From Acidobacteriota bacterium (lineage in GTDB: Bacteria > Acidobacteriota > Vicinamibacteria > Fen-336), in assembly GCA_003223555.1 (NCBI GenBank), contig QHVM01000024.1, positions 2,686-37,797 of the forward strand: a stretch of 35,112 bases of DNA, read 5' to 3'. The position numbers were made by a program, and so were the translations under genes. Positions 1-35,112 of this stretch are shown piece by piece. Within the stretch, counting starts at the first letter, position 1, and every line of letters begins with the position of its first letter. Under the pieces are notes generated by a model, which ran no database searches, was not told where the DNA came from, and saw only the letters and a list, made by a program, of their open reading frames with translations.

Positions 1-330
1 GAAGTCCGCAGCGTTGCCCTGAACCTCACCGGGCGGGAGCTGATCTTCCTGCAGAAGGTCACCCGCCAGGAATACCACTTCATCACCGACGAGGAGCAGG
101 AGGCCCGGCTTCGCCTGCGTGACAAGCTCCTCGAGGGCTTCTTCGACCAGAACGAGAACCGCATCGTCCTCAACCTCACCCGGGACGAGCTGCTCTTCCT
201 GATCAAGGTGGCGAGGGAGAACTACTCCTTCATCGTGCGCTCGGAAAAGGAGGCGCGCCTGGCCCTGGCCGCGAAGCTGCACAAGACGGCCGAGGCGGTC
301 TTCGGAGTATCGGCCGCCCGGGAGGAGTAG
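1..330 (+). CDS. 3' end of a gene encoding a two-repeat protein of unknown function
   Basis: The frame is open from the first base and ends at TAG 328-330, giving the last 109 residues of a protein whose start lies outside the window. The visible part consists of two similar segments 50 residues apart. The first begins [16 protein letters not shown] and the second [16 protein letters not shown], and both continue with Y-x-F-I and E-x-EARL-x-L-x-x-KL. About half the aligned positions are identical. The repeats are rich in Leu, Glu, Lys and Arg and look helical. I do not recognise the family. The stop is 9 nt before the GTG of selB, so the two are probably co-transcribed. More repeats may lie upstream. 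Confidence 0.7.
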
Positions 331-339
331 TCTTCCCGT

Positions 340-2214
340 GTGCGCAGCTTCATCGTAGGCACCGCCGGCCACATAGACCACGGCAAGAGCGCCCTCGTCC
401 TCGCCCTCACCGGCACCGACCCCGACCGGCTGAAGGAGGAGAAGGAGCGCGGGATCACCATCGACCTCGGCTTCGCCCATGCCGGCCTGGGCGACGGCGT
501 GGTGGCCTCCTTCATCGACGTCCCCGGCCACGAGCGCTTCGTGCGCAACATGCTGGCCGGCGCGCACGGCGTCGACGCCGTGCTGCTCGTGGTGGCCGCC
601 GACGAGTCGGTCATGCCCCAGACTCGCGAGCACTTCCACATCTGCCGCCTGCTCGGCATCCCGCGCGGCCTCGTCGCCCTCACGAAGTGCGACCTCGCGG
701 ACGCGGACACCCAGGCCCTGGCCGAGATGGAGGTCCGGGAGCTCGTGGCCGGCTCGTTCCTCGAGGGCGCGCCGATCCTGAGGGTGTCCTCGCGCACGGG
801 CCAGGGGCTGGAGGGGCTGCGCTCGGCGCTGCTCGACCTGGCCCGGAACTCGGCCGAGCGGCCTTCCGACGGCCTTCTCCGGCTGCCCATCGACCGCGTT
901 TTCACGCTGCGCGGCTTCGGGACGGTCGTGACGGGCACCCTCGTCGCCGGCCGGCTCGCCGCGGGCGAGGAGCTGGCGGTGCTGCCGGCGGGACGCCGGG
1001 CGCGCGTGCGCGGGCTGCAGGTCCACGGCCATGCCGTCGATTCGGTGCGGGCCGGCACCCGTGTGGCCGTGAACCTGGCCGGGGTGGAGGTGGACGACCT
1101 GGCCCGGGGAGACGTGCTGGCCCGGCCGGGGACGCTCCTGCCCGGGTCGATCCTGGACGTCGAGCTGACGCTGCTCCCCGGCGAGAAGCCGCTACGAGAT
1201 CAAGCCCGGGTGCGCGTCCACCTGGCCAGCGCCGAGCGGCTGGCCCGCGTGCGTCTCCAGGGAGCGTCCCGGCTGGCTCCGGGGCAGAGCGCCCGCGCGC
1301 AGCTCCGGTTGGAGAGTCCGGCCGTCGCCGGCCGCGGCGACCGTTTGATCCTGCGCTCGTATTCGCCGGCCACGACGATCGGGGGGGCGGTGGTCCTCGA
1401 TCCGGTGTCTCCGCGCCGGCGCCGTGACGCCGCGCCGGCCGCCGCCGTGGGAACGGACCTCGCAGCGGCCGCGGGCGCGATGTTGGAGGAGGCCGGTCCG
1501 GCCGGCGTCGATGCTCCCAGCCTGGCCGCCCGCCTGACCGTGCCCCTCGCGTCGCTGCTCGCCACCCTCGAGCGAAGCCCCGGGGTGGTGACGCTGGGCC
1601 GCGACCCGGTGCGCCTGCTGTCCTCTGGCGGCCTGGCCACGCTCGCCGAGCGCGCGCGCTCCCAGCTCGAGCGCTTCCACTCCGAGAACCCGCTGAAGGC
1701 GGCCATGCCGCGCGAGGAGCTGCGCGGGCGGGTCTTCGCCCACGCCCCCGAGGGCGCCTTCGAGCGCGCCCTCGAAGCGCTGGCTGCCCGGGGAGAAGTG
1801 CGGACCGAGACCGACGCCGTTGCGCTGGCCCGGCACGCCGTACGGCTGACGCCGGCCGAGGAGGCGGCGCGAGAGTCATTGCTGGCCCTGGCGCGCTCGG
1901 CCGGCCTGGCCGGGATCGAGCCCGGCAAGCTCGTTCCCGCCCGAGGCGATCCCCGGGTCTTCGACCGGGTCATCCGGCTGGTGCTGGCCGAAGGACGGCT
2001 GCGGCGGGTGGGGGAGGCGGTGGTCGACGCCGTCGTGCTCGACGACCTCAAGATCGAGGTCCGCCGGCGTTGGCCCCCGGGGAGCCGCCTGGACGTGACC
2101 GGCTTCAAGGAGCTGACCGGCCTCAGCCGCAAGTTCGTGATTCCGCTGCTGGAATACCTCGATCGGGAGCGGGTGACCCGGCGCTCCGGCAACGACCGGC
2201 TCGTCTTGATGTAA
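340..2214 (+). CDS. selB: Selenocysteine-specific translation elongation factor SelB
   Basis: SelB is the EF-Tu-like GTPase that delivers selenocysteinyl-tRNA to UGA codons marked by a SECIS hairpin. The 624-residue protein opens with the family's GTPase signature: P-loop GHIDHGKS at residues 10-17, then [19 protein letters not shown] (the SelB version of switch I), [15 protein letters not shown], and TKCD as the base-specificity motif. EF-Tu-like beta-barrel domains follow, and the C-terminal ~250 residues fit the winged-helix domains that bind SECIS RNA. Length matches bacterial SelB. The start is GTG at 340, with GGAGGAG at about 320-326. No selA, selD, selC or obvious in-frame UGA gene is seen here, so the partners must be elsewhere. 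Confidence 0.95.
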
Positions 2215-2259
2215 GCTAGATCACGAAATTCTGGGGCCTGTGGCGTCAACCTATAACCC

Positions 2260-2281
2260 GGCCGCAGGGCCTCCTGCGGCC
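2260..2281 (+). terminator. GC hairpin downstream of selB
   Basis: A perfect 9-bp inverted repeat (GGCCGCAGG / CCTGCGGCC) with a 4-nt loop lies 45 nt after the selB stop. A second, weaker 6-bp stem (GTCCGC / GCGGAC) follows at 2289-2310. There is no T-tract, so this may be an atypical terminator or a leader structure of the PilZ gene rather than a classical intrinsic terminator. Confidence 0.4.
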
Positions 2282-2370
2282 ACGACCGGTCCGCTGCCCT
2301 CCCGGCGGACAGAGGTGGAGGGTCCGATGCTGAAGAGATCTGGGGGGAGGGGTTGGGTCCCTCCCGCGGC

Positions 2371-2871
2371 ATGACCGCGGTGGCGACGTCCCCGGAAAGC
2401 ACGCGGACCGAGCGCCGCTCGAGCGGGCTGCTCAGGGTCCCTTTCATCCGGCGGTGCAGCCTGAGCTACGACGATGGGCGCACGTCCTCGGCCTTCATCG
2501 TCAATATCAACATCCTCGGGGCCTACGTGGCCCGGGACGACGTCCCCCTCGCGCCGCCCCCGAAGAAGGCGGAGGGCCGGCGGAGGAAAGCCGCGGCGGC
2601 CGCCCCGCCGGAGGCGGCGGCCCCGAGCCCGATCAAGACCCAGATGCCGGAGCTGGGCCAGCTCGTCCATTGCCGCTTCCAGCTCCCCGAGCAGACCTGC
2701 GAGGTGGCGGTGGAGGGGGTCGTGAGCTGGCTGAATCCCCGCCAGCAGCATCCGGTCCACAGCCTTCCGCCGGGGTTCGGCATCAAGTTCCGGGGGCTGT
2801 CGGCGGGCGACCAGACCTGCATCCAGGACCTGGTCGAGGAATACCTGTCCCGCCATCCCGGAGCGTGCTAG
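2371..2871 (+). CDS. PilZ-like domain protein with an internal low-complexity insert
   Basis: PilZ domains bind cyclic di-GMP or act as structural variants that control motility and surface functions. The 166-residue product contains LLRVPFIRRCSLSY, then FIVNINILGAYVA, then after an insert GQLVHCRFQLP, VVSWLNP and PPGFGIKFRGL, which is the strand order of a PilZ barrel. The canonical R-xxx-R and D/N-x-S-x-x-G motifs are degenerate: the Ser position is Asn in NINILGAY. About 30 residues rich in Ala, Pro, Lys and Arg interrupt the domain near residues 68-98. The ATG at 2371 is preferred. An in-frame TTG at 2353 would add six residues but sits directly against the purine-rich GGGGAGGGG stretch. 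The gene converges on pdhC. Confidence 0.65.
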   Translation: MTAVATSPESTRTERRSSGLLRVPFIRRCSLSYDDGRTSSAFIVNINILGAYVARDDVPLAPPPKKAEGRRRKAAAAAPPEAAAPSPIKTQMPELGQLVHCRFQLPEQTCEVAVEGVVSWLNPRQQHPVHSLPPGFGIKFRGLSAGDQTCIQDLVEEYLSRHPGAC

Positions 2872-2903
2872 CGCAGGGACGCCCGAGATCTTCAGCTATC
2901 CGC

Positions 2904-2934
2904 GGGGGGGTGCTTCGCTTGCCGGTACCCCCCC
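2904..2934. terminator. Bidirectional hairpin between PilZ gene and pdhC
   Basis: Seven G plus T (2904-2911) pair with A plus seven C (2927-2934). The stem extends inward by a G-T and a C-G pair, leaving an 11-nt loop. It sits in the 66-bp gap between two convergent genes, directly after the pdhC stop, which is where a shared terminator is expected. It lacks a clear T-run on either side. Confidence 0.6.
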
Positions 2935-2937
2935 GAC

Positions 2938-4350
2938 CTACACGAATAGACTGACTGGGTTCTCGAGCAGGCGGCGGACCTCGCCCAGGAACTGGGCCGC
3001 CATCGCGCCATCGACCACGCGATGGTCGGCGCTGAGGGTGACCCGCATCCGATGACCCGCCCGCAGGTTGCCGTCGATCGCCACCGGCACTTCCTGGACC
3101 GACCCCACCGCCAGGATGGCGCTCTCGGGGGGGTTGATGATGGCGGTGAACTCGGTGACCCCGTACATCCCGAGGTTCGACACGGTGAAGGTCGAGCCCA
3201 TGAACTCCTCGGGCCGCAGCTTGCGCTCGCGCGCGCGGCCGGCGAGGTCCTTGACCTCCCGCGAGATGTCGAGCACCGACTTGCGGTCGGCGTTGCGGAC
3301 GACCGGCGTGATGAGGCCGTCGGGGATCGTCACCGCCACCCCTACGTGCACCTCGCCGTGGGTGGCGATCTTGTCCCCCATCCACGAGGCGTTGACCATC
3401 GGAAAGCGGGTGAGCGCCTTGGCGCACGCCTTCAACACGAGGTCGTTGTAGGTGACCTTGACGTCCTCCCCCCTCTGGAGCTGCTCGCGCAGCGCGACCG
3501 CCGCGTCCATGTCGATCTCGACCGTCACGTAGAAGTGGGGCGCGGTGAACATACTCTCGGCGAGCCGCTTGGCGATCGCCCGCCGCATGTTCGACACCGG
3601 GATCTCCTCGCCGGGAGTGATGGCGGGCCCCGGCGGCGGGGCGGGGGCCTGAGCCGGCGCGCGGCCAGACGCCGGCGCGCCCGCCCACGCCTCGATGTCG
3701 CGCTTGATGATCCGTCCGCCCGGTCCGCTGCCGGCGACTTCGCCGAGCGGGATGTTCCGCTGGGCCGCCATGCTGCGAGCGAGGGGGCTGGCCTTGACGC
3801 GTCCTCCTTCGGCGGCGACCGGCGCCGCCGGGACGGGGCGTGGTCCGGGGGCGGGTGCCGGGCCGGGGGCCGGCCGTGGAGGCGCCGCCTGCGCAGGCGC
3901 CGGCTGCGGGGGCGCGGATGCGGAGGGTGGGGGTGAAGGGGGCGCGGCTGCGACCTGCGGCGGGGGAGCGGCCGGCGGAGGGGCTGGGGCGGCCGGCTGC
4001 GGAGCTGGGGCGGCCTGAGGCGGCGCGGCCGGCTGAGGGGCGGCCGCCGGCGGCGCGGCGGGCCTGGCCGGCGTAGAGGCCGCGGCCAGGGCCTTCGAGA
4101 TGTCCTCGTTCGCATCGGCGATGACGCCGATGAGCGAGCCCACCGGCGCCTTGCCGCCGGCCGGCACGAGGATCTTCCGCAGCACGCCCGACCCGAGGGC
4201 CTCCATCTCCATGTTGGCCTTGTCGGTCTCGATCTCGGCCAGCACGTCGCCCTGCTTGACCGGATCGCCCTCGTTCTTCGTCCACTTGACGATCGTCCCT
4301 TCGTCCATCGTGGGAGACAGCTTGGCCAGGACGACCTTGGTGATGGCCAT
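2938..4350 (-). CDS. pdhC: 2-oxoacid dehydrogenase E2, dihydrolipoamide acyltransferase
   Basis: E2 is the core of the pyruvate dehydrogenase complex and transfers the acyl group from lipoyl-lysine to CoA. The 470-residue protein starts MAITKVVLAKLSPTMDEG and has one lipoyl domain, with the lipoyl-lysine at K44 in EIETDKANMEM. A Pro/Ala-rich linker of roughly 95 residues follows. Then come the peripheral subunit-binding domain (SPLARSMAAQRNIPLGEVAGSGPGGRIIKRDI in outline) and the catalytic domain ending with the active-site motif SADHRVVDGAMAAQF. The ATG overlaps the pdhB stop as TGATG, which implies translational coupling. A longer open frame upstream is only lack of stops in GC-rich DNA. 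Pyruvate is the likely substrate, but a branched-chain acid is possible. No E3 gene is seen. Confidence 0.93.
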   Translation of the reverse strand: MAITKVVLAKLSPTMDEGTIVKWTKNEGDPVKQGDVLAEIETDKANMEMEALGSGVLRKILVPAGGKAPVGSLIGVIADANEDISKALAAASTPARPAAPPAAAPQPAAPPQAAPAPQPAAPAPPPAAPPPQVAAAPPSPPPSASAPPQPAPAQAAPPRPAPGPAPAPGPRPVPAAPVAAEGGRVKASPLARSMAAQRNIPLGEVAGSGPGGRIIKRDIEAWAGAPASGRAPAQAPAPPPGPAITPGEEIPVSNMRRAIAKRLAESMFTAPHFYVTVEIDMDAAVALREQLQRGEDVKVTYNDLVLKACAKALTRFPMVNASWMGDKIATHGEVHVGVAVTIPDGLITPVVRNADRKSVLDISREVKDLAGRARERKLRPEEFMGSTFTVSNLGMYGVTEFTAIINPPESAILAVGSVQEVPVAIDGNLRAGHRMRVTLSADHRVVDGAMAAQFLGEVRRLLENPVSLFV

Positions 4351-5327
4351 CAGCGGTACATCACCTGGCGCACGGCGTCGACGATCTTCTCGGGCTGGGG
4401 CAGGTAGGCCTTCTCCAGGGTCTTGGCGTAGGGCATGGGCACGTCCTCGGCGGTCACGCGGACGACCGGGGCGTCGAGCTCGTCGAAGCACGCCCGCTGG
4501 ACGCGGTCGGAGATCTCGGCCCCGAAGCCGGCCATGCGCCAGCCCTCCTCGGCCACCACGCAGCGGTTGGTCCGGCGGACCGAGTCGAAGATCACGTCCT
4601 CGTCGAGCGGGCGCAAGGTGCGGGGGTCGACGACCTCGGCCTCGATCCCCTCCTCCGCCAGCTTGGTGGCCGCGGCGAGCGCGGTGATGCAGGAGCGGCT
4701 CCAGGCCACGATCGTCACGTCGCGGCCGGGCCGCTTGACCTCGGCCAGCCCCAACGGGATGTGATACTCCGCCTCCGGGACCTCGCCCTTGAGGTTGTAG
4801 AGGACCTCGTTCTCCAGGAAGATCACCGGGTTGTCGTCGCGGATCGCGCTCTTCAACATCCCCTTGGCGTCCTTCGGCGTCGCGGGCATGGCGACGACCA
4901 GGCCGGGCACGTGCGCATAGATGCTCTCGAAGGCCTGCGAATGCTGGGCCGCCACCTGGGCCGCCGCGCCCGAGGGGCCCCGCATCACCATCGGGCATCG
5001 CACCTGGCCGCCGGACATGTAGCGGTACTTCGCGGCGTGGTTGATGATCATGTCCAGGGCGAGGAGCGAGAAGTTGAACGTCATCATCTCCGCGATCGGC
5101 CGCAGGCCGATGAAGGCCGCGCCGACCGCGACGCCGGCGATCACCTCCTCGGCGATCGGCGTGTCGCGCACCCGCCACTCCCCGAACTGCGCCAGCAGGC
5201 CCTGGGTGACCTTGTACGCCCCCTGGTAGGCACCCACCTCTTCCCCGAGGATGAAGACGCTCGGGTCGCGGGCCATCTCCTCCTTCATGGCCTGGTTGAG
5301 CGCGTCCCGCATCGTGAGGACCGCCAA
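4350..5327 (-). CDS. pdhB: 2-oxoacid dehydrogenase E1 component, beta subunit
   Basis: This is the beta half of the heterotetrameric thiamine-diphosphate E1 that decarboxylates the 2-oxoacid and acylates lipoyl-E2. The 325-residue protein has the typical order LNQAMKEEMARDPSVFILGEEVG, RVRDTPIAEEVIAGVAVGAA, the K+-loop region around RGPSGAAAQVAAQHSQ, and a C-terminal transketolase domain ending VVRVTAEDVPMPYAKTLEKAYLP. I chose TTG at 5327 (giving M-AVLTMRDALNQAM) because family members usually begin MAVxTxREAL and because GGGGAG lies 6 nt upstream. An ATG at 5312 is the alternative. It begins 2 nt after the pdhA stop and its own stop overlaps the pdhC start. Confidence 0.93.
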   Translation of the reverse strand: MAVLTMRDALNQAMKEEMARDPSVFILGEEVGAYQGAYKVTQGLLAQFGEWRVRDTPIAEEVIAGVAVGAAFIGLRPIAEMMTFNFSLLALDMIINHAAKYRYMSGGQVRCPMVMRGPSGAAAQVAAQHSQAFESIYAHVPGLVVAMPATPKDAKGMLKSAIRDDNPVIFLENEVLYNLKGEVPEAEYHIPLGLAEVKRPGRDVTIVAWSRSCITALAAATKLAEEGIEAEVVDPRTLRPLDEDVIFDSVRRTNRCVVAEEGWRMAGFGAEISDRVQRACFDELDAPVVRVTAEDVPMPYAKTLEKAYLPQPEKIVDAVRQVMYR

Positions 5328-5329
5328 GG

Positions 5330-6505
5330 CTAGCTCCCCACCTTGGCCGTCGCCTGCACCGCCGCCTCGGCCGGGTTGGGGGCGGCCGGAGCGCCGGCCG
5401 CCGGCTTGGACTCGGCGGGCGGAGCGGCGGGCCGGGCCTCCGGGGCCGGAGCGGCCGTCGGCGGCGGCAGCGTCGGCGGCATGCGGTCCTCCTTGATCGC
5501 CGAGCGCCAGGCCGGGTCTTTCTCGGCCGCCTTCATGTTGATGTAGGGCGAGCGGACGTAGACGTCCTCGTACATCGACTCGGGAGGCGGATCGGGGCTC
5601 GACTCCACGAAGGCGACCGTCGCCTCCATCTGGGCCAGCACCTCCTTGTCGACCGCGTCGAGGTCGGCCTGGCTGAAGCGTTCCTGCTCGATGAGCCGCT
5701 TGCCCCAGAGGAGGATCGGGTCGGACTTCATCATCTCCTCGACCTCCTCCTTCGTCCGGTACTTGCCGGGATCGGACATGGAGTGGCCGCGGTAGCGGTA
5801 GGTCTCGGCCTCCAGCAGGGTGGGGCGCTTGTCCGTGCGGGCGCGCTCGATCGCCTCGGCCACCGCGGTCCGGACCGCGAGCAGGTCCATGCCGTTGACC
5901 TCCCGGCGGGGGATGCCGTAGGCCGACGCCCGCTGGTAGAGGTCCTTGACCGACGAGGCGCGGTCGATCGAGGTGCCCATGCCGTAGCGGTTGTTCTCGA
6001 TGATGTAGACGACCGGCAGGTCCCACAGGGCGCTGACGTTGAGGGACTCGTGGAAGGCCCCCTCGTTGACCGCGCCGTCGCCGAAGAAGCACAGGCAGAC
6101 CTGGTCGGTGTCCTTCAGCCGGATGCCGTAGCCGATGCCGGCCGCGAGCGGGAGGTGGCCGCCGACGATGCCGTCGCCGCCGAAGTTGCCCCGCGGCACG
6201 TCGTAGAAGTGCATGCTGCCGCCCTTGCCCCGGCTGATTCCCGTGAACTTCCCGCACAGCTCGGCGAGCAGCAGGCGCGGGTCGGCCCCCCGCGCCAGCG
6301 CGTATCCGTGGTCGCGGTAATAGGCGATGAGGTAGTCGTCGGGCCGCATGACGCTCATCGCTCCCACCCCCACCGCTTCCTGGCCGATGTAGAGGTGGAG
6401 GAAGCCGCCGATCCTGCCTTCGACGTAGAGCTGGGCGCAGCGCTCCTCGAAGCGCCGTATGAGGAGCATCTGCCGATACAGCGCGAAGGCCTCTTCGCGA
6501 ATCAT
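5330..6505 (-). CDS. pdhA: 2-oxoacid dehydrogenase E1 component, alpha subunit, with Pro/Ala tail
   Basis: This is the alpha half of E1, which binds thiamine diphosphate. The ThDP/Mg motif GDGAVNEGAFHESLN is at residues 142-156, and the conserved YRYRGHSMSDPGKYR loop is present. The family core is about 320-340 residues. Here the protein is 391 because the last ~50 residues, from MPPTLPPPTAAPAPEARP on, are an Ala/Pro-rich tail that E1-alpha normally lacks and that resembles the pdhC linker in composition. The ATG at 6505 follows a purine-rich GAAGGA that abuts it, and a strong promoter lies only 12 nt upstream. It is first of the pdhA-pdhB-pdhC operon, downstream of the FHA gene. Confidence 0.92.
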   Translation of the reverse strand: MIREEAFALYRQMLLIRRFEERCAQLYVEGRIGGFLHLYIGQEAVGVGAMSVMRPDDYLIAYYRDHGYALARGADPRLLLAELCGKFTGISRGKGGSMHFYDVPRGNFGGDGIVGGHLPLAAGIGYGIRLKDTDQVCLCFFGDGAVNEGAFHESLNVSALWDLPVVYIIENNRYGMGTSIDRASSVKDLYQRASAYGIPRREVNGMDLLAVRTAVAEAIERARTDKRPTLLEAETYRYRGHSMSDPGKYRTKEEVEEMMKSDPILLWGKRLIEQERFSQADLDAVDKEVLAQMEATVAFVESSPDPPPESMYEDVYVRSPYINMKAAEKDPAWRSAIKEDRMPPTLPPPTAAPAPEARPAAPPAESKPAAGAPAAPNPAEAAVQATAKVGS

Positions 6506-6517
6506 TCCTTCTTTTCG

Positions 6518-6546
6518 CTTATAACCCGAGCGCGCAGATCAGTCAA
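6518..6546 (-). promoter_or_regulatory. Sigma70-like promoter of pdhABC, near-leaderless
   Basis: On the minus strand, TTGACT (6546-6541), a 17-nt spacer and TATAAG (6523-6518) match five of six consensus bases in each box. Only 12 nt separate the -10 box from the pdhA ATG. Transcription starting about 7 nt after the -10 box would leave a leader of about 5 nt. Confidence 0.7.
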
Positions 6547-6567
6547 AACCGCGTAGCACCGCGGCGT

Positions 6568-7518
6568 CTAGCGAGGCGGCAGCGACGTGCTCGAGGCGCG
6601 CAGGAAGAAGACCGCGGCTCCGGCGAGGATCACGCCCAGGACCACGGTCCCCATGATGAGCCCGGTGAAGGTCAGCTCGGCCGCATCGGGCCGAGGCGTT
6701 CCGGCCGGGCGGCCGCCCGAGAAGTGGGCCGACGTGGAGGGTCTCAGCATGTAGGCCAGCACGGCGGCCGAGGCGAGGGTGAAGGGGCAGAGCAGGAGGC
6801 CGAGGGCCGCGACCGCGATCTGGGCCGCGCGCGCCCAGGCGCGCCGTGTCCACAAACCGAAGGCCATGACCCCGCTGAGCACGGCCAGGACCACGCCGAG
6901 GACCGCCGCGGCCACCGCGGCGATGCCCGCCGAAGCCCGAGCGATCACCAGTCCGGCCGCCGGATACAGCACGACGCTGATCATCCACAGGATGCCCAGG
7001 ACGGTCAGGGTCAGCGGCCGCTGCGCCTCGGCATCCAGGCGAGGCGGGATCACGGGTCGTGGCCGGGGCGGGACGGTCTCGGTCTTCCGCATCCGGCCGG
7101 CGGCCGGACGCGCCGCGACCAGCGGGACCGCAGCGGGCCCGGCCGGGGGCCGCGCGGCCAGCGGTTGGGCCGGCTTGGGAACCGCGTCGGTCGCCTGCAG
7201 CTCTTCCGGGCCCATCACGAGCGTCCCCGGCATCTCTTCGGTCAGCACCGTGAGCATGACGTCGCCGAGCCGGACCACGTCGCCTTCGTTGAGGGACGAG
7301 CGCTCGACCTTCTTGCCGTTGAGGAAGACGCCGTTGGCGCTGCCGGTGTCGCGGATGGCGAGTCCCTGCGGACCGGCCTCCACCACCGCGTGGCGGCGCG
7401 AGCACTTGACGTCGTTGAGCACCAGGTCACAGGAGGGGTCACGGCCCAGGATGGCGACGGTCCCCTGAAGCTCCACCTCGTGTCCCGTCCCGTTCGGATA
7501 CTGGACCTGGAACTTCAC
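6568..7518 (-). CDS. FHA-domain protein with C-terminal membrane helices
   Basis: The N-terminal ~95 residues form a forkhead-associated domain that binds phosphothreonine peptides. It shows ILGRDPSCDLVL, the CSRRH motif and GSANGVFLNGKKV, with the conserved G-R, S-x-x-H and N-G positions. A ~90-residue Pro/Ala/Arg linker follows, then four or five hydrophobic segments (for example LTVLGILWMISVVLYPAAGL and LIMGTVVLGVILAGAAVFF), so the FHA domain probably faces the cytoplasm from the membrane. The start GTG at 7518 gives VKFQVQYPNGTGHEVEL, 316 residues. A promoter with its -10 box 8 nt upstream supports it over the GTG at 7560. The gene lies 62 bp before pdhA on the same strand. Its partner kinase is not visible. 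Confidence 0.8.
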   Translation of the reverse strand: MKFQVQYPNGTGHEVELQGTVAILGRDPSCDLVLNDVKCSRRHAVVEAGPQGLAIRDTGSANGVFLNGKKVERSSLNEGDVVRLGDVMLTVLTEEMPGTLVMGPEELQATDAVPKPAQPLAARPPAGPAAVPLVAARPAAGRMRKTETVPPRPRPVIPPRLDAEAQRPLTLTVLGILWMISVVLYPAAGLVIARASAGIAAVAAAVLGVVLAVLSGVMAFGLWTRRAWARAAQIAVAALGLLLCPFTLASAAVLAYMLRPSTSAHFSGGRPAGTPRPDAAELTFTGLIMGTVVLGVILAGAAVFFLRASSTSLPPR

Positions 7519-7526
7519 GTGGCCGG

Positions 7527-7556
7527 ATTCTAGTGTCCGCAATCGGAGGTCCGCAA
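7527..7556 (-). promoter_or_regulatory. Promoter of the FHA gene, leaderless layout
   Basis: On the minus strand, TTGCGG (7556-7551), an 18-nt spacer and TAGAAT (7532-7527) precede the GTG at 7518 by 8 nt, so the transcript would start within 0-2 nt of the start codon. No Shine-Dalgarno sequence precedes that GTG. The alternative GTG at 7560 would lie upstream of this promoter. Confidence 0.5.
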
Positions 7557-7599
7557 CCACGCCGGTCGGGCGTTCCCCGGATCGAAGCGCCCCCCATCC

Positions 7600-7629
7600 T
7601 CGACTCCCCCGGCGTCGCGGGGTTATGAT
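7600..7629 (+). promoter_or_regulatory. Promoter of glutamate dehydrogenase, near-leaderless
   Basis: TCGACT (7600-7605), an 18-nt spacer and TATGAT (7624-7629) lie 11 nt before the ATG at 7641. The predicted leader is about 3-5 nt, and no Shine-Dalgarno sequence is present. It is divergent from the FHA promoter, with about 43 bp between the two -35 boxes. Confidence 0.5.
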
Positions 7630-7640
7630 CCAGATCCTTC

Positions 7641-10600
7641 ATGATCACGTCCCAGCCCGAGAAGATGGAGGCGAGGCTCCGCGAGCTCGAGCAGATCCTC
7701 GCCCGCACCGCGCCGGCCGAGGACCGGGAACTGCTGCTGGGATTCGCCCCCGTCGTGTTCGCCGAGACCCCGGACCGGATCGCCCTCGGGCTCTCCGCCG
7801 ACGCGCTGGCCGCGCGCATACGGGACCACTTCCGTTTCGTGGCCCGCGAGATCCCGCCCCCGACCCAGCTGTACAAGGGCGTCCCGGGGATCCACGTGGC
7901 CGCCCGCAATCCCGATCCGGCCGGCTGGGTGACCAAGGGCCCCGCCAACGGCTTGCCGCAGGAAGTCACCGTGATCGACACCCACACCCCGGACGCCCCC
8001 TTCATCTTCGAGAGCCTCAAGAACTACTTCCGCAAGGCAGGCATCCGCGTCTTCTCGGCCGTCCACCCGATCTTCACGGTGCGCCGGCAGTGGGAGCGCA
8101 TCGTGTGGATCGGGGGGCCGCGCGAGGAGGGCTCGAAGGAGGTCTACTGCCACTTCCAGATCGAGCGCATCGACTCGAAGGAGCGGCTCCGCCACATCGA
8201 GCACGAGGTCTACTCGGTCCTCAAGAGCGTCTTCATGGCGGTGGACGACTTCGAGGAGATGGTCCACAGCGCCCGGGAAGTCGTTCCCCGCCTCCGCAGC
8301 CGTCGCGGCCGGGAGACCGACGCCGCCTCCGCCCGCGCCTTCATCGAGTGGCTGCTGGAGGACAACTACATCTTCCAGGGCACCGTGCGGTACCGGGTCG
8401 GCTCGGACGGCCAGGCCCATCGGGTCCAGGAGACGGCCGCCGGCGTCTTCACCGATCCCGCGCTGCTGCCGGTCGTGTTCCCGGGCCTCATGGAGGAGGT
8501 CGAGGCCCACCTGCTGCCGAAGGCCGACGACCATCGCATCGTCGACATCGACTACTGCAACAACGCCTCCGCCATCTACCACATCGAGCCCATCGACGAC
8601 ATCGTGATCCGGGAGTGGGGAGCCGACGGGAAGCTCGTCGAGGCGACGCTGCTCGTCGGCCGCCTGGCCAAGGGCGCCTTCACCCAGAAGGCGGCCGACA
8701 TCCCGATCCTGAAGGACAAGCTGGAGTGGCTCCTCGAGCACAGCGGCGCCATTCCCAAGTCATACGCGTACCGGGAGATCCGCGCGCTCTTCAACCGCTT
8801 CCCGGCCCGCGAGCTCTTCTACGCCAACGTCCAGGCCCTGAAGGAGATCACCGACCGCATCGTCTACATGTCAGGAGACGACGAGATCGCGGTCCACTGC
8901 CGCAAGGGGGCCGGCTACGTCGCGCTCCAGATCGCCTTCGCGCGCTCCCGTTACTCCTACAAGGTCGAAGAGGACCTGCGCATGGCCCTGGCCGAGGCGT
9001 TCGGCCCCACCTCGTTCAGCACCTCGGCCGACTGCGGGGCGGTGAGCCTGCTCCTCTTCTACTTCGACTCCTCGCGGCTGGAGCACCCGGTGGAGGCCGA
9101 CCGCGTCAAGCGGCTCACCGAGTCGCTGGTGATGACCTGGGAGGACCGGGCGGCCAAGGCCATCGAGGCGGCCTTCGGCGAGCGGGAGGGCCGCCGGCTC
9201 TTCGAGCGCTACGTGCGGACCGAGACGCGCAGCGGCCTCTATCGTGAGTCGACGCCGCCCGAGGAGGTGCCGGACGACCTGCTCCACCTGGAGCAGCTGG
9301 AGAGCCGGCTCGAGGTGCGCATCCTGCCCCGCAGCGCCGACACGGCCGCCCTCAAGCTCTACTCCGTCCGGCCGCTGGCCCTCACCGAGACGCTGCGCAC
9401 GCTCCAGAACCTGGGTCTGACGGTCACCGAGGAGCTGCGCATTCCGCTCGCCCTGCCCGACAGCCGCCGGGGGTTCCTCTTCCGCTTCGAGACGGAGGCG
9501 CCCGCCGACCGGATCAAGGCCCTCGTCGAGGGCTCCGACCGCTTCGTGGAAGCCCTGCGGGCCCTCGACGAGCAGCGGGGCTCGGATGACCCCCTGAACG
9601 GCCTCGTCCTCCGGGCCGGCCTCGGCTGGCGGCAGGTCGAGGTCCTGCGCACCGTGCGGAACCACCTCTTGCAGGTCCGCACCCACTACAACGTGGAGAC
9701 CGTCAACGGCGTGCTCCTGCGCAACAGCGCCGTGGCGGGGGCCCTCTGGGGCACGTTCGCGGCCCGGTTCGACCCGGCCCTGCGCGGCGACCGGGCGGCG
9801 GCGGTCACGGAGGCCGACGAGGGGGTGAAGAAGGCGCTGGAGGCGGTGGCCAGCCTGGCCGAGGACGAGGTCCTGCGCGCGATGCACAACCTCGTCCGTT
9901 CCGCCTTGCGCACGAACTTCTACCAGCGGCCGGAGCGGCCGGTCGTCTCGATCAAGGTGGACAGCCGGAAGGTGGAGGGCATGCCCTCACCGCGGCCGAT
10001 GGTCGAGATCTACGTCCACTCTCCCCTGCTCGAAGGCATCCACCTCCGCGGCGGGAAGGTCGCCCGCGGCGGGATCCGCTGGAGCGACCGGCACGACGAC
10101 TTCCGCACCGAGATCCTGGGCCTCATGAAGACGCAGATGGTCAAGAACTCCATCATCGTGCCCGTGGGGTCCAAGGGCGGCTTCGTGCTGAAGGGCCAGG
10201 TGCCGGCCCGGCCCGCCCTCGACGCCTACCTCGTCGATCGCTACCGCCAGTTCGTCTCCGGCCTGCTCGACGTCACCGACAACATCGTGGACGGCCAGGT
10301 GCTCCATCCGCCGGAGGTCGTGCGCCACGACGGCGACGATCCGTATCTGGTCGTGGCCGCCGACAAGGGCACGGCCCACCTGTCCGACACGGCCAACAAC
10401 GTCTCCAACCAGTACGGCTTCTGGCTGGGCGACGCCTTCGCATCGGGCGGCAGCCACGGGTACGACCACAAGAAGGTGGGGATCACGGCCCGCGGCGCCT
10501 GGGAGTGCGTCAAGCACCACTTCGCCAACCTGGGCCTGGACGTCCAGAAGCAGCCCTTCACCATGGCCGGGATCGGCGACATGTCGGGCGACGTCTTCGG

Positions 10601-11951
10601 CAACGGCGCCCTGCAGAGCCGCGCCACGAGGCTCGTGGCGGCCTTCAACCACGTCCACATCTTCGTCGACCCCGAGCCGGACGCCGAGAAGAGCTTCGCC
10701 GAGCGCGAGCGGCTGTTCCGCCTGCCCCGCTCGAGCTGGCGGGACTACAACCCGTCGCTCATCAGCCGGGGCGGGGGCACCTTCGAACGGGCGGCCAAGG
10801 CGATCCCGCTGAGCCCGCAGATGAAGGGACTGCTCGGGCTGGAGGGGGAGAGCGCCAGCGGCGAGGAGGTGGTCCGGCGGATCCTGACCATGAAGGTCGA
10901 CCTGCTCTACAACGGCGGGATCGGCACCTACATCAAGTCCTCCTCCGAGGAGGACACCGAGGTCGGCGACCGGGCCAACGACCGGGTGCGCGTGGACGGC
11001 GCGCGGGTCCAGGCCCGGGTCATCGCCGAAGGTGGCAACCTCGGCCTCACCCAGCGCGCGCGGCTCGAGTGCTGGGCGCGGGGCGCGATGCTCAACACCG
11101 ACGCCGTCGACAACTCGGCCGGAGTCGACATGTCCGACCACGAGGTGAACATCAAGATCCTGCTCGATCCGCTGGTCAAGAAGGGCATCGTCCAGGGCCG
11201 CGACGAGCGCAACCGGATCCTGGCCGAGATGACCGAGGAGGTGGCGGCCCTCGTCCTGAAGGACAACGACAACCAGGCCCGGGCCCTGACCCTCGATTCC
11301 CTGCGCAGCGCGGCGCGCTACGAGGAGTTCGTGGCGTTCGTCGACGACCTGGCCGGGACCGGCGTCCTCGACCGGGCCGACAACGCCGTCCCGGCCCGCG
11401 ACGAGCTGCTCGCGAGCCCCCAGCGCAAGCGGGGCCTGCCCCGGCCGCTGCTGGCCGTGCTCCTCGGCCACACGAAGATGTGGGCGTTCCAGATGGCGCT
11501 GGAGACCGGCTTCCCCGACAGCCCGTCGGGACGGCCGTTCCTCCACGACTACTTCCCGCGCCGGATCCAGGAGAGCTTCGCCGAGCACCTGGACGGCCAC
11601 ACCCTGAAGCGGGAGATCATCGCCACCGCGGCCGTCAACCACCTGGTCAACGAGGCCGGCATCACGTTCCTGTGGCGGAACATGGCCGCCACCAAGGCGG
11701 GCATCGGCGAGGTCCTGGCCGCCTACGTGGACGTCGACCGCGAGGCCGAGGCGGAGGCCCTGCGCGACCTCGTCGAGGGCGCCGGCCTGGGCGCGGAGGC
11801 CGCGAACGCGCTCCTGCTCGAGGTCGAGGAGAAGCTGGAGTCGCTGACCCGTGACCGGCTGGCCGGAGCGAGGGTCGATCCTTCGCGCGCGCTCGAGGAC
11901 GTGCGGGCCCGGGTGCCGGGCCAGGCCGCCCATGCCGGAAGGTCCGCCTGA
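7641..11951 (+). CDS. NAD-dependent glutamate dehydrogenase, large type
   Basis: This enzyme oxidatively deaminates glutamate to 2-oxoglutarate with NAD+ and feeds amino-acid carbon into the TCA cycle. The 1436-residue length fits the large NAD-GDH class (PF05088; the best-known members are ~1600 residues), not the 450-residue hexameric type. The catalytic region near residues 800-850 reads RGGIRWSDRHDDFRTEILG, then KTQMVKNSIIVPVGSKGGFV. DKGTAHLSDTANN is near residue 906, and a nucleotide-binding stretch MAGIGDMSGDVFGNG follows. The long N-terminal half is the class's regulatory region. The ATG at 7641 has no Shine-Dalgarno but a close promoter; M9 is an alternative. It heads the train of plus-strand genes to about 18798. 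Confidence 0.93.
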   Translation: MITSQPEKMEARLRELEQILARTAPAEDRELLLGFAPVVFAETPDRIALGLSADALAARIRDHFRFVAREIPPPTQLYKGVPGIHVAARNPDPAGWVTKGPANGLPQEVTVIDTHTPDAPFIFESLKNYFRKAGIRVFSAVHPIFTVRRQWERIVWIGGPREEGSKEVYCHFQIERIDSKERLRHIEHEVYSVLKSVFMAVDDFEEMVHSAREVVPRLRSRRGRETDAASARAFIEWLLEDNYIFQGTVRYRVGSDGQAHRVQETAAGVFTDPALLPVVFPGLMEEVEAHLLPKADDHRIVDIDYCNNASAIYHIEPIDDIVIREWGADGKLVEATLLVGRLAKGAFTQKAADIPILKDKLEWLLEHSGAIPKSYAYREIRALFNRFPARELFYANVQALKEITDRIVYMSGDDEIAVHCRKGAGYVALQIAFARSRYSYKVEEDLRMALAEAFGPTSFSTSADCGAVSLLLFYFDSSRLEHPVEADRVKRLTESLVMTWEDRAAKAIEAAFGEREGRRLFERYVRTETRSGLYRESTPPEEVPDDLLHLEQLESRLEVRILPRSADTAALKLYSVRPLALTETLRTLQNLGLTVTEELRIPLALPDSRRGFLFRFETEAPADRIKALVEGSDRFVEALRALDEQRGSDDPLNGLVLRAGLGWRQVEVLRTVRNHLLQVRTHYNVETVNGVLLRNSAVAGALWGTFAARFDPALRGDRAAAVTEADEGVKKALEAVASLAEDEVLRAMHNLVRSALRTNFYQRPERPVVSIKVDSRKVEGMPSPRPMVEIYVHSPLLEGIHLRGGKVARGGIRWSDRHDDFRTEILGLMKTQMVKNSIIVPVGSKGGFVLKGQVPARPALDAYLVDRYRQFVSGLLDVTDNIVDGQVLHPPEVVRHDGDDPYLVVAADKGTAHLSDTANNVSNQYGFWLGDAFASGGSHGYDHKKVGITARGAWECVKHHFANLGLDVQKQPFTMAGIGDMSGDVFGNGALQSRATRLVAAFNHVHIFVDPEPDAEKSFAERERLFRLPRSSWRDYNPSLISRGGGTFERAAKAIPLSPQMKGLLGLEGESASGEEVVRRILTMKVDLLYNGGIGTYIKSSSEEDTEVGDRANDRVRVDGARVQARVIAEGGNLGLTQRARLECWARGAMLNTDAVDNSAGVDMSDHEVNIKILLDPLVKKGIVQGRDERNRILAEMTEEVAALVLKDNDNQARALTLDSLRSAARYEEFVAFVDDLAGTGVLDRADNAVPARDELLASPQRKRGLPRPLLAVLLGHTKMWAFQMALETGFPDSPSGRPFLHDYFPRRIQESFAEHLDGHTLKREIIATAAVNHLVNEAGITFLWRNMAATKAGIGEVLAAYVDVDREAEAEALRDLVEGAGLGAEAANALLLEVEEKLESLTRDRLAGARVDPSRALEDVRARVPGQAAHAGRSA

Positions 11952-11979
11952 GACCACGGCGCCGGGGAAGGGAGACCGC

Positions 11980-13980
11980 ATGAAGCGCGCTCGGCTGTTG
12001 CTCCTCACTCTGGCGGCGATGGCGGCCGCCGGCCTGGCGGCCGCGGCCGAGGCCAAGGGCTGGACGCCCGAGATGACCGTCAGGGTCCGCCGGGTGGGCC
12101 CGGTCCGCGTCTCCCCCGACGGGAGCCGCGCGGCGTTCGTCGTGGGCACCGCGGCGATGGACGGCGAGAAGAGCGAGTGGGTCTCACAGATCCATCTGGC
12201 CCGCGCCGACGGAACCGGGGCCTTCCAGCTCACGCGGTCCGAGAAGTCCTCCTCCGCCCCCGCCTGGTCGCCCGACGGGAAGTGGATCGCCTTCGTCTCC
12301 GCGCGCGGCGGCAAGGACGCCAAGGCCAGCCTGTGGCGCATACCGGTGGAGGGCGGGGAGGCAGAAGGCCTCACCGAGGAGAAGGGCGCCATCAGCGCGC
12401 CGGCGTTCTCGCCCGACGGCAAGTGGATCGCCTTCCTGGAGACCGACCCCAAGGGGGAGGAGGAGGAGAAAGCGGACAAGGAGCGGCGCGACGCCCGCGT
12501 GGTGGACGAGAACGAGAAGCGCGCGCGCCTCTGCCTGGTGGCGGCGGAGCCGGACGCGGACGGGAAGCGGAACGTGCGGAAGCTGACCGGGGCCGACCTC
12601 AACGTCGCCGACGATTTCGACTGGGCGCCCGACAGCCGGTCGATCGCGTTCTCCCACCAGCCCACGCCCCACGCCGACGACTGGACCCGGTCGGACGTCT
12701 CGGTGGTGGACCTGGCCGCGGCCACGGTGCGGCCGCTCGCCGTCACGGCCGCCGCCGAGAGCCAGCCCTTCTACTCGCCGGACGGCAAGTGGATCGCCCT
12801 CGTCGTGAGCGATGCCCCGCCGAGCTGGGGCGGGCGGAGCCGGGTCCACGTGGTCGCCGCCGAGGGCGGGCCACCCCGCGCCCTCGCCCTGACCTACGAC
12901 GAGCAGCCCCAGATCGTCGGCTGGATGAGGGACGGCCGCCGCGTGATGGTCGCCGAGACGCGCGGCACCGTCCGCCGGCTGAGCGCCCTCGGTGTCGCCG
13001 GCTCGGCGCCGGTGGACCTCACGCCCGGCGACTCGATGGTCGAGGCCGCGAGCCTGAACGCCTCCCGAACGAAGCTCGGCTTCACGTCCCAGGCCCCGGA
13101 CTCGGCCGCCGAGGCGTTCATGAGCGACGTGGAGCCCTTCGTCCCGCGGCGGCTGGCCAGGGTCCAGGAGCTTCCCCCGCTGCCGACGGGCCGCACGGAG
13201 GTCGTGAGCTGGAAGGCCCCGGATGGCAAGACGATCGAGGGCCTGCTGACCTATCCCGCCGGCTACGCCGGGGGCTCCCGGGCGCCGCTGCTCGTCGTCA
13301 TCCACGGCGGGCCGGCGGGCGTCTTCTTGCGCTCCTTCCTCGGCAACCCGTCTCCCTACCCGGTGGCCGTCTTCTCCACCCGCGGCTATGCCGTGCTGCG
13401 CTGCAACGTCCGCGGCAGCAGCGGCTACGGCGCGGCGTTCCGCCATGCCAACTACCGCGACTGGGGAGGGGGCGATTACCGGGACATCCTGTCCGGGGTG
13501 GACATGCTGGTGGCCAGGGGGATCGCGGACCCCGACCGCCTGGGGGTGATGGGCTGGAGCTACGGCGGCTACATGACCTCCTGGGTCATCACCCAGACGA
13601 AGCGCTTCAAGGCCGCGTCGGTGGGGGCGGGGGTGACCAACCTCATGTCCTTCACCGGCACCACCGACATCCCCAGCTTCATCCCCGACTATTTCGGGGG
13701 CGAGCACTGGGACGCCTTCGACGCCTGGCGGACGCACTCGGCCATGTTCAACATCAAGGGGGTCGTCACGCCCACCCTCATCCAGCACGGCGAGGCCGAC
13801 GTGCGGGTGCCCATCTCCCAGGGCTACGAGCTCTACAACGCCCTCAAGCGGCAGGGCGTGCCGGTGAAGATGGTCGTCTATCCGCGCCAGCCGCACGGCA
13901 TCCAGGAGCCGAAGCTGATGCTGGACGCGATGTCGCGCAACCTCGAGTGGTTCGACCGCTGGGTGATGGGCAAGAGTTGA
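11980..13980 (+). CDS. Secreted S9-family prolyl oligopeptidase
   Basis: This serine peptidase of the S9 family (prolyl oligopeptidase/acylaminoacyl-peptidase type) would cut short peptides in the periplasm or outside the cell. The 666-residue protein has a signal peptide (MKRARLLLLTLAAMAAAGLAAAAEA), then WD40-like PD40 propeller repeats marked by SPDGKWIAF and similar. The alpha/beta-hydrolase domain carries the triad: S527 in GWSYGGYM, D607 in GEADVRVP and H639 in PHGIQEP. The ATG at 11980 has GGGGAAGGGAGA 4-15 nt upstream; the open frame further 5' overlaps GDH and is not used. The gap after GDH is 28 nt, and the stop overlaps the next gene's TTG. Confidence 0.92.
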   Translation: MKRARLLLLTLAAMAAAGLAAAAEAKGWTPEMTVRVRRVGPVRVSPDGSRAAFVVGTAAMDGEKSEWVSQIHLARADGTGAFQLTRSEKSSSAPAWSPDGKWIAFVSARGGKDAKASLWRIPVEGGEAEGLTEEKGAISAPAFSPDGKWIAFLETDPKGEEEEKADKERRDARVVDENEKRARLCLVAAEPDADGKRNVRKLTGADLNVADDFDWAPDSRSIAFSHQPTPHADDWTRSDVSVVDLAAATVRPLAVTAAAESQPFYSPDGKWIALVVSDAPPSWGGRSRVHVVAAEGGPPRALALTYDEQPQIVGWMRDGRRVMVAETRGTVRRLSALGVAGSAPVDLTPGDSMVEAASLNASRTKLGFTSQAPDSAAEAFMSDVEPFVPRRLARVQELPPLPTGRTEVVSWKAPDGKTIEGLLTYPAGYAGGSRAPLLVVIHGGPAGVFLRSFLGNPSPYPVAVFSTRGYAVLRCNVRGSSGYGAAFRHANYRDWGGGDYRDILSGVDMLVARGIADPDRLGVMGWSYGGYMTSWVITQTKRFKAASVGAGVTNLMSFTGTTDIPSFIPDYFGGEHWDAFDAWRTHSAMFNIKGVVTPTLIQHGEADVRVPISQGYELYNALKRQGVPVKMVVYPRQPHGIQEPKLMLDAMSRNLEWFDRWVMGKS

Positions 13981-15110
13981 CCGCCTCGCTCGACGACCTC
14001 CTGCGCGACTACGACGCCGAGGCGCCGCTCGAGCACGCCTTCACCATTCCCGCCTCGTGGTACGTCGACCCTCGTGTCTACGAGCTGGAGAAGAAGGCGG
14101 TCTTCGGCGGCTGGCAGGTGGTGGGCAGGCTCGACCAGGTGGAGCAGCCGGGCCAGTTCTTGACCGCGGACGTTGCCGGAGAGCCGATCGTCGTGGTGCG
14201 CGGCCGCGACGGCGGCCTGCGCGCTTTCTTCAACGTGTGCCGGCACCACGCGGCCGCGGTCGCGACCGGGGAGCAGGGGCAGGCCGCCTCCCTGCGCTGT
14301 CCCTACCACGGCTGGACGTACTCGCTGGAGGGCGAGCTGCGCGGGACTCCGGACTTCGACGGCGTGTGCGGCTTCGACCGGGCCAGGAACGGCCTGGTGC
14401 CGGCCCGCCTCGACACCTGGGAGAGCTTCATCTTCGTCCAGCTCGAGCCGGGACCGCCGCTCACGGAGTTCCTGGGGCGACTGCCGGAGAGGATCCGTCC
14501 CCTCGGTCTCCCCAGCTTCCATTTCGTGGAACGGAGGAAGTACGCGTTCGATTCCAACTGGAAGGTCTTCGTCGACAACTACCTGGACGGCGGATACCAC
14601 ATCCCATTCCTGCACAAGGGCCTCGACAGCGTGCTCGACTACGCCGAGTACACGATCGAGAACCAGGACCGCTTCTGCCTCCAGTCGAGCCCGGTCGTGG
14701 ACTCCGGCCGCGACGCCTCGACGGCCGCGGTGCGCAAGGGCGAGCGCGCGCTCTACTACTGGCTCTACCCCAACTTCATGATCAACTGGTACCAGGGCGT
14801 GATGGACACCAACCTGGTGCTGCCCCTGGCTGTCGACCGCACGCTCGTGGTCTTCGACTTCTACTTCGCGGATGTGACCGAGGGGTCCATGGCCCGCAAC
14901 CGGGCCAGCATCGACGTGGGGGAGCGCATCCAGGGCGAGGACACCGGCATCTGCGCCTCAGTCCAGCGCGGCCTCAACTCCCGCGCGTATCGCGCCGGGC
15001 GGCTGTCCGTCCGCCGCGAGGCGGGCGAGCAGCTCTTCCATCGGCTCCTCGCCGCCGACTTGCGGCGCGGCTTTGAGACGCAGGGCCAGCCTCTGCGTCG
15101 TCGGCGTTGA
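13977..15110 (+). CDS. Rieske-type ring-hydroxylating oxygenase, alpha-subunit-like
   Basis: This is a Rieske non-haem iron oxygenase of the type that includes choline and carnitine monooxygenases and aromatic dioxygenases. In 377 residues it has the [2Fe-2S] ligands C88-x-H90 (NVCRHHA) and C108-x2-H111 (RCPYHGW). The mononuclear iron site is H208 and H213 (GGYHIPFLH), with D200 in NWKVFVDNY as the probable bridging acid. A later EDTGICASVQRG stretch is typical of the family and probably holds the third iron ligand. The start is TTG at 13977 within TTGA, which overlaps the S9 stop. The substrate cannot be read from sequence, and no dedicated reductase or ferredoxin gene is adjacent. Confidence 0.88.
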   Translation: MTASLDDLLRDYDAEAPLEHAFTIPASWYVDPRVYELEKKAVFGGWQVVGRLDQVEQPGQFLTADVAGEPIVVVRGRDGGLRAFFNVCRHHAAAVATGEQGQAASLRCPYHGWTYSLEGELRGTPDFDGVCGFDRARNGLVPARLDTWESFIFVQLEPGPPLTEFLGRLPERIRPLGLPSFHFVERRKYAFDSNWKVFVDNYLDGGYHIPFLHKGLDSVLDYAEYTIENQDRFCLQSSPVVDSGRDASTAAVRKGERALYYWLYPNFMINWYQGVMDTNLVLPLAVDRTLVVFDFYFADVTEGSMARNRASIDVGERIQGEDTGICASVQRGLNSRAYRAGRLSVRREAGEQLFHRLLAADLRRGFETQGQPLRRRR

Positions 15111-15152
15111 TCCCTTCGCAGCGCTGGCCTTCCGATTGCATACCGGTACGGC

Positions 15153-15353
15153 ATGAGTCACGTGCCGATGCCCGATCCCTACCCGCACCCGGCTCCCTAC
15201 CCGGATCCGCGACCGGTTCCAGACCCCGCTCCCAAGCCCGCGCCCAACCCGCCCCGCGATCCCACCCCCCTTCCGCAGCCGAGCCTACGGCCCGACCGCG
15301 CGCCGAAACCAGCCCGAAATCCGTACGCACCAGCGCCGCCCTACGCCTTTTGA
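15153..15353 (+). CDS. Proline-rich small ORF between oxygenase and amidohydrolase
   Basis: A 66-residue frame from ATG 15153 encodes a protein with 27 prolines, largely as x-P dipeptide units (DPYPHPAPYPDPRPVPDPAP and so on). It has no Cys and no hydrophobic segment. Its TGA overlaps a TTG at 15350 that is the best start of the downstream secreted amidohydrolase. It could be a real small protein, a translated leader that senses proline supply or polyproline stalling, or an artefact of C-rich DNA. It has only isolated PP pairs, no PPP. No good Shine-Dalgarno is seen, and its third-position GC looks lower than that of the neighbouring genes, so I am unsure. Confidence 0.4.
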   Translation: MSHVPMPDPYPHPAPYPDPRPVPDPAPKPAPNPPRDPTPLPQPSLRPDRAPKPARNPYAPAPPYAF

Positions 15354-16594
15354 GGCGCGGCCTTGTCGCACTGACGCTGGCGGTCTTCTCCCCGGTCGCC
15401 GTCGTCACGGCAGAGGAGGCGGTGGCGCTACGGGCCGCCATCCTCCTTGACGGCCGGGGCGGCCGGCTCGAGGACGCCCGCGTCGTCGTCGAGGGCGCGC
15501 GCATCGTGAGCGTCGAGGCGGGCGCGGCGCGATTCGTCCCCGCTGGGGGCTCCCGGCTCTACGACTTGGCCGGCCTCACCCTCCTGCCGGGGCTCATCGA
15601 CGTTCACGCTCATCCCGCCTGGTACTTCAATCGCTCCGGCCGCCTCCATACCCCCCAGGACGGCGACACGCCCGCGCAGGGCGCCCTGGCCGAGGCCGGC
15701 AACCTCTACGCGACGCTCCGGGCCGGGTTCACGACGCTTCAGAGCCCCGGCGCGCCCGAGGACAAGGACGCCCGGGACGCGATCGCGCGGGGCGAGATCC
15801 CCGGTCCGCGACTGCTGACCTCGCTCGAGCCCTTGAATGAAAAGACGGGCGGACCGGAGGAGCTGCGCCGGGCGGTGTCGCAGCGGAAGGCGGAGGGCGC
15901 CGACTTCATCAAGATCTTCGCCTCCAAGAGCATCCGCGAGGGCGGCGGCCAGACCCTCAGCGGCGCCCAGCTCGAGGCGGCCTGCGGCGAGGCGCGCTCG
16001 CTCGGCCTCCGCACGCTCGTCCACGCCCACAGCGCCGAGAGCATCCGGGCCGCGGTGATGGCCGGTTGCACGCAGATCGAGCACGGCGTCTTCGCCACCG
16101 ACCAGGTGCTGCGGCTGATGGCCGAACGGGGGACCTATTTCGACCCCCAGTGCAGCCTCGTCTTCCGCAACTACCTCGACAACCGGGCGAAGTACGAGGG
16201 GATCGGCAACTACAACGAAGAAGGCTTCCGCGCCATGGAGAAGGCGATCCCGCTGGCGGTGGGCGTCCTCCGGCGCGCGCTGGCCACACCCGGGCTCCCG
16301 GTCGTCTTCGGCACCGACGCGGTCGCCGGGGCCCACGGCCGCAACGCCGAGGACCTCGCGTGCCGGGTGCAGGAGGGCGGCCAGCCGGCCATGGATGCGG
16401 TCGTGTCGGCGACCTCGCTCGCGGCGCGATCGCTCGGCCTGCAGGACGAGGTCGGCGTCCTCGCCCCGGGGATGCAGGCCGACATCGTCGCCGTCGAGGG
16501 AGATCCCTCGCGGGACGCCGCCGCGCTGCGGCGCGTGCGCTTCGTCATGAAGGCCGGCCGGGTGTACCGCAACGAGGCGGCGCCGTCGAAGTGA
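15350..16594 (+). CDS. Secreted metal-dependent amidohydrolase, prolidase/imidazolonepropionase-like
   Basis: This amidohydrolase-superfamily enzyme is close to the group that includes metal-dependent Xaa-Pro dipeptidases and imidazolonepropionase-like proteins. From TTG 15350 the product is 414 residues with a signal peptide (MRRGLVALTLAVFSPVAVVTA). The metal ligands are H86-x-H88 (DVHAHP), K188 (FIKIFAS, the usual carbamylated lysine), H225/H227 (VHAHS), H245 (IEHGVF) and D323 (FGTDA). The same frame is open back to a TTG at 15107 that overlaps the oxygenase stop. That start would put 81 low-complexity residues before the signal peptide, so I reject it. The stop overlaps the next GTG as GTGA. 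Substrate is inferred only from the neighbourhood. Confidence 0.85.
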   Translation: MRRGLVALTLAVFSPVAVVTAEEAVALRAAILLDGRGGRLEDARVVVEGARIVSVEAGAARFVPAGGSRLYDLAGLTLLPGLIDVHAHPAWYFNRSGRLHTPQDGDTPAQGALAEAGNLYATLRAGFTTLQSPGAPEDKDARDAIARGEIPGPRLLTSLEPLNEKTGGPEELRRAVSQRKAEGADFIKIFASKSIREGGGQTLSGAQLEAACGEARSLGLRTLVHAHSAESIRAAVMAGCTQIEHGVFATDQVLRLMAERGTYFDPQCSLVFRNYLDNRAKYEGIGNYNEEGFRAMEKAIPLAVGVLRRALATPGLPVVFGTDAVAGAHGRNAEDLACRVQEGGQPAMDAVVSATSLAARSLGLQDEVGVLAPGMQADIVAVEGDPSRDAAALRRVRFVMKAGRVYRNEAAPSK

Positions 16595-18798
16595 CGACGG
16601 ACGACGGCCTCCGGCGGGTCATCGGCTTCGGCGGCGGGCTGGCCGTCATCGTCGGCACGACCATCGGCAGCGGCGTCTTCCGCAAGCCGACGACACTCGC
16701 GCGCGACGTCGGCGACCCGGCGACCATCCTGGGCTTGTGGGTGGCCTTCGGCCTGGTGAGCCTCTGCGGCGCCCTGGCCCTGGCCGAGCTCAGCTCGATG
16801 CTTCCCCGGACCGGGGGCGTCTACGTCTACCTGAGGGCGGCCTACGGCGACGCGGCGGCCTTCGTCTTCGGCTGGCTCTACCTGCTGGTGACGACGCCGG
16901 CGACCAACGGCGCGCTGGCCACCTTCTTCGGTGAGCTGATCCTGGGCCTGGCCCGCGTCCCGGCCGGGCCCGCCTCACCGTGGCGGGTGCCGGCCGTGGC
17001 CGGGCTCACCGTCCTCGTCCTGACCGCGGTGAACCTGCTCGGCGCCCGGATGGGCTCGGCGGTCCAGACCGTGTTCACGCTCATCAAGGTCGGCGCGCTC
17101 CTCGTCTTGATGGTCGTCTCGTTCACGCTGCCCGAGGGCAGCTTCGGCCACCTGGCGCCCCTGCCGGGCGGGCCCCGGGCGCTCGGCGTCGGCGCGGCGT
17201 CGGTCATCTGGGCCTACGACGGATGGATCTCGGTCAGCATGATCGCGGGCGAGGTGGTCGCCGCCGAGCGGCTCATGCGGCGGATCATCATCGCCGGCAT
17301 GCTGGCGATCGCGCTGCTCTACGTGGGAGCCAACGTCGGCTACTTCTTCGCGATGCCGGTCGGGGAGATGGCGCGCCAGGCCGCCGGCGTGCCCCAGACG
17401 ATCATGGCCGCGCGTTTCGGGACCCGGGGCGCGGTCCTCATCAGCCTGGCCATCCTGTGCAGCGTCGTCGGGGCGCTCAACGGGAACGTGCTCACCCGTC
17501 CCCGGGTGCCCTACGCGCTGGCGCGCGACGGGCTGGCCTTCCCGTTCCTGGGCCGGGCCCATCCGCGGTGGGCGACGCCGTACGTCTCGATCCTCATCCA
17601 GTCGGCGGCCACCGTCGTGCTCGTCGCCCTGCTGCGCGACTTCGACCGGCTGACGACGTACTTCGTGGTCGTCGAGTGGTCGGCCCTGCTGTTCGCGGTG
17701 GCCGCGGTGATCGTCCTCCGGCACCGGCGGCCCGACGCGCCGCGGCCGTACCGCACTCCAGGCTATCCCTGGGTACCCCTGGTCTTCCTCGCCGGGACGC
17801 TGGCCGGGCTGGTCGCGATCGTCTGGGGCGAGATCGACCGGGCCTCGCCCAACTACTCGCCGCTGTGGGGCCTGCTCCTCGCCGGGGCGGGGTTTCCGGT
17901 GTTCGCGATCTGGCGCCGGTCGCTCCGTCCTTCGCCGGCCGCCGCGGGTCTCGTCGTCGCGGGAAGCCTCGGCCTGCTGCTTGCCGGCTGCGGCCCCGCC
18001 CGGCCGCCGAGCGGCGCGCCCTCGGCGCCCGCCCCGTCGACGTCCCCGGCGGAGTGGACGCTCGCCTGGAGCGACGAGTTCGAGGGGCCGGCCGGCGCAT
18101 CGGTGGACCCGGGCCGGTGGGTGGCCGAGGTCGGCGGCCACGGCTGGGGGAACAACGAGCTCGAGTACTACACCGACCGGACGCGGAACGCCTACCTGGA
18201 CGGGGGCGGCTCGCTGGTGATCGAGGCCCTCCGCGAGCGCTTCGAGGGCCAGGGCGTCGTGCGGGAGTACACCTCGGCCCGCCTCAAGACCCAGGGGCGG
18301 TTCGAGCAGGCCTACGGGCGCTTCGAAGCCCGCATCAAGATCCCGCGCGGCCAGGGAATGTGGCCCGCGTTCTGGCTGCTGGGCACCGATATCCCGACGG
18401 TGGGCTGGCCGCGCTGCGGGGAGATCGACGTCATGGAGAACATCGGGCGCGAGCCGGCCGCGGTGCATGGCTCGATGCACGGCCCGGGCTATTCGGGCGG
18501 GTCTTCGGTGACCGGCACCTATGCCCTCCTGGGTGGCGAGGCGTTCGCCGACGCCTTCCACGACTTCGCGGTCGAGTGGGAGCCGGCCATCGTCCGCTTC
18601 TTCGTGGACGGCCGGCTCTACGAGACGCGCACCCCCGCCGACCTGCGGCCGGGACAGGTCTGGGTCTTCGACCATCCCTTCTTCGTGATCCTGAACGTGG
18701 CCGTCGGAGGAGACTGGCCGGGCGCTCCCGACGCAACGACGGCGTTTCCCCAGACCATGCTCGTCGACTACGTGCGCGTCTACCGCCGCGCGGGCTAG
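16591..18798 (+). CDS. APC-family amino acid permease fused in frame to a GH16 glycoside hydrolase
   Basis: One uninterrupted frame of 735 codons begins at GTG 16591, within GTGA overlapping the amidohydrolase stop. Residues 1 to ~443 form a 12-helix APC-superfamily permease: GTTIGSGVFRKP in helix 1, ELSSMLPRTGGVYVYLRAAYG after helix 2, and PYRTPGYPWVPL before helix 11. It continues without a stop through RRSLRPSPAAAG into a thirteenth hydrophobic segment with lipobox LLAGC (C467). A GH16 beta-glucanase/laminarinase domain follows, with catalytic motif EIDVMEN (E611 and E616), NNELEYYTDRTRNA and WPAFWLLG. An in-frame GTG at 17899 would give the GH16 part its own lipoprotein signal peptide (MFAIWRRSLRP then a hydrophobic run to C). 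A true fusion and two nested products are both possible. Confidence 0.85.
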   Translation: MTTDDGLRRVIGFGGGLAVIVGTTIGSGVFRKPTTLARDVGDPATILGLWVAFGLVSLCGALALAELSSMLPRTGGVYVYLRAAYGDAAAFVFGWLYLLVTTPATNGALATFFGELILGLARVPAGPASPWRVPAVAGLTVLVLTAVNLLGARMGSAVQTVFTLIKVGALLVLMVVSFTLPEGSFGHLAPLPGGPRALGVGAASVIWAYDGWISVSMIAGEVVAAERLMRRIIIAGMLAIALLYVGANVGYFFAMPVGEMARQAAGVPQTIMAARFGTRGAVLISLAILCSVVGALNGNVLTRPRVPYALARDGLAFPFLGRAHPRWATPYVSILIQSAATVVLVALLRDFDRLTTYFVVVEWSALLFAVAAVIVLRHRRPDAPRPYRTPGYPWVPLVFLAGTLAGLVAIVWGEIDRASPNYSPLWGLLLAGAGFPVFAIWRRSLRPSPAAAGLVVAGSLGLLLAGCGPARPPSGAPSAPAPSTSPAEWTLAWSDEFEGPAGASVDPGRWVAEVGGHGWGNNELEYYTDRTRNAYLDGGGSLVIEALRERFEGQGVVREYTSARLKTQGRFEQAYGRFEARIKIPRGQGMWPAFWLLGTDIPTVGWPRCGEIDVMENIGREPAAVHGSMHGPGYSGGSSVTGTYALLGGEAFADAFHDFAVEWEPAIVRFFVDGRLYETRTPADLRPGQVWVFDHPFFVILNVAVGGDWPGAPDATTAFPQTMLVDYVRVYRRAG

Positions 18799-18836
18799 CC
18801 GCGAGCGAGGGGAATCGTCGAATAAACGCGTGTAAG

Positions 18837-20018
18837 ATGGCCCGCGTGAGACAAGCCATGGCCTGCCTCGTCGCCCTCGCCGCCGTCGCCTCGGCCTCCA
18901 CCCGGCATGGCTCCGCCGCCGCGCCGGGCGGAACCGTGATGGTCTACGTGGGCACGTACACGGACCATGGAAGCGCCAGCAAGGGGATCTACCGCCTCCG
19001 CCTCGACCTCAAGACCGGCGCGCTCGAAGCCGCCGGCAGCCCCGCCGAGTCGGTGAGCCCGTCCTTCCTGGCCCTCCATCCCAGCGGCCGGTTCCTGTAC
19101 GCCGTCAACGAGGCCTCCACTCCGCCGAAGGACGAGGGCGCGGTCAGCGCATTCGCGGTCGACGCGCGCACGGGGGAGCTGACGGCGCTCAACCGGCAGT
19201 CCTCACGCGGCGGGGGACCCTGCCACCTCTCCCTCGACGCCGAGGGCCGGCACGTCCTCGTCGCGAACTACGGCGGCGGCAACGTCGCGGTGCTGCCGGT
19301 CGAGGCCGACGGCCGCCTCGATCCGGCCACGACGTTCGTCCAGCACCAAGGACACGGCGCGGACCCCCGCCGCCAGAAGGCCCCGCATGCCCATTACATC
19401 GACCTCGACCGGGCCAACCGCTTCGCCCTGGTGGCGGACCTCGGCCTCGACGAGGTGCTGGTCTACCGGTTCGACGCCGCGACCGGCGCCCTGACCCCGA
19501 ACGCCCCGGCGGCCGCCCACCTGGCGCCGGGAGCGGGACCGCGCCACCTGGCCCTGCATCCGGACGGGCGCCATGCCTACGTCATCAACGAGATGGCTTC
19601 CACGATCACCGCCTTCGCGTACGACGCGCGGGCCGGCACGCTGTCCGAGCTGCAGACCCTGTCCACCCTCCCGGCCGACTTCCACGGAGACAACAGCACG
19701 GCCGAGATCGCGGTCCGGCCCGACGGCCGGTTCGTCTACGGCTCGAACCGGGGCCACGACAGCATCGCCGTCTTCGCCGTCGACGCCGTGACCGGCAAGC
19801 TCGCCGCGGCCGGCCACCAGCCGACGCTCGGCAAGACGCCCCGCAACTTCGCCATCGACCCCAGCGGCGCCTACCTGCTGGCCGCCAACCAGGATTCGGA
19901 CACGATCACGGTCTTCCGCATCGACCGGACGAGCGGGGCGCTGTCGCCGGTCGGCAGCCCCGTGCCCGTGCCGCGCCCGGTCTGCGTGCTGTTTCAGGCG
20001 CCGATCAGCCGCCGGTAG
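18837..20018 (+). CDS. Secreted lactonase-type seven-bladed beta-propeller (6-phosphogluconolactonase-like)
   Basis: The 393-residue protein belongs to the lactonase/YbhE-type propeller family (PF10282), whose founding member hydrolyses 6-phosphogluconolactone. It begins with a signal-like segment (MACLVALAAVASAS) and the family opening VYVGTYTDHGSASKGIYRLRLD. Blade repeats such as PSFLALHPSGRFLYAVNE, GPRHLALHPDGRHAYVINE and TPRNFAIDPSGAYLLAANQ follow. Export makes a role in the cytosolic pentose phosphate pathway unlikely, so the true substrate is uncertain. The ATG at 18837 is used. A GTG at 18846, 7 nt after TAAGAT, would fit the leaderless layout seen elsewhere here. The last 25 nt overlap the convergent Spy-like gene. 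Confidence 0.85.
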   Translation: MARVRQAMACLVALAAVASASTRHGSAAAPGGTVMVYVGTYTDHGSASKGIYRLRLDLKTGALEAAGSPAESVSPSFLALHPSGRFLYAVNEASTPPKDEGAVSAFAVDARTGELTALNRQSSRGGGPCHLSLDAEGRHVLVANYGGGNVAVLPVEADGRLDPATTFVQHQGHGADPRRQKAPHAHYIDLDRANRFALVADLGLDEVLVYRFDAATGALTPNAPAAAHLAPGAGPRHLALHPDGRHAYVINEMASTITAFAYDARAGTLSELQTLSTLPADFHGDNSTAEIAVRPDGRFVYGSNRGHDSIAVFAVDAVTGKLAAAGHQPTLGKTPRNFAIDPSGAYLLAANQDSDTITVFRIDRTSGALSPVGSPVPVPRPVCVLFQAPISRR

Positions 20019-20500
20019 AGAGACTTCATCGACTCCCGCTGGGCGGGGGTGAGGCTCTTCATCCTGTCGATGGTGTCCGCCATCTGGCCGAGGATGGTCG
20101 CCTTCTGGTCGGCGGTCAGGGCCGCGTAGGCCACGCTCGCGCGCTCGAGCTGCTGGCGCAGGGCCGCTTTCTGGGCGGGTGTCATGTTGCGCAGGCGGTC
20201 GGCCGACCGCTGGGCCGCATCGCGGATGCGCTCCTTCTGCGTCGGCGTGAGGCCCTTGACGTACTCGGAGACCCCGACCCAGGCCTGGGTGAGGGTGGCC
20301 TTGTCGTCGGTCGAGAGCTGCGACCACGCCTGCCGCCACTCCTCGGCGTCCTGGTGGGCGCCCATGCCCGCGGAGCGCCTCTCCGCCCGTCTCTCCCGGC
20401 GGGCCGCCTGGCGCGGTGTCTCGGTGTAGGCGCTGGCGGCGGCCAGGACGGCGAAGCTCGCGACGACGGCTGCCAGGGGCAGGGCAAGGCATCTTCTCAT
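19994..20500 (-). CDS. Spy/CpxP-like exported protein built of 22-residue LTxxQ repeats
   Basis: The 168-residue protein has a signal peptide (MRRCLALPLAAVVASFAVLAAASA), an Arg/Glu-rich stretch, then five repeats that begin at residues 62, 84, 106, 128 and 150: LSTDDK, LTPTQK, MTPAQK, LTADQK and LTPAQR. Each of the first four is exactly 22 residues, and the last stops at 19. LTxxQ is the signature of the periplasmic stress chaperones Spy and CpxP, but those carry two copies, not a perfect tandem array. Helical repeats are likely; 22 residues equal two hendecads. The ATG at 20500 has GGAGG 8 nt upstream. The 3' end overlaps the lactonase gene by 25 nt. Confidence 0.75.
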   Translation of the reverse strand: MRRCLALPLAAVVASFAVLAAASAYTETPRQAARRERRAERRSAGMGAHQDAEEWRQAWSQLSTDDKATLTQAWVGVSEYVKGLTPTQKERIRDAAQRSADRLRNMTPAQKAALRQQLERASVAYAALTADQKATILGQMADTIDRMKSLTPAQRESMKSLYRRLIGA

Positions 20501-20524
20501 TGCGCAGTCCTCCATGAATGAACG

Positions 20525-20553
20525 ATGTTGGCCTGAAGACCGCCTGAGATCAA
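20525..20553 (-). promoter_or_regulatory. Candidate promoter of the Spy-like gene
   Basis: On the minus strand, TTGATC (20553-20548), a 17-nt spacer and CAACAT (20530-20525) would give a leader of about 18 nt that includes the GGAGG ribosome-binding site. The -10 box is weak. Confidence 0.3.
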
Positions 20554-20606
20554 GCCCGAATGGAGCGCCGATGCCACAATGGACCACTCGACGAAGGGAG
20601 GCTCGA

Positions 20607-21494
20607 ATGAAGGGCGCGCGTTCCCACCGTTACCGCGTCGTCGATGTGTTCACCGAGGAGCCCCTGGAAGGCAATCCGCTCGCGGTTTTCCCCGACGCCT
20701 CGGGGATCGACGACGCGACGATGCAGAAGATCGCCCGCGAGCTGAGCCTGTCCGAGACGACGTTCGTCCTGCCCGCCCGCCGCGCGGGCTGCGCGGCCTT
20801 CGTCCGGATCTTCACGCCGGCCCGCGAGCTGGCCTTCGCCGGCCACCCGACGATCGGCACCGCGTTCGTGCTGAGGGACGAGGGAGTCGTCCCCTCCCCG
20901 AGCGAGCGGTTCGCCCTGGAGGAGGGGGTCGGCCCGGTGCCGGTCCGGGTCGAGGCCGGCGAGCGGCCGCGGATCTGGCTGGAGACGCCGCCGATCCGCT
21001 TCGGGAAGTCGTTCGATCGCGGCCGGTGCGCGCGGGCTCTCGGGCTCGAGGCCGGCGACCTGCTCGATCCCGCGCCGGAGCTGGTGAGCGCGGGCAACCC
21101 GGCCGTCTTCGTCGCCGTCCGCGACAAGGACGCCGTCGACCGCGCCGGGCTGGACCTCCACGGGGCCCGGGCGCTCCGCGGCGACGATCCCGAGGCCCTG
21201 TGCGTCTTCGTCTTCACTCCGACCCGCGAGGGCGCCTACTCCCGCATGTTCGCGCCGGAGTACGGGGTGACCGAAGACCCCGCCACGGGCAGCCTGACCG
21301 GCCCCCTGGCCGCCTTCATGATGCGCCACCGCCTCGTTTCGAGCGCGTCCGGCACGCGTTTCGTGAGCGAGCAGGGCGTCAAGATGCAGCGGCGCAGCAT
21401 CCTGCACGTCCACGTGCGCGGCGAGGCGGGCGCGGACGGGATCGACGTCGGCGGACACGTCGTCCCGCTGGTCGAAGCCACGATGATCATCTAG
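20607..21494 (+). CDS. PhzF-family isomerase/epimerase-like protein
   Basis: The PhzF family has a diaminopimelate-epimerase-like fold and includes the phenazine isomerase PhzF, though most members act on unknown metabolites. The 295-residue protein shows the family order: VVDVFTEEPLEGNPLAVF, then ELSLSETTFVLP with the catalytic glutamate E50, then FAGHPTIGTAFVL, then EDPATGSLTGPLAAFM. Length is typical. The ATG at 20607 has GAAGGGAGG with 5-nt spacing, which decides the start over upstream in-frame ATGs. It is divergent from the Spy-like gene, and the YncE-like gene follows 45 nt after it. No phenazine genes are nearby. Confidence 0.9.
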   Translation: MKGARSHRYRVVDVFTEEPLEGNPLAVFPDASGIDDATMQKIARELSLSETTFVLPARRAGCAAFVRIFTPARELAFAGHPTIGTAFVLRDEGVVPSPSERFALEEGVGPVPVRVEAGERPRIWLETPPIRFGKSFDRGRCARALGLEAGDLLDPAPELVSAGNPAVFVAVRDKDAVDRAGLDLHGARALRGDDPEALCVFVFTPTREGAYSRMFAPEYGVTEDPATGSLTGPLAAFMMRHRLVSSASGTRFVSEQGVKMQRRSILHVHVRGEAGADGIDVGGHVVPLVEATMII

Positions 21495-21539
21495 TCCCGC
21501 CGGTACGGTGATTGCAAGAAGGCGTCAGGGGGAGATTCA

Positions 21540-22679
21540 ATGATCCGGTTCGGGCGTTCCCTGGGCCGACGGGAGTGGGCGGCGCTGACCGCGCTCGGGC
21601 TCGGAGCCGGCATCGTGGTCATGACGGCGCTCACTTCGCACGGGGCCGAGGTGCTCCTGCCGGGGATGCCCCCGCCGCTCGATCCCCACGACGTGTATGC
21701 CGGCGCCCGGCCGGGTGACCTGAGCCCGGCCGTGCGGGGCGTCGTCTCCCGGGTTTACGTGCCGAACAGCCGCAAGGCGAGCGTCGACGTCATCGATCCC
21801 GCCACCTACAAGATCGTCGAGCACTTCAAGGTCGGCAAGGAGCCGCAGCACGTGACGCCCTCCTACGACCTCAAGACGCTCTGGGTGCTGGCGGACAAGG
21901 GCAACAGCCTCACCCGCATCGACCCCGTCACGGGACGGAGCGAGCAGACGATCCCGGTCGCGGATCCCTACAACATGTACTATACGCCCGACGGCAAGTA
22001 CGCGATCGTCGTGGCGGAACGGAAGAAGCGGCTCGACTTCCGGGACGCCCAGACCATGGCCATCGTCAACCCGCTGCCGGTGCCGTGCCGCGGGGTCGAC
22101 CACATGGACTTCTCCGCGAGCGGGCGCTACCTGATCGCGAGCTGCGAGTTCTCGGCCGAGATGCTCAAGGTCGACGTGGCCGCGGAGAAGCTGCTGGGGA
22201 CGCTGAAGCTCCCCGGCCGGGCCATGCCCCAGGACGTGCGGCTGTCCCCGGACGGCAGCGCGTTCTTCGTGGCCGACATGATGACCGGCGGCGTGTTCGT
22301 GATCGACGGCGACGCGTTCCGGATCCTCGGCTTCATCCCGACCGGCCGCGGCACCCACGGGCTGTACTTCAGCCGCGACTCGAAGTGGCTCTACGCCTCG
22401 AACCGGGGCGAGGGGACCATCTCGGTGATCGACGTGCACACGCGCCGGGTCCATGTGAAGTGGCAGATCCCGGGCGGGGGCAGCCCCGACATGGGCGGCG
22501 TCTCCGCCGATGGCCGCGTTCTCTGGCTCTCCGGCCGCTACAACTCCGAGGTCTACGCGATCGACACCGCCGACGGCCGGCTCCTGGCCCGCATCAAGGT
22601 CGGCAAGGAGCCCCACGGCCTGTGCGTCTGGCCCCAGCCCGGCCGCTACAGCCTGGGCCACACCGGCATCATGCGCTGA
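21540..22679 (+). CDS. Exported YncE-like beta-propeller protein
   Basis: The 379-residue protein has an N-terminal hydrophobic segment (ALTALGLGAGIVVMTALTS) suggesting export or membrane anchoring. Propeller repeats of the YVTN/YncE type follow: VYVPNSRKASVDVIDPATYKIV, FFVADMMTGGVFVIDGDAF, LYASNRGEGTISVIDVHTRRV and LWLSGRYNSEVYAIDTADGRL. Such propellers occur in periplasmic binding proteins and in accessory proteins of redox systems. No catalytic residues can be named. The ATG at 21540 has AGGGGGGAG 6 nt upstream. The gene converges on the FAD oxidoreductase with 24 bp between stops. Confidence 0.8.
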   Translation: MIRFGRSLGRREWAALTALGLGAGIVVMTALTSHGAEVLLPGMPPPLDPHDVYAGARPGDLSPAVRGVVSRVYVPNSRKASVDVIDPATYKIVEHFKVGKEPQHVTPSYDLKTLWVLADKGNSLTRIDPVTGRSEQTIPVADPYNMYYTPDGKYAIVVAERKKRLDFRDAQTMAIVNPLPVPCRGVDHMDFSASGRYLIASCEFSAEMLKVDVAAEKLLGTLKLPGRAMPQDVRLSPDGSAFFVADMMTGGVFVIDGDAFRILGFIPTGRGTHGLYFSRDSKWLYASNRGEGTISVIDVHTRRVHVKWQIPGGGSPDMGGVSADGRVLWLSGRYNSEVYAIDTADGRLLARIKVGKEPHGLCVWPQPGRYSLGHTGIMR

Positions 22680-22703
22680 AGGCGGCCCGCGCCGGCGCGA
22701 GAC

Positions 22704-24386
22704 CTAGGGCGGCGCCGCGGGAAGCGGGCGGGCCCGGCTCTCACCCGGCCACGAGTATCCGGCTTGCCGCAGGAAGTCGTTGGCGAAGACGCCCGAAGGA
22801 TCGACCTGGTCGATGAACGGCTGGAAGAGCGCCCGCCGGTCGGCGTTGGCGGTCAGCGTGACCGCGTTGGAGAAGATGTCGCTGCGGTTCTTGCCCAGGT
22901 GCGGCCGCGCCCGGTGGTCGGCGATCAGGTGGAGCACGATCTCGGCGTAGGGGGCCTGATAGGCGGCCAGCTGCTCCGCGGAGAAGGCGTAGGGCCAGTA
23001 GATCGGGAACTCGACGTGATACATCCGCTCGCCGGCCGGGACGCCGCTGCCGGCGGCGGCCGAAGCGAGCAGGGTGTCGTTGTTGGCCCGGTCGGCCCGC
23101 ATCACCACCCCGATGTCGGGGTTGTAGAGCGACCGCTCCTGCAGCCGTGATTTCACGTAGGCGAGCGCGGCGTCGATCTCCGACTCGGGGATTGCCACCT
23201 CCCAGTCCAGGTTGGAGATCTTGCGCTGGGAGATGCCCCGGAACGTGATCTCGATCATCCGGTGGGCGTAGCCGACCGCCTCCTTGCCGGCCTGGGGCGT
23301 CCCGTCGGGCGCGGTCCATTCGATCCACGGATGCGTCTGGCGGAACCCGTAGAGGAGCCGCTCCCACCGCCGGGCGGCCTCGGCGTCGCAAGCGGACTGC
23401 TGGAGCACGGGCACCGCGAGCTTCTTGAAGGCGTCGGGCAGGTCGGGCGTGAACAACGTCATCCGCGCGTCGTCGGCGGTCACGGGGTCGGTCGTCTCGC
23501 GGCCGCAGGTGACGTCCATGCGGCCGACGGAGTTGAAGTAGGTGGCGAACATGTACTCGCACTGGTCGGCGATCGCCTTCATCCCGCCGGGGCGGAAGAG
23601 GTCGGCGTCGGTGAAGGTGAGGATCCGCTGCCGCACGTGGAACTGGTCGCGGATCCTCAGGCGGAGCCGGACCGTCATCCCGAGCATCCCCAGGTCGCCG
23701 CGCACCGCCCGCCACCGGTCCGGGGAGGTGTCCTCGGCGTCGTAGGTGCGGATGCGGCCGCGGGGGCCCATCTTGTCGATCGAGACGACCAGCGAGGAGA
23801 CGGTCGACGAACCCGCGGCATTCGATCCATGCCCGCCCACCGCCACGAACCCGCCGATGCTGATGTCGCCGTAACCCGGGACGTTGTACCCGAGCGCCTT
23901 CCCGCGCGCGTGCAGATACTCGAGGATGTCCCAGATGTGGGCCCCGGCCTCGACGCTGACCGTCTCCTGTCCCTTGTAGGTCTCGATCCCCAGGATGCGG
24001 GTGAGGTCCCGGGTGCTGATGATGTTGCCGTCCTCGACGCAGACGGCCTTCGAGGCGGTGTGCACCGTGCCGTTGACCCGCACGTGCTTGCCCCGGGCGA
24101 CGCTCCGGCGCATCTCGCTCTGGGCGTCCTGGATCGTCGCGGGATGGAAGATCGTGGTGTCCGGACAGGAGACGGCGAGGTTGTAATAGGGCTTCACGTG
24201 CGTCTGGCCGTCGACGCAGTCGCCGGGACAGGTGGCGGCGTTCTCGCCGAGGAGGCGGTCGCAGGTGCCGTTCTCGCACGTCAAGGCGAGCACCGTCCAG
24301 CTCGGGCAGGTGTCGTCGGCGCGGGCGCGCGCGCCTCCGGCGAGCGCGGCCGACAGGACGGCGAGCTCGAGGAGGCGGCTTCTCAT
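22704..24386 (-). CDS. Secreted VAO-family FAD oxidoreductase with Cys-rich N-terminus
   Basis: The 560-residue protein has a signal peptide ending near ARA. A six-cysteine region follows (C27 to C74), including CENGTCDRLLGENAATCPGDC, a motif like those in secreted Cys-rich modules. Next is an FAD-binding domain of the VAO/p-cresol-methylhydroxylase fold: RVNGTVHT, where H109 occupies the site of the covalent 8-alpha-histidyl FAD link, and NVPGYGDISIGGFVAVGGHG. The C-terminal half resembles sugar-lactone/alditol oxidases, with RPHLGK near the end where L-gulonolactone oxidases have RPHWGK. The likely reaction is oxidation of an alditol or aldonolactone. The ATG at 24386 lacks a clear Shine-Dalgarno. 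Confidence 0.82.
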   Translation of the reverse strand: MRSRLLELAVLSAALAGGARARADDTCPSWTVLALTCENGTCDRLLGENAATCPGDCVDGQTHVKPYYNLAVSCPDTTIFHPATIQDAQSEMRRSVARGKHVRVNGTVHTASKAVCVEDGNIISTRDLTRILGIETYKGQETVSVEAGAHIWDILEYLHARGKALGYNVPGYGDISIGGFVAVGGHGSNAAGSSTVSSLVVSIDKMGPRGRIRTYDAEDTSPDRWRAVRGDLGMLGMTVRLRLRIRDQFHVRQRILTFTDADLFRPGGMKAIADQCEYMFATYFNSVGRMDVTCGRETTDPVTADDARMTLFTPDLPDAFKKLAVPVLQQSACDAEAARRWERLLYGFRQTHPWIEWTAPDGTPQAGKEAVGYAHRMIEITFRGISQRKISNLDWEVAIPESEIDAALAYVKSRLQERSLYNPDIGVVMRADRANNDTLLASAAAGSGVPAGERMYHVEFPIYWPYAFSAEQLAAYQAPYAEIVLHLIADHRARPHLGKNRSDIFSNAVTLTANADRRALFQPFIDQVDPSGVFANDFLRQAGYSWPGESRARPLPAAPP

Positions 24387-24445
24387 GGCCGAAGAGCAGC
24401 GGCGCCGCCGGCGAACGGCGGCACCAGGACGGGAGGGATTGCGGA

Positions 24446-24475
24446 AGCCTATGCCTGGCTGGTCGTCCGAGTCAA
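24446..24475 (-). promoter_or_regulatory. Candidate promoter of the FAD oxidoreductase gene
   Basis: On the minus strand, TTGACT (24475-24470), an 18-nt spacer and TAGGCT (24451-24446) lie in the 147-bp gap before the gene. The -35 box is good and the -10 box weak. The predicted leader is about 53 nt. Nothing else is recognised in this gap. Confidence 0.35.
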
Positions 24476-24533
24476 GGACGCCCGAGCCCGGGACGCCTGG
24501 ATCCGGGAAGGGCGAGCGCGTCGAGTTCTCGAC

Positions 24534-26702
24534 TCACTTCGCGAGCGGATCCGGCCGAAGCTGGAAATGCAGGACCTTGCTCGTCGTGCCCTTGCCGCCC
24601 TCCATGTGGAAGGGCGCGCGGGTGCTGACGGTCGACCATAGTCCCCGTCCCTTCCAGCCGCCGCTCGGATCGTCGATCCGGCCGTCCATCCATTTCGTGT
24701 AGAAGCCCAGGGGGTACGGGACCCGGAGCACGATCCACTTGCCGTCCTTGAGGGCGAGGAGCCCCTCGGAGGCGTTGCCGGTATCGATCGGCACGTTCCG
24801 GCCGAGCCCCAGCGTGTCGAACTGATCCACCCACGTGTAGTAGCTGCTCTCGGCGCTCCCCGGATCCGTCACGCCCGTGAGCTGCGGCAGCGGCTCGGGA
24901 TAGAACGTCCAGCCCTCGGGGCAGTGCTGGCCGGTCGCGGTCGGCCCGTTGAGCGGCCCCGTGCACTTGCGGCGGTCGAAGCTGGCGAGATGCCCGCTGG
25001 CGAGGGCGGCCCAGACGACACCGTCGCGGTCGACGTCCATGCCCCGCGGCGAGAACCCCTGGACGGGCGCCTTGGGGTTGTCGAACGGCAGCTCGTAGAC
25101 CTCGGCCAGCGCGGTCTCGGGCGGGTTCGCTCCTGGGTTCAGCCGGACGACCGCGCCCGGGAATCCCAGCACCGATCCCCAGACCGAGCCGTCCGGGGCC
25201 GGGGAGACGGAATAGAAGGCGCCGCCGAAGCGCTTGTCCTTGGTCGGATCGAGCGGCTGGTCCGGCTCCACGTAGGCGTCCCGCTTGCCGTTGCCGTTGG
25301 TGTCCATGACCAGCGCGGTCCAGCCCTGAGACTTCACCTCGTCGCCCGTCTCGTCGAACATCTTCGTGTTCAGCCAGCCGACCACCTGGCCGCCGCCGCT
25401 CGTCCACAGCGTGTGGTTGGCGTCCTCGGCGAACATCAGGTGATGCGTCGCGAAGCACGTGCCGATGTGGATCAGCTTCCCGGTCGCGGGGTCGTACACG
25501 GCCAGGTGCCGGCTGGCTCTCTTGATCGGGAACAGCTTCGCCGAAGGATGGCTCGATCCCTCCTTGCAGACGTCCGGGTTGTCCGGTGGGCGCACGGCGG
25601 AGGTGATCCACACGCGCCCCCGGTCGTCGAGCATCGGGTTGTGGACGTTGTTCCGGCTGGTCCACAGGACCTCGTTGCCCCAGTAGGGCGAGGACTGCGG
25701 CATGTCCGGTCCCGAGGCCGGGGGAGTGCTCGGGTCCCGGACGGTCAACGGGACCCGGCTCGCCTGGTGGTGGACCGGATCCAGCACCGGGAGGTAATCG
25801 GCGCTCAGCTCCAGCGCTCCGTAGATCGGCCCGTTGGCGTTGACGCGGGGATTGCGCCGGTCGGTCGAGACCTCGTCGTGGAGGTAGGCCTTCGGGTCCG
25901 CCCAGTCCCACTCGGTGATGACGACGTTGCGCTCCACGCCCCGGGGCCGCGGCGGCGCGGGCGGCAGCTGGCCGGCGGCGATGCGATCGGTCCAGTCCGC
26001 GAACATCGCGAAGGCCCGGGGGCCGAGCTGGCTGGCGCCGGCGAACATGCCGTCGCCGGCCTGCCCGGACAGGACGCGGCGCTCCCACGCCGCCCGTGAC
26101 GAGTCGAAATGGCCGAGGGCCGGCGGGATCTCCCGCGTCGCCTTGTTCCCGAGCTGATGGCAGGCCCAGCAGCCGCCCGACTTCAGGTTCCTCACCCACT
26201 GGGCCTGGCTCTTGATGGCCGGCGAGATGCCGCTCGCCGTCGGTGCCGAGCTGCGGAACTCGCTCTTGTCCGGCACCCGCAGCAGGGAGAACCAGTAGCC
26301 GGCGGGGTAGTACTCCGCCGCCGCGCGCGGGTTCGGCGCGGCGACCGCGGTCAGGTCGAGGACCTTGCCGGGCGAGGCCTGGACCTTCGGCGAGTCCACG
26401 AGCCCATAGCCACGCACCCAGACGCTGTAGCTGGCCTTCGGCAGGTCGGGCAGCAGGTAGCGTCCCCGGTCGTCGGTGACCACGATCCGGGCGAACTTCG
26501 TCGGCAGGTCGGTGGTCTCCGCGATCACCCACACGCCCGCCTCGGGTCCGCCGGGGCCGGTCACGACCCCGGCCAGGTCGTCGCCGTCGATGGGGATCGC
26601 TTCGCCCGTGAGCTGACCGGCGCCGGCCCCCGCCAGCGAGGAGAGCAGGCCGATCGCGAGGCCGAGCCGCACGCTGGTCACGGTCGTCATTCCCGTCGTC
26701 AT
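24534..26702 (-). CDS. Secreted protein with CPR domain, one CxxCH haem motif and a beta-propeller
   Basis: The 722-residue protein has a signal peptide (VRLGLAIGLLSSLAGAGAG). A carboxypeptidase-regulatory-like beta-sandwich (about residues 42-118; LAGVVTGPGGPEAGVWVIA, DDRGRYLLPDLP) follows. Next is a segment with a single c-type haem motif CWACH at 178-182, then a long propeller region like streptogramin-lyase/SMP-30 proteins (PMLDDRGRVWITS, HHLMFAEDANHTLWTSGGG, GMDVDRDGVVWAALASGHL). It is probably a periplasmic or extracellular haem protein, but no reaction can be assigned. The ATG at 26702 has GGGAG 7 nt upstream. It lies between the FAD oxidoreductase and the iorBA genes on the same strand, which suggests a redox role. 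Confidence 0.75.
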   Translation of the reverse strand: MTTGMTTVTSVRLGLAIGLLSSLAGAGAGQLTGEAIPIDGDDLAGVVTGPGGPEAGVWVIAETTDLPTKFARIVVTDDRGRYLLPDLPKASYSVWVRGYGLVDSPKVQASPGKVLDLTAVAAPNPRAAAEYYPAGYWFSLLRVPDKSEFRSSAPTASGISPAIKSQAQWVRNLKSGGCWACHQLGNKATREIPPALGHFDSSRAAWERRVLSGQAGDGMFAGASQLGPRAFAMFADWTDRIAAGQLPPAPPRPRGVERNVVITEWDWADPKAYLHDEVSTDRRNPRVNANGPIYGALELSADYLPVLDPVHHQASRVPLTVRDPSTPPASGPDMPQSSPYWGNEVLWTSRNNVHNPMLDDRGRVWITSAVRPPDNPDVCKEGSSHPSAKLFPIKRASRHLAVYDPATGKLIHIGTCFATHHLMFAEDANHTLWTSGGGQVVGWLNTKMFDETGDEVKSQGWTALVMDTNGNGKRDAYVEPDQPLDPTKDKRFGGAFYSVSPAPDGSVWGSVLGFPGAVVRLNPGANPPETALAEVYELPFDNPKAPVQGFSPRGMDVDRDGVVWAALASGHLASFDRRKCTGPLNGPTATGQHCPEGWTFYPEPLPQLTGVTDPGSAESSYYTWVDQFDTLGLGRNVPIDTGNASEGLLALKDGKWIVLRVPYPLGFYTKWMDGRIDDPSGGWKGRGLWSTVSTRAPFHMEGGKGTTSKVLHFQLRPDPLAK

Positions 26703-26750
26703 ACTGTCGCTCCCGTGTGAGGTTCCCCTGATGACGATACCTACAATCCC

Positions 26751-27038
26751 TCAGCCGGTGAGCGCCGCCTTGATTTCGCGCAGCTCCGCCTCGGTGGGGA
26801 CGTCCTCCGGCAGCTCGCGCCGGCAGCGGCCGTACCAGTAGCGGGCGTTGGCGACGTCACCCTCCATGCGGTGCACGACCGCGTGGATCCAGCTCGCCAT
26901 CGGGTCGGTCTCGTGATCCTGGACGATCGCGTGCGCGGCCTGCCAGTCGCCGGCCAGGGCCTGCTCGACGGCATCGAGGAGCTTGGCTTTCAGCGGCCGT
27001 GTCGGATCACGCTCGTTGGTCGGGTTCGGCACGGTCAA
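26751..27038 (-). CDS. Small conserved-looking helical protein of unknown function
   Basis: A 95-residue acidic/helical protein with LLDAVEQALAGDWQAAHAIVQDHE, then ASWIHAVVHRMEGDVANARYWYGRCRRELP. The pattern of paired helices with W, A and G resembles a tetratricopeptide-like hairpin. I know of similar small unannotated proteins in bacteria but cannot assign a function. The TTG at 27038 gives 95 residues. A GTG at 27032 (93 residues) lies 9 nt downstream of a TAGGAT box and fits the leaderless layout better. There is no signal peptide. The 48-bp gap to the CPR/haem gene leaves co-transcription possible. Confidence 0.65.
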   Translation of the reverse strand: MTVPNPTNERDPTRPLKAKLLDAVEQALAGDWQAAHAIVQDHETDPMASWIHAVVHRMEGDVANARYWYGRCRRELPEDVPTEAELREIKAALTG

Positions 27039-27041
27039 ATC

Positions 27042-27070
27042 ATCCTACTATTGCCCTATTGCCGTGACCA
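27042..27070 (-). promoter_or_regulatory. Candidate leaderless promoter of the small helical protein
   Basis: On the minus strand, TGGTCA (27070-27065), a 17-nt spacer and TAGGAT (27047-27042) end 9 nt before the GTG at 27032. Each box matches consensus at four positions. Predicted leader 1-3 nt. Confidence 0.4.
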
Positions 27071-27118
27071 CGGGAAGCCGCCCCGAAGGCCGGTAAGGAT
27101 ACCGCCCGCGTCCGCCGC

Positions 27119-29287
27119 TCAGGCGCTCTTCAGGTCCTGGGCACGGATCGGGAGCCGCCGGATTCGCTTGCCGGTCGCCGCGAAGACCGCATTGGCCACC
27201 GCGGGCCCGATGAGCGCCGTCGCCGGCTCCCCGGTACCGCCCGGCTTCTCGCCGCTGGCCACGAGGTAGATGTCGATCTTCGGCATCTCGTTCATGCGCA
27301 GCATCGGATAGCTGTCGAAGTTGGTCTGCTGCACGCGGCCGTTCTGGAGGGTGATCTCGCCCTTCAGCGCGGCAGTCAAGCCGAAGACGACGCTGCCTTC
27401 GATCTGCGCCTTGACGATGTCCGGGTTCACCATCATGCCCGGATCGACCGCGCACACGACGCGGTGGACCCGGATGCCGCCGTCCCTCGCGACCGAGATC
27501 TCCGCGACCTCCGCCAGATAGCTGTCGTAGCCCGACATCAACGCGATGCCGCGGGAACGCCCGGCGGGGGGCGGCTGCCCCCAGCCCGCGTTCCTGGCCG
27601 CGATGTCGAGCACGTTCCTGAACCGCGGCTCCTTGTCGAGCAGCATGCGGCGGTACTCGTAGGGGTCCTTGCCCGCCGCGGCGGCCAGCTCGTCGATGAA
27701 GCTCTCGTTGGCGAAGGTGTTCGCGGCGTGGCTCACCGAGCGCCAGTAGCCGACCCGCAGCCCGGTATCGTGGATGACGCTGCTCGCCGACAGGTTGGGG
27801 ATGTCGTAGGGGATCACCGCCGCCTCGGTCATGAACGGATCGACCCCCTCCTTGGACACGACCGACGGAAACAGGCGGGACGTGACCGAGGGCGAGGTCG
27901 CCTGGAACTTCATCGCCACCGGCCGTCCCTGGCCGTCGAGCCCGGCGCTCATCTGGTGGTAGCTCATCGGGCGGTAGAAGTCGTGGGTCATGTCGTCCTC
28001 GCGCGTCCACACGAGCTTCACCGGCGCGCCGGCCGCCTTGGAGATCTGCACGGCCTGGACGATGTAATCCACGTCGATGCGGCGCCCGAACCCGCCCCCG
28101 AGGAACGGGGTGTGGAGGCTGACCTTCTCCGCCGGCACGCCCGCGGCCTGGGCGGCCAGGCCCTGCGCCAGCTGCTGGAACTGCGTCGGACCGTAGAGGT
28201 CGCAGCGGTCGACCTTCACGTCGGCGGTGAAGTTCATCGGCTCCATCGTCGCGTGGGCGAGGAAGGGCAGCTCGTAGGCCGCCTCGACCTTCTTCACCGC
28301 GCTGCCCATGGCGGCGTCGGCGTCCCCGACCTTCTTGATGACCGCGCCGGGCCCGGCCGCCGCGGCCTTGATGCCGGCCATGATGTCGCGGTTGTTGAGC
28401 GCGGCGCCCTTGCCCTCGTCCCAGGTGATCTGCAGCGCATCGCGGGCGACCCGGGCCTGCCACCAGCTCTCGGCCACGACCGCGACGCCGTCGTCGATCC
28501 TGACGACGTGGCGGACGCCCGGCATCGACCGGGCCTTGCTGTCGTCGACGCCGGCGGCCTTGCCGCCGATCACCGGGCACTGCGCGAGCGACGCGTACAG
28601 CATTCCCGGCAGCTTCACGTCGATGCCGAACTCCGCGGTGCCGTCGACCTTGGCCGGCGTGTCGAGCCGCTTGATCGGCTTGCCGACGATCTTGAACTCG
28701 CCCGGCGACTTGAGCTTGACGTCCTTCGGCGCGGGGAGGCCGGCCGCCTTCTCGGCCACCTGGCCGTAGGCGAGCTTCCTGCCGCTGGAATGGATCACCA
28801 CGCCGTTCTCGGCCCGGCAGCTCGCCTCGTCGACGCCCCAGGTCTGGGCGGCCGCGCCCACCAGCATCATGCGCGCCTGGGCGCCGGCTTGCCGCAGCTT
28901 CGTCCAGCCGTCGCGAACGCTGGTGCTGCCGCCGGTGATCTGCCCACCCAGCAGCTCGTTGACGTAGACCGCGCCCGGCGGGGCGATCTCGACCTTCACT
29001 GCGTGCGGGTCGACCTCCAGCTCCTCGGCGACGAGCTGCGGCATGGCGGTGTAGACGCCCTGGCCCATCTCGGAGCGGGCGCACACGATGGTGACCGTGT
29101 TGTCGGCGCCGATCTTGACCCAGGCGGTCGGCGCATAGCTGCCGGCGGCGGCTTCGGCCCGCCTCGATGTCCCGGGCAGGTAGAAGCCCAGGACCAGCCC
29201 CCCGCCCACGACCGCGGTCGACTTGATGAAGTCACGGCGGCCCGCGCTGGCCAGGCCCTCTTCGGGGCTCGAGTCGTACGTGCGCAT
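27119..29287 (-). CDS. iorB: Molybdenum hydroxylase large subunit, isoquinoline 1-oxidoreductase beta-like
   Basis: This is the molybdopterin-cytosine-dinucleotide subunit of a xanthine-oxidase-family hydroxylase, of the isoquinoline 1-oxidoreductase branch that also includes membrane-linked aldehyde dehydrogenases. The 722-residue protein begins with a twin-arginine signal (ASAGRRDFIKSTAVVGGGLVLGFYLPG), so it is exported folded. Family motifs include ARSEMGQGVYTAMPQLVAEEL, FLGGGFGRRIDVDY, and GGTGEPATALIGPAVANA with the catalytic Glu near the C-terminus. The start at 29287 is 2 nt after the iorA stop. The natural substrate is unknown; N-heterocycles or aldehydes are typical. No cytochrome subunit of the usual kind is adjacent. 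Confidence 0.9.
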   Translation of the reverse strand: MRTYDSSPEEGLASAGRRDFIKSTAVVGGGLVLGFYLPGTSRRAEAAAGSYAPTAWVKIGADNTVTIVCARSEMGQGVYTAMPQLVAEELEVDPHAVKVEIAPPGAVYVNELLGGQITGGSTSVRDGWTKLRQAGAQARMMLVGAAAQTWGVDEASCRAENGVVIHSSGRKLAYGQVAEKAAGLPAPKDVKLKSPGEFKIVGKPIKRLDTPAKVDGTAEFGIDVKLPGMLYASLAQCPVIGGKAAGVDDSKARSMPGVRHVVRIDDGVAVVAESWWQARVARDALQITWDEGKGAALNNRDIMAGIKAAAAGPGAVIKKVGDADAAMGSAVKKVEAAYELPFLAHATMEPMNFTADVKVDRCDLYGPTQFQQLAQGLAAQAAGVPAEKVSLHTPFLGGGFGRRIDVDYIVQAVQISKAAGAPVKLVWTREDDMTHDFYRPMSYHQMSAGLDGQGRPVAMKFQATSPSVTSRLFPSVVSKEGVDPFMTEAAVIPYDIPNLSASSVIHDTGLRVGYWRSVSHAANTFANESFIDELAAAAGKDPYEYRRMLLDKEPRFRNVLDIAARNAGWGQPPPAGRSRGIALMSGYDSYLAEVAEISVARDGGIRVHRVVCAVDPGMMVNPDIVKAQIEGSVVFGLTAALKGEITLQNGRVQQTNFDSYPMLRMNEMPKIDIYLVASGEKPGGTGEPATALIGPAVANAVFAATGKRIRRLPIRAQDLKSA

Positions 29288-29289
29288 GG

Positions 29290-29751
29290 TTACACCCCCT
29301 CCGCCTTGGCCGCCCGATGGATCGCGGCCCGGATGCGCTCGTAGGTGCCGCACCGGCAGATGTTGCCGCTCATGGCGTCGTCGATGTCGGAGTCGGTAGG
29401 GTTCTTGTTCTTGCCGAGCAGCGCGACCGCGCTCATGATCTGGCCCGACTGGCAGTAGCCGCATTGAGGCACGTCCTCGGCGATCCACGCCTCCTGCACC
29501 GGATGCAGCTTGCCGCCGGCGCCGACGCCTTCGATGGTCGTGATGTTCTTGCCCGCGGCGAGGGAGACCGGCGTCGAGCACGAGCGTATGGGATATCCCT
29601 CGAGATGCACCGTGCAAGCGCCGCACTGGGCGATGCCGCAGCCGTACTTGGTTCCGGTCATGGCCAGCGTATCGCGCAACACCCACAGCAGCGGCGTCTC
29701 CGGCGCCACGTCGACCTGCTGCGGCTTGCCGTTGACACGAATCGTCAGCAT
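29290..29751 (-). CDS. iorA: Molybdenum hydroxylase [2Fe-2S] small subunit, isoquinoline 1-oxidoreductase alpha-like
   Basis: This subunit passes electrons from the molybdenum centre of the IorB partner through two [2Fe-2S] clusters. The 153-residue protein has the plant-ferredoxin-like cluster ligands in [18 protein letters not shown] plus a later Cys (RSCSTP), and the second cluster in [12 protein letters not shown] and [12 protein letters not shown]. Length and motif order are standard. The ATG at 29751 is fixed by GGAGGAG 6 nt upstream. The open frame further 5' has no family similarity. There is no own signal, so it probably travels with IorB through the Tat system. Confidence 0.93.
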
Positions 29752-29863
29752 GGTCGCTCCTCCCCTGGAACCCGGACGTCGAGGTGCGTGACGGCGTCTT
29801 GTCGTTGGTGACGGTAATCTGCTCCGCCGCCCGGGGAAAATCAAGTGCTATCCCGGAGAATGC

Positions 29864-29893
29864 TTGACGCGGCCGCTCGCCGGGCCTGAGAAT
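29864..29893 (+). promoter_or_regulatory. Candidate promoter of the secreted Asp-loop protein
   Basis: TTGACG (29864-29869), an 18-nt spacer and GAGAAT (29888-29893) lie about 70 nt before the GTG at 29964, in the divergent region facing iorA. The leader would be about 64 nt and contain the AGGAGGA ribosome-binding site at 29951-29957. Confidence 0.4.
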
Positions 29894-29963
29894 CTGGCGC
29901 ACAAAGCCAAGAAGTCATCCCTCCACGGACACGATTCCCTCCATTGTGCGAGGAGGAACTGCC

Positions 29964-30728
29964 GTGGCAACCAAGCAAGCCGTCCTGGTCCTGGTCGCGA
30001 CGCTGGCCGCCGGGAGCGCGCTGGCTCAGCAGTCGAACAACGCCGGAGCGGACTTCGGCATCCAGTCGAGCCAGTGCCAGTACACCTTCAGCTCGGGCAG
30101 CGGGCCCACGTTCGTCGCCTACTGTGTCAGCGCCAACGGCACCATGCCGAAGCTCGAATCGCCCCAGGGCGCCGAGCACATCCAGGTCGGCACGGTGTGG
30201 GAGGGCTACGTGGTATGCAGCGGGACGAGTCCACTGGCCTGGGACATCTCGCAGACCGAATCGGGCTTCGGGGACCCGACGGTGGTCTCGGGCCCGACCC
30301 GCAGCGGCGTCAGCATCCGGCGGGCCAGCGCCGAGTTCCAGCTCGACAACACGTACAAGCTGGACAAGAAGGAAAAGGACGTCACGATCACCATGGCGCT
30401 GACCAACATCAGCGGGAGCACGATCTCCGACGTGCGGCTCGCGCGCGTCTACGACCCCGACAACGACAACGACTTCGGCGACGATCTCCAGGACACAAGC
30501 GACCGCGGCATCTGGGCGCGGGACGTCAATGCCGTCACCCTCACCGGAATCACGTTCCCGTTCCCGACGGACACCGCCACCGGCGGCGGCGCGTTTGCCG
30601 AGTGCTCGCCCACCGGCGAGCCCACCCCCACTCTCACCGACAACGGCCTGGCCAACGTGACCTATCGCCTGGGCAACATGGCTCCCGGCCAGAAAAGGAT
30701 CGTGAAGTTCGTCTATCGCGCGGAGTAG
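29964..30728 (+). CDS. Secreted protein of unknown function with an Asp-rich loop
   Basis: The 254-residue protein has a clear signal peptide (MATKQAVLVLVATLAAGSALAQ) and is otherwise rich in Thr, Ser, Gly and Asp with alternating beta-type segments. A striking acidic loop YDPDNDNDFGDDLQ near residue 170 resembles calcium-binding D-x-D-x-D loops. Four cysteines (SSQCQY, VAYCVS, YVVCSG and FAECSP) could form disulfides. I do not recognise the family. The GTG at 29964 is set by AGGAGGA 6 nt upstream. It is divergent from iorA and followed by a strong hairpin. Confidence 0.75.
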   Translation: MATKQAVLVLVATLAAGSALAQQSNNAGADFGIQSSQCQYTFSSGSGPTFVAYCVSANGTMPKLESPQGAEHIQVGTVWEGYVVCSGTSPLAWDISQTESGFGDPTVVSGPTRSGVSIRRASAEFQLDNTYKLDKKEKDVTITMALTNISGSTISDVRLARVYDPDNDNDFGDDLQDTSDRGIWARDVNAVTLTGITFPFPTDTATGGGAFAECSPTGEPTPTLTDNGLANVTYRLGNMAPGQKRIVKFVYRAE

Positions 30729-30765
30729 GCTGAGTCAGGTCTGGTTGCATCGTGGGCGCCAGCCA

Positions 30766-30796
30766 GGCGTCGCGCGCCGTCGACCCGCGCGACGCC
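30766..30796 (+). terminator. Perfect 11-bp hairpin after the secreted protein gene
   Basis: GGCGTCGCGCG (30766-30776) and CGCGCGACGCC (30786-30796) are exact reverse complements around a 9-nt loop, 38 nt past the stop. No T-tract follows, so it is a probable but non-classical terminator. Confidence 0.5.
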
Positions 30797-30871
30797 TCCC
30801 GTGTGGCCCGACGGCAGGCCGGCCTGGCCCGGGGCTCCGGATGCCGCACTTGCGCAGCGAGAGGCTGGCTG

Positions 30872-30901
30872 CCTCCGGTGAACCTTCCTCCGGTGAACCT
30901 T
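30872..30901. repeat. 15-bp tandem duplication
   Basis: CCTCCGGTGAACCTT occurs twice head to tail (30872-30886 and 30887-30901) in the 223-bp gap before the broken glycosyltransferase gene. No motor or binding-site family is recognised. Confidence 0.85.
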
Positions 30902-30951
30902 GACCGATGGCGCTGTGGCCGGTAGGGTCTCAACACGAAACGTCAACGGCT

Positions 30952-32184
30952 ATGGAGCGAGTGTTCGTGCAGACCGCCGGAAAAGGCTCGAAGGCTCTGG
31001 CCGTCCTGATTTCCGTCGCGGCCGCCGCACGGATATCCGCGCCTTCGACTTCAAGGACTACGACGGAGCGCGGACGCCGGTCTACCCGCTGCTTCTCGCG
31101 CTGCTTCCAGGGAATCTCGACGCCATCTGGCTCGTGCAGAGCGTTCTCGGCATTGCCACGTCCGTCCTGCTCTACCTGGTGGTCGCGAGGTGCCCCGGGT
31201 CGGAGCGCATGGGCCTGATCGCGGGGCTGGCGCATGCGTTGTCCTTCAATCACATCGCATTCGAATCGGCCGTGGTGGCCGAGGCCCTGGCCACGTTCCT
31301 GATCGCGCTGGCGGTCTGGCGGGCTCACAGGTTGCAGCTTGGTCCGCTTCGGCGTGGCGAGCCACTGCTGCTCGGGTTGGTCTGCGCCGTGGCGGCGCTG
31401 ACCCGCCCGATGTACGTCGTGCTCGGTCTGGCGGTCGGGCTGTATCTGCTGCGGCTCGACATGCCGCGAAGACTGACGGCGGCGGCCGTGTTCGCCTCCG
31501 CGATGCGCCGCTGGCGATGCTTGAGATAGATGTCGCGCAAGGCCGCGTACTCCGGCGGGGCGCGCGTTCATCGAGCAGGCCCCGCCGGAGTACTCGGCGT
31601 TGCGCGACATCTATCTCAAGCATCGCCAGCGGCGCATCGCGGAGGCGAACACGCACTCGATGACGATCTGGTACGCCCGCGACGAGATGAGACGCGCGAC
31701 CGGGTTGAGCGATGCGGAGCTGTCGCGCCGGCTGGGGAAGATGTCGATCACCATGTTCGCGCGACACCCGGGACTCTACCTGCGCGGGGTCGCGCGGTCA
31801 TGGGTGTTGTTCTGGGCCGTGCCGAAGGATTGGCGGCCGGCGTTTGCGCGCCTCCCGGCGTCGGGGAGCGTTTTGCGGGTGTTGTGGTGGTGTGAGGCTT
31901 GGGTCTTTCGTGTGGCTTACGTGCTGTTCCTGGCCGTTTCCCTGCCGGTCCTGTGGTGCGCCGCGGCCAACCGCCGGCGGCGGCCGAACCCCTGGCTCAC
32001 CGCCGGCTTGATGGTGGCCGCCGTGCTGCTTTCGTCGTGCATTCAAGCGCTCCTCGAGTACGGGGAGAATGCGCGATATGCCTTGCCCACGCAGCCTCTC
32101 GCTACGGCGGCGTTGGTCATGGTGGCTTTCTCGTGGCGGCGGAGGATCGAGTCCCCGTCTCCGGCGCCCAAGATCTCGGGCTAG
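30952..32184 (+). pseudogene. Broken membrane glycosyltransferase-like (PMT/ArnT-like) gene
   Basis: Pieces of one polytopic membrane glycosyltransferase lie in three frames. An N-terminal piece starts at ATG 30952 (MERVFVQTAGKGSKALAVLISVAAAARIS). Then a frame change near 31040 leads to DGARTPVYPLLLALLPG and several transmembrane segments, ending at TAG 31527. Then, in another frame, RAFIEQAPPEYSALRDIYL, KHRQRRIAEAN and more membrane segments run to the stop at 32184. The P-x-YPLLLALL motif followed by helices is typical of GT39/GT83-like proteins. Between the second and third pieces sits a 75-bp inverted duplication, and the expected middle of the protein is missing. T-rich codons around 31860-31930 differ from neighbours and may indicate transfer. 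Assembly error cannot be excluded. Confidence 0.65.
31487..31653. repeat. 75-bp inverted duplication inside the glycosyltransferase pseudogene
   Basis: The left arm 31487-31561 is the reverse complement of the right arm 31579-31653 with two mismatches (31541 versus 31599, and 31546 versus 31594), separated by a 17-bp spacer. The right arm is the sense copy: it encodes APPEYSALRDIYLKHRQRR followed by IAEANT in frame with the downstream coding piece. The left arm is the antisense copy, and its translation stops the upstream piece at 31527. There are no terminal repeats or transposase. It looks like a fold-back or template-switch event, either in the cell or during amplification. Confidence 0.9.
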
Positions 32185-32259
32185 CGGGATCGAAGCGGTC
32201 CTTGGGGAGCCGTTGGCTCTCGGCGCACGGAGCGTTCACGGAAGAAATCGAAACTCCCG

Positions 32260-34722
32260 GTGAGTGTCCCTCGTACGAGAGGGGAGATGCTGGCTGAAGC
32301 GCTGAGGGACGCCCGGTTCGCGGTGCGCACGATGTCGAAGCGGCCGGGCCTCACCTTCCTGGTCGTGGCGACCCTGGCCGTCGGTCTCGGGACCAACGCC
32401 GCCATCTTCAGCGTCTTGAACGCCCTGCTCCTGCGGCCGCTTGCGTTCCCGAACCTCCCTCGGCTCGTGCGTCTTTGGGAGACCGCGCCCGGCGCGGATC
32501 CCTACGACCGTGACAACGTGGCGCCCGGCAACTTCCGCGACTGGGAATCGCAGTCGGCCGGAGTGCTGGAGAAGATGGTCGCCCTCGAATGGTGGGACGC
32601 GAACCTGCGGGGCCAGGAAGTGGCGGAGCGCGTGCAGGGCTACCGCGTCTCCCCTGGCTTCTTCCAGACCCTGGGCATATCGATGCGGGCCGGGCGTGGC
32701 TTCCTCATGGAAGACGACCGGCCGGGCGCCGACCGCCGTGTCGTGCTGGGTCACGACCTGTGGCAGCGCGGCTTCGGCGGAGACCCCGGGATCGTAGGCG
32801 GGAGCGTGACCGTCGACGGAGAGGCACATGTCGTGGTGGGGATCGCCCCCCGCGGATTCCGCTTTCCCGACGGGGCCGAGATCTGGGCGCCGCTCGTTCT
32901 GCCGCCCGCCGGGAGCGCGCCGCGCGACCGGCACTCCCTGTCGACGATCGGGGCTCTCGTCCCGGGCCGTTCTCTCGAGGATGCGGCCAAGGTGATGGCC
33001 CTCGTGGGCCAGCGTCTGCAGAAAGACCACCCCCAGACGAACGCCTCGCGGGGCATCGCCATCGGGCACCTGCAGAGGAGTTACGAGGATGTCGGTCTTC
33101 GCCTGCTCCTGGCGTTATGGCAGGTCGCCGCGGGCATCGTCCTGCTCATCGCCTCCGTCAACGTGGCCAACCTCATGCTCGCGCGCGGCACCGAACGCCG
33201 GCGTGAGTTGGCCCTGCGTCTGGCCCTCGGGGCCGGGCGAGGACAGGTCATCCGGCAGCTCCTGACCGAAGGGCTCGTGACGTCGCTCCTGGCGGTCGTC
33301 GCCTCCCTCCCCTTGAGCGTCTGGGCGGCGCGGGAGATGCGCCGGCACATGCCGGCTGAGATCGCGCGCTTCGTTCCCGGCTGGGACAGCATCGCCGTCG
33401 ACGGCCACACCTTCGCGTTCTCGGTGGCGCTGGGCGTCGTCGCGACCCTCGTGTTCACGCTGGTTCCCGCACTCCGGGCCTCGAGACCGGACCTCGTCGA
33501 CGCGTTGAAGGAAGGAGGACGCAGCGCCACCGTAGGCGCCGGACAGCAGCGTGGCCGGAGCGTCCTCGTGGTCGCCCAGGTCGCGGGGGCCTTGGCCCTG
33601 GTCGTGGTCGCGGGCCTGGCCGCGAAGAGCGCACGCGACCTCCTGCTCGGCCCGCAGGGCTACGATCCCGAGCACCTTCTGACCCTCCGGGTCACGCTGC
33701 CCGAAAACCGCTACCGCGAGCCCGACACCAGACGTGCCTTCGCCCGGAGGGCGGAAGAACGCCTTTCCGCGATCCCGGGCGTCACCGCGGCTGCGTTGGC
33801 CAACGTGCTGCCCGGTCGAGTCGGCGGTTCCTCCCGGCCGATCCAGATCGAGGGCGAGCCGGCGTTCGATCGCAGCAACCCGCCGCGCGTCGACGACCGT
33901 GCCGTCTCCCCGGGTTACTTCGAGACGCTTCGCCTGCCGATCCTGGCCGGCCGCGGACTCGAGGCGTCCGACGACGAGAAAGCGCGTCCCGTGGCCGTCG
34001 TCAGCCGCTCCCTGGCCGAGCGCTACTGGCCCGGGCGCGACCCTATCGGCCGCCGCTTCCGCCTGGGTGGCGAGAACGCCCGCTGGATCACCGTAGTGGG
34101 AGTCTCGGGCGACGTCGTCCAGCACTGGGCCTCCCGCCGGAACTACCCGACCTGCTACCTCCCGTATGCACAGGATCCACGGGCCGACATCGGCTTCGCC
34201 CTCCGCACGGCGGGTGATCCCGAGGCGACGACCCCGGCGGCGCGCGTGGCGATCGCCGCCGTCGATCCCGACCAGCCGGCCTACCAGGTGTGGAGCATGC
34301 GCCGGTCGATCTCCGTTTCGACGATCGGCCTCCAGTACGTGGCCGCGATCATGGCCGTGTTTGGCGGGCTGGCTCTCGTCCTCGCGATCAGCGGCGTCTA
34401 CGGCGTCATGTCGTATCGCGTCAGCTTGCGTACGCTGGAGATCGGCGTCCGGGTCGCCCTCGGGGCCTCGGCGGGCGACGTGTTGCACCTCACGATGGCG
34501 CAGGCTCTGCGGCTCACCGCCGCGGGCCTCGTGCTGGGCAGCGGCGCCGGGCTCGCCGCGGCCAGGGCGCTGACCGCCACGCTCATGGGCGCGATCCCGT
34601 TCGATGCGGCGACGTTCGCAACCGCTACGGGTTTCCTGGCCGCGACCGCCCTCCTGGCCGCGTACATCCCGGCTCGGCGTGCCCTGGCGATCGACCCCGC
34701 GCGGGCCCTCCGCTCGGAATAG
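32260..34722 (+). CDS. Orphan MacB/FtsX-type ABC permease with duplicated core (ADOP-like)
   Basis: The 820-residue protein matches the long permeases known from Acidobacteriota. It has an N-terminal FtsX/MacB_PCD unit (RPGLTFLVVATLAVGLGTNAAIFSVLNALLLRPL in outline), a large periplasmic domain, and helices around VNVANLMLARGTERRRELALRLALGAGRGQ. A second unit of the same layout ends with YGVMSYRVSLRTLEIGVRVALGAS and the final PARRALAIDPARALR. No ABC ATPase gene is adjacent, so it would borrow one. The GTG at 32260 is used. The ATG at 32287 is equally plausible and matches the usual family opening, but its purine-rich GGGGAG directly abuts the codon. Substrate unknown. Confidence 0.9.
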   Translation: MSVPRTRGEMLAEALRDARFAVRTMSKRPGLTFLVVATLAVGLGTNAAIFSVLNALLLRPLAFPNLPRLVRLWETAPGADPYDRDNVAPGNFRDWESQSAGVLEKMVALEWWDANLRGQEVAERVQGYRVSPGFFQTLGISMRAGRGFLMEDDRPGADRRVVLGHDLWQRGFGGDPGIVGGSVTVDGEAHVVVGIAPRGFRFPDGAEIWAPLVLPPAGSAPRDRHSLSTIGALVPGRSLEDAAKVMALVGQRLQKDHPQTNASRGIAIGHLQRSYEDVGLRLLLALWQVAAGIVLLIASVNVANLMLARGTERRRELALRLALGAGRGQVIRQLLTEGLVTSLLAVVASLPLSVWAAREMRRHMPAEIARFVPGWDSIAVDGHTFAFSVALGVVATLVFTLVPALRASRPDLVDALKEGGRSATVGAGQQRGRSVLVVAQVAGALALVVVAGLAAKSARDLLLGPQGYDPEHLLTLRVTLPENRYREPDTRRAFARRAEERLSAIPGVTAAALANVLPGRVGGSSRPIQIEGEPAFDRSNPPRVDDRAVSPGYFETLRLPILAGRGLEASDDEKARPVAVVSRSLAERYWPGRDPIGRRFRLGGENARWITVVGVSGDVVQHWASRRNYPTCYLPYAQDPRADIGFALRTAGDPEATTPAARVAIAAVDPDQPAYQVWSMRRSISVSTIGLQYVAAIMAVFGGLALVLAISGVYGVMSYRVSLRTLEIGVRVALGASAGDVLHLTMAQALRLTAAGLVLGSGAGLAAARALTATLMGAIPFDAATFATATGFLAATALLAAYIPARRALAIDPARALRSE

Positions 34723-34878
34723 GCCGGGTGATGTTCACAGCCATGCGAGACTGCCAGCTTGACCTCGGCCGGGCCGATTTGGCTATCGACGCATCGAAAC
34801 ATCGTTGCCCGCCTTGAATGGAGACACTGTCCCCTTCCGGCGTGACGGTCAAGGTCATATAAGATCGCGAGGTAGGAC

Positions 34879-35112
34879 GTGTCCAGGCTGCGCTTCAAGA
34901 TCTCGATGTCGCTCGACGGCTTCATCGCCGGTCCCAGCCAGAGCGTGGACAACCCGCTCGGGATCGGCGGCATGCGCCTGCACGAGTGGGCGTTTCCCCT
35001 CGCGGCCTGGCGCGCGATGCACGGCCTTGAAGGTGGAGAGACCAACGAGAGCGCCCGGGTCGTCGAGGAGTCGCTGGCCAACATTGGAGCCACCGTGATG
35101 GGACGCAACATG
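34879..35112 (+). CDS. 5' end of a RibD C-terminal/dihydrofolate-reductase-like protein
   Basis: The frame begins at GTG 34879 with AGGTAGGAC just upstream and runs off the window after 78 codons. It reads LRFKISMSLDGFIAGPSQSV, then GMRLHEWAF, and ends GATVMGRNM, which are the opening and the nucleotide-binding start of the YyaP/YwjB-type RibD_C (DHFR-fold) family. Most members are uncharacterised NADPH-linked reductases. A TATAAG box at 34858-34863 lies 15 nt before the GTG, but no good -35 box is seen. The 156-bp gap upstream also holds the quasi-palindrome at 34820-34834. Confidence 0.8.
   Translation, partial: MSRLRFKISMSLDGFIAGPSQSVDNPLGIGGMRLHEWAFPLAAWRAMHGLEGGETNESARVVEESLANIGATVMGRNM

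Follow-up and report, generated by a model that had tools for sequence, protein, structure and literature searches.

Does an open reading frame that carries an amino-acid permease and a glycoside hydrolase without an intervening stop represent a real gene fusion, and if so, how would such a chain be made and arranged in the membrane? The question is raised by a plus-strand frame at positions 16,591-18,798 of the window, the whole 35,112-nucleotide stretch of Acidobacteriota DNA analysed here. The original prediction, made from the sequence, was that an APC permease and a GH16 glucanase share this frame, either as an unusual transporter-hydrolase fusion or as a nested gene produced by internal initiation.

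The fused frame and its parts

Translation gives 735 residues that are free of stops until the TAG at 18,796-18,798. That both proteins lie in one uninterrupted frame is confirmed by this translation, by Pfam, by an AlphaFold2 model and by a copy in a second species. The permease part occupies residues 1-447 (16,591-17,931) and is complete, as had been claimed: AA_permease_2 (PF13520) matches residues 17-426 (E 7.7e-52, 177.1 bits against a cut-off of 27), the model has 12 confident helices, and the end agrees with the ends of orthologous permeases, which share an IWRR-type motif. The best solved match is the bacterial LAT transporter BasC (PDB 6f2g, 9h76; 30% identity, TM-score 0.85 over the target), followed, in sequence and fold, by the light chains LAT1, LAT2, b0,+AT and xCT. 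Unlike the protein described here, BasC stands alone, with neither a thirteenth helix nor an enzyme domain. A lysine in TM5 and a tyrosine in TM7 are conserved in LATs (PMC6472337); both are present, Lys166 and Tyr244 aligning with Lys154 and Tyr236 of BasC. The score against TIGR00911, the L-type amino acid transporter model, is 189.6 bits where the NCBI curated cut-off is 701.8, so that the permease is related to this family and, on this model, not a member of it.

The GH16 part, of the laminarinase type, extends over residues 488-733 (18,052-18,789), approximate limits set by comparison with the solved endo-beta-1,3-glucanase of Nocardiopsis (PDB 2hyk; 62% identity, E 3.2e-95). Glyco_hydro_16 matches residues 558-718 (E 1.4e-24, 86.9 bits against a cut-off of 22). 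The catalytic ExDxxE motif is intact, as predicted: EIDVMEN begins at residue 611 (Glu611, Asp613 and Glu616; 18,421-18,441) and aligns with EIDIMEN of 2hyk. The fold and the motif are shared with 2hyk and related GH16 laminarinases, and 2hyk differs in being a separate enzyme with no carrier attached. From this homology the fused domain probably splits beta-1,3-glucan.

At the junction the permease end, IWRRSLRP, passes directly into AAAGLVVAGSLGLLLAGC, in which the hydrophobic core of a lipoprotein signal and its lipobox can be recognised. The thirteenth hydrophobic segment (residues 451-468; 17,941-17,994) is evident from hydropathy, follows the arginines of RRSLRP, and is modelled as a helix at 451-465 that is shorter than those of the permease and of moderate confidence. 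Separate orthologues of the GH16 gene start at this point with a signal peptide. Judged from the sequences, the segment is the former signal peptide of a GH16 gene. The predicted lipobox was found as LAGC from residue 464 (17,980-17,991), ending in Cys467. A linker rich in Pro, Ser and Ala follows (residues 469-487; 17,995-18,051). AlphaFold2 treats residues 466-487 as disordered (pLDDT below 50) and gives the fusion, which ends in a GH16 sandwich, a pTM of 0.66; with such a linker, no fixed arrangement of permease and GH16 is predicted.

The frame lies between two plus-strand genes, an amidohydrolase upstream (15,107-16,594, exact start uncertain; Pfam Amidohydro_1, E 7.8e-31) and a 7-bladed beta-propeller lactonase downstream (18,858-20,018; Pfam Lactonase, E 5.9e-130). 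The TGA stop of the amidohydrolase overlaps the GTG start of the fusion (GTGA at 16,591-16,594), which suggests translational coupling within a three-gene operon.

Conservation and separate ancestry of the halves

When the genomes of 84,980 species were scanned, one other match among the best 80 was fused over its full length. It comes from the metagenome-assembled genome of Acidobacteria bacterium AA35 (contig QHVJ01000231.1), the only other species of the window's genus among the genomes compared, and is 79-80% identical over residues 4-732 in a 736-codon frame without stops. EIDVMEN is conserved in it, and the order amidohydrolase, fusion, lactonase is kept, the flanking orthologues being 72% and 74% identical, respectively. 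The same uninterrupted frame in AA35 indicates that the fused frame is more than chance. The original prediction had proposed a search of relatives for the same junction and held that close homologues always encoding two genes would speak against a fusion; the closest homologue is itself fused. Both genomes, from soil bacteria, are draft metagenome bins, in which a stop might have been lost, or two genes run together, through an error of assembly or sequencing. The occurrence of the same fusion in two species, at this level of identity, on separate contigs and with conserved flanking genes, refutes such an error for practical purposes, and we reject it.

No further permease-GH16 fusion was found in 193 genomes of the class or in 396 of the phylum. 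Genera elsewhere in the family encode the two halves separately. The permease (G003, G009 and G010; 69-77% identity) has its own stop after an IWRR-type motif, and the GH16 gene (G005, G009 and G010; 63-78%) has its own signal peptide. G009 and G010 thus hold both halves, separate and unlinked, while G003 holds the permease alone and G005 the GH16 gene alone. An ancestral permease-GH16 gene pair was not found, the halves never occurring together in the stretches of 4-19 kb examined, some of which end at contig edges.

Between the window and AA35, at a dS of about 0.64, dN/dS is about 0.18 for the permease and about 0.20 for GH16, and rises to about 0.57-0.75 in the stretches at the junction. 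Three indels at the junction, of 1, 1 and 4 whole codons, all keep the frame; the four-codon difference is a deletion in the AA35 linker. The low ratios suggest that both domains are functional and that the joint between them is loosely constrained.

A second permease-glycosidase pair

The open-frame lengths of the other APC permeases in the window's genome revealed a second, independent fusion of an APC permease and a glycosidase, a minus-strand frame of 1322 residues (contig C70, 39,203-43,168; 701-4,669 of locus L143). AA_permease_2 at residues 30-416 is followed by RARLERAWPFAGATTLLLALAAPAGA and then by a GH2 exo-beta-D-glucosaminidase (nearest solved structure 2vzs), which by homology probably splits glucosamine oligomers. 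AA35 carries this fusion too, interrupted only by a contig end (contig C544), with 88% identity in the permease and 68% in GH2. Separate permeases of this type occur in many genomes of the class, and in five genomes, G007, G009, G012, G076 and G107, GH2 is a separate gene that has a start and a signal peptide of its own. The design is the same as in the GH16 fusion, a permease end, a former signal peptide and an exported glycosidase; the APC permease and the glycosidase family are different. Within one genus, therefore, the same kind of joint connects two unrelated glycosidases with two different APC permeases.

A general loss of stop codons in the genome was considered and rejected, as the other APC and MFS carriers lack exported enzyme tails. 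The two genomes gave 16 and 19 APC matches, of which the GH16 and GH2 loci alone have such tails, the other long tails being cytoplasmic in appearance when judged by eye; about 26 MFS carriers had none. In about 717 kb, 30 frames of polytopic proteins with long tails included no further Pfam-recognisable transporter-exoenzyme fusion, some of these frames having no Pfam match. Since the fusion is conserved in the genus and the design is repeated, we regard it as a real gene fusion and not a sequencing accident: its domains are ordinary, their combination is new, and the second instance makes it more notable. No description of an APC-GH16 fusion was found in the literature searched, of which coverage was partial.

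Some other frames in these genomes are recorded here as observations in their own right. Three APC-family proteins, on contigs C98 (L199) and C151 (L191) of the window's genome and C199 (L206) of AA35, have tails of 180-270 residues that look cytoplasmic and are possibly regulatory. An APC homologue on contig C77 of the window's genome (20,500-26,500; L147) is in two pieces, at 22,620-23,168 and 23,219-24,037, and an in-frame TAA in the second piece points to a possible broken gene or an assembly error. A frame of 742 residues (L229, 10,996-13,221) matches no Pfam family; about 13 membrane segments are predicted in it, and its tail measures 260 residues.

A real fusion might still be a neutral one, in which a stop codon was lost within an operon and the longer product is tolerated without benefit. 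The relaxed junction and the restriction of the fusion to one genus are compatible with this, and long open frames are to be expected in sequence so rich in GC. The fusion has nevertheless been kept in both species over the divergence given above, and the event was repeated with a second APC-glycosidase pair while other carriers examined were spared; we consider neutral loss unlikely.

The second pair also bears on whether GH16 is mainly made as a separate lipoprotein from an internal start, the readthrough frame being incidental. The original prediction was that the in-frame GTG at residue 437 (17,899-17,901) gives GH16 an independent lipoprotein signal. This is so in the window, where MFAIWRRSLRPSPAAAGLVVAGSLGLLLAGC would read as a typical lipoprotein signal and LLAGC becomes N-terminal only with a start at 17,899. 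It does not extend to AA35, which has GTC in place of this codon and a junction, WRRLKPPVAVAMLVAGMSAVLGPGC, that is hydrophobic with a broken lipobox (LGPGC). The in-frame ATG and GTG codons of AA35 fall within the hydrophobic stretch and provide no charged n-region; only a CTG would give one. A nested gene is thus not the conserved explanation. Anti-Shine-Dalgarno pairing at the GTG in the window lies between the best tenth and the best quarter of random sites and is not distinctive. The GH2 fusion of the window's genome offers no such start: from helix 12 to the enzyme body there is no ATG, GTG or TTG that would provide GH2 with a signal, and where AA35 has a TTG this genome has GGC. Moreover, because the halves share one frame, every ribosome that starts on the permease will necessarily produce the fusion, to which initiation at an internal site could at most add another protein. 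The two alternatives of the original prediction have accordingly parted: the transporter-hydrolase fusion is real, and the nested gene has become improbable.

Topology and fate of the chain

Both ends of APC carriers lie inside the cell (PMC4192586, for xCT). Together with the arginines before the thirteenth hydrophobic segment, which fit the positive-inside rule, this leads one to expect that the segment directs the glycosidase into the periplasm, and supports the earlier proposal that GH16 lies outside the cytoplasm. We envisage that a LAT-like APC permease gene lost its stop codon and came to read into a formerly separate gene for an exported GH16 enzyme. Once the permease had inserted its 12 helices, its C-terminus would lie in the cytoplasm; the former signal peptide, together with the arginine-rich stretch, would serve as helix 13, and Sec would carry GH16 to the periplasm.

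In their sequence the former signal peptides still resemble cleavable ones. Candidate sites are the LLAGC of the window's GH16 fusion and an AGA-type, signal peptidase I-like site that the GH2 fusion has in both species, where AGA precedes ADP or EE. The internal signal peptide would most likely still be a substrate of signal peptidase in at least part of the chains, and the enzyme would stay tethered in chains that are not cut. A precedent exists in the cytochrome b/c1 precursor FbcH of Bradyrhizobium, where a polytopic protein is followed by an internal signal peptide that is cut, so that one gene gives two proteins. As in the fusion, a polytopic membrane protein is in frame with an exported protein by way of an internal signal peptide; FbcH differs in belonging to respiratory complex III, in its experimentally known cleavage and in having no sequence relation to the fusion. 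Given the cleavable-looking signals and this precedent, we favour, with reservations, a transporter-exoenzyme polyprotein, in which the internal signal peptide probably exports the enzyme and is possibly cut by signal peptidase. The fusion would then secure matched synthesis, with carrier and exoenzyme made in equal numbers. Counted against this reading are the absence of an obvious substrate common to the halves (amino acids and beta-1,3-glucan), the restriction to two species, both known as metagenome bins, the lack of conservation of the lipobox and the usable internal start in the window. That the fused pair takes up amino acids or amino sugars released from fungal walls is only a guess.

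The main rival to the polyprotein is a chain that remains uncut, in which helix 13 permanently anchors the glucanase beside the permease in the inner membrane. This would resemble the heteromeric amino-acid transporters of animals, in which an SLC7 light chain is paired with an SLC3 heavy chain, 4F2hc or rBAT, the likeness being a LAT-type 12-helix permease, one helix and a glycosidase-fold ectodomain (PMC6472337, PMC4192586). The persistence of the fusion in AA35, where there is no lipobox, is consistent with a tether, as are the closeness of the permease to BasC and LAT1-type light chains and the shared lysine and tyrosine. Against it, the linker is of low confidence and no fixed arrangement is predicted, and the GH2 fusion keeps its signal peptidase I-like site in both species. 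On balance a permanent tether seems doubtful.

The fusion parallels the heteromeric architecture and is not one of its members. The animal transporters consist of two chains, joined by a disulfide that involves the light chain's TM3-TM4 loop, and the fusion of one; the translated permease has no cysteine in that loop. The 4F2hc heavy chain has one helix and a glucosidase-like TIM-barrel ectodomain that lacks catalytic residues (PMC4192586); GH16 is a jelly roll, lies on the same chain as the permease and keeps its catalytic residues. Heavy chains first appear in metazoans (PMC6472337).

We tentatively suggest, as a possibility somewhat short of an even chance, that this Acidobacteriota genus has repeatedly built permease-glycosidase polyproteins in which a signal peptide became helix 13. 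These would either be cut by signal peptidase at the internal signal, yielding carrier and enzyme in matched amounts, or remain tethered, a bacterial one-chain version of the LAT and heavy-chain pair of animals. The transporter-exoenzyme design occurs twice in the genus, with unrelated enzyme families. If made as one chain, the protein would be a natural case of an inner-membrane carrier that uses an internal signal peptide to export and dose a polysaccharide-degrading enzyme as its partner. With it one could examine directly how signal peptidase handles a signal that follows twelve helices, and whether the association of a LAT-type carrier with a glycosidase-fold ectodomain, formed by two chains in animals, arose separately in bacteria.
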